Assembly (NCBI GenBank): GCA_905233565.1
Contig: CAJOCL010000014.1
Span: forward strand, 1-64,000
DNA length: 64,000 nt
Source of the DNA: an uncultured Synergistales bacterium
Lineage (GTDB): Bacteria > Synergistota > Synergistia > Synergistales > Aminobacteriaceae
Direction of reading: 5' to 3'
The position numbers and the translations under genes are program-made. Below the pieces are notes generated by a model that worked only from the letters and a program-made list of their open reading frames with translations, was not told where the DNA came from and made no database searches. Shown here in pieces: positions 1-64,000 of this stretch (position 1 is its first letter; each line of letters opens with the position of its first letter).

Positions 1-99
1 GTTTTACAGGATAGAGGCTGTGTAAACCAGCCCCAGCGAATAAGGCTCTACAGAGCAAACTTCTCTGAAAGCTCTCGACTTTAGTCGAGAGTTGTTTAC
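1..99 (+). mobile_element. Right end of a TnpB-type (IS200/IS605-like) element, with omega-RNA-like 3' part
   Basis: The window opens inside a structured non-coding segment that ends in a perfect 8-bp hairpin, CTCTCGAC (72-79), TTTA loop, GTCGAGAG (84-91), followed by TTGTTTAC at 92-99. Such a terminal hairpin followed by a short conserved end is typical of the right end of TnpB-carrying elements, where the omega-RNA scaffold overlaps the transposon end and the flanking DNA becomes the guide. The tnpB gene itself would lie left of the window and is not visible. It is a different subtype from the TnpB locus near 33.3 kb, which lacks this hairpin. Confidence 0.55.
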
Positions 100-131
100 T
101 AACCGTTAATTATAGTTATTGAAACGAATAA

Positions 132-168
132 CGCAGACTTGCTGAATTTTTTCAGGTCTGCGTTTTTT
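132..168 (+). terminator. Rho-independent terminator
   Basis: A 10-bp stem (CGCAGACTTG paired with CAGGTCTGCG, one G-T wobble) is followed by seven T. It separates the transposon end from the tRNA-Ser transcription unit. Confidence 0.75.
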
Positions 169-170
169 TG

Positions 171-179
171 TGCTATAAT
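171..179 (+). promoter_or_regulatory. Extended -10 promoter of tRNA-Ser
   Basis: TGCTATAAT lies 22 bases before the tRNA gene. It has the TGn extension and a perfect TATAAT, with no convincing -35 box because the preceding terminator occupies that space. Confidence 0.65.
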
Positions 180-200
180 TTCAAACGTTGTTAATAATGT

Positions 201-288
201 GGAAACGTGGCCGAGTGGTCGAAGGCGTGCGCTTGGAGAGCGTAAGAGGAGCAATCCTCCCAGAGTTCAAATCTCTGCGTTTCCGCCA
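201..288 (+). tRNA. tRNA-Ser (anticodon GGA)
   Basis: The acceptor stem GGAAACG (201-207) pairs with CGTTTCC (278-284), followed by discriminator G and an encoded CCA (286-288). The anticodon loop reads TTGGAGA, giving GGA, which decodes UCC/UCU. The long variable arm (about 14 bases before the T arm) and total length of 88 are those of a class II serine tRNA. The T arm carries GTTCAAAT. Confidence 0.95.
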
Positions 289-306
289 TTTTTTTTTATT
301 AAGACG

Positions 307-870
307 CTATCTCCAGCAGTCATAAACGAAAGCAGGAGGAACGTTGAACATAACAAATCTTGTCTTCATGTTTGAAAATTTCTTTTTCAAAACGTGCTTC
401 ATTATTGACGAATACTGATAGGCGACGAAATGACCCTCAGGCTTCAGGGCTTTTATAACGGCGTTCAAAATTCTTACCGTCATTTTCGGCGGCAGAACCG
501 TGAAAGGCAGGCTGGAAATCACGAAATCAAGATGCTTTATGCCGTTATCGTTCATGTATTTAACAAGTTCCTGAGCGTCGCTGTGAATGCTTAACCCTCT
601 GTGTTCGGGGTGTTCTTCGCGTATCAGCTTTTGAAGTGCCGGGTCAATCTCGAACACTAAAATTTTTGCGTCCGGCCTTGCAAGTTTAACAATCTCACGC
701 GTGAATACTCCCGTACCTGCTCCGAGTTCAGCAATATACTTTGCGTTTTTCCAGTCTACGCGGTCAAGCATGGCTTTTGTGAGAAATTTTGAGCTGGGTG
801 CAACGCTGCCGATTCTTCTCGGTGAACTTGCGAAACGTTTCAGAAATGTCATACTCTCCTTAAAATGCAA
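307..870 (-). CDS. Class I SAM methyltransferase, phospholipid N-methyltransferase-like
   Basis: A 187-aa soluble Rossmann-fold methyltransferase. Motif I is ELGAGTGVFT (residues 48-57), the acidic ribose-binding motif is FEID near 74-77, and motif IV is SSLPF near 118, close to the NLPF/SLPF seen in the PmtA and KsgA groups. This pattern and the short length fit the COG3963-type phospholipid N-methyltransferases, but the substrate cannot be read from sequence and rRNA dimethylase relatives are an alternative. The likely start is TTG at 870, with GGAGG eight bases upstream; an internal ATG at 852 has AAGGAG only three bases away. It is transcribed divergently from the sirtuin gene, and its own coding start lies close to that promoter. 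Confidence 0.75.
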   Translation of the reverse strand: MHFKESMTFLKRFASSPRRIGSVAPSSKFLTKAMLDRVDWKNAKYIAELGAGTGVFTREIVKLARPDAKILVFEIDPALQKLIREEHPEHRGLSIHSDAQELVKYMNDNGIKHLDFVISSLPFTVLPPKMTVRILNAVIKALKPEGHFVAYQYSSIMKHVLKKKFSNMKTRFVMFNVPPAFVYDCWR

Positions 871-888
871 TCGTTATTCCTCCGTATG

Positions 889-897
889 TGCTATTAT
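889..897 (+). promoter_or_regulatory. Probable extended -10 promoter of the sirtuin gene
   Basis: TGCTATTAT matches the TGnTATAAT pattern seen repeatedly in this window and lies about 40 bases before the sirtuin start, in the gap between two divergent genes. Confidence 0.4.
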
Positions 898-937
898 TCT
901 AAAAATCTACATAATTATACAGGGGGAAATAAATTTC

Positions 938-1654
938 ATGTCAACGAATACGGATAAAAAAAGATTAGTTGTCCTTACGGGTGCAGGAATGAGCGCGGAA
1001 AGCGGTTTCAAGACTTTCAGGGATTCTGGGGGATTATGGGAAAACTACAACGTTGAGGACGTTGCGAGTATTCAGGGCTGGTACAGAAATCCGAAATTAA
1101 TGACGGATTTTTACAACGATCTCCGTTCACAGCTCGAAAAAGCACAGCCTAATGAAGGCCATAAAATACTGGCGGAACTTGAAAAATATTTCAGCGTCTT
1201 CATAATCACCCAGAATGTCGATAATCTTCACGAAAGAGCCGGGAGCAGTCATGTTCTGCACCTTCACGGGGAATTAACGAAAGCAAGGCCGGTTAATGAT
1301 GACAGTGAAAGAAAATTAATCGACATAGGTTACAGGCCGTTAGAGTACGGTGAAAAAAATTCAGACGGTGAACTCCTGCGGCCCCATATAGTATGGTTCG
1401 GCGAGGCAGTCCCGGCAATTTCTGAGGCTGCAAGGCTGGTCAGAAGTGCAGATATTTTCGCGGTTGTCGGCTCTTCATTGGTCGTTTACCCTGCTGCAGG
1501 ACTGATTCATGATCTGCGGGGCAGCACAAAATCTTATCTCATTGATCCGGCTGAAGTTGAAGTTCCTTCGTGGCTTAATTTCAGGGTAATAAAAGAACCG
1601 GCTTCGACAGGGTGCGCGGTTATGAGAGATGAGTTATTGAGGGAATTTGTGTAG
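938..1654 (+). CDS. cobB: NAD-dependent protein deacylase, sirtuin family (CobB-like)
   Basis: A 238-aa cytosolic sirtuin that would remove acyl groups from lysine using NAD. Visible motifs are GAGMSAESG (NAD binding), FRDSGGLW, TQNVDNLH and the catalytic histidine in HLHGEL, then IVWFGEAVP and the GSSLVVYPAAG segment. The small domain has no CxxC pairs, so the structural zinc site of most sirtuins is absent; short zinc-less bacterial sirtuins of this form exist. The segment FYNDLRSQ resembles the Y-x-x-R acyl-pocket motif of desuccinylases but the arginine is shifted by one, so acyl preference is open. Start is ATG 938 with AGGGGGA upstream; the frame is open further upstream but without a ribosome site. 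Confidence 0.9.
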   Translation: MSTNTDKKRLVVLTGAGMSAESGFKTFRDSGGLWENYNVEDVASIQGWYRNPKLMTDFYNDLRSQLEKAQPNEGHKILAELEKYFSVFIITQNVDNLHERAGSSHVLHLHGELTKARPVNDDSERKLIDIGYRPLEYGEKNSDGELLRPHIVWFGEAVPAISEAARLVRSADIFAVVGSSLVVYPAAGLIHDLRGSTKSYLIDPAEVEVPSWLNFRVIKEPASTGCAVMRDELLREFV

Positions 1655-1678
1655 ATTGCTATATAACGGTGAGAACAA

Positions 1679-1816
1679 ATGACAGATACAGCATTAACGG
1701 AAATGCAGGAAACTTTATATCTGTACTCAATTCCCGGCATGGTCGAAAGTATCATCAAGGCAGGGCAGGAACCATTATCGGAATATACGCCGTATGATCC
1801 GAACGAGGAATGGTAA
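1679..1816 (+). CDS. Orphan antitoxin-like peptide (45 aa)
   Basis: The ATG at 1679 opens a 45-codon frame starting MTDTALTEMQETLYLYSIPG and continuing with MVESIIKAG. The LYLYSIPGMVESI segment resembles the C-terminal, toxin-binding part of YefM/Phd-type antitoxins, where TLYLLSIPGMRESI-like strings are common. The N-terminal DNA-binding part is missing and no toxin gene follows, so this is either a relic or a free-standing small protein. GGTGAG precedes the start at a usable distance. The identification rests on a short motif recalled from the family, so it is tentative. Confidence 0.45.
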   Translation: MTDTALTEMQETLYLYSIPGMVESIIKAGQEPLSEYTPYDPNEEW

Positions 1817-1859
1817 TTTATTGCGTTGCGCAATACGGGTAAAATTATTTTAAGGAGGA

Positions 1860-3281
1860 ATGAAATTCAAAATGGCATTCAAAAAATGGAAGGATAACCC
1901 TCAAATTCAGGAGGCATCTTCAAAACTTGAGGAATCAGCACGGAAATACAAAGCTCTTCTCGCTGAAAACACGACAGACAGCAAATCTCAGGCTCAAAAA
2001 TTATGGGCTGCAATGTCATCATCATACTGGGAAATTCTATTTGCATTAATTGACGCAAAGACAAAAGACATCCCCGAAGTTTTGACTTTTGACCCTGAAG
2101 AGAGGCTCTTTATAGATTTAGGCTGCCTTTACGGTGCTATAAATCTAAGCTCAAAATTTGACGCTAAAAGCTGGCTTGCCTCGAAATGTGCAGGCGATAT
2201 TTTCCCCGTAATGACGTTTTCTGATTATATCGCTGAATGCTGGGCAGCAGTTACGGGAAATGATGCCCCCGTACCAGTCATCGGAATGTCTCAGAATGAA
2301 CGCATTAACACTCTCAATGAAAATTTATTCATTTCACAGGGTCAGCGCGATGAATTCGTAACTGCTATAGCCCCTAAATACCCGACAAATCTAAACATCA
2401 GGCAGGCACTTCAGATTATTGACGAGTTTTTGATTTCAGCAATGAAAGTTAATATGCGAGTCCCCGAATACAGAGAAGGAAGTGATTCAGAGCGTCAGAA
2501 ATTAGCGCAGCAGAGGAAGGCTTATCTTGACGCTGAAAAAGCCGTGTTACTTTTTGTTTCGTCAGCACAGAAAAATGATGCCAATCCTCTCCCTCTTATG
2601 CAGGCTGAAAAGTTCAGCGCGCTTCACGAAAAAACTAAAATTCTCGCAAAAGAAGTATTATATTCGCAGATCGATGAAATTAAAATTTCACGCAGAATGA
2701 AAAAAATCACTGATAACTGCGCTCAAATGACTGACCAGATGAAACGCGGCGAGTTAAAAAATATGCTCGTCAAAAAGCGCGAATATCTCACAGTCCCCGC
2801 AAAAAATGCCCGTTGCGATACTTCACAGCTATGTCAGCCGGATTCAATGCCTATAGATTACGCAAAAGATTTTGAAATCATCCGTAATTTTACGGCTATG
2901 GATATTGAGATGTTCAACGTTCCGAGAGTAAGGATGTACGGCATTCCGAGAATAATATTCATTCCCGGTCAGGGGCTGGGGAGTTACGACTGGTCGGACA
3001 ACTCGATATTAATTCCCGTTTTCCCTGTCGGCGGAAATGACAAATCAGTAAGCTATGCTTTAGGGACATTCAGGTGGGATTCGGACGAGGACAGAAAGAT
3101 AAAAACTCCTTATGAACAGCAGATTAAGGAGAACAGAAAAAAATCACTGCTTGCGCTCGCGTCATCATTCTATAAAGATTACTCGCTCTGGCTGACGAAA
3201 GAAAAACAGGGTTACAGGATACTTCCGAGAGAGACGCATCAGGTTTTTGTCAATATATTCAGGCCGAAAGCGGAAGAGTAA
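1860..3281 (+). CDS. Conserved-looking protein of unknown function (473 aa)
   Basis: I do not recognise this protein. It has no signal peptide or membrane segment and is probably cytosolic. Residues 1-60 and 200-300 are rich in charged helices (for example a QKLAQQRKAYLDAEKAVLLF stretch). The C-terminal third, from about residue 345, carries more distinctive strings: FNVPRVRMYGIPRIIFIPG, GLGSYDWSDNSILIPVFPVG, LGTFRWDSDEDRK and PRETHQVFVNIFRPK, which look like a folded beta-rich domain. Two starts are possible: ATG 1860 sits one base from GGAGG, too close, and ATG 1872 lies 13 bases away. Codon use matches the neighbours. It lies just before metA, with 6 bases between them, so the two may be co-transcribed. 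Confidence 0.75.
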   Translation: MKFKMAFKKWKDNPQIQEASSKLEESARKYKALLAENTTDSKSQAQKLWAAMSSSYWEILFALIDAKTKDIPEVLTFDPEERLFIDLGCLYGAINLSSKFDAKSWLASKCAGDIFPVMTFSDYIAECWAAVTGNDAPVPVIGMSQNERINTLNENLFISQGQRDEFVTAIAPKYPTNLNIRQALQIIDEFLISAMKVNMRVPEYREGSDSERQKLAQQRKAYLDAEKAVLLFVSSAQKNDANPLPLMQAEKFSALHEKTKILAKEVLYSQIDEIKISRRMKKITDNCAQMTDQMKRGELKNMLVKKREYLTVPAKNARCDTSQLCQPDSMPIDYAKDFEIIRNFTAMDIEMFNVPRVRMYGIPRIIFIPGQGLGSYDWSDNSILIPVFPVGGNDKSVSYALGTFRWDSDEDRKIKTPYEQQIKENRKKSLLALASSFYKDYSLWLTKEKQGYRILPRETHQVFVNIFRPKAEE

Positions 3282-3287
3282 GACACC

Positions 3288-4223
3288 ATGCCTATAAATA
3301 TACCCGTAGACCTTCCGGCAGCCGGAATACTGGAACGCGAAAATATATTCGTAATGACGAGAAGACGGGCTATGAGTCAGGACATTCGCCCGTTAAGAAT
3401 ATTAATACTTAATTTAATGCCCACTAAAATTGCAACTGAAACCCAGCTCGCAAGACTTCTGGGCAATACTCCGCTTCAGGTTGAAATCGAACTTATTGCG
3501 GCAAGCGGAAGGGATCACAAGAATACGCCCAAAGAGCATATGATAGCGTTCTACAAAACTTTTGACGCCGTAAGACATGAATATTTTGACGGCATGATCA
3601 TAACTGGCGCACCCGTTGAACATTTACCGTTTGAAAAGGTCGATTACTGGCATGAGTTATGCGACATAATGGAGTGGAGCAAATCGCATGTTCACAGCAC
3701 GTTTCATATATGCTGGGGAGCGCAGGCAGGTTTGTATTATCATTACGGAATCCCGAAGATACACTTACCGCGAAAACTTTTCGGAGTTTTCAGGCACAGG
3801 GTTACTCACAGGGGATCAATACTTTTCAGGGGTTCAGATGATGTCTTCATGGTTCCGCATTCGAGACACACAACGGTAATGAGAAGCGACATAGTGAAAA
3901 TTCCCGCGCTGAAAATTCTTGCTGAAAGCTACGAAGCCGGAGTTTATGCAATTTCAACTAGTGAAGGAAGGCAGCTGTTCATAACCGGGCATTCCGAATA
4001 TGATCCCGAGACGCTTGCACTTGAATACTGGCGCGATAAACGGGCAGGGCTCGCTATTCATGTTCCGTGCAATTATTTCCCGAATGATGACGAAACGAAA
4101 ATCCCTGTTTGTACGTGGCGTTCATGTGCAAATCTGTTATACTCAAACTGGCTTAATTACTTTGTTTATCAGCAGACGCCTTATGACGCAAGGAAGATTA
4201 GGGACTTGGATGCAGAGAATTGA
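3288..4223 (+). CDS. metAA: Homoserine O-acetyltransferase (MetA family)
   Basis: A 311-aa cytosolic enzyme that acylates L-homoserine in the first committed step of methionine synthesis. The catalytic nucleophile is Cys142 in HICWGAQAG, and FITGHSEYD and the following glutamate supply the rest of the glutaminase-like triad. Residue 111 is Glu in [16 protein letters not shown]. In this family Glu at 111 goes with acetyl-CoA and Gly with succinyl-CoA, so acetyl transfer is predicted despite the usual label homoserine O-succinyltransferase. Length is normal. The gene follows the unknown gene at 1860-3281 with 6 bases between. No SAM riboswitch is recognisable upstream. Confidence 0.95.
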
Positions 4224-4291
4224 ATATAGATAATTTTACCGAAAAAAGTCGTAAATTTACTAAATTTATTCATTAAAAAGGAGGTTGAAGC

Positions 4292-4514
4292 ATGATTACA
4301 ATAACAGACAAAGAAAAATGCTGCGGCTGTTCTGCCTGCGTTAAGATATGCTTGGTCAACTTTCAGTAATGATGCTGAGGTAACAAAGAGTTTCTTCCTG
4401 ATAAGTCTTAAAGTGAGGCTTGAAGCTGCTCTCAGAAGAATAGCATTCAGCACAGGGATATGTTCATTTGTGAGACGGGCATACAGGAAACTTTTCAGGG
4501 AGAAAAAACTATAA
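4292..4514 (+). pseudogene. Remnant of a 4Fe-4S protein gene with internal deletion
   Basis: AAGGAGG precedes ATG 4292, which opens 25 codons, MITITDKEKCCGCSACVKIC and a few more, ending in TAA at 4367. This is the N-terminal cysteine cluster typical of the F420-hydrogenase/dehydrogenase beta-subunit-like proteins found in polysaccharide gene clusters. Immediately after, in another frame, about 48 codons run into a natural-looking C-terminus, LRRIAFSTGICSFVRRAYRK then LFREKKL, with stop at 4512. The simplest reading is a gene whose middle has been deleted, leaving both ends. The adjacent glycosyltransferase is a common neighbour of such genes. Whether both ends come from one gene is not certain. 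Confidence 0.5.
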
Positions 4515-4537
4515 ATTATATTGAGGAGAGGATTATT

Positions 4538-5530
4538 TTGCAGAAAAATGCTTTAGTCAGTGTTATTGTGCCGGTTTACAAAGTTGAAGAATACTTACAT
4601 GAATGCTTAGACAGTATAATCAACCAGACATATAAAAATTTAGAGATTATTCTTGTTGATGACGGATCGCCGGACAACTGCGGCAAAATATGCGAGGATT
4701 ACGCAAAACAGGACAGCCGTATAACTGTATATCATAAGGAGAACGGCGGACTTTCTGACGCAAGAAACTACGCAATAGACCGCTGTAATGGAGAATTTAT
4801 AACATTTGTAGATAGTGATGACACAATAAAAATTAATCTTGTTGCTGCTCTTATGGAGATTATAGAAAAATATGAAGCAGACATTACTATATCCCCATAC
4901 AAAGAATTTACTGCTTCTCATATACTGAGAAATACTTTATCAATAACTGACGGCGAAAAATATTACACTGGCTGTGTTTCTGTCCATGATGCCCTCGCAA
5001 AGTTACTATATCAAAATCCTATATTCCACACAGGAGCAGTTGGCAAAATCTATAGACGAGCTGTTTTAGAGGGAATACGCTACCCAAAAGGCTTAATCTA
5101 TGAGGATCTCGCTACAACTTACCGCACTTTCTTTAAGAGCAGAAAAATAGCATTTACCAGCGAGGAATTATATTGTTATAGAATTCATGAGGGCAGTATA
5201 ATGCATCAGTCTTACTCGCCTAAAATGCTTTCATGTATTCCCGTATCAAGACAGCTTTATGAAGACATAAGCACGCGATACCCGTCTCTTAAAGCAGCGG
5301 CAGCATCACGAGCTTTCAGCGCAAACAGAAACGTTTATTTCATGCTCCCTTATGACAGAAAAGAAGAACGCTTGAAAGTATGGGCAGAAATGAAAAAATA
5401 CCGTAAAACCGTGCTGTTTGATCCTCACGCCCGAAAACGCGAAAGATTAGCCATTCTCGTCAGCTACATGGGGTCGGGAATATTTCACATGTTCTCAAAA
5501 TTATATAAGCGATATATTATGCGCGTATAA
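4538..5530 (+). CDS. Family 2 glycosyltransferase
   Basis: A GT-A fold transferase of 330 aa. The N-terminus shows SVIVPVYKVEEYLHECLDS, then IILVDDGSPDNCGKIC, GGLSDARNYA and the DxD-type metal site FVDSDD near residue 95. It would transfer a sugar from a nucleotide donor to an envelope glycan or lipid; donor and acceptor are unknown. The start is taken as TTG 4538 because GAGGAG lies 9 bases upstream; the frame opens earlier, inside the preceding gene remnant. The C-terminal 120 residues have charged, basic helices (for example RKEERLKVWAEMKKYRK) that could lie at the membrane surface. It is probably the survivor of a larger polysaccharide cluster. Confidence 0.85.
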   Translation: MQKNALVSVIVPVYKVEEYLHECLDSIINQTYKNLEIILVDDGSPDNCGKICEDYAKQDSRITVYHKENGGLSDARNYAIDRCNGEFITFVDSDDTIKINLVAALMEIIEKYEADITISPYKEFTASHILRNTLSITDGEKYYTGCVSVHDALAKLLYQNPIFHTGAVGKIYRRAVLEGIRYPKGLIYEDLATTYRTFFKSRKIAFTSEELYCYRIHEGSIMHQSYSPKMLSCIPVSRQLYEDISTRYPSLKAAAASRAFSANRNVYFMLPYDRKEERLKVWAEMKKYRKTVLFDPHARKRERLAILVSYMGSGIFHMFSKLYKRYIMRV

Positions 5531-5538
5531 TAAATAAA

Positions 5539-6993
5539 ATGAAGGAAAAAATATCCGCAATTCTTAAAACTCTCCCAGAACGTCCGGGCGTTTATTTAAT
5601 GCGTGATTCTCAAGGCAATGTTATTTACGTCGGCAAAGCTAAAAAATTAAAGCGCAGAGTATCATCTTATTTCAGGCATTCCCACTCATCGCCCAGATTA
5701 AGAAAACTTGTTGAGCTTATTGAGGACATATCAACAATCAGAACTGAAACTGAAGCTGAAGCCTTAATAGTTGAAGCTAAATTAATCAGGCATTACAGTC
5801 CGTTCTTTAATGTTGAACTTAAAATGAGCGACAAATACCCCTATGTCAAAATAACAGATGAAGATTTCCCAAGAATAGAAATAACAAGGCATAAATTTAA
5901 TGACGGTGCATTATATCTCGGGCCTTTCGTTGACGCTGGCAATATCAGAAATCTAATGAGGCTCACTGAACGTTACTTCCCTTTAAGAGTATGCAGGTCG
6001 AAAATAATTCCCGATAATCACAAAAGGCCGTGTGTTGAATATAATCTTGGCCATTCAATGGGAGCTTGTGCAGGTTTATGCTCACAATCAGAATACAGGG
6101 AAAGAGTTGCAGATGTAATTTTGTTGTTTGAAGGGAAACAACCCGAACTCGTTGAACGTATCAGAAAACGCATGGACATGGCCGCAAAAAAATTAGAGTT
6201 TGAAAAGGCAGCCAGATACAGGGATACTATACGTGCAGTCTGGAGATTATCGCGTCAGAAAATATCTTCAGCTTTGCAGGAAGACTTAGATAACGAAACA
6301 TGGAAAGTCCTCAACCGTATTCAAAATTTGCTCGGCCTCGATGTCCTCCCCTTCAGAATTGATGCCTTTGATATTTCGCACACTCACGGCCATGATACTT
6401 ACGGCTGCTGCGTTGTCTTTGAACAGGGACGGCCAAGCCCCAATCTTTACAGGCGTTTCAAAATACGTTCACTTAAAGACGGCGAAATTAACGATTTTGC
6501 GTCCATTTATGAAACTGTTAAGAGGCGTTATTCTCATGTTCTTGATAATTCCGAGCCTTCACCGCAGTTAGCACTTATTGACGGCGGAGCAGGACAGCTT
6601 GAATATGCTGAAATGGCCTTGAAAGAGTTGGGTTTTAATCTCCCGTTAATTGCCCTTGCTGAACGTGAAGAGATTATTTTTCTGCCCGATAATCCCGAAC
6701 CCTTGAGGCTTGGGCGCGATGATGAGGCTTTGCAGATGTTACAGAGAATCAGGGACGAGGTACACAGGTACGCAATAACTACCCACAGGAACGCACGGGA
6801 TAAACATTTAAGGCGTTCGAGGCTTGAAGATATTGAGGGAATCGGGAAAAAGAAAGCCGCTGAACTCTTGCTGAAGTTCGGAAGTGTTAAGAAAATTTCT
6901 GAACTTACTGTTAAAGATTTACAGGAAGTAAACGGAATAGGCCCCGTCATGGCCGCTAAAATTCTTGAGGCCGTTAATGTGAATCATAATTAA
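5539..6993 (+). CDS. uvrC: Excinuclease ABC subunit C, compact form
   Basis: Nucleotide-excision-repair nuclease that makes the dual incision with UvrA and UvrB. Order of parts: GIY-YIG domain (residues 13-92, GVYL, YVGKAKKLKRRV, conserved Glu in TETEAEAL), four cysteines of the Fe-S cluster (VCRSK, RPCVEY, ACAGLC), the UVR helix pair (AAKKLEFEKAARYRD), the RNase H-like domain (FDISH, LIDGG, DEVHRYA, giving the D/D/H triad) and tandem helix-hairpin-helix (EDIEGIGKKKAAEL, EVNGIGPVMAAKI). It is 484 aa, against about 600 in most bacteria: roughly 115 residues between the UVR motif and the FDISH strand are missing, while all catalytic residues remain. Eight bases separate it from the glycosyltransferase. 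Confidence 0.93.
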   Translation: MKEKISAILKTLPERPGVYLMRDSQGNVIYVGKAKKLKRRVSSYFRHSHSSPRLRKLVELIEDISTIRTETEAEALIVEAKLIRHYSPFFNVELKMSDKYPYVKITDEDFPRIEITRHKFNDGALYLGPFVDAGNIRNLMRLTERYFPLRVCRSKIIPDNHKRPCVEYNLGHSMGACAGLCSQSEYRERVADVILLFEGKQPELVERIRKRMDMAAKKLEFEKAARYRDTIRAVWRLSRQKISSALQEDLDNETWKVLNRIQNLLGLDVLPFRIDAFDISHTHGHDTYGCCVVFEQGRPSPNLYRRFKIRSLKDGEINDFASIYETVKRRYSHVLDNSEPSPQLALIDGGAGQLEYAEMALKELGFNLPLIALAEREEIIFLPDNPEPLRLGRDDEALQMLQRIRDEVHRYAITTHRNARDKHLRRSRLEDIEGIGKKKAAELLLKFGSVKKISELTVKDLQEVNGIGPVMAAKILEAVNVNHN

Positions 6994-7076
6994 ATTGCTT
7001 ATACTAAGGTATAATAATAAAGATTATTCAAGGGGTAAAAAATTTTTTTTCACAAATAACGAGGGAGTGATTTATA

Positions 7077-8930
7077 TTGAGTCGCCTTAGCATTATGAAT
7101 GAAACAAAAGCTCAGGCCGCCGTCGAATCTCTTCACAAGGATCTGGAACGGCGGATTACCGGCGCACCTCCGGATTTATGTCCGCTTGATGTTGCAAGCA
7201 GTTATCTTAAAGTATGTGCTGCACAGACCTGCGGAAAATGTGTTCCCTGCCGTGTCGGACTTCCGCAGCTCGAAAAGCTGATAGATGATCTCATTGACGG
7301 CAAAGGAGACATGAAGACGGTTGAAACTATCGAAAAAACGGCAGAAACAATTTCAACTTCTGCTGACTGTGCAATCGGTTACGAGGCTGCTAACATGGTC
7401 TTGAAAGGTCTGAAAGGCTTCAAAGATGATTATGTCGCTCACGCAAAAGGCCATCAGTGTACTTCAGAAGGATTCAGAGCCGTACCGTGCGTTACTTTAT
7501 GCCCTGCACATGTCGATATTCCCGGATATATAGCACTCGTCAACGCCGGACGTTATGCCGATGCAGTGAGGCTGATCCGCAAAGATAACCCGTTCCCTTC
7601 AGTCTGCGCAATGGTCTGCGAACACCCCTGCGAGAACAAGTGCCGCAGAAGAATGTTAGATGACGCAATCAATATCAGAGGCTTAAAGCTCTACGCTATC
7701 GATCACGCCGGACATGTCCCCGTTTACCGTGAGGGTGAAAAGCCGGCACCCGCAACAGGAAAGAAAGTTGCCATCATCGGCGGAGGGCCGAGCGGAATTT
7801 CAGCAGCTTACTATCTCGGCATGATGGGACACAGCGTTGAAATTTTTGAACAGCGCAAGAGGCTCGGAGGTATGCTGCGTTACGGAATCCCTTCATACAG
7901 GCTTCCCAGAGAAGTTTTGCACGAGGAAATTGAAACGCTGCTTACTGCAGGAGATATTAAAGTTCACAAAGAAATTTCAATCGGCGGGAAAGATTACCCG
8001 TTATCAAAATTACGCGAGCAGTTCGACGCTGTTTATATCGCAATCGGAGCCCATACTGACAAGTCTTTGAAAATACCCGGCGAGGACGCTGAAGGCGTTA
8101 TGTCAGCAGTAACCCTTCTCCGCAGAATCGGCGATGAGGATTTCCCCGACTTCAGGGGCAAAAAGGTCGTTGTTGTCGGCGGCGGCAACGTTGCTATGGA
8201 CTGCGCAAGGTCATCGCTCAGGCTCAATGCCGACAAGGTTACGCTTGCTTACAGAAGGCGCAAGGATGACATGACGGCATTAGCTGAGGAAGTCGAGGCA
8301 ACAGAAGTCGAAGGCTGTGAAATCATTGAGCTTGCAGCACCGCTGAAAGTTGAAGTTGAGGACGGAAAAGCAAAAGCACTCTGGGTTAAGCAGCAGATGA
8401 TAAGCAACATTAAGGGCGGACGTCCTGCACCTAAAGACGCAAACGCGGAACCCATACGCATTGAGGCTGATATTATCGTTGTTGCAATCGGCCAGGGCAT
8501 TGACAGCTACAATTTTGAACAGTCAGGAATCGCGGTTAAATGGGGCTGCATTGAGGCATTCGACAGCGAGGAAGTAAAAGGCGAAAACATGGCCGGTGTA
8601 TTCTCAGGCGGAGACTGCGTTTCAGGCCCCGCAACGGTAATCCGCGCCATTGCAGCCGGAAAAGTCGCAGCAGCTAATATCGATGAATATCTCGGATTCC
8701 ATCACCCGATTACGCTGCCTGTTGAAATTCCTGACCCCGTACCGCATAACAGGCCGGCCTGCGGAAGAGTCAAAATGCGCGAGCGTCCTATTGACCAGCG
8801 TATACATGACTTCAAACTTGTAGAAAAGGGAATGACACAGGAAGAAATGGAGCAGGAAAGTAACAGGTGCTTACGGTGCGATTACTACGGCTTCGGAAAA
8901 TTCAGAGAGGGGCGTGAAGTAAAATGGTAA
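7077..8930 (+). CDS. NuoF-type Fe-S domain fused to GltD/NfnB-like FAD-NAD(P) oxidoreductase; hydrogenase partner
   Basis: A 617-aa electron-transfer protein. Residues about 45-120 resemble the C-terminal 4Fe-4S part of NuoF (CGKCVPCRVG, then a distant Cys in SADCAIGYEA). From about 135 it follows the small subunit of glutamate synthase: Cys-rich VPCVTLCPAHVDIPGY and CAMVCEHPCENKCRR, an FAD Rossmann site (VAIIGGGPSGISAAYYLG), a pyridine-nucleotide Rossmann site (VVVVGGGNVAMDCARSS) and the FAD-closing GVFSGGDCVSGPATV. It probably passes electrons between NAD(P)H and the adjacent hydrogenase; no FMN/NADH domain of NuoF is present. Start TTG 7077 has GGGAG eight bases before it. The stop overlaps the hydrogenase start by 7 bases, suggesting translational coupling. 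Confidence 0.85.
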   Translation: MSRLSIMNETKAQAAVESLHKDLERRITGAPPDLCPLDVASSYLKVCAAQTCGKCVPCRVGLPQLEKLIDDLIDGKGDMKTVETIEKTAETISTSADCAIGYEAANMVLKGLKGFKDDYVAHAKGHQCTSEGFRAVPCVTLCPAHVDIPGYIALVNAGRYADAVRLIRKDNPFPSVCAMVCEHPCENKCRRRMLDDAINIRGLKLYAIDHAGHVPVYREGEKPAPATGKKVAIIGGGPSGISAAYYLGMMGHSVEIFEQRKRLGGMLRYGIPSYRLPREVLHEEIETLLTAGDIKVHKEISIGGKDYPLSKLREQFDAVYIAIGAHTDKSLKIPGEDAEGVMSAVTLLRRIGDEDFPDFRGKKVVVVGGGNVAMDCARSSLRLNADKVTLAYRRRKDDMTALAEEVEATEVEGCEIIELAAPLKVEVEDGKAKALWVKQQMISNIKGGRPAPKDANAEPIRIEADIIVVAIGQGIDSYNFEQSGIAVKWGCIEAFDSEEVKGENMAGVFSGGDCVSGPATVIRAIAAGKVAAANIDEYLGFHHPITLPVEIPDPVPHNRPACGRVKMRERPIDQRIHDFKLVEKGMTQEEMEQESNRCLRCDYYGFGKFREGREVKW

Positions 8931-10654
8931 ACGCGACAATTAACGGCAAGGCTATACAGGTTCCGGAAAACACAACGATACTTGAGGCCGCAAAACTCAA
9001 TCACATAACCATTCCGCATCTCTGCTATTTGAAGAAAGTAAACGAAATAGGAGCCTGCAGGGTCTGCGTAGTTGAGATTGAGGGCTTGGATCGTCTTGTA
9101 TCATCATGCAACACATACGTACAGGAAGGCATGAAGATTTTGACAAACAGCCCTAAAGCGCGTCAGGCCAGAAGGGTTAACGTTGAACTCATACTTTCAC
9201 AGCATAACGCAAGGTGTGCCGAGTGCATTCGCTCCGGGAACTGCGAACTTCAGACAACGGCAAACGATCTCGGCATTAATACATTCCCGTACCATAAAGA
9301 TATAGCGGCTTTCAACTGGGACAGCGAATTTCCGTTAATCAGGAACGATGACAAGTGCATAAAGTGTATGCGCTGCGTTCAGATCTGCGAAAAAGTCCAG
9401 CAGATGAATGTATGGGATATTGCTAAATCCGGCTCACGTACAACAGTCGGCGTAACCGGCGGAAATGCAATCACTGATCCTGAAGTTCACTGCACAGTCT
9501 GCGGACAGTGTATAACTCACTGCCCAGTAGGTGCGCTTGTTGAACGCGATGACACCCAGAAAGTACGCGATGCCTTTGCTTCAGGCGACAAGATCATGAT
9601 TGCTTCGGTAGCTCCTGCGGTCCGCACTTCATGGGGCGAAAAGTTAGGGCTGACGCATGAAGAGGCAAGCGCGGAAAGATTAGCGGCTGCGCTGAGGGCT
9701 GTAGGCTTCAATTATGTATTTGATACTGATTTCTCGGCAGACCTTACAATAATGGAAGAGGCAAGCGAGTTTGTCGGAAAGCTGAAGAACGCAAAGAACG
9801 AAAAATTCCCGATGTTTACTTCATGCTGTCCGGGCTGGGTAAGATTTATTAAAATGGAATTTCCTGAATTAGTGCCTCAGTTATCGAGTGCAAAATCACC
9901 GCAGCAGATGTTCGGGGCAATAATAAAATCCTGGTACGCTCAGATACTCGGAGTTGAACCCGATAAAATATATCACGTCTCTTTCATGCCATGCACAGCA
10001 AAGAAATATGAGTGTGATGTTGACTGCATGAACAGTTCGGGCGCAAGAGATGTTGATGTTGTCTTGACTGTACGCGAACTTGACAGGCTGATTAAATCAG
10101 AAGGAATTGACGTTAAAGCCCTTGAAGACGGCGTTTTTGATGCACCTTTAGGCACGGCATCAGGAGCAGGACACATTTTCGGGACTACGGGCGGAGTTAT
10201 GGAGGCTGCATTGAGGACGGCTTACAAGCTCGTTACGGGCAATAATCCCGATCCTAACGCTTTCAGATATGTACGCGACTATGACGGCATAAAAGAAACA
10301 GAGTTCGAGATCGCCGGTACAAAATTAAGAATCGGAGTTGCTCACGGTCTCGGAAATATCAGAAGGCTTTGCGAGGACATCAGGGACGGCAAAGTTCATT
10401 ATGATTTCGTTGAATGCATGGCATGTCCTACAGGCTGCGCGGGCGGCGGCGGTCAGCCCATTGAAGAAGGCAAAGAACTCGGCGAGGGACGCGGAAAAAT
10501 CCTTCTCGACATGGACAGAAAGATGACTCTGAGATTTTCGCACGAGAACCCGTCAATCGTTCAGTGTTATAAAGAATATCTCGGAGAACCCGGAAGCGAA
10601 AAAGCACATCACCTTCTTCATACTGACCAGACAAAATGGGAATTATGGAAGTAG
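8924..10654 (+). CDS. hydA: [FeFe] hydrogenase, CpI-like catalytic subunit
   Basis: A 576-aa enzyme for reversible proton reduction. Domains in order: 2Fe-2S ferredoxin (Cys in HLCYL, GACRVCVVEIEG, SSC), a His-Cys3 4Fe-4S site (HNARCAECIRSGNCELQ), two 4Fe-4S sites (CIKCMRCVQICE; CTVCGQCITHCP) and the H-cluster domain. H-cluster ligands lie in TSCCPGW (Cys302, with the proton-relay Cys301), MPCTAKKYE (Cys357) and ECMACPTGCAGGGGQ (Cys501, Cys505). These positions match Clostridium CpI almost residue for residue. No signal peptide, so cytosolic. Maturases HydE, HydF and HydG are not in the window. The upstream NAD(P)-binding protein is the evident redox partner. Confidence 0.95.
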   Translation: MVNATINGKAIQVPENTTILEAAKLNHITIPHLCYLKKVNEIGACRVCVVEIEGLDRLVSSCNTYVQEGMKILTNSPKARQARRVNVELILSQHNARCAECIRSGNCELQTTANDLGINTFPYHKDIAAFNWDSEFPLIRNDDKCIKCMRCVQICEKVQQMNVWDIAKSGSRTTVGVTGGNAITDPEVHCTVCGQCITHCPVGALVERDDTQKVRDAFASGDKIMIASVAPAVRTSWGEKLGLTHEEASAERLAAALRAVGFNYVFDTDFSADLTIMEEASEFVGKLKNAKNEKFPMFTSCCPGWVRFIKMEFPELVPQLSSAKSPQQMFGAIIKSWYAQILGVEPDKIYHVSFMPCTAKKYECDVDCMNSSGARDVDVVLTVRELDRLIKSEGIDVKALEDGVFDAPLGTASGAGHIFGTTGGVMEAALRTAYKLVTGNNPDPNAFRYVRDYDGIKETEFEIAGTKLRIGVAHGLGNIRRLCEDIRDGKVHYDFVECMACPTGCAGGGGQPIEEGKELGEGRGKILLDMDRKMTLRFSHENPSIVQCYKEYLGEPGSEKAHHLLHTDQTKWELWK

Positions 10655-10673
10655 ATTAAGCAAATTAAAATTT

Positions 10674-10708
10674 TTCCCCTGCTGAAATATTGCGGGGGAA
10701 TTTTTTTT
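10674..10708 (+). terminator. Rho-independent terminator after hydA
   Basis: TTCCCCTGC pairs with GCGGGGGAA (one wobble) around an 8-base loop, followed by eight T. It ends the hydrogenase operon. Confidence 0.85.
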
Positions 10709-10732
10709 ATACTGCGTTAAAATATACGTATC

Positions 10733-11467
10733 ATGAATAACTTGGACATATTAAATATATATCAGCGTCTTAGCAGTGAAGTTGACAGCCTGAAATTCTC
10801 ATGGCCTGTCGATTTCGTCTATAATCCCCTCGATTACGCTTGGGACGGATTCAGGCAGTACATGCGTTATTCAGAGGGTAAAAAGCGGGTTGTCTTTCTT
10901 GGAATAAATCCCGGCCCTTGGGGAATGGCTCAGACCGGAGTACCTTTCGGAGAGATTAACGCGGTCAAAAACTTTCTTGGTATTAAAGAAATTGCCCTCA
11001 GTTCTCCGGGAAGTCAGCACGTTTCTTATCCTGTTCGCGGCCTTGACTGCGAACGCTCGGAAGTCAGCGGAAAAAGATTATGGGGATTTTTCCGCGAAAA
11101 ATTCGGAACGGCAGAGAATTTTTTTGCTGAAAATTTCGTGCTTAATTACTGCCCGTTATTGTTTATCGGAAGGACTGAGAAGGGAAGTTTACGGAACTTT
11201 ACGCCCGACAGAATAGCCCCGTCAGAACGCGATGAATTATGCGCGTTATGTGATTCGGCATTGATTGAAGCCGTTGACATTCTGAGGCCTGATTACGTTG
11301 TCGGAATAGGTAATTTTGCGTTTCAGCGCGCGAAGATTTCATTAATTGCCGAAAAAGTCAGCATCACTAAAATACTTCACCCAAGCCCCGCTAATCCTCA
11401 GGCAAATAAAGGCTGGGCGGAAAAGGCAGAGAGGCAGTTAATCTTGTCGGGAGTCTGGAAAAGATGA
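10733..11467 (+). CDS. Single-strand-selective uracil-DNA glycosylase, SMUG1 type
   Basis: A 244-aa base-excision-repair glycosylase. Motif 1 is GINPGPWGMAQTGVPFGE (from about residue 58), nearly identical to the SMUG1 signature with its catalytic Asn; motif 2 is HPSPANPQANKGW with the conserved His. It would remove uracil and oxidised pyrimidines from DNA. SMUG1 is better known in animals and is patchy in bacteria, so transfer in its history is likely. Start ATG 10733 lacks a Shine-Dalgarno sequence and sits 9 bases after a TAAAAT box, suggesting a leaderless message. Its stop overlaps the next start (ATGA), so it is coupled to acylphosphatase. Confidence 0.88.
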   Translation: MNNLDILNIYQRLSSEVDSLKFSWPVDFVYNPLDYAWDGFRQYMRYSEGKKRVVFLGINPGPWGMAQTGVPFGEINAVKNFLGIKEIALSSPGSQHVSYPVRGLDCERSEVSGKRLWGFFREKFGTAENFFAENFVLNYCPLLFIGRTEKGSLRNFTPDRIAPSERDELCALCDSALIEAVDILRPDYVVGIGNFAFQRAKISLIAEKVSITKILHPSPANPQANKGWAEKAERQLILSGVWKR

Positions 11468-11763
11468 GCTATTATGACGATAAAAGCAAATTTATACGTG
11501 TCCGCGCCCTAATCGCAGGACGTGTCCAGCATGTCGGCTATCGTTACTGGGCCTGTGAACAGGCTGAACGTTTGGGATTGACTGGAACGGTTGAAAATCT
11601 TCCTGACGGCCGCGTTGAGGTCGTAATTCAGGGTATGCCCGAAATGGTCGGCGAAATGAAAGAAAAATTACGCAGAGGGCCTTCAATGGCAATAGTAAGA
11701 CAGGTGATATTTTACAGGGAACGCGTAAAAGATGACGAAACTAATTTCGGTGCTGTGTATTAA
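11464..11763 (+). CDS. acyP: Acylphosphatase
   Basis: A 99-aa cytosolic enzyme that hydrolyses acyl phosphates such as carbamoyl or 1,3-bisphosphoglycerate. The signature GRVQHVGYRYWACEQAERLG contains the phosphate-binding loop and catalytic Arg, and VENLPDGRVEVVIQG contains the catalytic Asn. A short N-terminal extension of about 10 residues precedes the domain. Its start overlaps the glycosylase stop by four bases. Confidence 0.92.
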   Translation: MSYYDDKSKFIRVRALIAGRVQHVGYRYWACEQAERLGLTGTVENLPDGRVEVVIQGMPEMVGEMKEKLRRGPSMAIVRQVIFYRERVKDDETNFGAVY

Positions 11764-11775
11764 GTTTTCTTGGTG

Positions 11776-11784
11776 TGTTATTAT
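11776..11784 (+). promoter_or_regulatory. Possible extended -10 promoter before larB
   Basis: TGTTATTAT lies between the acylphosphatase stop and the larB start, about 28 bases before the preferred TTG. It matches the pattern used by other genes here. Confidence 0.35.
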
Positions 11785-11811
11785 TTTGAGCTATGAGAGG
11801 TGAATATTTTT

Positions 11812-12576
11812 TTGAATGCAATAAAGCAGTTACTTCAAAAGCTCCATGATAATAAAATCACTGTTGAAGAAGCATATTTGAAATTAAAAGAAGCACCGTT
11901 TGAAGATATAGGTTACGCGAAAGTTGACCTGCACAGAAAGTTACGTCAGGGCGAATCTGAAGTCATTTACGGCGCGGGCAAAACCCCGTCCCAGATTTCA
12001 GGAATAATTGACGTTATGAAATCTCACGGGCAGGATACCGTATTAATCACGAGGCTTTCACGGGAAAGCGCGGACGAATTAAAGCTCATGGGCTGCAATA
12101 TAGATTATCACCCTGACGCAAAAGCAGGGATTTACGGAAAAATTCCCGAACCTGAAGGCAGCAGCTTTATTCTTGTTTCAACAGGCGGAACGAGTGATAT
12201 TCCCGTAGCAGAAGAAGCAGCGTTGACGGCTGAAGTTATGGGTAACAGGGTAATCAGGCTCTATGATGTCGGAGTTTCAGGACTTCACAGGGTCTTATCC
12301 CATGTTGATGACATAATGAGCGCGAGCGTAATAATTGCCGTTGCAGGAATGGAAGGAGCATTGGCCAGCGTTCTCGGCGGTCTTGCCGACTGTCCCGTTA
12401 TTGCAGTTCCTACGAGTGTAGGCTACGGCGCATCTTTCGGCGGTGTATCTGCGCTGCTTGCAATGCTTAATTCCTGTGCAAGCGGTGTCAGTGTCGTTAA
12501 TATTGACAACGGATTCGGAGCGGGCTATTTAGCTTCAATGATTAATAAAATTAGAACTGAAGGTGAAAAATCATAG
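11812..12576 (+). CDS. larB: Nickel-pincer cofactor carboxylase LarB
   Basis: LarB carboxylates and hydrolyses nicotinic acid adenine dinucleotide in the route to the nickel-pincer nucleotide of lactate racemase and related enzymes. The PurE-like domain fills the C-terminal two thirds, with VIYGAGKTPSQI, FILVSTGGTSDIPVAEEAA and VAGMEGALASVLGGL. The family length of about 250 aa matches. TTG 11812 is preferred because GAGAGG lies 11 bases upstream; GTG 11800 would sit within that site. LarC and LarE are not in the window, so the pathway cannot be judged from here. The stop codon overlaps the next gene's GTG. Confidence 0.9.
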   Translation: MNAIKQLLQKLHDNKITVEEAYLKLKEAPFEDIGYAKVDLHRKLRQGESEVIYGAGKTPSQISGIIDVMKSHGQDTVLITRLSRESADELKLMGCNIDYHPDAKAGIYGKIPEPEGSSFILVSTGGTSDIPVAEEAALTAEVMGNRVIRLYDVGVSGLHRVLSHVDDIMSASVIIAVAGMEGALASVLGGLADCPVIAVPTSVGYGASFGGVSALLAMLNSCASGVSVVNIDNGFGAGYLASMINKIRTEGEKS

Positions 12577-13244
12577 TGAAAAGACTTTTATTAGCGGCCT
12601 TAATGTTAATTATCTCAAGTACTGAAGTTTTCTGTGCGTCTGAATTATGGAACGTAAAAGGCAACGGCTTTGCTGAAAAAAGTTTTGTCCGTATAAGCCT
12701 CGAACTTATAGGCAATGTAAATCTTGAAAAGCACAAAATCTCAGAAATAAGCCGCGATGTCGTAGGCATATTAAGCAGTGATTCAATAATACCCGTAAGC
12801 CGTGATATTGTCTCAGGTGTTCAGAGTTTAGACTGTCTCACAAGCTATGATGTAAACCTGCGCATAAACGCATTCACTCAGGCGGGCTTTGATATTAAAA
12901 TATGGGATGATTATATGGCAAACGTTCTCAGCATACCGATTCTTTTTCCTGATTTTTCGCTGACTATGAATGATCCTTTAACGCTTCCTGCAGTTAAAAG
13001 GGAAAATTTAACGTATCAGGTTACCCTTACATCAGTTGCGTCAGGAAAATTAAGGGTAACGGGTTATGTTAATACAAGCGAGCTTGGAGACATTGAAATT
13101 AATACGGACTGTGCTTTATGGAAAAACGGAACTGCACAGCCTGAAATAGCTAAAGAAACTAAAAGCGGCTGTAATTCAGGCTTAAATATATATGCGTTCA
13201 TGATGATGTTACTTTCGGGGGTGTATTTTATTGTTCGGAACTGA
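12576..13244 (+). CDS. Secreted protein with Synergist-CTERM-like sorting signal
   Basis: A 222-aa exported protein of unknown function. An N-terminal signal peptide (KRLLLAALMLIISSTEVFCAS) is followed by about 165 residues predicted to be beta-rich. The C-terminus is tripartite: SGCNSG, a hydrophobic run IYAFMMMLLSGVYFIV and a final Arg-Asn. This matches the Synergist-CTERM layout (GGCNAG-like motif, helix, basic end), which is known from Synergistota, so the protein is probably anchored or processed at the envelope. Start GTG 12576 overlaps the larB stop, and its end overlaps the mreB start by 14 bases. No sortase-like partner is visible here. Confidence 0.7.
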   Translation: MKRLLLAALMLIISSTEVFCASELWNVKGNGFAEKSFVRISLELIGNVNLEKHKISEISRDVVGILSSDSIIPVSRDIVSGVQSLDCLTSYDVNLRINAFTQAGFDIKIWDDYMANVLSIPILFPDFSLTMNDPLTLPAVKRENLTYQVTLTSVASGKLRVTGYVNTSELGDIEINTDCALWKNGTAQPEIAKETKSGCNSGLNIYAFMMMLLSGVYFIVRN

Positions 13245-14277
13245 TATAGGTATTGATTTAGGCACTGCTACGGTCTTGATTTATGAAAAGCATCACGGTG
13301 TTGTCCTCCGTGAGCCGTCAGTAGTAGCCGTTGACCAGGATACAGGTGATATTCTTGCAGTAGGTTATGACGCAAAAAGCATGGTCGGCAGAACTCCCGG
13401 AAGTATCACTTCAGTACGCCCGTTAAGGGACGGAGTTATTGCAAATTATGAAATGACTGAGGCCATGTTACAGCATTTTATGAGGCGCATAACTAAAGGG
13501 GCTCAGAAATTTTTTAGAAACAGGGCCATGATCTGCGTACCGTCAGGGGCTACTGATGTTGAACGGAGGGCAGTACTTGAAGCGGCTCTCGAAGTCGGCG
13601 CAAGGGAAGCCTATTTGATTGAGGAACCTATGGCGGCAGCTATCGGCGCGAATCTCAATGTTGAGGAAGCAAGGGGAAAAATGATAGTTGACATCGGCGG
13701 AGGCACTACGGATATAGCCGTAATATCTCTGGGCGGTGTTGTCGTTTCAAAATCTTTGAGGCTCGGCGGAGATAAATTTGACGAAGGAATAATGCGTTAT
13801 TTAAGAAAGCAATATAATCTTGCAATAGGCGATCAGACAGCAGAAAATTTGAAAATTATGATCGGTACGTGTATTCCGCTTGAACGTGATGAAAGAATGA
13901 TAGTCAAGGGAAGGGATCTCGTTCAGGGACTGCCAAGACAGATTGAAGTTACAAGTTCGGCCGTAAATATGGCCATAGGCGAAATGATTCAGACTCTTGT
14001 TGACGGTATCCGTAACGTCCTTGAGCTAACACCGCCCGAATTATCAGCCGACATTATTGACAGGGGAATAGTTTTAACCGGCGGGGGCGCACTCCTTCAC
14101 GGGCTTCCTGAGTTAATCGCACAGCAGACGGGCATAAACTGCTTTACGGCTGAAAACCCTATGGAGAGCGTTGCACTCGGAACAGGAAAGGCACTCGCTG
14201 AAATGGATAATCTAAAAAATACCGGACGAAGCAGCATGTTAGTAAGCATAAAACGCTCATCACGGAAACGCTATTAA
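13231..14277 (+). CDS. mreB: Actin-like cell-shape protein MreB/Mbl
   Basis: A 348-aa actin homologue that organises lateral wall synthesis. Nucleotide-binding signatures are DIGIDLGTATVLIY (phosphate 1), VDIGGGTTDIAVIS (phosphate 2) and GIVLTGGGALLHGLPEL (adenosine), with EEPMAAAIGA between. The first catalytic positions and length are those of MreB/Mbl. Start TTG 13231 lies within the end of the previous gene. It is followed by flgF and flgG, the same order as mbl-flhO-flhP in Bacillus, which favours an Mbl-type paralogue; mreC and mreD do not follow. Confidence 0.93.
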   Translation: MFGTDIGIDLGTATVLIYEKHHGVVLREPSVVAVDQDTGDILAVGYDAKSMVGRTPGSITSVRPLRDGVIANYEMTEAMLQHFMRRITKGAQKFFRNRAMICVPSGATDVERRAVLEAALEVGAREAYLIEEPMAAAIGANLNVEEARGKMIVDIGGGTTDIAVISLGGVVVSKSLRLGGDKFDEGIMRYLRKQYNLAIGDQTAENLKIMIGTCIPLERDERMIVKGRDLVQGLPRQIEVTSSAVNMAIGEMIQTLVDGIRNVLELTPPELSADIIDRGIVLTGGGALLHGLPELIAQQTGINCFTAENPMESVALGTGKALAEMDNLKNTGRSSMLVSIKRSSRKRY

Positions 14278-14293
14278 CTGGGAGTGATATATC

Positions 14294-15103
14294 ATGCACA
14301 GAGGAATATACGAAGCTGCATCAGGAATGCTTGTTCAGGAGACTCATTTAGACGTTATAACAAATAACCTTGCTAACGTCGACACTCCCGGATACAAGCG
14401 GAGGATAAGCGCAACATCGGATTTTTCAGCACTTTTAGACCGTATCGAAAAAATATCGGAAGACGGCGAAACTAAAATGACAACCGTACTTCCTGCCGAT
14501 ATGCCTTTCAAAGGACGGGAAATTATCGGCTCCCTCGCTCTTGCTGCCGTATTCTCTGAAGATGTCATGGATACTTTTCCGGGCGTTCTGAAAACGACTG
14601 AGAGCCAGTTAGATATTGCGATAGACGGAAAGGGATTCTTTTCAGTAGCAGACGAGAACGGCAATACGTTTTACACAAGAGAGGGAAATTTCGTACTCGA
14701 CAGCAATGGAAATATAGTTACATCTCACGGCTTAATGTTACAGGGCGAGGGCGGTCCGCTCAACGTAGGGAATAATCCGCGAACTCTTGAAATTAACAGA
14801 ACTGGTCAGGTAATTTCAAACGGTGAAATAATAGGCCGTGTTGCGGTGTTCAATTTTGAGCGTCCTACATATCTAAGGCATCAGGCTGATAATCTGCTTA
14901 CGCCGACTGAGCAGTCAGGCGAACCCGAACAGCTCGAAAACGTCAAAATCTGGTCGGGGGCGTTGGAAATGTCAAACGTTGAAGTAGTTACTGAAATGGT
15001 CAGAATGATTGAGGCTCAGAGAATTTACGAAGGTGCATCAAAAGCCTTAATGACGCATGACGAACAGACAAGCAAACTTATAACATCATTCAGCAGAGGA
15101 TAA
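14294..15103 (+). CDS. flgF: Flagellar basal-body rod protein FlgF
   Basis: A 269-aa proximal rod component. The N-terminal helix motif SGMLVQETHLDVITNNLANVDTPGYKR and the C-terminal segment ALEMSNVEVVTEMVRMIEAQRIYE are the paired rod/hook family ends, and the central hook-like domain contains DIAIDGKGFFSV. Placed before FlgG, the shorter central homology and order fit FlgF. GGGAGTGAT precedes ATG 14294. No signal peptide: it is exported by the flagellar type III apparatus. Confidence 0.88.
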   Translation: MHRGIYEAASGMLVQETHLDVITNNLANVDTPGYKRRISATSDFSALLDRIEKISEDGETKMTTVLPADMPFKGREIIGSLALAAVFSEDVMDTFPGVLKTTESQLDIAIDGKGFFSVADENGNTFYTREGNFVLDSNGNIVTSHGLMLQGEGGPLNVGNNPRTLEINRTGQVISNGEIIGRVAVFNFERPTYLRHQADNLLTPTEQSGEPEQLENVKIWSGALEMSNVEVVTEMVRMIEAQRIYEGASKALMTHDEQTSKLITSFSRG

Positions 15104-15120
15104 AAGGGGGAGTAATGTAA

Positions 15121-15912
15121 ATGTTACGTTCATTATGGACAAGTGCATCGGGAATGATAGCACAGCAGACACATTTAGATGTAGTTACGCACAACCTTGC
15201 AAACGTAAACACACAGGGTTACAAGAAACGCAGGGCAGATTTTGAAGACTTAATGTATCAGATTTACAGGGAGCCGGGCGCACCTATTGAGGGCGGTTCC
15301 GTAGTTCCTACGGGCGTACAGGTTGGTCTTGGAACTAGAGTAGCTGCAACTCCGAATTTTATGGTACAGGGAAATTTCCAGATTACTGACGGACCTTTAG
15401 ATTGGGTAATTGTTGATGATAACGGCTTCTTTCAGGTAAATTTAGGAAACGGCCGGATCGGTTACACGCGCGGAGGATCATGGCAGATTGACGATCAGGG
15501 GCAGATTGTCAATGAAGACGGTTATTTGCTTGAACCGGCCATAACAGTTCCCGAAGATGCGCAGGAAATTCAGCTCTCTCCGACAGGTCTCGTTACGGTC
15601 AGGACGGCAGGAGAAACGACTTTGCAGGAAATCGGGCAGCTTGAACTTGCAAGATTCGTCAACCCTACAGGTCTCAGGGCTTTGGGCGACAGGCTTTTTG
15701 TTGAAACACCGGCAAGCGGACAGCCCATAACGGGTGCGCCCGGTGAGGACGGAATGCCGCAGGTAAGGCAGAACGTTGTAGAGATGTCGAACGTTCAGGT
15801 TGTTGAAGAAATGGTCGAAATGATTGTCGCTCAGAGAGCTTACGAGGCTAATTCAAAAGGCATTCAGACGGCTGATGACCTTCTGCGTATCGCTAACGGC
15901 CTGAAACGCTGA
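15121..15912 (+). CDS. flgG: Flagellar basal-body rod protein FlgG
   Basis: The 263-aa distal rod protein. The N-terminus reads LRSLWTSASGMIAQQTHLDV and VTHNLANVNTQGYKK, the middle has LDWVIVDDNGFFQV and YTRGGSWQID, and the C-terminus has VEMSNVQVVEEMVEMIVAQRAYEANSK, all close to the FlgG consensus. AGGGGGAG lies upstream of ATG 15121. Together with flgF and flgA it forms a three-gene flagellar block; the remaining flagellar genes lie elsewhere. Confidence 0.93.
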   Translation: MLRSLWTSASGMIAQQTHLDVVTHNLANVNTQGYKKRRADFEDLMYQIYREPGAPIEGGSVVPTGVQVGLGTRVAATPNFMVQGNFQITDGPLDWVIVDDNGFFQVNLGNGRIGYTRGGSWQIDDQGQIVNEDGYLLEPAITVPEDAQEIQLSPTGLVTVRTAGETTLQEIGQLELARFVNPTGLRALGDRLFVETPASGQPITGAPGEDGMPQVRQNVVEMSNVQVVEEMVEMIVAQRAYEANSKGIQTADDLLRIANGLKR

Positions 15913-15921
15913 TATATCATC

Positions 15922-16908
15922 ATGATTATTAATCTTAAATCTTTTTTGCAGAGGCTCTTGCTGCTTCTGCTTTTTTTCGTATTCATAAATCCTTTATATG
16001 CAGCCCAGACATCAAGGACAGTTAAAATTGAAGTCCCCGAAGTAATTTACAGCAGCAATAAGGACACTTTCAAACTTGGAAACATAGCAAAAATAACCGG
16101 CGGTAACCAGCATATAAGGCGCATACTTTCAGCACTCGAAATTTACGCCGACGGAAATACCATATCAAGAAATGAAGTTCTTGCAGCTATAGGCGAGAGC
16201 GATGCAAGCGATGCAAGAATTGAATTATATATGCCGTCATTCATAAAAATTGAAGCTCCTGATTATGAGGGCAATTTCACGGAGACTTCAGCATCGTCAA
16301 CATCAGGCAGCAATAACAATACTCTTTCAGCAAATGAACTTTCAGCACTCATAAAATCTTTGTCATCATGGAACGGAAGAGTTGAATTAAAAATTAACGG
16401 CTCTATACCTGAAGGAAGGCTGATAGATCCGCCGAGCATTACGCCGGGTGTTTCTGGCGTTACGCTGAGATTTCAGGACGGCGGGGGACGCGTAAGGCCG
16501 TTAAACGTAAATTTAACCTGGCTTCAGAACGTAATAACGGCTTCAAGGAACATAAAAAGGGGCGACAGGATTACACAGAACAATATTTTCCAGCGTGAAA
16601 TGAAAATCACAAGGCCGGGCGTTTATGCCTCAAGTCCGGCGGAAATTCTAGGATTCACGGCAGACAGAAATATCCGGCAGGGTGAACCGATTGTAATTGC
16701 AAATTTAACAAGCTCAAATATCATAAAAAAGGGAAGACAGGTTAAAATTATTGCACGTTTCGGCGGAGCCAGCGCAAGTGCTGACGGAATTTTAATGGAA
16801 GACGGAAGGCCGGGTGACTGGGTAAAGGTAAGGCGTTCCGATGACAGGCGTACAACCCTGAGAGCAAGAATAATTAACGAGAATACTGTAGAAGTCAGAG
16901 TAGAATAA
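15922..16908 (+). CDS. flgA: Flagellar P-ring assembly chaperone FlgA
   Basis: A 328-aa exported periplasmic protein with a signal peptide (LLLLLLFFVFINPLYAA). The C-terminal half is the SAF domain: NIKRGDRITQNNIFQREM, ADRNIRQGEPIVIANL, then IIKKGRQVKIIARFGG and the final DWVKVRR and VEVRVE strands. The N-terminal half starts with VKIEVPEV, as in other FlgA proteins. It assists FlgI polymerisation, implying a P ring and hence an outer membrane. A Ser/Asn-rich linker lies near residues 113-128. flgH and flgI do not follow directly. Confidence 0.85.
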   Translation: MIINLKSFLQRLLLLLLFFVFINPLYAAQTSRTVKIEVPEVIYSSNKDTFKLGNIAKITGGNQHIRRILSALEIYADGNTISRNEVLAAIGESDASDARIELYMPSFIKIEAPDYEGNFTETSASSTSGSNNNTLSANELSALIKSLSSWNGRVELKINGSIPEGRLIDPPSITPGVSGVTLRFQDGGGRVRPLNVNLTWLQNVITASRNIKRGDRITQNNIFQREMKITRPGVYASSPAEILGFTADRNIRQGEPIVIANLTSSNIIKKGRQVKIIARFGGASASADGILMEDGRPGDWVKVRRSDDRRTTLRARIINENTVEVRVE

Positions 16909-16928
16909 ATAAAGGAGATTTTTTTATA

Positions 16929-17843
16929 TTGACTGATAATAATAATTTCTGGTGGACTGTAGAGTTAAGCGTCCCGGTTGCACGTTATAACAGGGCATTC
17001 AACGAGGAAAGATTAAGCACAATAGCAGCTCTTACTGATGCCATAGGTTCTGAAATTTCAACGGAAAAAGATTTCAGAGGCTATGACAGGCTGTTTCTGA
17101 AAACTGATTACAGAAGTTCAGAAAGTATTGACGAAATTATAAACAGACTTGATTTTATTTTGACTGACGAAAATTTCAGAGGCATAGAGATTACACGGTG
17201 TTACAAGACTGAAAATCAGGACTGGGATACTCAGCATTATGAGGCGTTCCCGCCCCTTCCTGTCGGCAAAAATTTAATAGTTACGGCCTCTTGGCACGAT
17301 AAGGAAGCAATCCCAGAAGGAAGAATGCCGATATATATTTATCCTGCCAGTGCTTTCGGTACGGGTTATCACGAAAGTACACAGATTGCTTTGACGCTGC
17401 TTGAAGAAGTCGTTAAAAAGGGAGATTCAATTCTTGATGTCGGAACGGGAACGGGAATATTATTCATCACTGCCCTTAAACTCGGTGCCGATATAGCCAT
17501 AGCGAGGGATATTGACCCGTCAACTTTGAGCGAGGCAAAACGCAACATGAATCTTAACGGCATTAATCCCGGTGCCTGTGATCTGAGTGAAGGGGATTTG
17601 CTGAAAGGTTTTGAAGGACAGGTAAATATATTAACTGCAAATATACTGCTTAATCCGAATATAATGCTGCTCCCTGACGTTAAAAGAGTATTGAAGCCTA
17701 AAGGATTTGCGATTTTTTCAGGAATGACGAATATTGAGAGTTACATGTTCATTTCCGTTCTTAACTCTTCGGGACTAATGATTGAGCGTGAAATGCGTAT
17801 AGGCGACTGGTGGGGCTGCAGGGCAATAAAAGCATGGGGCTAG
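16929..17843 (+). CDS. prmA: Ribosomal protein L11 methyltransferase PrmA
   Basis: A 304-aa cytosolic enzyme that trimethylates ribosomal protein L11. The N-terminal substrate-recognition domain (about 1-110) precedes a linker and the SAM domain with AFGTGYHESTQIALTLLEE, motif I ILDVGTGTGILFI, the acidic ARDIDP and the NILLNP (N-x-L) catalytic-loop motif. The start is TTG 16929, ten bases after AGGAGA. It overlaps mtaB by 10 bases. The AFGTGYHEST string is diagnostic of PrmA. Confidence 0.92.
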   Translation: MTDNNNFWWTVELSVPVARYNRAFNEERLSTIAALTDAIGSEISTEKDFRGYDRLFLKTDYRSSESIDEIINRLDFILTDENFRGIEITRCYKTENQDWDTQHYEAFPPLPVGKNLIVTASWHDKEAIPEGRMPIYIYPASAFGTGYHESTQIALTLLEEVVKKGDSILDVGTGTGILFITALKLGADIAIARDIDPSTLSEAKRNMNLNGINPGACDLSEGDLLKGFEGQVNILTANILLNPNIMLLPDVKRVLKPKGFAIFSGMTNIESYMFISVLNSSGLMIEREMRIGDWWGCRAIKAWG

Positions 17844-19108
17844 TATATATTCACGTATTCGGCTGCCGTTCAAGTTTATGTGAGGGAGAATTTATAGCCG
17901 GAAGCCTGCAATCTCTCGGCCATGAAATCACTGAAGACCTGACGCAGGATTTTAACGCCGCCGTAGTCGTAACATGTTCGGTAACTCAGGAGGCTGACAG
18001 GAAATGCCGCAGTCTCGTGCGTAAACTGCGCCGCATTCTTGGAAATGACGGGATTCTTGCGGTCTGCGGCTGCTGGTCTGAAAGTCTGAGCGTTGAAAAA
18101 GCCCGTGAGCTCGGTATAGATATATTAGGCGGTTCAAAGGGCAAAAATTTAATGCCCTCAGCAGTTAATGACATGTTATGTCATGGCCGTGATTTCGCTG
18201 ACATCAGGAAATCTTTATCACAATGGGAAGAGATCGAAATTTCTGCGCCCGTAATGCACACTCGTTCATTCATGAAGATTCAGGACGGCTGCAATCATTT
18301 CTGTACTTACTGCATAATTCCTTTTTTGCGCGGAAAACCCGTGAGCAGACCCGAAAAAAATATATTAAGCGAAATTAACAGGCTCATTGACAACGGAACA
18401 AAAGAAATTATTTTCACCGGCATTCACTTGGGGATTTACGGCCATGATATTAATACAAATTTAGCTGAACTAATAAAGCAGGTCTCAAAGATTGACGGCC
18501 TTAAACGCTTGAGGCTCGGTTCAATTGAGCCGTTCTGCCTGAGTGATGATTTGATTAACGCTCTTGCTGAGTGTGAGTCTTTCTGTCATCATCTTCATAT
18601 CCCACTGCAGAGCGGTGATGACGGTATATTATCGTCAATGAGACGGGGTTATAATGCCCGCGAATTTCTGAACGTCTGTTACAAATTGCGTGAAAAAATT
18701 TCGGATAAAATTCATATTTCAAGCGATATACTTGTCGGATTTCCCGGTGAAAGTGATGACGCTTTCAAAAATACCCTGAGCGTCATGAAAGAAGCAGGAA
18801 TGGGACGCGTTCACGTCTTCCCTTACTCTGAAAGGCCCGGAACTTTAGCGGCTGAAATGAACGGCAAAATATCTCATCAGGTTAAAATTTCAAGGACTTC
18901 TGAAGCAATATCGCTCGGACGTAAGCTCTACGGTGATTATGCTGAAAGTTTCATAGGCAGTGAAGCAGAAATTCTCATCGAACGGGATAACAGGGGTTAC
19001 ACAAGGCATTACATCGAGGCTGAATGTTACGGCAAAAACAACGATATTTTGAAAGCTGAGGTGAAATCCTTTGATGACGGCAGACTCAAATGTTTGTGTC
19101 GGGATTGA
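17834..19108 (+). CDS. mtaB: tRNA t6A37 methylthiotransferase MtaB
   Basis: A radical-SAM enzyme that adds a methylthio group to t6A37 in ANN-decoding tRNAs. The N-terminal UPF0004 domain has three cluster cysteines (VFGCRSS, VTCSVTQEADRKCR, AVCGCW), the radical-SAM motif is CNHFCTYC at about residue 148, followed by RGKPVSRP, HIPLQSGDD and VGFPGE, and a TRAM-like C-terminus. The usual Asn after the first Cys (GCKVN) is replaced, the string being GCRSSLCE. ATG 17834 is chosen because it begins just before the conserved VYIHVFGC and overlaps prmA; an in-frame upstream start at 17810 adds eight residues without a better ribosome site. Confidence 0.9.
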   Translation: MGLVYIHVFGCRSSLCEGEFIAGSLQSLGHEITEDLTQDFNAAVVVTCSVTQEADRKCRSLVRKLRRILGNDGILAVCGCWSESLSVEKARELGIDILGGSKGKNLMPSAVNDMLCHGRDFADIRKSLSQWEEIEISAPVMHTRSFMKIQDGCNHFCTYCIIPFLRGKPVSRPEKNILSEINRLIDNGTKEIIFTGIHLGIYGHDINTNLAELIKQVSKIDGLKRLRLGSIEPFCLSDDLINALAECESFCHHLHIPLQSGDDGILSSMRRGYNAREFLNVCYKLREKISDKIHISSDILVGFPGESDDAFKNTLSVMKEAGMGRVHVFPYSERPGTLAAEMNGKISHQVKISRTSEAISLGRKLYGDYAESFIGSEAEILIERDNRGYTRHYIEAECYGKNNDILKAEVKSFDDGRLKCLCRD

Positions 19109-20042
19109 TTCGGGGTCTTCATGTTCAAAGCTGGCTTATTCAGACAGTTTAGGCACTAGGGTTATAACTCAGTGTGAGGGCTTTGATTTTCTTGAACTGA
19201 GAGAGGAGGCTGAAATATTTTTCGATGATCTTGTATTCTCCTGCGTCCTTTCAGTTCCCGAAAATTTAACGTCAAGGCAGAAATCAGGCATAAAATCAAA
19301 AGCTGAATTATCAGGCTTCAGAAATGTTAATTTAATCAGCGAAAATGAAGCCCTTAAACTCGCTGTTAATGACAACGGAAAAGTATTAATTTACGATTTC
19401 GGAGCGTCAAGAAGCCATATTTTATTTTTTGAAAACGGCAGTGTTGCCGACAGCGTGATTATAGATGATGTCTGCGGAAATTCTTTCGATATGTCATTCG
19501 CCGAATATCTGCGAGAAAGAAAGCTGCTTAAAAAAATAAATGATGACGTTCTGCGCGAGGCAAAAAGATTAAAACATGTTCTCAGCGTTAATAATTCCAG
19601 AATCTGGCACAACGCTGTTATATTGCGCGGAGATTTCGAGAGATTAATATATTTTCCCGTCAAAAGAGCCTCTCACTTCCTGAAGAGATTTATACGTGTC
19701 TTCAGGCCTGACAGAGTTATACTCACCGGAGGCTGTTCAAAAATTCCGTTAGTCCGTGAAATTTTTGATATTAAAGAAGTCATTGACGATTTAATTTCCA
19801 AAGGCTGCGCGCTGAAAGCACGTTCAATTACGAAAAGCGATACGGCAAAAAATATCAGCACTAAATCTCAGGGACAGTCAAGATTACGCGAAATAAGAGC
19901 TGAAATGCTCAGAATTGAAGACAAACTGACACGGAATCAAAAAGACAGATTATATGTCCTCTTCCGTCAGGCTGAAAATATTAACGACAACGGTATAACG
20001 GTTCTGATAGAAAATCTTCTCAATGAAATTGAAAATTTATAA
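19074..20042 (+). CDS. Lone Hsp70/actin-fold ATPase domain protein
   Basis: A 322-aa protein with the Hsp70 nucleotide-binding fold and no peptide-binding domain. Degenerate but recognisable signatures: GIDSGSSCSKLAY (phosphate 1), LIYDFGASRSHILFF (phosphate 2) and VILTGGCSKIPLVREIF (adenosine). The last 70 residues are a charged helical tail (LREIRAEMLRIEDKL, ENLLNEIENL) reminiscent of the DnaK lid. GAGGTG is 7 bases before TTG 19071 and 10 before ATG 19074; either may be used. The start lies inside mtaB, giving about 35 bases of overlap, so the gene is translationally tied to tRNA modification and PrmA. The substrate or partner is unknown. Confidence 0.75.
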   Translation: MTADSNVCVGIDSGSSCSKLAYSDSLGTRVITQCEGFDFLELREEAEIFFDDLVFSCVLSVPENLTSRQKSGIKSKAELSGFRNVNLISENEALKLAVNDNGKVLIYDFGASRSHILFFENGSVADSVIIDDVCGNSFDMSFAEYLRERKLLKKINDDVLREAKRLKHVLSVNNSRIWHNAVILRGDFERLIYFPVKRASHFLKRFIRVFRPDRVILTGGCSKIPLVREIFDIKEVIDDLISKGCALKARSITKSDTAKNISTKSQGQSRLREIRAEMLRIEDKLTRNQKDRLYVLFRQAENINDNGITVLIENLLNEIENL

Positions 20043-20064
20043 TCTATAACAAAAGGCCGCCCTT

Positions 20065-20098
20065 ATCCTGTTATAATAAACTCAAAAAATAACAGGAT
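20065..20098 (+). promoter_or_regulatory. Extended -10 promoter of mltG inside a perfect 10-bp inverted repeat
   Basis: ATCCTGTTAT (20065-20074) and ATAACAGGAT (20089-20098) are perfect inverted copies with a 14-base spacer. The left arm contains the TG and first bases of TGTTATAAT (20069-20077), and the right arm contains the AGGA likely used as ribosome site for TTG 20110. It could be an operator or a 5' hairpin hiding the ribosome site. The promoter call is the firmer part. Confidence 0.55.
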
Positions 20099-20109
20099 GT
20101 GTCTAAACT

Positions 20110-21216
20110 TTGCGGAAAAATTCACGCTCATTAAATAACATATCAAAACGCAGAAAAAGAAGCCGTAAACTTCTCTCTTCAGGAATAATATTATTCCTGC
20201 TGATTTTTGTTCTATTCTCGGCATGTTATTCGTCATATCATCTTAAAGTCCCTTATGTTTTCTGGGAATATATGATTCCAATTCCTGAAGGCGAAAAAGT
20301 CAGCGTACATATTGAAAACGGAATGACAGCATCTCAGGCAGCCAGAGCATTTGAAATTCAGGGAGCATTAGTTACGGGTTCACCGGTACAATTAGCACAA
20401 TGGATGATAAAATTCGGCCTCGACAGGAAAATACGCCCAGGGCATTACAGCGTTGTTCCGTCAGACGCTTGGAACTTAGCGCGTCAGTTAAGGACAGCAA
20501 AGCCGGCACTGCTGAAAGCTCAGATCCTGCCGGGCATTGATGTTTTTGCACTTATAGAATCCCTTGAAAGCCAGGACAGAAAAGTTACACGTGAAAAATT
20601 CTCACAGGCTTTAATGAACAATGCAAATTATCCTTCAGGGCTTCTTGAAATACTCAGATTATTGCCCGAAGACGAATATACACGTACAGCGTTCCTCATG
20701 CCTGAAACTTATATGCTTGTTGACAGGACAGCCGACGAGATCGTCAACGCCTCATCTTCTGCATGGTGGAGTCACTGGGGCGATTTCATAACCGAACATG
20801 ATCTTACGTCATCAGATATTTTTGACGCTTCAATTATTGCCTCAATGGTTGAGCGCGAAGTCCTTCACGATTCCGAGAGCAGGGCAGTAGCAGGAGTTAT
20901 TCACAACAGGCTGCGAAGTAACATGCTGCTTCAGATTGATGCAACTGTTGTTTATGCGTGGCGTTTGAAGGGGCGCAAACTTACACGGGTACTTAACAAA
21001 GACCTCGAAATTAATTCGCCGTACAACACTTATAAATTTACGGGACTCCCTCCAAGACCGATATGCATTCCGGGCGTTGAGGCATGGGGTGCCGCCCTTG
21101 ATCCAGAGTACAGCGAATATTTGTATTATGTTGCCGGGAGAGACGGCTATCACCATTTCGCAAAGACATACAAGCAGCATTTAGCCAATATAAGACAGGT
21201 ACGCTCAGGAAGATAA
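20110..21216 (+). CDS. mltG: Endolytic murein transglycosylase MltG
   Basis: A 368-aa membrane-anchored enzyme that cuts nascent glycan strands. A basic N-terminus is followed by one membrane helix (residues 24-40, IILFLLIFVLFSACYSS), a LysM-like region (IENGMTASQAARAFEIQGAL) and the YceG domain with the catalytic Glu in ASMVEREVLHD, then LQIDATVVYAW, SPYNTY and GLPPRPICIPG, all family hallmarks. Start TTG 20110 lies about 11 bases after AGGA. It heads the division cluster under its own promoter. Confidence 0.93.
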   Translation: MRKNSRSLNNISKRRKRSRKLLSSGIILFLLIFVLFSACYSSYHLKVPYVFWEYMIPIPEGEKVSVHIENGMTASQAARAFEIQGALVTGSPVQLAQWMIKFGLDRKIRPGHYSVVPSDAWNLARQLRTAKPALLKAQILPGIDVFALIESLESQDRKVTREKFSQALMNNANYPSGLLEILRLLPEDEYTRTAFLMPETYMLVDRTADEIVNASSSAWWSHWGDFITEHDLTSSDIFDASIIASMVEREVLHDSESRAVAGVIHNRLRSNMLLQIDATVVYAWRLKGRKLTRVLNKDLEINSPYNTYKFTGLPPRPICIPGVEAWGAALDPEYSEYLYYVAGRDGYHHFAKTYKQHLANIRQVRSGR

Positions 21217-21229
21217 GGAGTGATTAAAA

Positions 21230-23380
21230 TTGAGCCGCAGAAGTAATGAAAATAAGGGGAGCTGGTCGGAATTAATACTGTTTTTCATGATTATATTATG
21301 TATATATTTCATACTTGCACTTTTCGACAGCTCTTTCTCAGGTGAGGGCGGGCGTGAATGGGGGAAATACCTCCGCAATGCTTGGGGGGGCGCGGTTATA
21401 GTCCCGTTGTTGTTCTGGCTTTATCTTTGCACCGCAAAACTCTTGAAGTTCAGGGTTCCCAGAGTGCCGCGACAGGTTTTAGGAACTATTCAGTTATATA
21501 TATCTTTTGCGTTCCTTCTCGGCCTTCTCCGTGAAACAGGCTGGAACTCAGAAGCAACACTCTTTATTCCCGGCAGTGTCGGCTCAGGGCTTGCAAAATT
21601 TTTCGTCCTTAACGTCGGGACATTTATTACATTACTGCTTGTTATAGCGTCTTTCCTGTTTTCAGCATTCCTTTTCGGCTCAAAAATTTTCAGAGCCTCG
21701 CTTCCTCAGTTCCCTTCAGTTCCTGAAATGATTTCAAGATTCCGCAGGGCTTCAAGAAAACGCAGCCGTAAATCTGCACGCCATCATGAAGATTATGAAG
21801 ATTATGAAACTGAAAACAGACAGCCTTCATATTTAGACCGTCCAGAAAATATACTGTTCAGCAAAAATATACCTGTTCCCAATATACCCGTTCCCACCCT
21901 TAAACCAGCACCGATAGAGTATGTCAGTGATGATAATGATAACGATAATAATAATGATTATTATGATGACGGCTTGAAATACCCTGAGATTCCAAACAAT
22001 ATGACAGCTCCAGGCAGTGTCAGCGTTGTAAGCAATGCCCTTGAAATTATTGACAATGCACTGGCCATGATTGATTCTGGCGAGCTTAAAGCACCTGAGG
22101 AAAAACGCAAAAAAACTCCATTCCGTCCCAAGAAAATGCGGAGGCCGCTCCCTGCCGTAACATTCCCCGACACGGACGGTGAAGTTAAAGGAGTTCAGGA
22201 CAGTTCAGGAGTTGACGAGTCCGTATTCCCTCCGCCTTCTGAACTTTTCGGCTCAAGAGTAAAAACTGAACCTGACAGGGATATTCTGAAAAATTCTGAA
22301 AAACAGGCAAAACAGATAACGTCAACCCTCAAAAATTTTGGAATTAACGCGACTGTTTCACACATAATAACCGGTGCTTCCGTCATTCAGTATCAGCTCG
22401 AACTTGCACCGGGTACAAAAGTCAGCAAAATTTCAGGGCTTTCCGAAGATTTATCTATGTCGCTGGCCGTAATGTCCGTGAGAATTGAAGCACCCATACT
22501 CGGCACTCATTACGTAGGAATAGAAGTCCCCGCTGCTGAACGAAAGATTATCGCTCTCAGAAATATTGTTGACAGCAGCGAGTTTCAAAATTCAGCGGCA
22601 AGGCTCCCGATTCCTCTGGGGGCTAAGGTTGACGGGAAAATCTCAGTTGCAGGCCTTGAGGATATGCCCCACATCTTAATTGCAGGCGCAAAAGGTTCAG
22701 GGCGCAGCATGTTCGTTAATTCGTGTATTTTAAGCATGTGTTCACGCCGCAGACCCGAAGAGCTTAAACTGATACTGATTGACCCGAAACACGTTGATTT
22801 CGCCGTTTATGACGGACTGCCGCATTTATTGGCCTCTCCCGTCTATGAACCCGAAAAGGCTTTGAACGCATTGAAGTGGGCATATTCAGAAATGGAGAAG
22901 AGGACAGCAGATTTTGCATCCCTTCGCGTCCGTAATCTGGCCTCGTTCAATAGGAAACAGAATAAAAAAGACAGGCTGCCCGAAATTGTCATAGTCATTA
23001 ACGAACTCTCAGACATAGTTTACAGTGCCGGATCCGATATTGAAGGTATGATAATGAGGCTGGCTCAGAAATCAGGCGCATCAGGTATCTATATGATGAT
23101 TGCATCACAAAGGCCGTCCCCCGATGTTTTCACGACGATGATAAAGTCAAACATTCCTGCAAGGGCGGTATTCTCGATAACATCAGATGCAGAATCCAGA
23201 AATATAATCGGAACTTCTGACGCAATGAGGCTCACGGGCAGGGGCGATATGCTTTTCAGGAATACAGGGAACCCTCAGCCCGTCAGGCTTCAGGCACCTT
23301 ATGTCAGCGAAGATAAGATTTCAGATTTCGTTGAATACATGATGAGCAATTTGGAACCGCCTAAATTGATGACGTTCTGA
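21230..23380 (+). CDS. ftsK: FtsK/SpoIIIE-family protein with degenerate Walker motifs
   Basis: A 716-aa inner-membrane protein. Four membrane helices (about 14-31, 53-72, 83-100, 124-150) are followed by a long acidic/Asn-rich linker (a D/N run near 235-250) and the alpha/beta motor. Family strings include VSHIITGASVIQYQLELAPG, VPAAERKIIALRNIV, LIDPKHVDFAVYDGLPHLL and MMIASQRPSPDVFTTMIKSNIP. The Walker A loop reads GAKGSGRSM with Arg492 for the invariant Lys, and the Walker B strand reads IVIVINELSD with Asn591 for Asp; Glu592 is kept. The C-terminus stops after the motor fold, so the DNA-orienting gamma domain is missing. It may therefore be a structural divisome protein and not an active translocase. 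Start TTG 21230 with AAGGAG. Confidence 0.85.
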   Translation: MSRRSNENKGSWSELILFFMIILCIYFILALFDSSFSGEGGREWGKYLRNAWGGAVIVPLLFWLYLCTAKLLKFRVPRVPRQVLGTIQLYISFAFLLGLLRETGWNSEATLFIPGSVGSGLAKFFVLNVGTFITLLLVIASFLFSAFLFGSKIFRASLPQFPSVPEMISRFRRASRKRSRKSARHHEDYEDYETENRQPSYLDRPENILFSKNIPVPNIPVPTLKPAPIEYVSDDNDNDNNNDYYDDGLKYPEIPNNMTAPGSVSVVSNALEIIDNALAMIDSGELKAPEEKRKKTPFRPKKMRRPLPAVTFPDTDGEVKGVQDSSGVDESVFPPPSELFGSRVKTEPDRDILKNSEKQAKQITSTLKNFGINATVSHIITGASVIQYQLELAPGTKVSKISGLSEDLSMSLAVMSVRIEAPILGTHYVGIEVPAAERKIIALRNIVDSSEFQNSAARLPIPLGAKVDGKISVAGLEDMPHILIAGAKGSGRSMFVNSCILSMCSRRRPEELKLILIDPKHVDFAVYDGLPHLLASPVYEPEKALNALKWAYSEMEKRTADFASLRVRNLASFNRKQNKKDRLPEIVIVINELSDIVYSAGSDIEGMIMRLAQKSGASGIYMMIASQRPSPDVFTTMIKSNIPARAVFSITSDAESRNIIGTSDAMRLTGRGDMLFRNTGNPQPVRLQAPYVSEDKISDFVEYMMSNLEPPKLMTF

Positions 23381-23383
23381 TTT

Positions 23384-23401
23384 GCCGTGCTACAATACGG
23401 C
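23384..23401 (+). promoter_or_regulatory. Hairpin overlapping an extended -10 box before murC
   Basis: GCCGT and ACGGC form a short stem around GCTACAAT, followed by a T-rich tract, so it may weakly end the mltG-ftsK message. The same bases contain TGCTACAAT (23388-23396), a near-match to the extended -10 pattern, which may drive murC. Confidence 0.35.
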
Positions 23402-23438
23402 TTTGATTTAATTTTTCAGGGGTGAAAATGTTTTAGTC

Positions 23439-24800
23439 ATGATAAATAATATTCGTCGCGTCCACCTTATGGGTGTCGGCGGTGCAGGAATGAGCGCACT
23501 TGCGAAACTGTTACAGTCAAACGGCCTTGAAGTATCGGGCTGTGATCTGAAATTTCCGCATTACGATTTAGGCACCGTAAAATTTCTTTCAGGCCATGAC
23601 CCTGCACACATAGACGCTTTGAAACCTGAAGCATTGATTTTAAGTAGTGCTGTCAGCCGTAATAATCCTGAAGTCCTACGCGCTCAGGAACTCGGCATAA
23701 AGATACTTTCACGCGCTCAGGCATTGAGTTATCTCTTCAACAAAAAATCAGGCATAGGAATAGCAGGAGCTCACGGAAAAACTACAACGTCATCAATGAC
23801 GGGATTAATTTTTCTCAGGGCAGGACTTAACCCGACTGTTTATGTCGGTGCAAACGTCCCCGACATCGGCAGCAACGCCGTATCAGGTTCGGGGGAATAT
23901 TTCATTGCCGAACTTGACGAATCGGACGGAACATTTGAGCTTTTCACGCCCGAAGTTGCCGTAATAACAAATGCAGACTGGGATCACGTCGATCATTACC
24001 CGTCGCGTGAGGACGTAATAAAGGCTTTCACGAGATTTTCAGACGGAAGGAAAGAGGGCGGAACTTTAATTCTTTGTGCTGAAGATGAAGGAGCATCACG
24101 CGTATATGAACTATGCAGCAAAAATCGCGGTGAAATTATACTTTACGGCTGGGGAAAAAGTTTCGGCTGGGGAGCCTATGACCTCAAAAAAACTCACGGC
24201 GGCGGCATATCCTGCAAAGTTTCGCATAACGGCAAAGAACTCGGCACCCTTGAGCTTTCAGTTTCAGGCGAACACAATGTGTTAAATTCTCTCGCAGCAA
24301 TCTCGGCAGCCTTTTCATGCGGCGTTGATTTCGATACAAGTTCCGAAATTCTCAGGAGCTTTCACGGTTCAGAAAGGAGAATGCAGGTTAAGGGAATAAC
24401 GGAAAATGATGTTCTTGTCATGGACGATTACGCACATCACCCGTCAGAAATCAGCGCAACCCTCAACGCTGTTCGAGGAATTTACCCCGAACGCAGAATC
24501 GTTGTCGTCTATCAGCCCCACAGATTCACGCGTACGGCGATGTTTGCAGGTGATATAGCACAATCGCTCAGCATGGCCGGAAAAGTTTTCATTCTCCCCG
24601 TTTATTCAGCAGGCGAAAAGGAATGCCCTCACAGCTCATCGGATGAAATTATCAATCTCAGCAGCGGAAATATTAAAGCACTTAAATTTAATGATGCCCC
24701 CGAAATCCTCAAAGCTGAACTGAAAGCAGGAGATCTGCTTCTGACAATGGGAGCCGGTGACGTATACATGATAGGCGAGAATTTTTTGAATGAGAATTAA
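23439..24800 (+). CDS. murC: UDP-N-acetylmuramate--L-alanine ligase
   Basis: The 453-aa cytosolic ligase that adds L-Ala to UDP-MurNAc. N-terminal UDP-binding loop VHLMGVGGAGMSALAKLL, ATP loop GIAGAHGKTTTSSM at about residue 105, central ELDESDGTF and ITNADWDHVDHY, and the C-terminal VMDDYAHHPSEISATL with YQPHRFTRT. All are standard MurC signatures and the length is normal. It precedes murB and ftsQ. Confidence 0.97.
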   Translation: MINNIRRVHLMGVGGAGMSALAKLLQSNGLEVSGCDLKFPHYDLGTVKFLSGHDPAHIDALKPEALILSSAVSRNNPEVLRAQELGIKILSRAQALSYLFNKKSGIGIAGAHGKTTTSSMTGLIFLRAGLNPTVYVGANVPDIGSNAVSGSGEYFIAELDESDGTFELFTPEVAVITNADWDHVDHYPSREDVIKAFTRFSDGRKEGGTLILCAEDEGASRVYELCSKNRGEIILYGWGKSFGWGAYDLKKTHGGGISCKVSHNGKELGTLELSVSGEHNVLNSLAAISAAFSCGVDFDTSSEILRSFHGSERRMQVKGITENDVLVMDDYAHHPSEISATLNAVRGIYPERRIVVVYQPHRFTRTAMFAGDIAQSLSMAGKVFILPVYSAGEKECPHSSSDEIINLSSGNIKALKFNDAPEILKAELKAGDLLLTMGAGDVYMIGENFLNEN

Positions 24801-24872
24801 TATCTTTAGTGTATAATTGATGAAAATGATGAAAATAATTTAAGCGTAAATACAGGAATTTTTTAAGAATGC

Positions 24873-25787
24873 GTGATTTCGTTGGATAATTTATACTCCT
24901 CATTGCCTGATAGACTGATGAGAACGATAAAAGAAAACCAGCCTCTGTCTCAGCTTTCCACGTTAGGGACGGGAGGAGTGGCAGAATTTTTCGCGTCCCC
25001 GGAATCGCTTGAGGAATTGCAGGAAATTTTGAGATTTTACGCCGGAAAATGCCCCGTCTACGTCATAGGCGGAGGGAGCAACATAATCATACCTGACGGA
25101 AATATCAAAGGCCTGACAATATCAACTCGAAATCTAAAATCAATAAACTGGCTCGGTAATTTCACTGCTGAAATACAATCAGGTTTCAGCCTTCCCCTTC
25201 TCTTAAAGACAATACGCGGACGAAATTCAGGCGGCCTTGAATTTGCTGCGGGAATACCCGGAACAATCGGGGGCGCAGTAGCCGGAAATGCCGGAGCAGG
25301 AGGAAAGGGAATCTGTGATTTCGTTGATGAGGTCAGAGCTTTGGACTCAGCAGGAAATCTCAGAATTTACAGGCGCAGTGAATTTGATTACGGTTATAGG
25401 AGATGCTCCATTTCAGACGAAGGAGTAATAATTGTTTCGGTTTTGATGACGTTCAGGGAAAGCAGGGCGGAAGATGAAAAAGAATTTTCTGATTTCATGA
25501 CACGCAGGAAAAATCAGCCGTTAAATTCAAGAAGTGCAGGCTGTACGTTCAAAAATCCTGAAGGATATTCAGCAGGCAAATTACTGGACGAATGCGGCTG
25601 CAAGGGGCTTTGCGTCGGCGATGCTGTAGTCTCTGACATACACGCTAATTTTATTTTGAACAGGGGAAAAGCCTCAAGCTCAGATGTCCTCAGGCTAATT
25701 GAAATATGCGCCTCTAAAGTTTACGGGGATATGGGGATAAAACTCGAGCCTGAAATAAAGACTTTAAGCCCGTGTTTCTGTGTATAG
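24873..25787 (+). CDS. murB: UDP-N-acetylenolpyruvoylglucosamine reductase
   Basis: FAD enzyme that reduces enolpyruvyl-UDP-GlcNAc with NADPH to UDP-MurNAc. FAD-binding strings VIGGGSNIIIPDG and GIPGTIGGAVAGNAGAGG, the conserved YGYRRCSI, the catalytic Ser region GCTFKNP (type II layout lacks the extra loop) and DAVVSDIHANFILNRGKAS are present in order in 304 aa. The start is GTG 24873, or TTG 24882; neither has a strong ribosome site. It is followed at 9 bases by ftsQ. Confidence 0.95.
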   Translation: MISLDNLYSSLPDRLMRTIKENQPLSQLSTLGTGGVAEFFASPESLEELQEILRFYAGKCPVYVIGGGSNIIIPDGNIKGLTISTRNLKSINWLGNFTAEIQSGFSLPLLLKTIRGRNSGGLEFAAGIPGTIGGAVAGNAGAGGKGICDFVDEVRALDSAGNLRIYRRSEFDYGYRRCSISDEGVIIVSVLMTFRESRAEDEKEFSDFMTRRKNQPLNSRSAGCTFKNPEGYSAGKLLDECGCKGLCVGDAVVSDIHANFILNRGKASSSDVLRLIEICASKVYGDMGIKLEPEIKTLSPCFCV

Positions 25788-25796
25788 TGATTTGCT

Positions 25797-26564
25797 GTGC
25801 GTTTACGTCCGTCAAGAATATTTTTTATGGCAATGTTAGCAGGATCAGTTATGTATATCTCGCAATATAAATACTGGTTTACCCTGAAGGGCTACAAAGT
25901 TCAGACACAGTCTCAGGCACTTGAGCAGAGATTATGGGAAGTTTTCCCGAAAAGATGCCTCACTTTCTGGCCGTATATGCTGTCAGACAGGAACGGTATA
26001 AAAGAATTTCTTGAACGCGATGTCCCCGTAACAGTAAATACTGAAATGGATGGGCTTGGAAAATTTACGACGAGTATTTCATGGCTTGAAGCCTGGATAA
26101 AAGTAGAATGGAGAGGCCAGATCTGGTGCATTTCGCGTGACGGCAGAATGTGGCTTTTCGAGCGCGGAAGGCGCAACGACAACAGCGCAGGACGGCTCGT
26201 CTGGAAAATCCCGGACGAAGGGAACAATACGGAGGGCGTTACTCCTCAGGCACCTATGAGCGGAGTATTCAAGTCGCCGATTTCAACGGAAGTAATTGCG
26301 TCGTTCCTCGATGAATTTCGCGGGTGCAGGTGGTTTGAGGCTGCAAACGAAATCACTTGGGAACGCAGGGCAGGAATGGATCTTTTTGTACTGAAACTTT
26401 CACACGGTACGCAGAAGTTTGAACTTTATCTTCAGCGCGAAAAGTATTCGGGACAGGATGTTGGCGAAATTATAGAAGAATTGTTTTCAAGACTGATTAA
26501 TGAGGGCGGTAATCATGTTATTGATGCAACATATGAAGGGAAAGTCTTATTGCGTAGCTTATAA
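25797..26564 (+). CDS. ftsQ: Probable divisome protein FtsQ/DivIB
   Basis: A 255-aa bitopic protein: short basic N-terminus, one membrane helix (about 8-24, IFFMAMLAGSVMYISQY), then a POTRA-like segment (LKGYKVQTQSQALEQRLWEVFP) and an FtsQ-type beta domain with WLEAWIKVEWRGQIWCISRDGRMWLF, resembling the 'ER.P.A...lvd.dG..f' pattern. Position between murB and ftsA is where ftsQ normally sits. Similarity is weak enough that the name rests largely on context and topology. Confidence 0.65.
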   Translation: MRLRPSRIFFMAMLAGSVMYISQYKYWFTLKGYKVQTQSQALEQRLWEVFPKRCLTFWPYMLSDRNGIKEFLERDVPVTVNTEMDGLGKFTTSISWLEAWIKVEWRGQIWCISRDGRMWLFERGRRNDNSAGRLVWKIPDEGNNTEGVTPQAPMSGVFKSPISTEVIASFLDEFRGCRWFEAANEITWERRAGMDLFVLKLSHGTQKFELYLQREKYSGQDVGEIIEELFSRLINEGGNHVIDATYEGKVLLRSL

Positions 26565-26703
26565 TTTAGCTTCGAGGCTAACACTTAATTTTGAGTTTGG
26601 TATAAAATTTATCTTTAAGCGTTTTGTATGATTTATTTATCATCAAAGATATATAGAGATATATAGATATAAAGAAGTATTAAAGAAGGGAACGTAAAAA
26701 CAA
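26565..26703. other. Gap between ftsQ and ftsA
   Basis: An AT-rich 139-base spacer. It contains a short inverted repeat TTAGC...GCTAA near 26567-26582 without a T-run, a TATAAA at 26601-26606 and a tract of GATATATAGATATA repeats near 26650-26675. AAGGGAACG precedes the ftsA ATG. A promoter for ftsAZ probably lies here but I cannot pick the box with confidence. Confidence 0.4.
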
Positions 26704-28143
26704 ATGCCGGGAAAATCTAGCAGCTTCATAGTGGGGCTAAGTATGGGTACAACGAAAACTACAATTATTGTAGCGGAGAAAAATTCGCGCCGTCCGGATT
26801 CTATTAACATCGTAGGATTCGGATTCGCACCTACACGCGGTGTCTCTAAAGGCATTATTGTAAATAATCAGGATGCCCGGCAGTCAGTAGAAAAAGCCTT
26901 TAGGGAAGCTCAGAGCATAACAGGAATACCGGCAAAAAAACTAAGCAATGTAATTGTAGCCTTTGACGGAATGGACGTTCAGAGCGAATCAACTCACGGA
27001 ATGGTAACGCTTGGGGGACGCGAGTCAAAATCAGTCGAAGAGTCGGATCTCAAAAGGGTAATAGAACGCGCCCGTACAAATTCCGTACTCGCTTCAGGTT
27101 CACGGAACAACATGTACACTATTCACATGATACCTACAAGCTACGAGCTTGACGGAAGAGCCATAGACAGCCCCATGAACATGACGGGCAGCCAGCTCGA
27201 TATGTGGATGCAGATAGTTGCCGTCCCGATGCCTTATGTTCAGAACGTCGTGAACTGTGTTCAGGATGCCGGGCTTGAAATAAGGGGGCTTGTCCTGAAG
27301 CCTCTTGCATCGTCTCTGGGTGCGGTCTATGAAGAGGAAATGCGCGCCGGCTGTATATCAATCTGCATAGGCGGAGGAACAACGGGAATCGTTCTTTACA
27401 GGAACGGGCGTGCTTTCAGGGTTATGAGCATTCCTATCGGCGGTGATCATATACGCAGCGATTTAACGAGCGTTCTTCATATATCGCTTGGAGAGGCTGA
27501 ACACCTGAAAAAAAGGATATTTACGACCAGTGAAGAAGATTTGAGACGTGAGGGCATTGATGCGGATCTCGCGTATCAGGTAATTGCAGCACGTATTGAG
27601 GAGCTTTTCAATGACTATATACGTGAAGCACTTGCCGAATGTACTCCCCAGCATTTCCCGAGCGGTATAATCCTGTCAGGCGGAGTAAGCGACACTCCGG
27701 GTATCGAAATGATGCTCGAAGATACGATGCAGATGAGAGTGCGCAAAGTCAAGACCCCCGTTTATGAAATGCCGTACGGACTTGATAACGCTTCTTACGT
27801 CAGTGCTGCCGGTATACTGAGATACTACATAATGACAGAAAAAGACCCGTATGTATTCATGGAATCGGATCAGCCTCTGCCCGGACTTTTTGAACGTTCT
27901 GATCAGCGCGGAAGACAGGAACTGAGAAGGCCGGAACGCAGAATCAGGGAAACTGATGAAGGCGACGAGTACGAGGAAGAAGAGGCCGTTTATGATAACA
28001 GGGACAATAACGGCGGAAACTATTACGGGAACGCTGAAGATGAAATTTACGAAGATGACGAAGATGACGAAGATAATTCGCGGCGTGAAAATCTCGGGGA
28101 ATTTATGCGTAATCTTGCTGAGAAGTTTAAGAAATTATTCTAG
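26704..28143 (+). CDS. ftsA: Cell division actin-like protein FtsA
   Basis: A 479-aa ATPase that tethers FtsZ to the membrane and recruits the divisome. N-terminal FIVGLSMGTTKTTIIV, the 1C domain FDGMDVQSESTHGMVTL, then ISICIGGGTTGIVLYRNGRA and FPSGIILSGGVSDTPGIEMML. A long acidic, disordered linker (residues about 400-460, EDEIYEDDEDDEDN) leads to the amphipathic membrane-targeting helix LGEFMRNLAEKFKKLF at the extreme C-terminus. The linker is longer than in most FtsA. It lies 63 bases before ftsZ. Confidence 0.95.
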   Translation: MPGKSSSFIVGLSMGTTKTTIIVAEKNSRRPDSINIVGFGFAPTRGVSKGIIVNNQDARQSVEKAFREAQSITGIPAKKLSNVIVAFDGMDVQSESTHGMVTLGGRESKSVEESDLKRVIERARTNSVLASGSRNNMYTIHMIPTSYELDGRAIDSPMNMTGSQLDMWMQIVAVPMPYVQNVVNCVQDAGLEIRGLVLKPLASSLGAVYEEEMRAGCISICIGGGTTGIVLYRNGRAFRVMSIPIGGDHIRSDLTSVLHISLGEAEHLKKRIFTTSEEDLRREGIDADLAYQVIAARIEELFNDYIREALAECTPQHFPSGIILSGGVSDTPGIEMMLEDTMQMRVRKVKTPVYEMPYGLDNASYVSAAGILRYYIMTEKDPYVFMESDQPLPGLFERSDQRGRQELRRPERRIRETDEGDEYEEEEAVYDNRDNNGGNYYGNAEDEIYEDDEDDEDNSRRENLGEFMRNLAEKFKKLF

Positions 28144-28206
28144 CCGTCTTGTCATGCCGTTAAAAATAAAATAAAATTTCAGCACTGAGGAGGAGAAGTA
28201 TATAGA

Positions 28207-29511
28207 ATGAATGATAACTTATTCAAACTTACGAATAATAATATCCGTCAGAATGAAAAAATTGTAGTATTCGGAGTCGGCGGAGGCGGCGGAAACGCAC
28301 TTAACCACATAATAGAGTCAAACGTTCAGGGTGTTGATTTTGTTGCTGCAAACACTGACGCAAGAGCTTTAGACATGAATCAGGCTCCCAACAAAATTAT
28401 ACTCGGCGAGACGCTGACGCGCGGACTTGGAGCAGGTGCAAACCCCAAAGTCGGCGCGGATGCCGCAAAGGAAAGCATTGACCGTATAAAAGAATATATT
28501 ACGGGTGCGGATATGCTTTTCGTTACGGCAGGAATGGGAGGCGGAACAGGCACGGGAGCAGCCCCCGTCATTGCTGAGGCGGCAAGGGATATGGGAGTTC
28601 TCGTTGTCGGCGTTGTAACCAAGCCTTTCGGTTTTGAGATGGGCAGGAGAATGCGCACAGCTGAAGAGGGCATCGAACACCTGAAAAAGAACGTTGACGC
28701 GCTTTTAATCGTTGAGAATGATAAACTTCTGCAGATTGAAAACGGCCTTAAAATGAAAGTCGCCGATGCTTATAAAAAAGTTGATGAAGTTCTCAGGCAG
28801 GCAGTTCAGGGAGTTACGGATTTAATCACAAAATCAGGATTCATTAACCTTGACTTTGCTGACATAAAAGCAATATTGACAGGAGCAGGAACTGCAATAA
28901 TGGGAATGGGCGAGGGCGAAGGCGAGGACCGCGCAAGCAAGGCCGCACAGAATGCCATTCAGTCGCCGCTCATGACAATGCCGGTAACAGGTGCTACAGG
29001 AATACTTCTCAATGTAACAACAGGATCAGAAATAATGCTCAGTGAGATGACTGACGCAGCAAAGATAATCGAGGAAAAGGCAGATCCTGACGCTCAGGTA
29101 ATCTGGGGTCATGTTTTTGATGACACTCTCGGCGATAAAGTTCACGTTACAATTATTGCAACGTTCCCGGAAAATGCGCCCATACAGTCATCAAGAATAA
29201 GAACTGTAACAAGAAACGATGTTCAGAACGTTCAGAACGTTCTGGTTCAAAATCAGAATACCGCGAAAGTTCCGCCCCAAGCCCCTGTCCAGCAGGTACC
29301 CGTACAGCCTCAGCCTCCTGCACAGCAGCCAAGAAAGACGATTTATGACATTTACACTGAAAGGCTCAAAACACAAAGGGAAGGTTCTCAAATGATGTTT
29401 GAGGAAGCCAGATTAACATCGCCGAACGCAAGTGAACACAACGCGTTCCCGGGAGTACAGAGGAAATTCTATGATCAGCCGTCACTCTACAGAAAAAACA
29501 GAAAAGACTGA
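28207..29511 (+). CDS. ftsZ: Cell division GTPase FtsZ
   Basis: A 434-aa tubulin homologue that forms the Z ring. FGVGGGGGNALNHII, the tubulin signature AGMGGGTGTGAAPVIAE, the T7 loop NLDFADIKAIL and GMGEGEGEDRASKAAQ are present. A Gln/Pro-rich linker (about 345-385) carries the short repeat VQNVQNVLVQNQN, and the C-terminal peptide YDQPSLYRKNR fits the D-x-P-x-hydrophobic-R motif that binds FtsA and SPOR-era partners. GAGGAGGAG lies 11 bases before ATG 28207. The next gene begins inside it. Confidence 0.97.
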   Translation: MNDNLFKLTNNNIRQNEKIVVFGVGGGGGNALNHIIESNVQGVDFVAANTDARALDMNQAPNKIILGETLTRGLGAGANPKVGADAAKESIDRIKEYITGADMLFVTAGMGGGTGTGAAPVIAEAARDMGVLVVGVVTKPFGFEMGRRMRTAEEGIEHLKKNVDALLIVENDKLLQIENGLKMKVADAYKKVDEVLRQAVQGVTDLITKSGFINLDFADIKAILTGAGTAIMGMGEGEGEDRASKAAQNAIQSPLMTMPVTGATGILLNVTTGSEIMLSEMTDAAKIIEEKADPDAQVIWGHVFDDTLGDKVHVTIIATFPENAPIQSSRIRTVTRNDVQNVQNVLVQNQNTAKVPPQAPVQQVPVQPQPPAQQPRKTIYDIYTERLKTQREGSQMMFEEARLTSPNASEHNAFPGVQRKFYDQPSLYRKNRKD

Positions 29512-30253
29512 GACCACTCCTAGACGTACGAGCAACCGCAGAGGTCTCAAGAAGCGCAGTATATTACCGTCATTCGGTGATATTGTCCTGCCGGTCGTCA
29601 GCATTGCCGCTGTGGGATTATTGATTCTCGCCGGCCGTCAGTTCTTTGTGAACGGGATAGGCAGTTCGCCTTCAATCACAACGACAAGAGCATATACTGA
29701 TTCACCGGCAATAATGGCCGAAAGACAGAAGGACGAAGAGCCGGTTACAACTACAACTGTTGCCGATGTCAAAAATGAATCGAACAAATCATCTGATGTG
29801 GCTTCAAGTTCGGGCTTAAGCTCGGTTTCTGAGCCTGAAACGGCAGAAAATACCATACTTGCATTATCACGCAATAAAGCAACTCCTAAAACTCAGGCCA
29901 GAACTCAAGCCGTAACTCAAACTCAAACCCGGACTCAGACGCAGACACGTACACGTACACAAGCTCAGGCTCCAGCTGTTCAGGCACCGAAGAAAGCCCC
30001 AGCCCCTGAACTTCCGCCGAATAAACAGTGGCGCGTCCAGACAGGAGCATATACGAGCAGGGCAGGAGCTCAGGAGGCCGTGAACAAGATTAAAAAGGCA
30101 GGATATAAAGCCAGAGTATATCAGAATCCTGCATCGAAACACTTCAAAGTCTGGGTTCAGGGCGGAGCTACGAAAAGTCAGGCAGAAAGAGTTGTTGCGG
30201 CCATGAAAAAACTCGGGTACAAGTCGAGTTTTTCATTCCCTCCGGCAAAATAA
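29471..30253 (+). CDS. Membrane-anchored SPOR-domain protein
   Basis: A 260-aa bitopic protein that should bind denuded septal glycan. A basic, Thr-rich N-terminus, one membrane helix (about 36-53, IVLPVVSIAAVGLLILAG), a low-complexity periplasmic linker with Thr-Gln/Arg-Thr repeats (about 130-165) and a C-terminal SPOR domain (QWRVQTGAYTSRAGAQEAVN ... HFKVWVQGGATKSQAERVVA). ATG 29471 is preferred because AGAGGA lies just upstream within ftsZ; overlap with ftsZ is 41 bases in another frame. Topology is that of DedD/FtsN-like divisome proteins. Confidence 0.85.
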   Translation: MISRHSTEKTEKTETTPRRTSNRRGLKKRSILPSFGDIVLPVVSIAAVGLLILAGRQFFVNGIGSSPSITTTRAYTDSPAIMAERQKDEEPVTTTTVADVKNESNKSSDVASSSGLSSVSEPETAENTILALSRNKATPKTQARTQAVTQTQTRTQTQTRTRTQAQAPAVQAPKKAPAPELPPNKQWRVQTGAYTSRAGAQEAVNKIKKAGYKARVYQNPASKHFKVWVQGGATKSQAERVVAAMKKLGYKSSFSFPPAK

Positions 30254-30272
30254 ATATTATGAAAATATCGGG

Positions 30273-30307
30273 GGCAGGGCGGAATTTTCAACCTGCCTTT
30301 ATTTTTT
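30273..30307 (+). terminator. Rho-independent terminator ending the division cluster
   Basis: GGCAGG (30273-30278) pairs with CCTGCC (30292-30297), followed by TTTATTTTTT. The folC start lies only a few bases later. Confidence 0.75.
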
Positions 30308-30314
30308 ATGTATC

Positions 30315-31598
30315 ATGAAAGATTTTGACACTCTCGAAAATTTACTGTATTCACATTCAACAAATGAAATAATTCCCGGCCTCGAAAGAATTTTGCGTCT
30401 TCTTGAACGTTTGGGGAATCCTCAAAATTCGTTCAGGTCAATACACATTGTGGGAACAAACGGGAAGGGTTCGACAGGCGCGTTTATATCGTCAATACTG
30501 AAAGAATCAGGCTACAGGACTGGTTTTTACTCAAGCCCTCACCTTGAAAGTCCGGGCGAGAGGCTTTTAATTGACGGGGCTGCTTTGCCTCCTGAAGACT
30601 GGATTAATGCAGCAAATGAGGCTGTTAAATGTATCAGGCCTGATGAAGATCTGCCGTCATATTTTGAGCTGCTTACGGCTGCTGCTTTCGTTCTTGCGAA
30701 AAACTCAGGGATTCAGGCAGGAGTTGTTGAGGCAGGATTAGGCGGGAAACTTGACGCAACAAACACGATGAGTAACACGGTCTGCAGCGTTATAGCGTCC
30801 GTATCCATTGACCATACGGAATATTTAGGCTCTACGCTTGAGAGCATAGCTGGCGAAAAGTTTGCAGTTGTCAAAAAAAATATACCTGCTTGTTTTTCAG
30901 GTCTTGATCCGTCATTGATACCGATGTTTTATGACGTATGCAGTGAAAAAGGCTCAATACCTTTTGTTGTCCCTGAGATGACAAGAATTGAGAATGTTAA
31001 TGTCTCACCTGACGGTAATACTTTCGATTTCTACACTAAAAATCTCGAACTTAAAGGGATAAAGACAGGTTTAACCGGTAGTTATCAGGTAAAAAATGCG
31101 GCTCTCGCTTTGTCGGCAGTATCGCGCATTCTCGGGGCGTTCCCTGAAATTTCAGAGGCTTCAATACGTGAAGGAATGTTAAAAGCTGAATGGCCGGGAA
31201 GACTTGAAATTGTTTCGCGTGAACCGTTAATAATTCTTGACGGGGGACATAATTTTGACGGCGTTAAAAATTTGTGCAGTAGCATAAAAGAATTATGGCC
31301 TGACAGAAAATTTGCTGTTGTCTATGCTGCCATGAAAGATAAAGATTATTCGGGCTGCCTTGAGCTTATGAGTGAGAATTTGAGGCCGAATTTGTATGTT
31401 ACCTGCGTCCCTGAAATGAAGAGATCCGCCTCTCCTGATGAGTTATTGAAGTGTTCCGAAAAATATTCGTGGGGCAATGAGCCTTTGAGTTTTTCAGATC
31501 CTTCTGAAGCCGTAAGAAAAGCCATTGATGACGGGAATAATTCAGTGCTTATATGCGGAAGCCTTTATCTTATAGGCTGGGTAAAGAGATGCATGTGA
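30315..31598 (+). CDS. folC: Folylpolyglutamate / dihydrofolate synthase
   Basis: A 427-aa Mur-ligase-fold enzyme adding glutamate to folates. ATP loop HIVGTNGKGSTGAFISSIL near residue 52, FYSSPHLESPGERL, VVEAGLGGKLDATN, SIDHTEYLGSTLESIAGEK and ILDGGHNFDGVKNL are all diagnostic. The gene begins directly after a terminator with no Shine-Dalgarno sequence, and the context GTATCATGAA is shared with the SMUG1 start at 10733; both may be leaderless. It overlaps the next gene's start by 10 bases. Confidence 0.95.
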   Translation: MKDFDTLENLLYSHSTNEIIPGLERILRLLERLGNPQNSFRSIHIVGTNGKGSTGAFISSILKESGYRTGFYSSPHLESPGERLLIDGAALPPEDWINAANEAVKCIRPDEDLPSYFELLTAAAFVLAKNSGIQAGVVEAGLGGKLDATNTMSNTVCSVIASVSIDHTEYLGSTLESIAGEKFAVVKKNIPACFSGLDPSLIPMFYDVCSEKGSIPFVVPEMTRIENVNVSPDGNTFDFYTKNLELKGIKTGLTGSYQVKNAALALSAVSRILGAFPEISEASIREGMLKAEWPGRLEIVSREPLIILDGGHNFDGVKNLCSSIKELWPDRKFAVVYAAMKDKDYSGCLELMSENLRPNLYVTCVPEMKRSASPDELLKCSEKYSWGNEPLSFSDPSEAVRKAIDDGNNSVLICGSLYLIGWVKRCM

Positions 31599-32263
31599 AT
31601 ATTTGCGGCATTCCGGCGTTAATTTACGGCAAAAAGTCCGGGTGCGTTTATATTTATGTTCACGGAATGAAAGGACGCAAAGAAGACGCCGAAACATTTG
31701 CACTTATTGCAGAAAACAAGGGATTTCAGGTGCTGAGTTTTGATTTGCCCGGACACGGCGAAAGAGACGGAAACGTTACGCCCGACCCGTTTAATACGCT
31801 GCCTGAGATTGAGGCCGTTTTTGATTTTGCGCGCTCAAAATGGGAAAGTGTTTCGCTTTACGCCGTCAGTATAGGGGCATGGTTCAGCCTCGTATCACTT
31901 CACGATAAGACGCTGAAAAAAGCCCTGCTTGTTTCGCCTATCGTGAACATGAAGGGATTAATTGAACGGATCATGAAGGGCGCGAACGTTACGCCTGAAA
32001 TTCTCAGGGATAAGAAAGTTATTCCTGAAGCAAACCTGTCTTGGGAATATTATAAATTTGCAGCAGGACATGAAGTTACAAAATGGGACTGTGATACACA
32101 AATTCTATATCCTGAAAATGATAATATCACTCCGCGTTTTGAGATTGATAATTTCGCGGAAAAATTCAAGTGTGATTTATGTGTCGTTCCTAATGCTGAA
32201 CACTGGCTGCACACAGAAAGAGAATTAAAATTTCTGCTGGACTGGTTAAAAATAAATACATAA
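31589..32263 (+). CDS. Alpha/beta hydrolase
   Basis: A 224-aa serine hydrolase-fold protein. The oxyanion strand is IYVHGMKGRKEDAETFA, followed by LSFDLPGHGER, and the nucleophile elbow is AVSIGAWFSL with Ser in S-I-G (A-V-S-I-G instead of the usual G-x-S-x-G). An acidic residue in LYPENDN and His in NAEHWLH complete a plausible triad. Substrate unknown; esterase or acyl-thioesterase-like activity is likely. ATG 31589 overlaps folC; no strong ribosome site. Confidence 0.8.
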   Translation: MHVNICGIPALIYGKKSGCVYIYVHGMKGRKEDAETFALIAENKGFQVLSFDLPGHGERDGNVTPDPFNTLPEIEAVFDFARSKWESVSLYAVSIGAWFSLVSLHDKTLKKALLVSPIVNMKGLIERIMKGANVTPEILRDKKVIPEANLSWEYYKFAAGHEVTKWDCDTQILYPENDNITPRFEIDNFAEKFKCDLCVVPNAEHWLHTERELKFLLDWLKINT

Positions 32264-32276
32264 TCCCGTAGCGTGA

Positions 32277-33107
32277 TACAATTCTGCTCAGTTTGCAGGA
32301 ACAGCACGTTTTGCATACAACTGGGCATTAGAGCAGGAAAAGAAAAACTATGATGCAGGCGGAAAATTTTTGTCTGATTATGAACTGCGTAAACGTTTCA
32401 CGCTGTTCAAGAATGAGCCTAATAATCAGTGGCTTTATACAATTAGCAATAATGTTTGCAAACAGGCTATTAAAGATGCAGTCGCAGCGTATCAAAAGTT
32501 TTTCAAGGGACTGGCCAAACACCCGAAGTATAAGAGCCGAAGGCAGAATGAACCTAAATTTTATGTTGACCCTGTAAAGATTAAAATTACGGGTACACAT
32601 GTAAAACTGGAGAAGATAGCACAGAGTAAAAAGAAGAACCGACAAGGCGCAAACTGGTTCAGATTGGCTGAGCATGACCGAGTTCCGACAGACGCAAAAT
32701 ATTCCAATCCGCGAATAAGTTTTGACGGGCTGAATTGGTTTATTACTGTGGAAATTGAATTTGAAGTTGCTGAACCACCAACAATAGCAAATGACGGTAT
32801 CGGAATTGATTTAGGCGTTAAGGACTTGGCTATATGCAGTACCGGTCAAGTGTACAGGAATATCAACAAGACAAGCCGAGTGAGACGGCTGAAGAAGAAA
32901 CAGCGCAGGCTGCAGCGCAAAATCTCACGTAAATACGAAAAGAACAAGAAAGGAGGAAGTTATCAGAAGACATGCAACATTATAAAAAGTGAAAAACAGC
33001 TTTTACGCATAACCCATAACACGGAATTATTGATATGTACCCGTACGTTAGCGGGGAATTTAAGCCTCTGGAGCGTTATACCAAACGTAAGTAACAGAAC
33101 ATCGTGA
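32277..33107 (+). pseudogene. Truncated TnpB (IS200/IS605-type) pseudogene
   Basis: The frame opens without a start, in mid-protein: QFAGTARFAYNWALEQ is the usual early TnpB string, but the preceding 15-20 residues (a K.YRIYPT-like start) are absent. It continues through the WED region (KITGTHVKLEKIAQSK, RISFDGLNWFITVEIEFE) to the first RuvC motif GIGIDLGVKDLAI, then breaks off after KSEKQLLRITHN into unrelated sequence. The later RuvC motifs and the zinc finger are missing. A second frame near 33033-33095 (MYPYVSGEFKPLERYTKRK) could be a leftover C-terminus. It cannot encode an active nuclease. Confidence 0.8.
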
Positions 33108-33308
33108 AAGCGGACAAAGTTAATTTTCAGCGAAAAGCTAATAACTTTTTATAAGTCTTCTGTAACGGTAATCACATAGTAAGCAAATAAGTCACAATAA
33201 TTATCATTAATCAATTTATAAAAATTTATAAAGTTCCAACAAAAATTTTATAAAGAAAGGAGGACGATGTAAAAAACAGTATAATACTTCCGAAAGGAGG
33301 TGCATCGA
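33108..33308. other. AT-rich gap, left flank of the TnpB locus
   Basis: No gene seen. The stretch is AT-rich with TTATAAAAATTTATAAAG-like runs, then AAAGGAGGACG near 33257 and a likely promoter CAGTATAATACTT (TATAAT near 33281-33286) just before the AAGGAGG ribosome site of the TnpB gene. It probably holds the left end of that element, but no clear end hairpin stands out. Confidence 0.4.
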
Positions 33309-34256
33309 ATGTATAAAGCAATAGTGATACGTTTATTTCCGACGAAATCACAGGCAAAATTATTTTGGCAGAACATCGGCGCAGCTCGTTGGACTTGGAA
33401 TTGGGGATTAAATTTTCAGAAAAATCTATATGCAGAAAGTCAAAAAATATTAAGCATATATGAGTTAAAACGGAAATTTACGGAAGTCCGGAACAGTGAG
33501 GAGTTCAAATGGCTTCAGGAAGTTTCAAGGCAAGTTGAAGCCAATGCACTGATAGATTTGGACAAGGCATACAAAAATTTTTTCAGGAGATTAAAGGCCG
33601 GGAAAATCGGCGGAATGCCGAAGTTCAAATCGAAAGGAAAATGTACACCGTCATTAGAGTCAAAAATAATTTTGCGTGATGTGAAAATGGGAATAGACGT
33701 AGGCGTGAAATCACTGGCCGTAGTGAGCTGCGGAGGACGAAAAAGAGTATTCAAAAACATCAATCGTAGTTACAAAATGAGAAGATTGACCAGACAGCTC
33801 AAGCACCATCAGAGAATTTTATCGGGGAAGAAAAAAGGCTCGAAAAATTATATGAAGGAAAAATATAAAGTGCAGGACTTATACGGCAGGATAAAGCGCA
33901 GAAGGCACGAGTACATTCAACAGACAGCACGAAAAATCGTGAATATGAGGCCTAAAGTAATAGTGCTTGAAGATTTGAACATACAGGGAATGATGAAAAA
34001 CTATCATCTTGCGGGAGCAGTAGCAGAACAGAATTTATATTTACTGCGAATGCTGATAGAACGCAAGGCAGCAGATTTAGGAATAGAGATAAAAATTGCC
34101 GACAGGTTTTATCCGAGTTCAAAAACATGTTCAAACTGTGGTCATGTGAAAAAAGATTTGAAGTTGTCAGAAAGAATATACAAATGTCCGGAATGCGGAA
34201 AAATAATCGACAGGGATTTTAACGCAGCTTTGAATTTAGAGAGATTAGCTGAATAG
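33309..34256 (+). CDS. tnpB: TnpB-family RNA-guided nuclease, internally shortened
   Basis: A 315-aa TnpB. The N-terminus is standard (YKAIVIRLFPTKSQAKLFWQ, GAARWTWNWGLNFQ), and the RuvC catalytic residues are present: Asp130 in MGIDVGVKSLAV, Glu221 in VIVLEDLNIQGM and Asp in IDRDFNAALN (301/303). The zinc finger CSNCGHVKKD...YKCPECGK is intact. Between PKFKSKGKCTPS and MGIDVG only about 12 residues remain, where TnpB normally has about 75-90 residues of WED beta-barrel, so an in-frame internal deletion is inferred. ATG 33309 has AAGGAGG nine bases upstream. No TnpA is adjacent. Confidence 0.85.
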   Translation: MYKAIVIRLFPTKSQAKLFWQNIGAARWTWNWGLNFQKNLYAESQKILSIYELKRKFTEVRNSEEFKWLQEVSRQVEANALIDLDKAYKNFFRRLKAGKIGGMPKFKSKGKCTPSLESKIILRDVKMGIDVGVKSLAVVSCGGRKRVFKNINRSYKMRRLTRQLKHHQRILSGKKKGSKNYMKEKYKVQDLYGRIKRRRHEYIQQTARKIVNMRPKVIVLEDLNIQGMMKNYHLAGAVAEQNLYLLRMLIERKAADLGIEIKIADRFYPSSKTCSNCGHVKKDLKLSERIYKCPECGKIIDRDFNAALNLERLAE

Positions 34257-34312
34257 CCTAAACTCTAAGGGAGTTCGATGCCCCCGTAATGACTGCGGAG
34301 AACTATACAAAC
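34250..34312 (+). ncRNA. Possible omega-RNA / right-end scaffold of the TnpB locus
   Basis: Directly after tnpB the DNA is structured: AACTCTAAGGGAGTT forms a short hairpin, followed by TTCGATGCCCCCGTAATGACTGCGGAG, a composition often seen at the 3' end of TnpB loci where the guide scaffold lies. The exact end and guide are not resolvable by eye. Confidence 0.3.
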
Positions 34313-34411
34313 GATACACTGATTTTTTTTCAGAGTGTCGGGTTCTATGAAACAGTAAGGAAAATATAATTAAATATTAAGTATTGTTATGTTTTTTGCA
34401 TCGGTGCAACA

Positions 34412-35764
34412 ATGCCAGAATTAACTGACACGCTCGAAAAAATAAAATCACTCGCAGAAGCAAAGAACGTCCGCGAACTCAGGAACATAACTGAAGACAT
34501 GAACGATGCAGACATCGCCGACACTCTCGAACAGTTAGAGCCTGAAGCACGGGTTGTATTGTTCCGCGCATTAAGCAGGGACATGGCCGCAGAAGTTTTC
34601 GCGCACCTGATCCCGGATACAAAAGAAGCTCTGGTTTCACAGCTGACGGCACCTGAACTGGGGCGCATTGTCGATGAATTGTTCCTCGATGATGCCGCAG
34701 ATTTAGTTGAGGAGCTGCCCGCCGATATAGTCAAACGCATTCTCGAAAATGCAAGCCCTGAAACACGCAGGGGCATTAACCAGCTGCTGCAGTATCAGGA
34801 AGATTCAGCCGGCAGCATAATGACGACTGAATATATTTCCCTTCGTCCTGACATGAACGTTGAGGAGGCTTTCAGGCACATAAGGGAAGTCGGAACGGAC
34901 AAAGAAACGCTCTATACATGTTACGTTACTGACCCTAAAGGAATTTTAATCGGTGTCGTTACCGTCAGAACAATGCTGCTCTCCCAGTATGCCGACATGA
35001 TCGGCGACATCATGACCGACACGAATTTAATCACCGTAAATACTAACGATGACCGCGAAAAAGTTACGGAACTGTTCCAGAAATACGACTTTATGGCCAT
35101 TCCCGTTGTCGACTCTCAAAATCACTTAGTCGGTATCGTTACGGTTGACGACGCTATGGAGGTCTTGGAAGAGGAAAGCACCGAAGACTTTCACAAAATG
35201 GCGGCCATGCTCCCTATGGATGAGCCGTATCTCTCAATGGGAATCGGAGAACTTGCAAAGAAGCGTGTTATATGGCTTATGGTTCTGATGATTTCCGCAA
35301 CTCTTTCAGGTTCTATATTAAATCATTACCAGTCAGTTTTTGCGGCACTTCCTGCGTTAATCGCGTCAATTCCAATGTTAATGGACACGGGCGGTAATGC
35401 CGGATCACAGTCTTCAACCCTCGTAATTCGCGGTATTGCTGTCGGTGAACTGAGATTGAGGGACGCTCTTACAGTGTTATTCAAAGAAATAAGGGTAAGC
35501 CTTATTGTCGGCGGAGGGCTGGCGTTTGTAAACTTTTTCTACAAATATGCAATGAGTGGAGACTGGCTTTTATCCCTCACCGTAGGAATAAGCCTTTTTG
35601 TAACGGTAATATTTGCCCAGACTGTCGGCGGAATGCTCCCGCTTCTCGCCAAGTCTTTGGGATTTGATCCGGCGTTAATGGCTGCTCCCATAGTTACAAC
35701 TATTGTTGACGCAGGAAGCCTCACGATGTATTTTGCCGTTGCAAGCCGTATAATGAACGTATAA
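34412..35764 (+). CDS. mgtE: Magnesium transporter MgtE
   Basis: A 450-aa Mg2+ channel. The N-terminal superhelix (residues about 1-125, DIADTLEQLEPEARVVLFRAL), two CBS domains (about 135-255, IMTTEYISLRPDM, LIGVVTV, FMAIPVVDSQNHLVGIVTVDDAMEV), a plug helix and five membrane helices with the pore signature MLMDTGGNAGSQSSTLVIRG follow in order. The CBS/N domains sense cytosolic Mg2+. No Shine-Dalgarno sequence precedes ATG 34412; GCATCGGTGC lies just upstream. No M-box riboswitch was recognised in the short leader. Confidence 0.95.
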   Translation: MPELTDTLEKIKSLAEAKNVRELRNITEDMNDADIADTLEQLEPEARVVLFRALSRDMAAEVFAHLIPDTKEALVSQLTAPELGRIVDELFLDDAADLVEELPADIVKRILENASPETRRGINQLLQYQEDSAGSIMTTEYISLRPDMNVEEAFRHIREVGTDKETLYTCYVTDPKGILIGVVTVRTMLLSQYADMIGDIMTDTNLITVNTNDDREKVTELFQKYDFMAIPVVDSQNHLVGIVTVDDAMEVLEEESTEDFHKMAAMLPMDEPYLSMGIGELAKKRVIWLMVLMISATLSGSILNHYQSVFAALPALIASIPMLMDTGGNAGSQSSTLVIRGIAVGELRLRDALTVLFKEIRVSLIVGGGLAFVNFFYKYAMSGDWLLSLTVGISLFVTVIFAQTVGGMLPLLAKSLGFDPALMAAPIVTTIVDAGSLTMYFAVASRIMNV

Positions 35765-35799
35765 AAAATACTCTTTAAGTTAAGGAGGAAAATTAAACA

Positions 35800-36618
35800 A
35801 TGAAGAAAGTTTTGTGTATATTAGTTATGTTTTCACTGTGTTCATGTGCGTTTGCGGCTCCTGCGAAAATCGGTGTGCTTGCTCCGATCGGTCAGGACGA
35901 AAAGGGCGTTATAGAATGGACAGAGAACGTTGCTGAAGCCGAAGGAAAAACTTCAATGTTCAGGAATACGAATACAATTGTTATATTCGACAACTTGAAC
36001 GCAATGATCATGGCACTGAGGGCAGGACAGATAGACCGCTTTGCTACAGGAGTTTACACGGCTGAATACATAACGGCAAGGAACGATGATTTCAGGCTCA
36101 TTGACAATAAGCACAACGCAATACTCGGCCTTTCTCTTGCCCTGCGTGAAGAGGATAAGCCGAAGATGCTCGCAATAAATCTGGCCATTAACGATATGAA
36201 GGCTGACGGGACACTTGAGCGTCTTATACGTGAAAATATCATTGAGCTTGGGAAAAATGAGCCTGTTGCCGTTGAAATGCCGAAGATTGAAGGTGCTGAA
36301 GTAATGAAAGTTGCCGTAACCGGTGATATTCCGCCTATGGACTGCATACTTGCTGACGGGAGGCCGGCAGGTTTCAACACCGCTTTTCTTGCTGAACTTT
36401 CAAAGCGTATCGGCCGTAATATTGAACTTGTCAGCATAAGTGCAGGCGCAAGGCAGGCAGCCATATCTTCAGGGCGCGTTGATGCCGTTTTCTGGACGCG
36501 CAACGCATATAACTTGAAGCGCGAAATGCTCCCTTATCCGCTCGATAAAATGGTTGGGGTTGTTATCTCTGAGCCTTATCTGTTCGAGAGCAGAGGAGCC
36601 GTGTCGTTGTCGAAATAA
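35800..36618 (+). CDS. Periplasmic solute-binding protein, lobes in permuted order (divergent copy)
   Basis: A 272-aa exported protein with signal peptide cleaved near AFA/AP (residue 20). Residues 22-150 resemble the second lobe of family 3 amino-acid binding proteins (FDNLNAMIMALRAGQIDRFA, then the C-terminal helix string INLAINDMKADGTLERLI that normally ends such proteins). Residues 166-268 resemble the first lobe (EVMKVAVTGDIPPMDCILADGRPAGFNTAFLAELSKRIG, SSGRVDAVFW). Lobe 2 thus precedes lobe 1. The usual ligand-binding Arg in the T-x-E-R string of lobe 1 is not evident, so the ligand may differ from amino acids. AAGGAGG precedes ATG. It is a paralogue of the gene at 37264. Confidence 0.8.
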   Translation: MKKVLCILVMFSLCSCAFAAPAKIGVLAPIGQDEKGVIEWTENVAEAEGKTSMFRNTNTIVIFDNLNAMIMALRAGQIDRFATGVYTAEYITARNDDFRLIDNKHNAILGLSLALREEDKPKMLAINLAINDMKADGTLERLIRENIIELGKNEPVAVEMPKIEGAEVMKVAVTGDIPPMDCILADGRPAGFNTAFLAELSKRIGRNIELVSISAGARQAAISSGRVDAVFWTRNAYNLKREMLPYPLDKMVGVVISEPYLFESRGAVSLSK

Positions 36619-36631
36619 AGTCGAAATAAAC

Positions 36632-36805
36632 ATGAAAGATTATGAATTTATCACTGTTGGAATTGAAAATCCTTCAGATGTCAGTAAATGCGCTGAGAAT
36701 TTAAGGCGTTACATGGGCAGAGGGGAAAAAATGTTTTATTCTGATGCTCAGGAATATATACGGGAGCTTAGGGACTGTGACAGGAATTGGCAGACTGTTT
36801 CTTGA
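36632..36805 (+). CDS. Putative antitoxin of a PIN toxin pair (57 aa)
   Basis: A short acidic protein, MKDYEFITVGIENPSDVSKC then AENLRRYMGRGEKMFYSDAQ and a charged tail. I do not recognise the family; the call rests on size, position directly upstream of and overlapping a PIN-domain gene by 29 bases, and the C-terminal helix that could wrap the toxin. The ATG at 36632 lies 14 bases after the binding-protein stop. The frame opens further upstream inside that gene but without support. Confidence 0.5.
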   Translation: MKDYEFITVGIENPSDVSKCAENLRRYMGRGEKMFYSDAQEYIRELRDCDRNWQTVS

Positions 36806-37208
36806 CACGGCACCGTTAATATATTTTCTTGATGATGATGAACATTACGCCGGGAAGATGAAGGACATTTTTTATAACGCTCTTACTTCCGGCGTAAAAA
36901 TTATCACTTCAGCATTAACCGTAACAGAATATTTGATATATCCTTTCAGAAGCGGAAATACTGAAAAAATAAATGTATTTTTTGAATTTATTAATGATGC
37001 CGAAATTGAGATTATGTCAATAAATACCGCTACAGCTGCAAAAGCGGCTCAAATACGTGCAGAATATACAGCTTTCAAGACGATAGACGCGTTACAGCTT
37101 GCCTCTGCATGTATAAATTTCTGTGATGTCTTTCTTACGAATGATAAACAGTTATGCCAATTTCAGGAAATGAAGTGCATTACTGTAGATAATTTCAGAC
37201 AGATATAA
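36777..37208 (+). CDS. PIN-domain ribonuclease toxin (VapC-like)
   Basis: A 143-aa PIN-fold protein predicted to cut RNA. Conserved acids are visible: Asp in RLFLDTAPLIYFLD, Glu in ALTVTEYLIYP, Asp in KTIDALQLASAC and Asp in FLTNDKQLC. The preferred start is GTG 36777, in the frame reading MTGIGRLFLDTA; GGGAG lies about 11 bases upstream. It overlaps the small upstream gene, as VapBC pairs do. The pair sits between two permuted binding-protein genes, an odd insertion point that splits what looks like a transport locus. Confidence 0.8.
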   Translation: MTGIGRLFLDTAPLIYFLDDDEHYAGKMKDIFYNALTSGVKIITSALTVTEYLIYPFRSGNTEKINVFFEFINDAEIEIMSINTATAAKAAQIRAEYTAFKTIDALQLASACINFCDVFLTNDKQLCQFQEMKCITVDNFRQI

Positions 37209-37263
37209 ATGATTAAGCTATAATTAATCAAAAATACAATATTTCACTGGAGGAAATTAGGTA

Positions 37264-38064
37264 ATGAAAAAGTTTTTTGCATTCATGTTAATACTTGCGT
37301 TATCCGCAGGGATTTGCTTTGCTGACGAAGCCAAGCTGAAATCAACAAGCCAGCTCAAAACTGAAAAACTCGCCGCACAGCGCGGTACGGTCGGACAGTT
37401 TATCGCTGAAGACCTTCTCGGCGACAAAAAAGGAACTCTCTTAACGACTTATGAAAAATACGTCGATGCAATTGCGGCACTGAGGCAGGGAAAAGTACGC
37501 GCCGTAATCATGGACGAAATGCCCGCAAAACGTTTCCTGAATGAAGTTGACGGCCTAACGATAATGTCTGAGCCTATGTCCGAAGAGAATTACGCAATCG
37601 GTTTCAGAAAGGGAAATACTGAGCTCGTCAATGCCGTAAACAAAGCTCTTTCCGAAATGAAAGCAGACGGAACAATGGACGCTATTTTTGCTAAATACCT
37701 GAACGGCGATTATTCGTCAATCAAGCCTGAAGATATTGACTTCAACAAGGGAGCTAAAGGCGGAAAATTATTCGTCGGAACTGAGGCAGGTTTCGCCCCC
37801 TATGAACTGAAAGTCGGTACGGGCTATATCGGTATTGATGTCGAAATGTGTGCGGCAATAGCAAAGAAATTAGACCGCGAACTCGTAATCGAAAACATGA
37901 ATTTTGACGCTCTCCCGATGGCCGTTTCAACAAACAAGGTCGATATGATATGCGCCGGAATTACCGTAACTGACGAACGCAAAGAGAATATGGACTTCTC
38001 TGACAATTACGTTGTCGGCGCAAAACAGGTCGCAGTAGTCAGAGCAGATGATTATGAAAAGTAA
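37264..38064 (+). CDS. Amino-acid ABC transporter binding protein with circularly permuted lobes
   Basis: A 266-aa exported protein, signal peptide to about residue 20. Residues 22-148 are the second lobe of a family 3 binding protein: STSQLKTEKLAAQRGTVGQF, TYEKYVDAIAALRQGKVRAVIMDEMPA, then NYAIGFRKGNTELVNAVNKAL and MKADGTMDAIFAKYL, which is the normal C-terminal end. After a linker, residues 167-260 are the normal first lobe: GKLFVGTEAGFAPYELKVG, GIDVEMCAAIAKKLDRELVI, FDALPMAVSTNKVDMICAGI and TVTDERKENMDFSD, with the ligand-carboxylate Arg kept. The order is therefore lobe 2 then lobe 1. GGAGG precedes ATG. It overlaps the permease gene by 17 bases. Confidence 0.88.
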   Translation: MKKFFAFMLILALSAGICFADEAKLKSTSQLKTEKLAAQRGTVGQFIAEDLLGDKKGTLLTTYEKYVDAIAALRQGKVRAVIMDEMPAKRFLNEVDGLTIMSEPMSEENYAIGFRKGNTELVNAVNKALSEMKADGTMDAIFAKYLNGDYSSIKPEDIDFNKGAKGGKLFVGTEAGFAPYELKVGTGYIGIDVEMCAAIAKKLDRELVIENMNFDALPMAVSTNKVDMICAGITVTDERKENMDFSDNYVVGAKQVAVVRADDYEK

Positions 38065-38860
38065 GCGTTACGAAGGGGCAGGCAGGGGCGATGTCCTTTT
38101 ATGGATAGCCGGCCTTGCCCTGCTTTATCTGCTTTGGGATTCGGGTTTTTTTACGGCAGCTGCATGGCAGGATTTTAACAGGCGTTTTTACCAGAATTTT
38201 ATCAAGGACAGCCGCTATATGATGCTTGTTGACGGCCTTAAATCAACAATTTTCATGACATCGGGCGCAACGGTCATAGGCGTTATTGTCGGGCTGATAT
38301 TAAGCGTTATCCGTGTTGCCCATAAAGGCGGAGTTCATATCCCCGTACTGAATAAACTCGCCGAAACTTATATAACCGTCCTTCGCGGTACTCCCGCAAT
38401 GGTTCAGCTGTTAATCTGGAACTTCACTATCTTTGCATCAGCCAGAGACTTAAACACCCAGTATATTGCAATTCTCGCGTTCGGCCTTAACTCGGGCGCA
38501 TATGTCGCTGAAATTTTCAGGGGCGGCATTGAATCAATTGATGCAGGACAAATGGAGGCTGCGCGTTCTTTGGGGCTTACTTACGGTTCATCAATGAGGC
38601 ACGTTATACTCCCTCAGGCTCTGCGCAACGTTGTACCGATGCTGTTTAATGAATTTATTGCTTTGCTGAAAGAAACATCAATAGCAGGATATATAGGAAT
38701 TGACGATCTGACTAGGGCAGGGCAGAATATTCAGGCTTTGACGCTTGAGCATTCACAGCCTTTAGTCATGGTAGCAATAATATATCTTGTCATAGTTCTT
38801 CTGCTGACAAAGTTAGTCAGCAAACTTGAACAATGGCTCAGCAGAGGCAGAAGGGGGTAA
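38048..38860 (+). CDS. Polar amino-acid ABC transporter permease
   Basis: A 270-aa inner-membrane protein of the HisM/GlnP class. The N-terminal helix (15-28) precedes the conserved LVDGLKSTIFMTSGATVIGVIVGLILSVIRV, a periplasmic AETYITVLRGTPAMVQLLIWNF string and the cytoplasmic EAA loop EAARSLGLTYGSSMRHVILPQALRNVVP that contacts the ATPase. Two starts (ATG 38048, ATG 38054) are possible. It overlaps the binding-protein gene, and the ATPase follows 6 bases later, so the three form one importer. Confidence 0.93.
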   Translation: MIMKSKRYEGAGRGDVLLWIAGLALLYLLWDSGFFTAAAWQDFNRRFYQNFIKDSRYMMLVDGLKSTIFMTSGATVIGVIVGLILSVIRVAHKGGVHIPVLNKLAETYITVLRGTPAMVQLLIWNFTIFASARDLNTQYIAILAFGLNSGAYVAEIFRGGIESIDAGQMEAARSLGLTYGSSMRHVILPQALRNVVPMLFNEFIALLKETSIAGYIGIDDLTRAGQNIQALTLEHSQPLVMVAIIYLVIVLLLTKLVSKLEQWLSRGRRG

Positions 38861-38866
38861 ATTCTC

Positions 38867-39625
38867 GTGAATGATGACATGATTCTGGAAGTTAAGGACC
38901 TCCATAAAACATTCATGCTTCAGGACGGCCGTGAATTGAACGTTATAAACGGCATAACTACAGGCATAAGGAAGGGCGAAAAAATAGCGGTCATCGGCCC
39001 TTCAGGTTCGGGAAAATCAACTTTCCTTCGGTGCCTTAATCAAATGGAAGTCCCAACTTCAGGGACAATAACGTTCAAAGGTCAGAATATTACGGCTCCT
39101 GATTGTGATATTAATCTCGTCAGGCGTCATATGGGAATGGTTTTTCAGCATTTCTATTTATTCCCTCATTTGACCGTCAGAAAGAATTTGACTCTTGCGC
39201 CTGTTGAACAGAAATTAATGACTCAGGAAGAGGCAGATTCAAAAGCACATGAACTTCTCGCCCGTGTCGGACTTGCCGATAAAATTGACGAATGGCCGGA
39301 CAGGTTATCGGGCGGTCAGAAGCAAAGGGTAGCTATTGCGCGTGCTATGGCAATGAGTCCTGACATGCTGCTTTTTGATGAGCCGACAAGTGCTTTGGAT
39401 CCTGAAATGATAGGCGAGGTTCTCGATGTCATGAAAGAGCTTGCCGATTCAGGAATGACCATGTATCTGGTTACTCATGAAATGGGATTCGCCCACAAGA
39501 TTGCAGACAGGGTACTTTTTATCGACAAGGGCATAATCAGCGAGGAAGGTACGCCCGGCGAGGTATTCGATAATCCAAAGCAGCCGCGAACTATAGAATT
39601 TCTTTCAAAAGTTTTGAGACGTTAA
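38867..39625 (+). CDS. Polar amino-acid ABC transporter ATPase (GlnQ type)
   Basis: A 252-aa cytoplasmic ATPase. Walker [17 protein letters not shown]-loop [14 protein letters not shown], signature [16 protein letters not shown], Walker [15 protein letters not shown] and H-loop [10 protein letters not shown] are all intact. Start GTG 38867; AGGGGGT lies about 10 bases upstream. It closes the importer operon, and a terminator follows. Confidence 0.95.
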
Positions 39626-39633
39626 TTTTATTC

Positions 39634-39668
39634 CCCCGTTCACGTAATGAGCAGGGGGATTTTTTTAA
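39634..39668 (+). terminator. Rho-independent terminator
   Basis: TCCCCC (39634-39639) pairs with GGGGGA (39656-39661) with partial pairing inside the loop, then seven T. It separates the importer operon from ftsH. Confidence 0.8.
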
Positions 39669-39683
39669 CTCTTTTCAACTCTG

Positions 39684-39692
39684 TTATAATCG
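39684..39692 (+). promoter_or_regulatory. Extended -10 promoter of ftsH
   Basis: TGTTATAAT lies 38 bases before the TTG start, immediately after the terminator. There is no good -35, consistent with the extended -10 class. Confidence 0.6.
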
Positions 39693-39729
39693 TGATTAAG
39701 ATGACCAACAGACGGAGGAAAGTTATATC

Positions 39730-41682
39730 TTGGGAAAAGTAGTAAAGAACTTAGGACTTTATCTCGTGTTAGTTCTCGTTGTTGTTACTATGGTCAACAC
39801 GTTCTTAACCCCCGAAGAAGTCCAGAAGCAGTATGACGAAATAAGTTACAGTCAGTTCCTGAAAGATTTAGATGCCGGAAATATCCGGATACTTCAGATA
39901 AGGAACAACACAATACCGGGCGAATCGAGTTCGGCAACTCTTCAGGGAGAACTGCATGACGGCCGGAGATTTTTGACTTACGGCCTCGATGTCTCAGGCC
40001 TGGCCGATAAAGCCGCTGAAAAAGGCGTAATGGTAACTGTTGAAGCACCGCAGAAAAATACATGGCTTATGTCCCTTATGACATCATTGTTCCCGACATT
40101 GTTATTAATCGGCGTATGGGTCTATTTCCTGAACAACATGCAGCCCGGCGGAGGGCGTGTAATGTCGTTCAGCAAGAGCAAGGCAAAATTATTCCTGGAC
40201 AACAAGCCGAAAGTTACATTTGCTGACGTTGCGGGCTGTGAAGAATCAAAAGAGGAATTGCAGGAAGTTATACACTTCTTAAAAGAACCCGAAAAATTCA
40301 AGAAACTCGGCGCAAGAGTTCCAAAAGGCGTTCTTCTTGTCGGCCCTCCCGGAACAGGTAAGACCCTGCTTGCCCGCGCTGCTGCCGGTGAAGCTGATGT
40401 TCCGTTTTTCAGCGCGAGCGGTTCTGATTTCGTTGAAATGTTCGTAGGCGTAGGAGCTGCAAGGGTACGCGATTTATTCGAGCAGTCGAAAAAATATCAG
40501 CCCTGTATTATCTTTATTGACGAAATGGACGCGGTTGGACGGCACAGGGGCGCAGGTCTCGGCGGAGGACATGACGAGCGCGAACAGACATTAAATCAGC
40601 TTTTAGTTGAGCTTGACGGTTTTGACGATACAAGCAGCACGATTTTAATCGCCGCTACTAACAGGCCGGATATTCTTGACCCTGCATTGTTGAGGCCGGG
40701 AAGGTTCGACAGGCATATAACGGTTGACAGGCCGGACGTTAAGGGACGCGAAGAGATTCTGAAGGTTCACATGAAAGATAAGACTTTTGCTGATGATGTT
40801 GATGTAAGCGTTCTTGCACGCAGAACACCCGGACTTGTCGGTGCGGATCTCGCTAATCTAGTCAATGAAGGCGCACTGCTCGCGGCGCGTCACGGCAAGG
40901 ACAAAATCAGCATGGAAGATTTAGAAGAAGGAATCGAGCGCGTTATGGCAGGCCCTGAACGTAAGAGCAGGATATTAAATGACCACGAAAAGAAAATCAT
41001 TGCTTATCATGAAACGGGACACGCAATCGTCGCTAAAATTCTGCCCGGTTCAGATCCAGTTCACAAAATTTCAATCATTCCGAGAGGCCACGCGGCTTTG
41101 GGCTACACTTTGCAGATTCCCGAAGAAGACAGATTTTTAATGTCGAAATCTGAACTCATGAACAGGATTTCAATTTTACTCAGCGGAAGGGTAAGCGAAG
41201 AAATAGTGTTCGGCGACGTAACCAGCGGTGCAGCAAATGACCTTGAGAGAGCAACGCAGACAGCCCGTCAAATGGTTACTCAGCTTGGAATGAGTGAAAC
41301 TCTGGGGCTTGTTAAACTTGGCAATAAACGCGAGGAAATTTTCTTGGGGCGCGACATTTCAGAGGACAGGAATTACAGCGAACAGGTAGCCTATAAAATA
41401 GATCAGGAAGTTAAATCTATTATTGATACGTGTTACGAAAACGCAAAAGAAATTCTCACGGCACGGCGCGATTTAATGGACAAGATAGCAAATGTCCTTC
41501 TTGAGCGTGAAGTTATTGACTCAGAGGAATTTGAAAGGCTCATGAATGAAGATAAAGTTAATCTGACAAAACATGAAGCTGACGTAATCCCCGATGACGT
41601 TAAAAACGCCCCTGATGTTCCTGAAATGCCTGATATAAGGGTTGATAAACTGCCCGAAACGGGAAGAGATTTTATCGCATAA
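39730..41682 (+). CDS. ftsH: ATP-dependent zinc metalloprotease FtsH (copy 1)
   Basis: A 650-aa inner-membrane AAA protease for membrane and regulatory proteins. Two membrane helices (about 7-24 and 115-131) flank a periplasmic domain with [13 protein letters not shown]; the AAA module has [28 protein letters not shown] and [21 protein letters not shown]; the peptidase has HETGHAIV and the third zinc ligand in [13 protein letters not shown]. The acidic C-terminal tail ends near [16 protein letters not shown]. Start TTG 39730, about 13 bases after ACGGAGGAA. A second FtsH lies at 54585. Confidence 0.96.
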
Positions 41683-41683
41683 C

Positions 41684-41712
41684 TTGACTATAAAAAATTT
41701 CTGGGCAATAAT
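41684..41712 (+). promoter_or_regulatory. Sigma-70-type promoter of tRNA-Gln
   Basis: TTGACT (41684-41689) and AATAAT (41707-41712) are spaced by 17 bases, placing the start of transcription near 41719, eleven bases before the tRNA. This is the clearest two-box promoter in the window. Confidence 0.6.
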
Positions 41713-41729
41713 AACAGTGTTGGACATAC

Positions 41730-41803
41730 TGGGATGTCGTCCAAAGGCAGGACGCAGGACTTTGGATCCCGTAATGATGGTTCGAATCCATCCATCCCAG
41801 CCA
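41730..41803 (+). tRNA. tRNA-Gln (anticodon TTG)
   Basis: The acceptor arm TGGGATG (41730-41736) pairs with CATCCCA (41793-41799), followed by discriminator G and encoded CCA. The anticodon loop CTTTGGA gives TTG. The T arm GATGGTTCGAATCCATC is perfect. The anticodon stem has one A-C mismatch. It lies between ftsH and glmU and may be co-transcribed with glmU. Confidence 0.93.
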
Positions 41804-41834
41804 CACGACTAAATCATGAGAGGTGATGCAGGGC

Positions 41835-43232
41835 ATGAAGAATCTTTGCGTTCTCATCATGGCAGCCGGCAAAGGCACGAGAATGAAGAGCGCAGCACCT
41901 AAAGTATTACAGCCGGTTCTTGACCGTCCTATTATTGATTACGTTATAGGCAATGTCCTTGAAGCAGGAGTAAACCCCCAAGATACAGCAGTTCTAGTAG
42001 GTTCAGGGGGCGGGCTTGTTGAAGGACACATATCAAAAAAATTCCCGTCATTAAAAGTATTATGGCAGCATGAACAGTTAGGCACAGGCCACGCGGTTAA
42101 ATCTGCTCTGGACTGGTGGAAGGATTACGATTCCTTAATCGTCCTCAACGGTGATGTCCCCTTATTGAAGCCTGAAAGCCTGAAAGAATTAATATCAGCA
42201 TGTGAAAAAAATGACTGCACGGTAATAACTTTCAACGCTGAAAATCCGGGAGCTTACGGGAGAATAATACGCGGTGAAAATTCAGTCAGCATTGTTGAAT
42301 ACAAAGACGCATCGCCCGAACAGCGAAAAATTAACGAAGTCAACGCAGGCTGTTACGCCTTCAAAGTAAAATCCCTTCTGAAAATCATAAACTCAATAAC
42401 AAATAATAACGCTCAGAAAGAATATTATATTACTGATTCACTGGGCTTAATGAATGAACAGGGAATGACTACGGGGGCGTTTATTCTGCCTGAAGAGGAA
42501 ATGCAGGGCGTTAATACTCAGGCTGAACTTGCAGGGGTATCACGCGCAATGAGGATGAGAATTTTATCTCGCTGGCTCAATGAAGGAGTAATAATTTATG
42601 ACCCTGAAAGCGTATACATCGGCCCTGACGTAATACTTTCGCCGGATGTTTCAATTATGCCCAACGTTCAGATCTGGGGCAGTTCAAAAATCGGTGAAGG
42701 AAGCGTTATCGGTTCAGGTTCAATTCTTACAAATGCTGAAATCGGCAGGAACGTTAAAATTATTGCCTATGCCGTAATCGAAAACAGCATTATCAAAGAC
42801 GGCGCAAAGGCCGGGCCGTTCTGTTACATACGCGATAATACGTGCCTTGAAGAAAAATCATTCGCGGGGAAATTCGTAGAGCTTAAAAATTCGCACATCG
42901 GCGAGGGGTCAAAAGTTCCTCACCTGTCATATATGGGAGATGCAACACTCGGCCATGATGTAAATATCGGCGCAGGAAGCATAACCTGTAATTATGACGG
43001 CGAGAATAAAAATAAAACTTTCATCGGCAATAACTGCTTTATCGGTTCAAACACGATGTTTGTTGCGCCCGTTGAATTGGATGACGGCGCAGCAACTGCC
43101 GCAGGTTCCGTGATAACCCAGAAAGTGCCGGAAAATTCACTCGGTGTAGGGAGGGCAAGACAGAAAAATATAGCGGACTGGTCATTACGTAATCACCATA
43201 ACCACAAGACTACAGCGAAAGGGGAAGAGTAA
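41835..43232 (+). CDS. glmU: Bifunctional GlmU, uridyltransferase / glucosamine-1-phosphate acetyltransferase
   Basis: A 465-aa cytosolic enzyme making UDP-GlcNAc for wall and lipid synthesis. The N-terminal pyrophosphorylase has LIMAAGKGTRMKSAAPKVL, LGTGHAVKSAL and LNGDVPLL; the C-terminal left-handed beta-helix (from about 245) has hexapeptide repeats and ends with KTFIGNNCFIGSNTMFVAPVEL. ATG 41835 is preferred because GAGGTGAT lies just upstream; GTG 41823 and ATG 41826 in the same frame fall within that site. It is 2 bases from prs, with which it is normally paired. Confidence 0.95.
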   Translation: MKNLCVLIMAAGKGTRMKSAAPKVLQPVLDRPIIDYVIGNVLEAGVNPQDTAVLVGSGGGLVEGHISKKFPSLKVLWQHEQLGTGHAVKSALDWWKDYDSLIVLNGDVPLLKPESLKELISACEKNDCTVITFNAENPGAYGRIIRGENSVSIVEYKDASPEQRKINEVNAGCYAFKVKSLLKIINSITNNNAQKEYYITDSLGLMNEQGMTTGAFILPEEEMQGVNTQAELAGVSRAMRMRILSRWLNEGVIIYDPESVYIGPDVILSPDVSIMPNVQIWGSSKIGEGSVIGSGSILTNAEIGRNVKIIAYAVIENSIIKDGAKAGPFCYIRDNTCLEEKSFAGKFVELKNSHIGEGSKVPHLSYMGDATLGHDVNIGAGSITCNYDGENKNKTFIGNNCFIGSNTMFVAPVELDDGAATAAGSVITQKVPENSLGVGRARQKNIADWSLRNHHNHKTTAKGEE

Positions 43233-43234
43233 TT

Positions 43235-44200
43235 TTGTCCAGAGGAAACGGGCTCAAGATAATATCAGGAAACGCACACCCTGAATTTGCACAGAGAATA
43301 AGCGATCAGCTCAATGTGCCTTTAGCGGAGGTCAGAATATTCAAATTCTCAGACACTGAAACCGGCATAGCACTTGACGAAAGCGTCAGGGGTTCAGACG
43401 TATTTATAATACAGCCTACATGTCAGCCGGCTAATGAAAATATAATGAACCTGCTTATAATGGCAGATGCCGTCAAACGTGCCTCAGCTCATTATGTAAA
43501 TGCCGTAATCCCATATTTCGGTTACGGAAGGCAGGACAGGAAAGCAAAGCCTAGAGAGCCGATAACTGCAAAGCTCGTAGCTAATATTTTGACTCACGGG
43601 GGAATTGACAGGATAATAACGGCTGATCTTCACGCCGGGCAGCTTCAGGGATTTTTTGACATTCCTGTTGATCATTTAACGGCAATGAATTTATTTGCTT
43701 CATACTTCAAGGAATTTTTAGCCGATGACCTGAAAGAAGGAAAAGTTGTTGTCGTTTCGCCCGATGTCGGGGGAGTTGCGAGGGCGCGGAAATTTGCCGT
43801 TAAGCTGGGTGTTGACATTGCCATTGTTGACAAGAGACGTTCCCACGATGTTGCGAACGTCTCCGAAGTCATGGACATTGTAGGCAATATCAAAGGCAGA
43901 ACGGCTATACTTGTTGATGACATTATCGACACTGCCGGGACTATATGCCATGCTGCCGACGGCCTGATTGAAAGGGGCTGCCAGAGAGTTTTTGCCTGTG
44001 CAACGCATGCCGTACTTTCAGGGAAAGCAATGGAATGTATATCCAAGTCAGGAATTGAAAAGCTCGTTTTTTCTGACACAATACCGCTTACGCCTGACAA
44101 GAAGACGGATAAAATTTTACAGCTTTCCATAGCTCCCGAATTTGCCGAAGCTATAAGGCGCGTACATGACGAACACCCGATAAGCCAGATGTTCGAGTGA
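43235..44200 (+). CDS. prs: Ribose-phosphate pyrophosphokinase
   Basis: A 321-aa enzyme making PRPP from ribose 5-phosphate and ATP. Signatures: FKFSDTETGIALDESVRGSDVFIIQPT, the ATP loop YFGYGRQDRKAKPREPI, DLHAGQLQGFFDIPVDHL and the PRPP-binding loop AILVDDIIDTAGTI. Start TTG 43235 with GGGGAAGAG upstream. It follows glmU at 2 bases and ends at a terminator. Confidence 0.96.
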   Translation: MSRGNGLKIISGNAHPEFAQRISDQLNVPLAEVRIFKFSDTETGIALDESVRGSDVFIIQPTCQPANENIMNLLIMADAVKRASAHYVNAVIPYFGYGRQDRKAKPREPITAKLVANILTHGGIDRIITADLHAGQLQGFFDIPVDHLTAMNLFASYFKEFLADDLKEGKVVVVSPDVGGVARARKFAVKLGVDIAIVDKRRSHDVANVSEVMDIVGNIKGRTAILVDDIIDTAGTICHAADGLIERGCQRVFACATHAVLSGKAMECISKSGIEKLVFSDTIPLTPDKKTDKILQLSIAPEFAEAIRRVHDEHPISQMFE

Positions 44201-44226
44201 ATTATAAATAAATAAGAATTACATGG

Positions 44227-44257
44227 CCGGGAACCTTAAAGGGTGTCCCGGTTTTTT
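44227..44257 (+). terminator. Rho-independent terminator after prs
   Basis: CCGGGA (44227-44232) and TCCCGG (44246-44251) form the stem, with ACC/GGGT extending it inward, followed by six T. Confidence 0.85.
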
Positions 44258-44258
44258 C

Positions 44259-44267
44259 TGATATAAT
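44259..44267 (+). promoter_or_regulatory. Extended -10 promoter
   Basis: TGATATAAT directly follows the terminator and lies about 28-40 bases before the nucleoside kinase start. A second TATAAT follows at 44272. Confidence 0.55.
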
Positions 44268-44294
44268 CGAATATAATCAAGATATTTTAAGGAG

Positions 44295-44954
44295 ATGTCA
44301 AGACTTTTGGGACAAATTCAAATTATTGTTGAGGGAATGACTGCGAGCGGAAAGTCTACAATCGTTAATCTTCTTTCAGAGCGTTTAGGCTTTGAGGTAA
44401 TGCCCGAAGAATTTAGAGACCCTTTAGACCTTCTCAGCCGTTTTCATCATGAAAAAGAAAAATGGGCGTTCCCAATGCAGCTGAACTTTCTTTCAACGCG
44501 TTTCGGACAGTATTTGTGTGCAAGCGAGGGAGATAATTACATACTCGACAGGAGCATATTCGGCGATAAAGTCTACGCAACACTGTATTACAGGAGCGGT
44601 TACTTCAGGGACAGCCAGTTCGGCTGTTATCTTACGCTTTATGATTCACTGCTGAGATATGTTAAGAAGCCGAAATTATTTATTCTCGTACGCTGCAGGT
44701 TCGATGAGATTATGCGCCGTATTCACAGCAGGGGAAGACAGGACGAGATTGACGCGGGCGAATCTTACTGGAGAAGTTTATATGATGCTTATATGCCGTT
44801 CCTTGATTTCGTGAAATCAGAATTTCAAAGCGATGTTACGTTCTATGAGCTTGAACTGTCAAACCCTGATTTTATTAATACGCCGTCAATGGTCAATAAA
44901 TTTCTTGAGGACGTAAAATCATATTTCCCCGAACGAAAATTCCCGTCTGATTAA
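44295..44954 (+). CDS. Deoxynucleoside kinase
   Basis: A 219-aa salvage kinase of the dGK/dCK/dAK group. The P-loop is VEGMTASGKSTIVNLL, the conserved DRS of this fold is ILDRSIFGDKVYA, and the lid arginines lie in FDEIMRRIHSRGRQDE. The listed start ATG 44295 abuts AAGGAG with no spacing, so TTG 44307 in the same frame, 12 bases away, is at least as likely and gives 215 aa beginning MGQIQIIVEG. Base specificity cannot be read. Confidence 0.85.
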   Translation: MSRLLGQIQIIVEGMTASGKSTIVNLLSERLGFEVMPEEFRDPLDLLSRFHHEKEKWAFPMQLNFLSTRFGQYLCASEGDNYILDRSIFGDKVYATLYYRSGYFRDSQFGCYLTLYDSLLRYVKKPKLFILVRCRFDEIMRRIHSRGRQDEIDAGESYWRSLYDAYMPFLDFVKSEFQSDVTFYELELSNPDFINTPSMVNKFLEDVKSYFPERKFPSD

Positions 44955-44964
44955 ATTAACGGCC

Positions 44965-45726
44965 ATGAATATTAGAGAACTTTTGAATCATATTGGCACT
45001 TTTGCACCTTTTGAGCTTGCCGAAGATTGGGACAACTCAGGCTTGCTGATAGGCTGTTACGGTTCTGACGTAAAACGTGTAGGAGTCTGTCTTGATGCAG
45101 TGAGTGAAGCAGTAATTGAGGCCGATAATCAGGGCTGCAACGTCCTTGTAACTCATCACCCGTTAATATTCAGGCCGCTGAAAAATATAACTGACAATGA
45201 CGAACAGGGACGGACAATCATAGAGGCAGTAAAAAGAAACGTTGCAATAATAGCCTCTCACACTAACTGGGACAAGGCATACGGCGGTGTCAATGATACA
45301 CTTGCAGGATTAATAAAACTTAAAGACACTGAGCCTTTGGGAACGTTCGGAGTTATCGGAACATTGCCCGAAAAAATGAAGATTAATGATTTTGCTGAAT
45401 ACGTAAAATCTTCATGGAAAGTTTCAAGGCTTGATATATATTCAAAAAATCTCAATGACACTGTATCACGCGCTGCATTGTGCGGAGGTTCAGGCTCTGA
45501 GTTCTGGAAGTCTGCAAAGAAAATGAACGCAGATATATATCTTACGGCTGACATGAAATATCATGAGATTTCAGACGCTGTAAATGATGGCATGACAATA
45601 GGATTAGTCAATCACGGCGAAATGGAAAGGGCATCAATACAGGAGCTTGCAAGAAAAATTTCAGAATCCGGAATTGAGACCGTAATTATTGATGTTGAGG
45701 CACTTCCAAAGCCTATGATAATATAG
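44965..45726 (+). CDS. NIF3-like dinuclear metal-centre protein
   Basis: A 253-aa protein of the DUF34/NIF3 family, sometimes labelled GTP cyclohydrolase I type 2. The metal ligands are visible: LVTHHPLIFRPL near residue 65, ASHTNWDKAYGGVND near 100, and NHGEMERAS near 215. AEDWDNSGLLIG at the N-terminus is typical. The function is not settled for the family; a role in metal or GTP-derived metabolism is proposed. It lies in an apparent operon with the upstream kinase and trpS. Confidence 0.9.
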   Translation: MNIRELLNHIGTFAPFELAEDWDNSGLLIGCYGSDVKRVGVCLDAVSEAVIEADNQGCNVLVTHHPLIFRPLKNITDNDEQGRTIIEAVKRNVAIIASHTNWDKAYGGVNDTLAGLIKLKDTEPLGTFGVIGTLPEKMKINDFAEYVKSSWKVSRLDIYSKNLNDTVSRAALCGGSGSEFWKSAKKMNADIYLTADMKYHEISDAVNDGMTIGLVNHGEMERASIQELARKISESGIETVIIDVEALPKPMII

Positions 45727-45743
45727 GAGCATTACACATAAAA

Positions 45744-46754
45744 ATGAAAAAACGAGTATTAAGCGCAATGAGACCTACAGGCCCGTTACATTTAGGACAC
45801 ATGGCCGGAGCATTAAGCAATTTTATAAAATTGCAGAATAACGAGAATTACGAGTGCTATTACGCAATTGCAGACTGGCACGCCCTTACTTCAAATTACG
45901 AGGACAGCGAGAACACGGGCGAATTTTGTTACACTGCACTGCTTGACTGGCTCTCAGTCGGTCTTGATCCTGAAAAATCACCGCTGTTCATTCAGTCGCA
46001 TGTCCCGCAGCACGCCGAATTAGCATTAGCACTGGGAATGATTACGCCGCTGGGCTGGCTTTACCGTAACCCGACATACAAAGAGCAGCTTTTCAACATA
46101 AAAAATAAAGATTTAGGGACATACGGTTTTCTCGGCTACCCGGTTTTAATGGCCGCTGATATTTTGCTGTATAAGGCTGAACTTGTCCCGGTAGGCGAAG
46201 ACCAGAGCGCACACTTGGAATTAAGCCGCGAAACTGTAAGGCGTTTTAATAATTTATTCGGTGAGGGGATTCTTGTTGAACCTCAGCCGCTTTTTACGGA
46301 AACTCCGAAAGTTCCGGGAACTGACGGGCGCAAAATGAGCAAGTCTTACGGCAACGCGCTGGAAATTTCAGAGAGTGCCGACTCAATGTGGCAGAAATTG
46401 AGAACTATGAAGACTGACCCCGCAAGAATGAGGCGGACAGATCCCGGCGATCCCGAAAAATGCCCCGTATGGGATCTTCACAAGGTCTTTAATCCTGATT
46501 CTGATGAAAGGGCTGAAATTTGCGAGGGCTGCAAATCTGCCGGTATGGGCTGCATAGACTGCAAAAAGAAGCTCAATGCCCATATTCAGGAGATGATGAC
46601 CCCAGTACGCGAGAGGCGCGCAAAATATGAGGGCAAAAAATCCCTGCTTGATGAAATTTTTGCTGACGGTGCCGAACGTGCCGGAAAGACTGCACGTCAG
46701 ACAATGAGCGAGATTTATCCAGCTATGGGACTTCTAATTAACCCTAAGAGATAA
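45744..46754 (+). CDS. trpS: Tryptophanyl-tRNA synthetase
   Basis: A 336-aa class I synthetase. The HIGH-type motif is RPTGPLHLGHMAGAL, the KMSKS motif is DGRKMSKSYGNAL, and VGEDQSAHLELSRE and FLGYPVLMAADILLY are diagnostic. A cysteine set C-x2-C...C-x2-C (AEICEGCKSAGMGCIDCKK, about residue 250) suggests a zinc or Fe-S site, as in Thermotoga-type TrpRS. Length is normal. The restriction gene begins 4 bases after its stop. Confidence 0.95.
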   Translation: MKKRVLSAMRPTGPLHLGHMAGALSNFIKLQNNENYECYYAIADWHALTSNYEDSENTGEFCYTALLDWLSVGLDPEKSPLFIQSHVPQHAELALALGMITPLGWLYRNPTYKEQLFNIKNKDLGTYGFLGYPVLMAADILLYKAELVPVGEDQSAHLELSRETVRRFNNLFGEGILVEPQPLFTETPKVPGTDGRKMSKSYGNALEISESADSMWQKLRTMKTDPARMRRTDPGDPEKCPVWDLHKVFNPDSDERAEICEGCKSAGMGCIDCKKKLNAHIQEMMTPVRERRAKYEGKKSLLDEIFADGAERAGKTARQTMSEIYPAMGLLINPKR

Positions 46755-46758
46755 GCAA

Positions 46759-47538
46759 ATGTCCTCAGAGTTTCCCGAATATGAAAAGCTGATATTCAAA
46801 ATACCTGTTGAATCAGAATCGTACAAAAATGATTCTGATTTTGTCATACGTCAGATAACAGCAATTCTTGACGTTCAAAAACTAGCCGGAAATAACAGGA
46901 TTATCATCAATACGAACCTGAGATCGGGTCTGCCTTTGAAAGATATAAACAAGATAGCAGGGCCGATGATTGAAGCATGGGCTTTTGAAATTTTTTCGGG
47001 AATCACGGATGACGAGAACAACATTTATCACCTCATTAATGCTGAAGCTCAAGAACGCCTTGACATGGCCGATTTAATCCTGCAGTTCCGTAAAAACAAA
47101 ACGGTTATTACAGGCAATATTGATGTTAAGGCAACAGCAGATGATATTGAACACAGCGGAAGAAGTCCTAATATTACTTCATTCAGCAGAATAAGAACTG
47201 CTTATATTACAGATCCTGATTTTATGTTCATCATTCTTTCAGTAAGGCATAAAATTTATTCAGAACGCAACAAGAATACAAATCTTATTGACGGAATTAT
47301 GGAAATCACAAACTATAAGGCTTATGACCTTAAATTCATAAGCGATGCTGATATAAGCTATAATCCTGCGCTTGGAACCGGCCAGATTCAAGTGAAAGAC
47401 ATCCATTATGTGGGTTTTCAGTACAGAACTGCTTGGGAAATGTGTCAGCTGCTGGACAAGAAATTTCTGAACAGTTCACGGCGTACGTTCAATGATTTTT
47501 ACAGAGAGGCAAAAAAGCACAAATGGATCAAAGAATAA
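46759..47538 (+). CDS. Putative type II restriction endonuclease
   Basis: A 259-aa protein encoded directly before and overlapping by 16 bases a DNA methyltransferase. I cannot name the family, but a PD-(D/E)XK-like core is plausible: Glu in EAQERLDMADLIL, then VITGNIDVKATADD with an Asp-x-Lys on the predicted central strand. There is no signal peptide or membrane segment. The call rests on this motif and on pairing with the methyltransferase. Recognition site unknown. Codon use looks slightly more AT-rich than flanking genes. Confidence 0.65.
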   Translation: MSSEFPEYEKLIFKIPVESESYKNDSDFVIRQITAILDVQKLAGNNRIIINTNLRSGLPLKDINKIAGPMIEAWAFEIFSGITDDENNIYHLINAEAQERLDMADLILQFRKNKTVITGNIDVKATADDIEHSGRSPNITSFSRIRTAYITDPDFMFIILSVRHKIYSERNKNTNLIDGIMEITNYKAYDLKFISDADISYNPALGTGQIQVKDIHYVGFQYRTAWEMCQLLDKKFLNSSRRTFNDFYREAKKHKWIKE

Positions 47539-48344
47539 TTACAATATGCGGCGATGCTTCGGAAGAGATGAAGAAAATTCCTGACTCTTCAATAAAACTT
47601 ATTGCCACAGATCCGCCTTATAATCTAAGCAAAGATTACGGAAAAAGCAAAGACAGTCTGGCTTTTGATGAATATCTGGAATTTTCAAGGCAGTGGCTCA
47701 AAGAGGCAAAGCGTGTCCTTACAGATGACGGTTCTATATATATCTTCATGGGAATGCGCTATATTTCGTATATATATATTATTCTTGAACAGGAACTTGG
47801 CATGACTTTCAACTCGTGGATAACCTGGCATTACACTCAGGGCATAGGAAAGACACGTGGATTTTCACCGCGTCATGATGATATTCTGTTTTTCACTAAG
47901 CACCCTGCAAGTTTCACTTTCAATCTTGATGATATAAGAGTGCCTCAGAAATATTACCGTCATGCAAATAATATGTCAGGCGCAAATCCTGGAAATGTCT
48001 GGGAGTTCTCACACGTCCATTACTGTAACAGAAACAGGAGAAATCACCCCACCCAGAAACCGGAGGCATTATTTGAAAGAATCATTCTCGCTTCGTCAAA
48101 TGCAGGCGACATGGTACTAGATCCTTTTATGGGAAGCGGTACATCTCTCAGGGTATGCCAGCAGTTAAACAGAAATGCCGTAGGAATAGATATAAATCCT
48201 GACTATAAGGCCATGACAGATGAAAGGCTTTCGGGAGAGTTTTCAGGCTTTGATTCGTTTGACGAGAGAATGAAAAGAAATACATTTTACGATTATAATT
48301 ATGCTGAAAGTAAACAGCTTGATTTTTTTAGTGCGATAAGATAA
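47523..48344 (+). CDS. Type II DNA methyltransferase (N6-adenine or N4-cytosine, beta class)
   Basis: A 273-aa modification enzyme. The catalytic motif IV DPPYNLSKDYGK occurs near the N-terminus (about residue 31), and the SAM-binding FxGxG motif VLDPFMGSGTSLRVC occurs near the C-terminus, the beta-class order. NHPTQKPEALFERII, usual before motif I, is also present. DPPYNL is more common in N6-adenine enzymes. It presumably protects against the endonuclease upstream. It ends 2 bases before scpA, an unusually tight fit for accessory DNA. Confidence 0.9.
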   Translation: MDQRIITICGDASEEMKKIPDSSIKLIATDPPYNLSKDYGKSKDSLAFDEYLEFSRQWLKEAKRVLTDDGSIYIFMGMRYISYIYIILEQELGMTFNSWITWHYTQGIGKTRGFSPRHDDILFFTKHPASFTFNLDDIRVPQKYYRHANNMSGANPGNVWEFSHVHYCNRNRRNHPTQKPEALFERIILASSNAGDMVLDPFMGSGTSLRVCQQLNRNAVGIDINPDYKAMTDERLSGEFSGFDSFDERMKRNTFYDYNYAESKQLDFFSAIR

Positions 48345-48346
48345 TA

Positions 48347-49108
48347 ATGAAAAACTTTGATATTTCATTCGAGATTAACATAGACGGTTACTCAGGCCCG
48401 TTTGACCTGCTGTGTTCACTAGTTGAGAACAAAAAATTCCAAGTCTCTGGAATCAAAATATCACAGCTCATAAAGATTTACGGACTTTATCTCGTCAAGA
48501 CCAGCCAGACCCCTGCGGATACTCTCGCGGAGTTCTTTTACATGACTGCAGGATTATTGCTTGAGAAGACACGCTCACTTCTGCCCGGTTCAAAGCCTGA
48601 AGATGATTCTGAGACTATCCCGAACGAACAGCAGTTCTTGAAATCTCTTGAACGTTACAGGCCGTACAGAAAGGCATATTTGGAACTTGCCGAAAAATTC
48701 GCGTCCCAGTCAAAATTTTTCAGGCGCAAAATCCCCGAATTAACCGAAAACCCGGAACGCGAAATAATTATCAGCAGTTCAAGCGTCTATATTCTCGCTA
48801 AAACTTGGAAATCAATTCACGAAAAATATTCACAAAATCTCAGGACTAAACGCGATTTGGCTGAAAGTCAGGCAAAAGCCGACTGGGACGGATTCGCGGA
48901 AAATGACCAGAAACAAATAGACTCAAGAATTATTGAACTTCAGGAATTAATGAAATTTTCACGTTCCCTGAGTTTCAACGGCCTCTGCAGTTCGGGCGGA
49001 AATCTCGTTGTTACCCTGCTTGCTGTCCTCGAACTTTGCAGAATGGGAAAGGCTTATATTGAACAGGATGAGTTATTCGCAGATGTCAGAATTATCACAA
49101 AAGATTGA
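48347..49108 (+). CDS. scpA: Segregation and condensation protein ScpA
   Basis: The 253-aa kleisin of the SMC condensin. The N-terminal SMC-neck-binding part has IDGYSGPFDLLCSLVENKKF and MTAGLLLEKTRSLLPG, as in ScpA; the middle is helical and variable; the C-terminal winged helix includes VTLLAVLELCRMGKAYIEQDELFADVRI, which is diagnostic. It overlaps scpB by about 26 bases. Confidence 0.93.
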   Translation: MKNFDISFEINIDGYSGPFDLLCSLVENKKFQVSGIKISQLIKIYGLYLVKTSQTPADTLAEFFYMTAGLLLEKTRSLLPGSKPEDDSETIPNEQQFLKSLERYRPYRKAYLELAEKFASQSKFFRRKIPELTENPEREIIISSSSVYILAKTWKSIHEKYSQNLRTKRDLAESQAKADWDGFAENDQKQIDSRIIELQELMKFSRSLSFNGLCSSGGNLVVTLLAVLELCRMGKAYIEQDELFADVRIITKD

Positions 49109-49655
49109 AGCCCTGTTATTCATATCCCCGTCACCCGTAACTGAAAGCGAGCTTAAAAACGCGTTAAGCATTTCAGCGCGTACTTTAAGAAATGCGCTTG
49201 AAGAATTATCAGGCGTTCTTAATTCAGAAAATCACGGCATATTACTGCGTCAGATTGCGGGGGGCTGGGTTCTCGAAACAAGGCCGGAATTTGCCGACAT
49301 AATATCAGCTTTCAGAAATGACGAGAGGGAAAAGCGCATTCACCTCAGCAGGGCAGCTATAGAAACCGCAGCAATTATCGCCTACAATCAGCCCGTAACG
49401 CGTTCCGAAATTGACGAAATACGGGGGGTAAACTCAGGCAGTCCGCTCGCAAAACTGCTTGAACTCGGCATCATCAAAACTGCAGGACGAAAAAAAGAAG
49501 GCAGACCGTCATTGTTATACGCTACGACACCTAAATTTCTTGAAGTTTTCGGGCTTGATTCACTTGAAAATTTGCCGGCCATTGATGAAATTGAAATTGA
49601 TGAAATTGAAATAGAGAAAATACAGGAAATACAGGAGGAGGAAATTTCAACTTGA
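49083..49655 (+). CDS. scpB: Segregation and condensation protein ScpB
   Basis: The 190-aa partner of ScpA. Tandem winged helices with QKIEALLFISPSPVTESEL, LLRQIAGGWVLETRPEF, RAAIETAAIIAYNQPVTRSEIDEIRGVNS and GRPSLLYATTPKFLEVFGL, all family hallmarks. The C-terminal tail is a low-complexity acidic/Ile repeat (EIDEIEIDEIEIEKIQEIQE). ATG 49083 is preferred because the conserved region begins there; ATG 49068 in the same frame is possible. Confidence 0.93.
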   Translation: MSELSQKIEALLFISPSPVTESELKNALSISARTLRNALEELSGVLNSENHGILLRQIAGGWVLETRPEFADIISAFRNDEREKRIHLSRAAIETAAIIAYNQPVTRSEIDEIRGVNSGSPLAKLLELGIIKTAGRKKEGRPSLLYATTPKFLEVFGLDSLENLPAIDEIEIDEIEIEKIQEIQEEEIST

Positions 49656-50368
49656 GATTAAATGCTTTCTTGTCATCTTGCGGTGTTTCGTCGCGCCGGA
49701 AATCTGAAGCCGTCATTCTCAGCGGAAGGGTTCAGGTAAACGGGAAAATAGTTCTCGCGCCGTTTTTCAGCGTTGACCCTGAAAAAGATACAGTTACGCT
49801 TGACAAAAAAAAACTGAAACTCTCTGAGCATTCTTATTATGTCATAAACAAACCTTCAGGCTATGTATGTGCCGCAAGCGATAAATATTACCCCGTTGTC
49901 GTTGATTTAATTTCAGGCCATGAAGGGAGGCTTTACCCCGTCGGGAGGCTTGACAGGGAAACGGAAGGGCTGTTAATTCTCACGAATGACGGGAATTTTA
50001 CACAGAGCATTCTCCACCCTTCAAAAGAAATCCGCAAAGAATATGAGGCACTGTTAAATATTCCGATTAACCAAAAACAATTGGAACGCTGGCGGAAAGG
50101 CTTTGAAATTTCAGAAGGCCGCCATGTTAAGCCGATAAGTATTCAGGTTATTGACAGAGAACCGGAAAATCAATGGGTCAGTATAATTATTATTGAAGGA
50201 TTGAAACGGGAAGTAAGATTAATGGCAAAAGAGGCAGGATTCAACGTTCAGAAATTAATACGGCGGAAAATCGGCAGAATGAAACTTGAAAATCTAAGAA
50301 ACGGCGAATATGTCCGTTTGTCTTTTTCAGACCTGTACACTAAAATATTTAATGGCGGTATAGTTTAA
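49652..50368 (+). CDS. rRNA pseudouridine synthase, RsuA/RluB family
   Basis: A 238-aa enzyme. The N-terminal S4 RNA-binding domain (RLNAFLSSCGVSSRRKSEAV, LSGRVQVNG) is followed by the catalytic domain with the essential Asp in VGRLDRETEGLLILTNDG, YYVINKPSGYVCA and the terminal KLIRRKIGRMKLENL. It probably modifies 23S or 16S rRNA; RluB is the usual neighbour of scpAB, which favours that name. Start TTG 49652 lies 10 bases after GAGGAGG and overlaps the scpB stop. Confidence 0.92.
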   Translation: MRLNAFLSSCGVSSRRKSEAVILSGRVQVNGKIVLAPFFSVDPEKDTVTLDKKKLKLSEHSYYVINKPSGYVCAASDKYYPVVVDLISGHEGRLYPVGRLDRETEGLLILTNDGNFTQSILHPSKEIRKEYEALLNIPINQKQLERWRKGFEISEGRHVKPISIQVIDREPENQWVSIIIIEGLKREVRLMAKEAGFNVQKLIRRKIGRMKLENLRNGEYVRLSFSDLYTKIFNGGIV

Positions 50369-50419
50369 TTTTCCAGATATTAATTATTAAATAGATTATT
50401 AAAAGGGGGTTAAAAGTCC

Positions 50420-51310
50420 GTGAGTGAAATAGATGAAAAATCAAGGGAGTTAATTAAAACAAAAATTATAAGCAATATGCAGAATATAAAATCATTCCCA
50501 CAGTTCGTGCTTGAGACTATGAGGAAACTCAATGACCCCGAAAGCAGTGCTGCGGACGTTGCTCAAAGTCTCTCACGTGATGAAGGTCTGGTGCTGCGTA
50601 TTTTGAAACTCGCCAACTCTGCGGCCTACGGGGTAAGCCGTAATATCTCTAATATCGCCGAAGCCATTGCGCTTTTAGGTTACAAGAGCGTCAGCAATAT
50701 CATTCTTGCCGCTACCGTATATTCAGCAATGGATAAAGGCTTTACGGGCTACGCGCTTGACAGGGGCGAATTGTGGCGGCATTCCCTCATGGTTGCTTAC
50801 ACTTCAAGGCACCTTGCGGAAATGACGGGGAAAGTAGGCTCTGAAGATGCTTATGTCGGCGGACTTCTGCATGATATAGGCAAAGTAATTCTCAATGATT
50901 ATGTTCGTTTCGGCTACGGAATAATCGTAAAAATGGTCGAAGAGAAGCACATTCCCTTCACTGAAGCCGAATGGAAAGTTCTCGGCTTTGACCATGCAAT
51001 GATAGGCGAGATCCTTGTCGAAAAGTGGAACATGCCGAAGGCTTACAGTGCAGCTATTGCATATCATCATAAGCCTAACGACCTGCCTGAAAATCTGCTC
51101 GAATATCAGCCTTTGCTTGATGTCGTTACGGTTGCTAATACTATATGCCTTATGCTCGGAATCGGTCTCGGTGCTGACGGCCTGCAGGCTTATATGTTTC
51201 CTGAACCTGTAGAGAGGCTGGGGATAACGAATTTTGACAGCCTTTTGTCGGAAATGATTGACTTTGCCGGAAGTATTGCCGATGATATGGGCGACATGGC
51301 CGGGCTTTGA
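50420..51310 (+). CDS. HDOD-domain signalling protein
   Basis: A 296-aa cytosolic protein. The HDOD domain spans about residues 20-220: FPQFVLETMRKLNDPESSAADVAQSLSRDEGLVLRIL, LANSAAYGV, IAEAIALLGYKSVSNIIL and a partly kept HD site (RHSLMVAYTSR, GGLLHDIGKVIL, FDHAMIGEIL, AIAYHHKPND). Unlike many HDOD proteins it retains the H...HD...H...HH set of a metal phosphohydrolase, so enzymatic activity is possible. Such proteins act in second-messenger or stress signalling. Start GTG 50420 follows AAAGGGGGT. Confidence 0.88.
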   Translation: MSEIDEKSRELIKTKIISNMQNIKSFPQFVLETMRKLNDPESSAADVAQSLSRDEGLVLRILKLANSAAYGVSRNISNIAEAIALLGYKSVSNIILAATVYSAMDKGFTGYALDRGELWRHSLMVAYTSRHLAEMTGKVGSEDAYVGGLLHDIGKVILNDYVRFGYGIIVKMVEEKHIPFTEAEWKVLGFDHAMIGEILVEKWNMPKAYSAAIAYHHKPNDLPENLLEYQPLLDVVTVANTICLMLGIGLGADGLQAYMFPEPVERLGITNFDSLLSEMIDFAGSIADDMGDMAGL

Positions 51311-51335
51311 GCTTTTTGCTTCGAGAGGTTAAAAA

Positions 51336-52016
51336 TTGTCATACGTAATCACTATAGACGGCCCTGCAGGTGCCGGGAAAAGTTCCGTTGCTAAGGACAC
51401 TGCGCGGAAACTCGGCATAAAGTATCTCGATACGGGAGCAATTTACAGGGCAATAGCGTTAATTCTCAATGCGTCGGAAGTAAAGCCGCTTGATGATGAC
51501 ATCATGCGCGAGGCACTCGGAAAAATCAGCATAGTTCTTAAAGGAAAAGCAGTCCTCGTGAACGGTTTTGACGTTACGGGCGAAATAAGGACTCCTGAAG
51601 CTGATGAACTGGCCTCAGTGTATTCTGCCGTCCCTGCCGTCCGTGAAGCTCTTCTCGGTCTTCAGAAAGAACAGGAAAAACACGGCTCAATTGTTGCTGA
51701 GGGACGCGATGTCGGCAGTGTCGTATTTCCTGATGCAAAAGTAAAATTTTTCCTGACCGCAAGCCCTGAGGCAAGGGCTGAACGGAGATACAACGAAAGA
51801 ATTAGCAAAGGCAAAACGGCAGATTATGACGAAATATTACGGGCCATAACCGAACGTGACAAAAACGATTCAAGCCGCAAGACTGCACCCCTGAAAATAC
51901 CTGAAGGGGCAATATATCTTGATACATCGGACATGACGGAGGAAGAGGCCGTTAATTTCATTCTTAATGAAGTTAAGAATAAAGTGAAAGAAGCAATAAT
52001 CAATGAAACAGAATAA
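51336..52016 (+). CDS. cmk: Cytidylate kinase
   Basis: A 226-aa CMP/dCMP kinase. The P-loop is ITIDGPAGAGKSSVAKD, followed by YLDTGAIYRAIAL, the CMP-binding region with EIRTPEADELAS, VAEGRDVGSVVFPDAKVKFFLTA and ARAERRYNE, DSSRKTAPLK. Start TTG 51336; GAGAGG lies upstream. It overlaps plsC by 14 bases. Confidence 0.95.
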   Translation: MSYVITIDGPAGAGKSSVAKDTARKLGIKYLDTGAIYRAIALILNASEVKPLDDDIMREALGKISIVLKGKAVLVNGFDVTGEIRTPEADELASVYSAVPAVREALLGLQKEQEKHGSIVAEGRDVGSVVFPDAKVKFFLTASPEARAERRYNERISKGKTADYDEILRAITERDKNDSSRKTAPLKIPEGAIYLDTSDMTEEEAVNFILNEVKNKVKEAIINETE

Positions 52017-52632
52017 AATATTTTATGCAATCGTTAAGAATTTTTTCAAGCTGCTTTTGAAAATCTATAACCGCTGCTCCTCAAGATGGCTTACAGATTT
52101 AGACCCGAACGAAAAATATATCGTTGCCTGCAATCACGCAAGCAATTTAGACCCTTTAATCGTAGGGTGCTTTTTCCCGAGAAGATTAAAATATTTGGCA
52201 AAAGAAGAGTTATTCGAGGGCTGGTTTCTCGGGCCCTGCATAACGGCTCTGGGTGCCGTTCCCGTTTCGCGTTCAACAAACGCATCGGCGGCAAGCGCGC
52301 TCAAAGGCTTTATGAAACTCTATCAGGATGGCAATGACGTTCTTATATTCCCTGAAGGTGGAAGGAGTTTAGACGGCAAATTACAGCCTCTTGAGGCCGG
52401 TGTAGCTTTAATAGCGGCACATGAACGCGCACCGATTCTCCCTGCGTTCATTCACGGTTCATTCAAGGCAATGCCTACCGGTTCAGCTTTCGTTAAACCC
52501 ACAAAACTCCGCGTAACTTTCGGCAAGCCCTTGAAATTCAGCGATGAAGTTTACAGGAGCAAAGACGGAAGGAATGTAATAATGGACAGTCTTAACAAGG
52601 CAATGAGAGAACTGGAATCATCAGCATCTTAG
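52003..52632 (+). CDS. plsC: 1-acyl-sn-glycerol-3-phosphate acyltransferase
   Basis: A 209-aa membrane-associated acyltransferase for phosphatidic acid synthesis. The catalytic HX4D is CNHASNLDPLIVG, followed by FFPRRLKYLAKEELF, LGAVPVSR and the substrate-binding FPEGGRSLDGKLQPLEAG. A short amphipathic N-terminus likely anchors it to the inner membrane. The cmk-plsC pairing is common in bacteria. Confidence 0.93.
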   Translation: MKQNKIFYAIVKNFFKLLLKIYNRCSSRWLTDLDPNEKYIVACNHASNLDPLIVGCFFPRRLKYLAKEELFEGWFLGPCITALGAVPVSRSTNASAASALKGFMKLYQDGNDVLIFPEGGRSLDGKLQPLEAGVALIAAHERAPILPAFIHGSFKAMPTGSAFVKPTKLRVTFGKPLKFSDEVYRSKDGRNVIMDSLNKAMRELESSAS

Positions 52633-52649
52633 ACGGGGGAGTAAAAATT

Positions 52650-53537
52650 ATGTTCCTTAGCATGACAGGTTTCGGAAGCAAAACGCAGGAATTTTCATGG
52701 GGTACAGTTTCGTTTGAGGTAAGCTCAGTCAACCATAAGTATCAGGATTTCACCGCAAGGCTGCCGCGTGAATTATTATCGCTTGAAAACAGAATGATTA
52801 TGCTGATGAGAAGTTTAATCGGCAGGGGAAAAGTGAAATTAACCGCTGAAATTGCCTGGAATCCCGGCGCAAGGATACCGGCTCTTGATGACGAAGGACT
52901 TATGAATCTTTTTAATCAGGTCAGGCGCATAGCAAAGCGCAATAATCTGGAAATCCCTAACGATATAACTTCATTGCTTTCTGTTCCAGGAGTTCTTGAC
53001 GGCAGCAGCAATGTTGCAGAGGAAGCAGCTCGCGAAAAGCCCGAAATATGGGATCAAATTCTGTTAAGTGCCGTTGATGCAATGATGGAAATGAAGAGAT
53101 CTGAAGGTTCAAAACTGAAAACTAAAGTTGAGGCTGATTTGAAAATTCTTCAGGATATTCTTGAATCTCTCAATGAACGCTGGAAAACCGCAAATTCAGA
53201 AGCTCTTGAAGGTCTCAGAATTAGAATGTCAAGCGTCATGGAACATTACGATCTTGATATTGACGAGGCTAGAATCGCTCAAGAAGTCGCGCTCATGTCT
53301 GACAAGTGGGACGTTTCGGAGGAACTTGCAAGGCTTGAGGCTCATATAGATAAATTCCGCCAGACTATGGAAATTAAAGAACCATGCGGAAAAAAACTTG
53401 ATTTTCTGATTCAGGAAATGAACAGGGAAGTTAATACAATGGGCTCGAAAGTCAATGATGCAGATTTCCGCTGGGGAGTTGTTGAAGCAAAGACCTGTAT
53501 TGAGAGAATACGCGAACAGATACAGAATATAGAATGA
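52650..53537 (+). CDS. YicC-family endoribonuclease
   Basis: A 295-aa cytosolic protein. The N-terminus MFLSMTGFGSKTQEFSWGTV and VNHKYQDFTARLPREL, and the C-terminal EEARIAQEVALMSDKWDVSEELAR-like segment with KLDFLIQEMNREVNTMGSK, are strongly conserved in YicC. Family members have been shown to cleave RNA, including small RNAs. It precedes gmk, as in most bacteria. Confidence 0.93.
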   Translation: MFLSMTGFGSKTQEFSWGTVSFEVSSVNHKYQDFTARLPRELLSLENRMIMLMRSLIGRGKVKLTAEIAWNPGARIPALDDEGLMNLFNQVRRIAKRNNLEIPNDITSLLSVPGVLDGSSNVAEEAAREKPEIWDQILLSAVDAMMEMKRSEGSKLKTKVEADLKILQDILESLNERWKTANSEALEGLRIRMSSVMEHYDLDIDEARIAQEVALMSDKWDVSEELARLEAHIDKFRQTMEIKEPCGKKLDFLIQEMNREVNTMGSKVNDADFRWGVVEAKTCIERIREQIQNIE

Positions 53538-53560
53538 TGGAATGAAAAAGTGAAGAGAAC

Positions 53561-54109
53561 ATGAAAAAGGGAAAATTATTCGTACTTTCAGGCCCCAGCG
53601 GTGTAGGCAAGGGAACGTTAAGGGAACGGGCATTGAATGACATTAAAAATCTCGTTTACTCAATTTCATGCACTACAAGAAAACCCAGAGAAGGCGAGAT
53701 TAACGGCGTTCAATACTGGTTCGTAACGCGTGAAAAATTCATGGAAGATATTTCACTGAATTTATTTCTTGAATATGCACACGTCCACGATGATTTTTAC
53801 GGGACATTAAGACAAAACGTTATTGATGAGCTTGAAAAGGGTAACAATGTACTTCTTGAAATAGACGTTCAGGGGGCATTGCAGGTCAAAGAAAAAATGG
53901 ACGATGCTGTTTTGATATTCGTAGCTCCGCCGAGCGTTGAGGAACTTGAACGCAGACTCAGGGGAAGGCATACGGAGAGCATTGAGGCCATGAAGACGAG
54001 ATTAACAAACGCAGTCAATGAACTTTCGCTCAAAGATAAATATGATTATGTTATAGTTAATGATAATTTAGATTCTGCATGTGAGGAATTGAGAAAAATA
54101 ATATTATGA
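53561..54109 (+). CDS. gmk: Guanylate kinase
   Basis: A 182-aa GMP kinase. The P-loop is LFVLSGPSGVGKGTLRE, followed by SISCTTRKPREGEINGVQYWFV, FLEYAHVHDDFYGT, NNVLLEIDVQGALQVK and LRGRHTESIEAMKTRL. It is some 20 residues shorter than usual at the C-terminus. Its stop overlaps the next gene's ATG. rpoZ, often next, is absent. Confidence 0.95.
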   Translation: MKKGKLFVLSGPSGVGKGTLRERALNDIKNLVYSISCTTRKPREGEINGVQYWFVTREKFMEDISLNLFLEYAHVHDDFYGTLRQNVIDELEKGNNVLLEIDVQGALQVKEKMDDAVLIFVAPPSVEELERRLRGRHTESIEAMKTRLTNAVNELSLKDKYDYVIVNDNLDSACEELRKIIL

Positions 54110-54546
54110 ACCTCGACAAAATTTTACGCTGGTCATTATTCTGTGCAGGAATAATTACGGCTATATTCTCAGGTTACATGTTTCATACGGGAAAAACTGA
54201 CGTAGGCGCGGCGTGGCTGGCTATGGCGGTCGGTTTTCTTTGTTTTTCAACACGCATAAAAATTGAAAAATCTGACACTCAGAACGATGACGACAGCAAA
54301 GATCTTCATGATTTAGCCGTCTTAATTGCCGATATAGCCGTTATGAGCCTAAAAAATATAGGCCGTACGGTTCCGCCGGGAACAAAAGAAATTGATGAGC
54401 TTGAAGAGAAGGTTAATAATTTTCTTGATGTCATGCCCTTGAGCCAGCCGGAACGTGATGACATAGCAGAAGAGTTTGACAGGCTGAGGCACAGGACAAG
54501 ACGGAATGAGGGCGGAAGGGCAATATTAAGAAGTGCAAGATTATAA
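54106..54546 (+). CDS. Small two-helix membrane protein, unknown function
   Basis: A 146-aa protein not recognised. Two membrane helices (about 8-26, WSLFCAGIITAIFSGYMFH, and 33-48, AAWLAMAVGFLCFSTR) lead into a cytoplasmic helical, charged domain with a D/N-rich link, LAVLIADIAVMSLKNIGRTV and a basic tail. It overlaps gmk by four bases and precedes ftsH copy 2, so it may be co-expressed with the protease and could be a substrate or adaptor; that is only inference. Confidence 0.75.
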   Translation: MNLDKILRWSLFCAGIITAIFSGYMFHTGKTDVGAAWLAMAVGFLCFSTRIKIEKSDTQNDDDSKDLHDLAVLIADIAVMSLKNIGRTVPPGTKEIDELEEKVNNFLDVMPLSQPERDDIAEEFDRLRHRTRRNEGGRAILRSARL

Positions 54547-54584
54547 TAAATTTCAGGAAAGGAGTTACTTACAAAAATTAAATT

Positions 54585-56456
54585 ATGAACATGAATAAAG
54601 GACAAAAATTTTCAGTATGGTATTTTCTTATAGCTTTAATAGTAGCGTGGCTGTTTGCTGAGTATATTTACAAGCCTTACACTGAGGGGAAAACGGAAGT
54701 CCCGTACAGTGAATTTCTTGCAGACTTAGACAGCAATAACGTTGAGAACGCTGATATAACTGAATCAAGAATAATATACACACTCAAAGAAAACGTCAGC
54801 CCCGATAAGCGCCCGATAGTAGGCGGAGTGATACTGACTAACAAGAAAGCGAAAAATCCCGAAAATATCAAAAGCGTAGTGAGGCTTTCAGATCCGTTTT
54901 TAATTGAGCGTCTTTCAAGTGCTGACATAAAATTCGGCGGTATTGCCCGGAAAGACGGCTTAATTGATCTTTTAATGGGTATACTTCTCCCGATGCTGCC
55001 GTTAATGATAATCTGGTATTTCATTTTCAGGAACATGCACGGCGCGGGGGGCGGTATATTCTCGTTCGGCCGCAGCAGGGCTAAAGAACTTCAGGGCGAA
55101 ATGAGCGGAGTACATTTCAGCGACATCGGCGGAGCAGGTGAGGCAGAAGTTGAACTCAGGGAGATTATAGACTTCCTCAAAGAACCGAAAAGATTTGACA
55201 AGTTCGGCGCAAAGCTCCCGAGAGGCGTTTTGCTTGTAGGGCCTCCCGGTACTGGTAAAACCCTTCTCGCTAAGGCATGTGCAGGAGAGGCAGGAGTTCC
55301 GTTTTTCTTTATAACGGGCTCAAGTTTTGTCGAAATGTTTGTCGGTGTCGGCGCTGCTAGGGTGAGGGATCTTTTTGAACAGGCGAAAAAGAAGGCTCCC
55401 TGCATAATATTTGTTGATGAGATTGACGCTATAGGGCAATCAAGAATGAGGAACTTCAACAGCAATTCAGAACAGGAGGCAACATTAAACCAGCTTCTAG
55501 CTGAAATGGACGGCTTTGAAGATAATAACGGGGTTGTCATTATGGGAGCTACCAACAGGCCGGAAATTCTGGATCAGGCTTTGTTGAGGCCGGGAAGATT
55601 TGACAGACAGATACAGGTTGTTTTGCCAACGGAAGAGGGAAGAGAAGAGATTCTAAAGATTCACACGAAAAAATTACCGCTTGACCCTGCAATAAATCTG
55701 AAGTCAATAGCAAAAGTAACGCCGGGTTTTTCGGGGGCTGACTTGGCTAATATTGCGAACGAAGCATCACTGTTGGCAGCAAGACGGAAAGCCGAAAAAG
55801 TTTCAATGAATGATTTTGATTTGGCCATTGAACGGGTTGTCGCGGGACTTCAACGAAAAACGCCCTTAACTCCAGAAGTCCGCAAGAAAGTTGCATATCA
55901 TGAGACGGGACACGCTTTAGTTTCGTGCTACCTTCCGGGTTCTGATCCCGTTCACAAAGTCAGCATAATACCGACAACAAAGGGCGCGTTAGGCTACACG
56001 CTGAACATGCCGAATGAAGATAAATATCTCGTTACGGAGGCAGAATTACGGACGCGAATGGCGGTCATGCTGGGCGGAAGGGCTGCCGAACTCCTTGTCT
56101 TCAACGAGGCTTCAACAGGCGCATCGAATGACCTTGAACGCGCAACCGAAACGGCAAGGAGAATGGTTACTGAGTTCGGAATGTCCCAGAAACTCGGGCC
56201 GGTTCGCTATGCTTCGCCGTCAATGATGTATCTTTCGGGAAATTCTGAAGTCAGAAACGACATCGGAGAGGGAACGGCAGAAGTTATTGACACTGAGATT
56301 AAGAGGCTTGTTAGTGAGGCTCAGGAACAGGCTACAGGTATTTTAAGGGAACATGAAAAAGTTCTCCATGAAGTTGCAGGGACTCTTCAGGAAAAGGAAG
56401 TTATCAATCATGAAGAGATTCAGGCAATTGTTGACCGCGAAAAGAACGCAGAATAA
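54585..56456 (+). CDS. ftsH: ATP-dependent zinc metalloprotease FtsH (copy 2)
   Basis: A 623-aa paralogue of the protease at 39730. Membrane helices lie at about 10-26 and 127-144; the AAA module has [29 protein letters not shown] and [21 protein letters not shown]; the peptidase has YHETGHALVSCYLPGSDPV and EASTGASNDLERAT. The periplasmic segment and the C-terminal tail differ from copy 1, suggesting specialised partners. GGAG lies 20 bases before ATG 54585, an unusually long spacing, and an in-frame stop just upstream rules out an earlier start. Confidence 0.96.
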   Translation: MNMNKGQKFSVWYFLIALIVAWLFAEYIYKPYTEGKTEVPYSEFLADLDSNNVENADITESRIIYTLKENVSPDKRPIVGGVILTNKKAKNPENIKSVVRLSDPFLIERLSSADIKFGGIARKDGLIDLLMGILLPMLPLMIIWYFIFRNMHGAGGGIFSFGRSRAKELQGEMSGVHFSDIGGAGEAEVELREIIDFLKEPKRFDKFGAKLPRGVLLVGPPGTGKTLLAKACAGEAGVPFFFITGSSFVEMFVGVGAARVRDLFEQAKKKAPCIIFVDEIDAIGQSRMRNFNSNSEQEATLNQLLAEMDGFEDNNGVVIMGATNRPEILDQALLRPGRFDRQIQVVLPTEEGREEILKIHTKKLPLDPAINLKSIAKVTPGFSGADLANIANEASLLAARRKAEKVSMNDFDLAIERVVAGLQRKTPLTPEVRKKVAYHETGHALVSCYLPGSDPVHKVSIIPTTKGALGYTLNMPNEDKYLVTEAELRTRMAVMLGGRAAELLVFNEASTGASNDLERATETARRMVTEFGMSQKLGPVRYASPSMMYLSGNSEVRNDIGEGTAEVIDTEIKRLVSEAQEQATGILREHEKVLHEVAGTLQEKEVINHEEIQAIVDREKNAE

Positions 56457-56462
56457 AATTTT

Positions 56463-56501
56463 TCCCCTCTGTCAATAAACTGCAGAGGGGATTTTCACTT
56501 T
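56463..56501 (+). terminator. Rho-independent terminator after ftsH copy 2
   Basis: TCCCCTCTG (56463-56471) and CAGAGGGGA (56483-56491) form a perfect 9-bp stem, followed by a T-rich tract ATTTTCACTTTTTT. Confidence 0.8.
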
Positions 56502-56508
56502 TTTAGAA

Positions 56509-56773
56509 TTAAATTCTACGTATCATCTGTACCATTGTTTGATTTTCATCAGGCATTTGAGATATTTGATAAAATTCATTGTCAAGATAAAATTGAACTA
56601 ATTTTTTATTATTGTGGCATTCGACTAAAATATTTCAGCCTCCTACTGCGTCAACCGATATTGCAATAATGTCATAAGCAAAATTTAATAATTCCGTTCC
56701 GTATTTTTTTCAAGCATCTGTCATCTTAAACTTCGTTCATGACGTCTTTTAATGCAAGTGTGAATTTCTTACC
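56509..56773 (-). pseudogene. Decayed GNAT-type toxin gene
   Basis: On the minus strand, fragments of a GNAT acetyltransferase are readable in different frames. The first is KKFTLALKDVMNEV, ending at TAA 56726. Then a frame from ATG 56724 reads MTDA-stop-KKYGTELLNFAYDIIA, continues through VDAVGG to a second stop and NILVECHNNKKLVQFYLDNE, and ends MVQMIRRI at 56509. The strings FTLALK, ELL-FAYDIIA, VGG-R-ILVEC and KLI-FY-NGF are typical of small GNAT toxins paired with antitoxins. Two in-frame TGA codons, a frameshift and the missing N-terminal half make it inactive. Confidence 0.6.
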
Positions 56774-56928
56774 TTTTGTCTGAATAATTCTGCACACCTC
56801 CTCATGTCATCTTCAACTTCTAAATTCCGATAAATCGGTTTGGGTTCAGAGTTCATGACCTGCCAAAATCTTTGTATATCTTCGTCCTTTTCAAGCACCA
56901 ACGGCCTGTCAAATGTACTTGTTGCCAT
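56749..56928 (-). CDS. Antitoxin-like small protein of a decayed toxin-antitoxin locus (59 aa)
   Basis: Starting at 56928 on the minus strand, 59 codons read MATSTFDRPLVLEKDEDIQR, FWQVMNSEPKPIYRNLEVED and a basic tail. The opening MATSTFD-(R/K)-PLV and the closing charged helix are typical of small antitoxins partnered with GNAT or RelE-type toxins. The downstream GNAT gene is broken and overlaps its 3' end in another frame, so the deletion may have joined the two. GGAGT lies upstream. Too short and uncommon for firm naming. Confidence 0.5.
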   Translation of the reverse strand: MATSTFDRPLVLEKDEDIQRFWQVMNSEPKPIYRNLEVEDDMRRCAELFRQKVRNSHLH

Positions 56929-56989
56929 TATTTTTACTCCATTTCTTTAAGATTATTTTCAATTCTATCATAAACAATTTTTCCCCCTG

Positions 56990-57781
56990 TCAGTGAACGG
57001 CGGAAGGGATCTTTTTTTCACTTTTATATTCAATCTTATAACCTCTGCTCGTTATAATTTTTCCGTCAAGAATAAAGCTGCTTGAATTTCCTATAATAAC
57101 TGTGCAGAACATGTCAATATCATCACAGTATCTGATTTCCTTCAAAGTCATAACAGCATGTTTCTGTTCACAGCGTCCGATGTTTCGCACAAAACCGGCA
57201 GGAGTATCAGGTTTCTTGAATTTCAGGAGAATATCACACGCATTTTTGAAATTATACGGCCTCTTTTTGCTCGCAGGATTGTATATGCAAACAACGAAAT
57301 CACCCTGACATGCAGCCTTTAATCTTCTCTCTATAACTTCCCATTCAGTCATTAAATCGCTCAGACTGATATTAACGTAATCATTCATAAGCGGTGCGCC
57401 TAAAATCGCGGCGCATGAATTAGCGGCCGTAATTCCCGGAATAACTTTCACTTCAATCCCTGAACCTGAAGCCGTCTCAAGCATTAATCCGGCCATTCCG
57501 TAAACTCCTGAATCTCCGCTCGAAATCAACGCTACTGATTTCCCGAACTCCTTAGCAAATAACAGGCACGTTTGGCACCTGTCTAACTCCTGACCCATTC
57601 CGGAATAGAATAATATTTTTCCGGGCACTAATTCCTTCACTAATTCTATATATTTTTCATAACCGGCAATAATATCGCATGACTTCATAATCTCAAGAGC
57701 CTGCGGAGTAATCATGTCAAAATCTCCCGGCCCTATTCCGACAACGTAAATTAAAGCGTTATTTTGCGTCATATTTTTCAC
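56990..57781 (-). CDS. cobJ: Precorrin-3B C17-methyltransferase (CobJ/CbiH)
   Basis: A 263-aa SAM-dependent enzyme of corrin-ring contraction. The tetrapyrrole methylase fold is shown by IYVVGIGPGDFDMITPQAL, CDIIAGYEKYIELV, VALISSGDSGVYGMAGL, VIPGITAANSCAAILGAPL and CIYNPASKKRP, which together are specific to CobJ. GTG 57781 has GGAG four bases before it; ATG 57772 is the alternative. It overlaps trmFO by 23 bases. No other cobalamin gene is in the window, so it stands apart from its pathway. Confidence 0.93.
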   Translation of the reverse strand: MKNMTQNNALIYVVGIGPGDFDMITPQALEIMKSCDIIAGYEKYIELVKELVPGKILFYSGMGQELDRCQTCLLFAKEFGKSVALISSGDSGVYGMAGLMLETASGSGIEVKVIPGITAANSCAAILGAPLMNDYVNISLSDLMTEWEVIERRLKAACQGDFVVCIYNPASKKRPYNFKNACDILLKFKKPDTPAGFVRNIGRCEQKHAVMTLKEIRYCDDIDMFCTVIIGNSSSFILDGKIITSRGYKIEYKSEKKIPSAVH

Positions 57782-59057
57782 GGAACTCCTTTATTGCGTT
57801 TACTGCCCTGTTTCGGTGAAATTCTGAACGTTCCTTCTTGCCCTTTATGCCGATAATCTCGGGAAAAATTCCAAGATTCATATTCATCGGCTGAAAGTGT
57901 TTCGGGTCAGTTGTCTTCAAATAATGCAATAGTGAACCGATTGCGCTTTCACGCGGCCATGTCGGCAGAACTTCAGAAGCCGCGTTTATCCCTGCAACAA
58001 GTCCCATTGCAGTACTTTCCATGTAGCCCTCAACCCCCGTAATCTGTCCGGCAAGAAAAATATTACTGCGCTCTTTTAGCCTCAGATATTCATCAAGAAC
58101 AGCAGGAGCATTAACTGAAGTGTTCCTGTGCATTACGCCTAGCCTGACAAATTCAGCGTGTTCAAGTCCCGGTATCATTGAAAATACGCGCTTTTGTTCA
58201 GGCCATTTCAAGCCCGTTTGAAAGCCGACAAGGTTATACAGCGTCCCTTCTGAATTATCCTGCCTCAACTGTAAAGCCGCGTAAGGTTCCCGCCCCGTTC
58301 TTGGATCCGTCAATCCTCTTGGCTTCATCGGGCCGAATCTCAGAGTGTCAAAGCCTCTTTCAGCAATCGCTTCAACAGGCATACAGCCCTCAAAATATTT
58401 ATCCCGTTCAAAATCATGCGGGAGATTTCTTTCTGCGTTTATTAATGCCTCGTAAAATGCTGAATACTCTTCTTTGTTCAGAGGGCAGTTTATATAATCG
58501 TCACCCCTTCCGTAACGCCCTGAAATAAAAACTTTATTCATGTCTATGCTTTCACACATTATTACGGGTGCTACTGCGTCATAAAAATATATCCGTTCTC
58601 CTGCAATGTCCTTTAATTTTTCCGCAAGACTGTCTGACGTAAGAGGCCCTGAGGATATTATCGCCTTAGTTTCGGGAATGTCAGTGTATTCTTTTCGTAT
58701 TAAATTTATATTGGGATGATTGATTATCCGCTCAGTTACGAGTGATGAAAATTTTTCGCGGTCAACAGCCAACGCTCCGCCAGCCGGGACTCTTGAAGAT
58801 TCAGCACATGATAATATCAGCGAATCCATTATGCTTAATTCCTCTTTCAATATTCCTGCTGCCGTAAAACGTCCGTTCTTGTTCTCTGAACCCAGAGAGT
58901 TGCTGCAAACTATTTCGGCTAATAATCCTGTTTTGTGTGCCGGTGTCAGAATTTCGGGGCGCATTTCAAAAAGTGTTACGCTTAACCCTCTTTTTGCAAT
59001 CTGATACGCCGCTTCACTGCCTGCCAAACCTGCTCCGATTATAATTATATTTTTCAT
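57759..59057 (-). CDS. trmFO: Folate/FAD-dependent tRNA (uracil-54-C5)-methyltransferase TrmFO
   Basis: A 432-aa flavoenzyme that makes m5U54 in tRNA using methylene-tetrahydrofolate. FAD loop NIIIIGAGLAGSEAAYQIAKRG, LFEMRPE, LLAEIVCSNSLGSENKN, VPAGGALAVDRE, then the conserved CMPVEAIAERGFDTLRFGPMKPRGL and QITGVEGYMESTAMGLVAG. Length is normal. It is transcribed divergently from the serpin gene. Confidence 0.95.
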   Translation of the reverse strand: MKNIIIIGAGLAGSEAAYQIAKRGLSVTLFEMRPEILTPAHKTGLLAEIVCSNSLGSENKNGRFTAAGILKEELSIMDSLILSCAESSRVPAGGALAVDREKFSSLVTERIINHPNINLIRKEYTDIPETKAIISSGPLTSDSLAEKLKDIAGERIYFYDAVAPVIMCESIDMNKVFISGRYGRGDDYINCPLNKEEYSAFYEALINAERNLPHDFERDKYFEGCMPVEAIAERGFDTLRFGPMKPRGLTDPRTGREPYAALQLRQDNSEGTLYNLVGFQTGLKWPEQKRVFSMIPGLEHAEFVRLGVMHRNTSVNAPAVLDEYLRLKERSNIFLAGQITGVEGYMESTAMGLVAGINAASEVLPTWPRESAIGSLLHYLKTTDPKHFQPMNMNLGIFPEIIGIKGKKERSEFHRNRAVNAIKEFREKYDAK

Positions 59058-59131
59058 GATATTATTATATTCTCATTTTTTACAGAAAGTCATATTATTA
59101 TTTAACAAAAATTTCAGGAGGTGCAAAGTTT

Positions 59132-60295
59132 ATGACAATTAAAATTTTGCGTTTGTTATCAGTTTTTGCAATGATATTAATATTTTCGTCATGTTCTTTT
59201 GCGTCAGATGCAGCACAGGCAATAAATAATTTTTCGTTCAATGCCGCAAAAATCATGATGACAAATTCAAGCGGTGATTTCTTTTTTTCACCGTACAGCA
59301 TAATTTCAGCTTTCGGAATGGCTTACGCAGGTGCATCGGGAAAAACGGCCGCAGAAATTGAGCATTCACTGGGAATAAGCAGCGATATTCACGCCTCATT
59401 AGGTAGGCTTATACGCAGTCTTGACGACAGCGGGGTTTTATCCTCTGCCAATCGTATCTGGACTAAAGACGGCCTTAAACTGCACACGAAATTCACGGAC
59501 ACTTTGAGGCTTTATTACGACAGCACGGTAAAAGAACTTGATTTCAAAAACAATACTGAAGCGTCAAGACAGGAGATCAACGGCTGGATAAGCGACAGGA
59601 CAAACGGAAGGATTCAAAATCTTCTGCAGACGTTAGACCCCGCAACAAGAATGATTTTGACAAATGCAGTATATTTCAATGCTGAATGGTCAAAAAAATT
59701 CAACAAGAAAAGGACAGCAAACGAAAAATTTTATAATGACGGCGATAACTTTATCGAAGTAGAAATGATGAAGGCAAACAGTAATTTTATGTTTTCAGAA
59801 TTTGACGGCGTTAAAATAATCGCGCTGCCTTATAAAAGCTGCGGCCTTTCAATGATTGCCGTATTGCCGCCCAAAGAAACCCCCGATGTCCTGAAAAATA
59901 TTAATTCTGAAATTCTAGGACAATGGATTGAGGCAATGACGCTGTATGACGTTGATTTATGGCTTCCCAAGTTCAGGACTGAAAACAGATACGAGTTAAA
60001 GCCTGTATTCGAGGCGTTAGGGGTTAATCTTGCCTTCACGAACAGTGCTGATTTTTCAGGAATTACGGACGAAGAGCCGCTGAAGATTGATGAAGTTATA
60101 CACCAGACGTTCATACAGGTTGACGAGGAAAGAACGGAAGCCGCCGCAGCTACTGCAATTCCAATGCTTGCCGGTTCTGCAATGCCGGTTAAGCATCCGA
60201 AGGCAGAATTTCACGCTGACCGCCCATTCATGTATTTCATAAGGCATGACAATACGGGAACAATATTATTCATGGGTCTTCAGTCATTCAAATAA
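59132..60295 (+). CDS. Secreted serpin-family protease inhibitor
   Basis: A 387-aa serpin with an N-terminal signal (LLSVFAMILIFSSCSFAS; a Cys at the end of the hydrophobic run could be a lipobox, or cleavage may follow SFA). The serpin fold is visible throughout: FFFSPYSIISAFGMAYAGASGKTAAEIEHSLG, INGWISDRTNGRIQNLL, LTNAVYFNAEWSKKF, LPKFRTENRYELKPVFEALGV, and the shutter/terminal RPFMYFIRHDNTGTILFMG. The reactive-loop hinge is EERTEAAAATA (332-342), with Arg334 for the usual Gly; the small-residue stretch is kept, so an inhibitory protein is likely, with the scissile bond near LAGS. Target protease unknown; a host or gut protease is plausible. Confidence 0.93.
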   Translation: MTIKILRLLSVFAMILIFSSCSFASDAAQAINNFSFNAAKIMMTNSSGDFFFSPYSIISAFGMAYAGASGKTAAEIEHSLGISSDIHASLGRLIRSLDDSGVLSSANRIWTKDGLKLHTKFTDTLRLYYDSTVKELDFKNNTEASRQEINGWISDRTNGRIQNLLQTLDPATRMILTNAVYFNAEWSKKFNKKRTANEKFYNDGDNFIEVEMMKANSNFMFSEFDGVKIIALPYKSCGLSMIAVLPPKETPDVLKNINSEILGQWIEAMTLYDVDLWLPKFRTENRYELKPVFEALGVNLAFTNSADFSGITDEEPLKIDEVIHQTFIQVDEERTEAAAATAIPMLAGSAMPVKHPKAEFHADRPFMYFIRHDNTGTILFMGLQSFK

Positions 60296-60309
60296 ATAAG
60301 CAAATAAAC

Positions 60310-60357
60310 AAAAAAAATCCCCCTCAGCAGGAATCAAAGCGAGGGGGAAAATTTTTT
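60310..60357. terminator. Bidirectional terminator between serpin and DJ-1 genes
   Basis: TCCCCCTC (60318-60325) and GAGGGGGA (60341-60348) form an 8-bp stem flanked by an A run on the left and a T run on the right, serving both convergent genes. Confidence 0.85.
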
Positions 60358-60362
60358 ATGTG

Positions 60363-60917
60363 CTAAGCTCTATAGACTAACGGAATCAAGAACGCTTCAG
60401 CAACTTCATCGGACATGGCCTTACCCTCAAGAAGTTCAAGAAGTTTCAGCGCAAAGAACGGAGTTACCGCAGGACCTTTAGCAGTAGTGATATTTCCGTC
60501 AGTTTCAACGATGTTATGGCCGACTTTTGCACCCTCAAGATGAGACTCAAGGCCGGGATAACATACTGCGGTTTTTCCGTGAAGCACTCCTGCGCGTCCG
60601 AGTGCTGCGGGGGCGGCACATATTGCACCGATTAATTTTCCTTCAGCGTTGTATTTTTTCACGAGTTCCTGAAGACCGTCATGGTTTTTGATCTCAAGAG
60701 TTCCGCCGGGAAGTATTATCATGTCGAACTTTTGATCTTTAACTTCATTGAACATTGCATCGGCTCTTACCGGGATTTTGTTTTTGCTGATTACTTCCTG
60801 ACGCGGCATTAAAGATGCTGTTGTTACGACAATCCCTCCGCGCCTGAGAATATCAACGGTTGTGAGTGCTTCCGTCTCCTCAAAACCGTCAATCAGAAAT
60901 ATAGCTGCTGTTTTCAT
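60363..60917 (-). CDS. DJ-1/PfpI-family protein (YajL-like)
   Basis: A 184-aa cytosolic protein with the class I glutaminase-like fold. AIFLIDGFEETEALTTVDIL contains the conserved Glu, and the nucleophile elbow is IGAICAAPAALG with the reactive Cys. CYPGLESHL, VETDGNITTAKGPAVTPFFALKLLELL complete the DJ-1 signature. Likely roles are protein or metabolite repair after glycation or oxidation. Start is ATG at 60917, with GAGGTGAT upstream; the frame stays open further upstream without support. Confidence 0.92.
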   Translation of the reverse strand: MKTAAIFLIDGFEETEALTTVDILRRGGIVVTTASLMPRQEVISKNKIPVRADAMFNEVKDQKFDMIILPGGTLEIKNHDGLQELVKKYNAEGKLIGAICAAPAALGRAGVLHGKTAVCYPGLESHLEGAKVGHNIVETDGNITTAKGPAVTPFFALKLLELLEGKAMSDEVAEAFLIPLVYRA

Positions 60918-60991
60918 GATTATAATCACCTCATAAAAAGAAATTATTACATGCAAAATTTTAACATCAATATTTTTGAACGTTTTAATAA

Positions 60992-61000
60992 TGTTATCAT
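60992..61000 (+). promoter_or_regulatory. Possible extended -10 promoter of the YbaK gene
   Basis: TGTTATCAT lies 31 bases before ATG 61031 in the divergent gap with the DJ-1 gene. Confidence 0.4.
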
Positions 61001-61030
61001 ATTTGTAAATTACAGAGAGGTGCAAAAAAT

Positions 61031-61504
61031 ATGAATCCTGTTGATAAAGTAAGGCAGACACTTGACAATAAGGGAGCGTCTGATATTGAGATTAGGATTG
61101 TTGACAGTACGATATTCACAGTTGACGATGCAGCAAAAACGATCGGAGTTCCGCCCTCAGAAATATTGAAGAGCCTGATTTTCATTCTTGACAAGACAAC
61201 TCCATGTCTTGTTCTTATGAGCGGTTCTAACCGTGTCGATTCAAAATCAGCGGCTCAGGCACTCGGAGGAAAGCGCGGAAGAATGATGCCACCTGATGAA
61301 GTTTATGAACGTTACGGGTATCATGTCGGAGGAGTTCCGCCTTTAGGCTATGATGAGGAATTGAGAGCGGTAATTGATGAAGATTTATTCAAATATAAAA
61401 TTGTCTGGTCGGCAGCAGGGACGGATCACGCGTTTTTCCCTGTTGAACCTGAAAGGCTGATGAAATTAACTCACGGGATAAAGGCGAAAATCAAGAAGGA
61501 TTAA
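61031..61504 (+). CDS. YbaK/ProX-type aminoacyl-tRNA deacylase
   Basis: A 157-aa trans-editing enzyme. The fold is shown by STIFTVDDAAKTIGVPPSEILKSLIF with the catalytic Lys, LVLMSGSNRVDSKSAAQALG, VGGVPPLGYDEELRAVIDEDL and IVWSAAGTDHAFFPVEPERLMKLT. Members remove wrongly charged amino acids (Cys, Ala or others) from tRNAPro and tRNACys; specificity cannot be read here. GAGAGGTG precedes the ATG. Confidence 0.92.
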   Translation: MNPVDKVRQTLDNKGASDIEIRIVDSTIFTVDDAAKTIGVPPSEILKSLIFILDKTTPCLVLMSGSNRVDSKSAAQALGGKRGRMMPPDEVYERYGYHVGGVPPLGYDEELRAVIDEDLFKYKIVWSAAGTDHAFFPVEPERLMKLTHGIKAKIKKD

Positions 61505-61515
61505 AACACAAAAAT

Positions 61516-61552
61516 TCTCCCGAAGTCGTGATGATTGCGGGAGATTATTTTA
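61516..61552. terminator. Terminator between convergent genes
   Basis: TCTCCCG (61516-61522) and CGGGAGA (61538-61544) form a 7-bp stem followed by TTATTTT. Confidence 0.7.
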
Positions 61553-61553
61553 A

Positions 61554-61946
61554 TTATCTGGCTGCAAGTTTAGCGTCAATTAATGCCTCGATTTGCTCAA
61601 TAGTTATTGTAGGCTGAGGCTGGGGATTGGGCTGAGGTTTCAGAAATCTGCTCACAATTTTTGTTATCGGTGCAATAAAGACAGAAAGACCGATAATCAA
61701 TGCAATAAAAGCTATTCCCATACTTACATAATTTTGAAGGCTGGCAATTTGCTGTTCAACACCGCCTATTCTGCTTTCAATAGCATCAATACGGCCTCTG
61801 AGAACTACGACCTGTGCTTCAAGTGTATTAAATCTTGTATTAAACTCCTTTATGACAGCCTCATTGCCTAATCTTATTTCAGCAATTAACGCCCTTTGAT
61901 CCGCCGTGTAAACGTCCCTGCGCAGATAAATATCATCACTTGCCAT
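61554..61946 (-). CDS. Coiled-coil, single-helix membrane protein, unknown function
   Basis: A 130-aa protein. Residues about 17-72 are a heptad-like coiled coil (ALIAEIRLGNEAVIKEFNTR, LEAQVVVLRGRIDAIESRI, VEQQIASLQNYV), followed by a membrane helix (75-95, MGIAFIALIIGLSVFIAPI) and a Pro/Gln-rich tail (KPQPNPQPQPT) ending in a short helix. The plan resembles small proteins found with phage or type II systems, but no such context exists here. GAGGGTG lies before the ATG at 61946. Function unknown. Confidence 0.75.
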   Translation of the reverse strand: MASDDIYLRRDVYTADQRALIAEIRLGNEAVIKEFNTRFNTLEAQVVVLRGRIDAIESRIGGVEQQIASLQNYVSMGIAFIALIIGLSVFIAPITKIVSRFLKPQPNPQPQPTITIEQIEALIDAKLAAR

Positions 61947-62000
61947 TTCGATTCACCCTCTTTAATTGATTTATCATTATTCTATCATGAGCGAAAATTT

Positions 62001-62009
62001 TGCTATGAT
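62001..62009 (+). promoter_or_regulatory. Probable extended -10 promoter of the MATE gene
   Basis: TGCTATGAT lies 37 bases before ATG 62046; GGAG follows at a usable distance before the start. Confidence 0.45.
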
Positions 62010-62045
62010 TAACGCTATATTAATTAAAGGAGCGATTATTTTCAC

Positions 62046-63410
62046 ATGAATACAGAACATCACAACAACCGCGAAATCTTTGAAACTTGGCCGATACCTA
62101 AGGCATTAACTGAACTTGCACTCCCGATGATATTCGGACAGTTAATAATATTAATCTATAACCTTGCTGATACGTTTTTCATCGGACGCACTAACAATCC
62201 CTTAATGGTTGCCGGAGTATCGTTGCTGCTCCCGGTCTTCAATATATCAATAACATTCGCAAACCTCTTCGGCATAGGCGGAGGAACTCTAATATCACGC
62301 CTGATGGGTGCAGGAAAAGACATCGAGGCTAAAACTGTATCATCATTCTGTTTTTACATGGCCATAATATCAGCCGGGATATTCTCGCTCTCAATGTATA
62401 TCTTCATGGCTCCCGTACTTCGTCTTTTAGGTGCAAGCAATGACACTATTATTTATGCTGAACAGTATACATTCTGCGTAATAGTTCTGGGCGCAGTCCC
62501 CACAATATTATCCATGACGCTCAGCAATTTACTGCGAAGTACAGGTTACGCAAAACAGGCAGGTTTCGGCGTATCAATGGGCGGAATAATAAACATATTT
62601 CTTGATCCTTTATTCATGTTCGTGTTACTTCCTAAAGGTTACGAGGTTTTAGGAGCAGGGATTGCCACGATGTTATCAAACGTTATTATTTGTGCATATT
62701 TTTTGATCGTCATTTACAGGTTGAAAGACAAAACTATTCTTTCACTCTCAATCTTGAACGTAATACCATCAAAAAGTAACATTTATTCCGTATTTTTTGT
62801 TGGCGTTCCTGCTGCCGTTGCCGTAACTCTCTTTGACATAACTTATATTATTATTGATAAGCTCGCTTCAGGTTACGGAGATATTCCGCTCGCTGCCGTC
62901 GGTATTGTCCTTAAAGCCGAAAGACTTCCGTTAAATATAGGAATCGGGCTTTGTCAGGGAATGATGCCGCTTGCAGGATATAATTACTCATCGGGAAACT
63001 TTGCAAGAATGAGGGAAAGCGTTAATTTTTCGCGTCTTGTAGGGCTTATATTCGGTGTCGTCAGCGTCTTAATGTATGAATTTTTCGCACCCTACATAAT
63101 GAGAATATTTATTGAAGATCCCCAGACTGTCGAACTCGGTACTCACTTCCTGAGAGCCAGAAGCCTCGCAACTCCTTTCATGTTCATGTGTTTTCACCTC
63201 GTCAATTTTTTTCAGGCCGTTGGCCACGGCGGAAAGGCTTTAGCTTTGGGGTCTGCAAGATGGCTCGTCTTTAACATTCCTTTATTGTTCATAATGAATT
63301 ATTTATTCGGAATGTACGGCATCGTCTGGACTCAGGTTGTTGCTGATATTATGATGGCTTCAGTATCGCTTTATGTTTACAGGAGATTTGTTTCACAGTA
63401 TAAATTCTAA
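62046..63410 (+). CDS. MATE-family multidrug/cation efflux transporter
   Basis: A 454-aa inner-membrane protein with about 12 membrane helices in two homologous halves. The N-terminal half opens with PKALTELALPMIFGQLIILIYNLADTFFIGR, followed by the family string GIGGGTLISRLMGAGK; the second half has GVPAAVAVTLFDITYIIIDKLAS and LPLNIGIGLCQGMMPLAGYNYSSGNFARMR. It exports drugs or metabolites using H+ or Na+. Substrate unknown. Confidence 0.93.
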   Translation: MNTEHHNNREIFETWPIPKALTELALPMIFGQLIILIYNLADTFFIGRTNNPLMVAGVSLLLPVFNISITFANLFGIGGGTLISRLMGAGKDIEAKTVSSFCFYMAIISAGIFSLSMYIFMAPVLRLLGASNDTIIYAEQYTFCVIVLGAVPTILSMTLSNLLRSTGYAKQAGFGVSMGGIINIFLDPLFMFVLLPKGYEVLGAGIATMLSNVIICAYFLIVIYRLKDKTILSLSILNVIPSKSNIYSVFFVGVPAAVAVTLFDITYIIIDKLASGYGDIPLAAVGIVLKAERLPLNIGIGLCQGMMPLAGYNYSSGNFARMRESVNFSRLVGLIFGVVSVLMYEFFAPYIMRIFIEDPQTVELGTHFLRARSLATPFMFMCFHLVNFFQAVGHGGKALALGSARWLVFNIPLLFIMNYLFGMYGIVWTQVVADIMMASVSLYVYRRFVSQYKF

Positions 63411-63436
63411 AAAACATCAGCTGCATTTTAGAAATC

Positions 63437-63445
63437 TGCTATAAT
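63437..63445 (+). promoter_or_regulatory. Extended -10 promoter of the last gene
   Basis: TGCTATAAT lies 48 bases before ATG 63493; AGAAAGAAGG precedes the start. Confidence 0.55.
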
Positions 63446-63492
63446 CCTAGCGATTTTTATAAGATCAAGCAGTAAAGAAAGAAGGTTAAAAA

Positions 63493-64000
63493 ATGAAGTT
63501 ATTCAAGTTAAAAACATTTCAATTTTTTCTGTCATTGCTAATTTTAACGGTGATGACATTTCCTGCAAATGCCAATGATTTTTCGGCGCTCGGGCGCAGT
63601 CAGTCAGCAGGCAGAATTATCCACAGCGTTTCAGATACGGCCTATCTTAACAAGAGCGGCAAGACAATAACGGAAAAGGCAATATCCGCCCTAACTTCTG
63701 CTGATTACGGGAAAACGGGTCTAATTGCTGACGGAAATTCAAGGCTCATTCTTCGTTACAGATCATCACAGCCCGGCACTGTAACATTCAGCCTCTCCCC
63801 CTCAATACCGGGCGCCAAGCTCGAAAGTTTAACCGGCAGGCAGAACATAACATCAGCATTAAGCACGGTGAACACAAGCAATGATTATCAGGTCTCTGCG
63901 GTACTCATTGCCCCAGAAGCATGGCCGACAGGAATTTCATATCCCAAAGGAAATTTCACGGTAACGGCAACTTTCGCCCCCTCAAACGGCGGCGCTGCAG
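63493..64000 (+). CDS. Secreted protein, C-terminus beyond the window
   Basis: The ATG at 63493 opens 169 codons that run off the window. The first 28 residues form a signal peptide (KTFQFFLSLLILTVMTFPANA), followed by a Ser/Thr/Ala-rich extracellular region with probable beta strands (SRLILRYRSSQPGTVTFSLS, YPKGNFTVTATFAPS). No domain is recognised. It may be another cell-surface protein with a Synergist-CTERM-like end, which cannot be checked here. Confidence 0.75.
   Translation, partial: MKLFKLKTFQFFLSLLILTVMTFPANANDFSALGRSQSAGRIIHSVSDTAYLNKSGKTITEKAISALTSADYGKTGLIADGNSRLILRYRSSQPGTVTFSLSPSIPGAKLESLTGRQNITSALSTVNTSNDYQVSAVLIAPEAWPTGISYPKGNFTVTATFAPSNGGAA

Follow-up and report, generated by a model that had tools for sequence, protein, structure and literature searches.

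FtsK is regarded as a near-universal pump of DNA at the septum, and whether its division role can be separated from its motor has so far been approached by engineered truncations. The locus presented here raises the question of whether an FtsK can be maintained in nature after the catalytic residues of its motor are lost. It lies in the window, which is the whole stretch of DNA that was analysed (64,000 nucleotides of contig CAJOCL010000014.1 from an uncultured Synergistales bacterium). The initial annotation had reported an Arg for the Walker A Lys (R492, CGC at 22703), an Asn for the Walker B Asp (N591, AAC at 23000), a missing gamma domain, four membrane helices and flanking mltG and murC genes, and all of these held to the exact base. 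The annotation had overlooked the arginine finger, whose replacement by Gly616 brings the number of lost catalytic elements to three. The proposal that this FtsK serves as a divisome scaffold and not as a pump is supported by the present analysis, the scaffold role itself being drawn by analogy from E. coli.

The protein belongs to the FtsK/SpoIIIE family by descent, as shown by its alpha and beta domains, its membrane helices and the mltG gene upstream (Table 1), and the gene is a true FtsK orthologue, the mltG-ftsK neighbourhood being common to the family. The Pfam profiles FtsK_alpha and FtsK_SpoIIIE were matched with 84.7 bits (5.6e-24, cut-off 22.9) and 150.6 bits (5.8e-44, cut-off 24) respectively, and the best solved relative is the motor of P. 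aeruginosa FtsK (2iuu, E = 5.9e-80). Four membrane segments were given by hydropathy at about residues 9-39, 50-74, 82-101 and 109-156. The C-terminus stands 40 residues past the RGDMLF motif; relatives extend 130-146 residues past it. The protein has one beta domain and sits in the division cluster, and it does not meet the criterion for type VII EccC/EssC proteins, which is the presence of several ATPase domains in tandem within a WXG100 locus. The criteria for an active pump, namely a Walker A Lys (GxxGxGK[ST]), a Mg-binding Walker B Asp (hhhhDE), an arginine finger, a winged-helix gamma domain that reads KOPS and activates XerD, and the partners XerC/XerD, are not met either. An AlphaFold2 prediction made from a two-sequence alignment gave a mean pLDDT of 36 and was discarded.

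The mltG gene is found 5' of ftsK in nearly all genomes of the family with a sufficiently long contig, and the adjacency of ftsK and murC was observed in the window's genus only. The position of ftsK beside the murC-murB-ftsQ-like-ftsA-ftsZ genes is merely suggestive of a divisome role, with septal localisation and recruitment of later division proteins. The ORF at the ftsQ position (25797-26564) has no Pfam match and is kept at that place across the genus. Between an MtaB-like gene and mltG there is a short Hsp70/MreB-like ATPase ORF of 323 aa (19071-20042), which covers only part of the Hsp70 profile.

Table 1. Positions of the ftsK gene, its parts and its neighbours in the window
Feature	Position	Strand	Remarks
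mltG (YceG)	20110..21216	+	directly 5' of ftsK; conserved neighbour, rate yardstick
ftsK (FtsK, likely hydrolysis-dead)	21230..23380	+	TTG start, 716 aa/codons; Pfam and 2iuu match
Four-helix membrane domain, aa about 9-156	21254..21697	+	hydropathy
FtsK alpha domain, aa 350-434	22277..22531	+	Pfam FtsK_alpha
FtsK beta / RecA-like motor domain, aa 443-630 by Pfam	22556..23119	+	FtsK_SpoIIIE
Degenerate Walker A GAKGSGRS	22685..22708	+	R492 = CGC, 22703-22705, for Lys
Walker B Asp to Asn591 (AAC)	23000..23002	+	IVIVINELSD; catalytic Glu592 retained
Lost arginine finger, Gly616 (GGC)	23075..23077	+	equivalent of P. aeruginosa R620
Pore-loop DNA-contact residues R628 (=R632), K639 (=K643), R657 (=R661)	23111..23200	+	still basic
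murC	23439..24800	+	directly 3' of ftsK; first in murC-murB-ftsQ-like-ftsA-ftsZ cluster

The survey was done on a family sample of 83 genomes from 20 genera, and FtsK was detected in 80 of them. The alignment contains 42 FtsK sequences from the window's genus (43 genomes) and 37 from other genera. The genomes of the genus are 1.5-2.8 Mb in size and apparently draft assemblies; that of the window's own organism is 96.5% complete. The ftsK gene is readable in 41 of the 43, mostly full-length or interrupted only by contig ends; in G049 it is truncated by a contig end, and G054 (79% complete) is without both mltG and ftsK. In G046 (L127) an in-frame TAA was seen between the alpha and beta domains, which is perhaps a genuine nonsense mutation in a motor that was idle already. 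The numbering of P. aeruginosa FtsK was transferred by a constant offset that fits R632, S634, V635, G640, K643, K657 and R661. According to Jean et al. 2020 (PMC7321959), R620 is the arginine finger of that protein, and its main DNA-contact residues are K657, R661, R632 and K643. The finger is the Arg of the QKARAAG motif, to which Gly616 corresponds in the window protein.

The loss of catalytic residues is shown at the level of sequence and is a property of the genus. All 37 aligned sequences of other genera have the Walker A Lys, the Walker A Thr (position 487), the Walker B Asp, the Lys of the IDPK motif and the Arg of the finger (residue 616), whereas in the genus these are present in 21/42, 0/42, 9/42, 5/42 and 1/41 sequences respectively. 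The Walker B Glu is kept in 41 of the 42 genus sequences and the Walker A glycines are mostly retained. When four positions were tallied (Walker A Lys, Walker A Ser/Thr, Walker B Asp and finger Arg), the 41 genus sequences were found to have lost none (1), one (4), two (11), three (20) or all four (5), that is, three or four are gone in 25/41. The finger alone is missing in G034, G046 and G059, where both Walker motifs are intact. G055 (L039) is the sole member with Walker A, Walker B and arginine finger, and it is still without gamma and Xer.

The same R and N as in the window FtsK are carried by the sister species G023 and by many other members of the genus, and therefore R492 and N591 are not sequencing errors; an oddity of one strain was ruled out on the same ground. 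Whether the two residues are fixed in a clade, as the initial annotation had asked, was partly confirmed: motif loss is genus-wide and the sister genera are intact, but Lys492 remains in half of the genus. Both residues vary within the genus, and the common lesion is the arginine finger. Sequencing error was one of two findings named in advance as refuting loss of function, and it failed; the other was binding of ATP through shifted residues. This would leave the protein an active translocase with non-canonical residues, for example with Lys488 acting for Lys492, and it may be said in its favour that Lys488 lies within the loop GAKGSGRS and that the Walker B Glu is so widely kept. Residue 488 is, however, basic in 8/19 Arg492 sequences vs 8/21 Lys492 sequences, so a basic residue there is not associated with loss of Lys492 and compensation by it was ruled out. 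The finger, Walker A and Walker B are moreover altered in many combinations without a common replacement, and we consider an active translocase unlikely.

The loss of the partners of FtsK in dimer resolution is likewise shown. No match to FtsK gamma (PF09397) was found anywhere in the organism's own genome, and the domain is absent in 43/43 genus genomes and present in 33/40 other genomes of the family. Matches to XerD/XerC of 190 bits or more were taken as Xer-grade; none occurs in the 43 genus genomes, including the organism's own, for which XerC/XerD had been proposed as a search, and they are present in 35/40 others, usually as two genes. The tyrosine-recombinase matches of the genus are scattered integrases of at most 129 bits, and no tyrosine recombinase domain was found in the own genome (96.5% complete). 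It has a single serine recombinase, the resolvase of an IS607-type element at L134:4702-6484 (contig C18), where the resolvase-domain ORF is followed by a TnpB-like ORF. Five other genomes of 97-100% completeness (G024, G053, G055, G056 and G058) gave no tyrosine or serine recombinase match. A replacement recombinase of tyrosine, serine or telomere-resolvase type was ruled out, as none is conserved in the genus. A generic dif pattern with three mismatches is absent, as it is from most genomes with Xer, and is hence uninformative. The dif/XerCD system was described as remarkably conserved by Kono et al. 2011 (PMC3025954), who left the machinery of species without dif/XerCD to future research.

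RecA has been retained, most genomes of the genus giving a match of about E = 1e-115. A linear chromosome, in which no dimers arise and Xer, gamma and pump are useless, would account for their joint loss with RecA retained. Linear bacterial chromosomes are rare, the 43 genus genomes gave no match to telomere resolvases of the ResT/TelK family, and the sample contains no closed genome of the genus. This explanation is very unlikely.

The genus forms one clade (support 100/99) nested beside genera with gamma and Xer. On trees built without the columns of the Walker A Lys and Walker B Asp, at least 5-7 separate changes are required at the former and at least 5-6 at the latter. G068 and G078, which belong to other lineages of the family and do not group as sisters with the window's genus, have lost Xer and gamma with a fully canonical motor. 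These canonical motors suggest that Xer and gamma were lost first and that the motor decayed later, but the order is unproven. In G068 (L130 / L057) the FtsK ends inside gamma (...MDTGIASASGL), apparently by a recent and separate loss. G078 has two mltG-ftsK loci (L060, L062), both encoding FtsKs without gamma; this duplication may be false, because contamination of the genome is 9%.

The rates of the domains were compared for pairs in the same band of MltG distance, within the genus and outside it. MltG was used as the clock and MurC was dropped, because murC is not adjacent to ftsK outside the genus. For MltG distances of 0.25-0.45, genus pairs differ by 0.54 in the membrane domain (0.57 outside) and by 0.63 in the beta domain (0.095 outside); at 0.45-0.7 the corresponding values are 0.63 (0.66 outside) and 0.92 (0.143 outside). 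In the lowest band (0.05-0.25, with only 11 outside pairs) they are 0.41 vs 0.20 for the membrane domain and 0.30 vs 0.03 for beta. The contrast in rates is thus shown: divergence of beta is about 6-7 times that of other genera at matched MltG distance, and relaxation is mainly on the motor, the membrane domain evolving at about the family rate except in the lowest band. The dN/dS of beta in close pairs is 0.04-0.16 in the genus and 0.009-0.06 outside; being well below 1, it indicates that the motor is selected for something and is not a pseudogene.

That the gene is decaying into a pseudogene, or is an artefact of assembly, might be proposed in view of the draft-like assemblies and the in-frame TAA of G046. 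Against this stand the 41/43 readable genes, the dN/dS range of the genus and the unchanged rate of the membrane domain, by which this explanation is all but excluded and, for the genus as a whole, refuted.

The residues of the motor that face DNA were also followed. A basic residue stands at the R632, K643 and R661 equivalents in 85%, 100% and 90% of the genus, as against 5% basic at the finger position and 24% acidic at the Walker B Asp position; the contact equivalents of V635 and G640 are lost. The invariant charged residues of the motor are mostly still charged apart from the finger and the Walker B Asp, with other charge losses at about seven positions, e.g. 542, 580, 602, 661, 666 and 680. 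It is possible that the ring is a passive DNA clamp or checkpoint, in which hexamers would still encircle septal DNA through the retained Lys and Arg of the pore loops and, with no need for hydrolysis, hold back closure for as long as DNA is in the way. Unlike the explanation preferred below, this one gives the ring a positive DNA function of its own. The retained basic contacts and the low dN/dS of beta speak for it. On the other hand, many other charged residues of the motor are equally kept, so that the retention may reflect fold constraint only, and the V635 and G640 contacts and the gamma reader are gone.

The initial annotation had left the choice between DNA translocation by another protein and its being dispensed with, and had called for a second FtsK with GxTGSGKS and gamma. 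No second classical FtsK having either of these was found in the own genome or in the genus genomes. The strong PF01580 matches of the genus other than FtsK come from EssC-like proteins some 1500 aa long or from their fragments. All PF01580 matches beyond FtsK, being EssC-like or weak, were ruled out as candidates for a second intact FtsK. G024 has a second FtsK-like piece, probably from contamination. In the own genome, contig C17 carries a Type VIIb-like secretion locus (L133:7062-18094) with an EssC-like protein of 1501 aa (an FHA domain and FtsK/SpoIIIE ATPase domains), a YukD-like protein, WXG100 proteins, a phosphatase-like ORF and a Ser/Thr kinase. The first ATPase domain of this EssC-like protein is intact (GTSGSGKS and VIDEFAEL), and the organism is therefore not simply tolerant of broken ATP sites, which provides an internal control. 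The same intact motifs are the only point in favour of this ATPase pumping DNA in place of FtsK. EssC-type ATPases export proteins, the gene sits among WXG100, YukD and kinase genes of a secretion locus, and EssC-like genes occur in a minority of the genus only; pumping by this or another protein is all but excluded. As no candidate for a replacement pump was found, dispensed with is the better reading.

The explanation that we prefer, and hold to be likely, is that the window FtsK is hydrolysis-dead and has been kept for a membrane and divisome role after the loss of Xer and gamma. The loss of ATP hydrolysis is inferred from the general biochemistry of P-loops and RecA-type rings, without biochemistry on this protein, and the loss of pumping and the retained divisome role are inferences as well. 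The ancestor of the genus would have lost XerC/XerD and the gamma domain, their absence being shown and the order inferred, and we propose that FtsK was therefore not needed for joining dif sites. The near-universal loss of the arginine finger, which fires ATP in the neighbouring subunit, would have come next, and the Walker A Lys, Walker A Ser and Walker B Asp would have decayed several separate times. By analogy with E. coli, FtsK would be retained for its four-helix membrane domain, which may form a septal hexamer and help to recruit FtsQ and later divisome proteins. The alpha-beta ring, folded and with basic DNA contacts, may sit passively on DNA or support formation of the hexamer. Pumping of septal DNA would have been given up, and the cell would have to avoid the chromosome dimers that RecA makes or resolve them by some route not yet identified.

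Some reservations apply to this explanation. The Walker B Glu kept in nearly all sequences, the mostly kept Walker A glycines, the mild change from Lys to Arg and the intact G055 mean that nucleotide binding or weak hydrolysis is not excluded. G034, G046 and G059, with nothing but the finger gone, also count against it. The continued purifying selection on the motor means that it retains some function and counts against a simple idle reading. A bolder reading, which can be put forward only as a possibility, is a RecA-positive genus without Xer, gamma or ATP-driven pumping, whose FtsK forms a septal ring that needs no hydrolysis and holds DNA passively, dimers being avoided or resolved otherwise.

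On the preferred explanation, evolution has separated the division role of FtsK from its motor across a genus of 43 species. G068 and G078 of the same family would be earlier stages, with gamma and Xer lost and the motor intact, and G055 may act as a natural control which keeps the catalytic residues without gamma or Xer. The lineages provide a natural series for asking why the motor exists and what the membrane domain alone does. The data suggest that a RecA-proficient lineage apparently divides without the standard machinery for untangling chromosomes, and the genus will be useful for studying how such bacteria handle chromosome dimers without Xer/dif. The open-access literature that was searched, which leaves out subscription papers, yielded no case of an FtsK inactivated in nature.

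The window FtsK resembles the FtsK of E. coli and P. aeruginosa (2iuu, 6t8b) in its four-helix membrane domain, its alpha and beta domains and its basic pore loop, and differs from them in having no gamma, Arg for Lys, Asn for Asp, no finger and no XerC/XerD. In E. coli the N-terminal domain of FtsK forms hexamers at midcell even when the translocase is missing, and recruitment of FtsQ depends on FtsK (PMC3870252). As in the laboratory truncations to FtsKN (PMC3870252), a division role is expected from the membrane domain alone; unlike in these, the motor of the genus has not been deleted: it keeps its fold and remains under selection, and it is evolution that has taken away its catalytic residues. 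The degenerate domains of EccC/EssC (such as the EccC5 DUF domain, PMC11154593) are similar in being FtsK/SpoIIIE RecA folds without catalytic residues that are put to structural use, but they are extras beside active domains, whereas in the genus the only motor of the only FtsK is affected. Life without an FtsK pump is also known from Buchnera, which is without FtsK (PMC10591338). Buchnera, however, is a reduced obligate endosymbiont in which the gene itself was lost, whereas the present genus, with genomes of 1.5-2.8 Mb, has kept both RecA and the FtsK protein.
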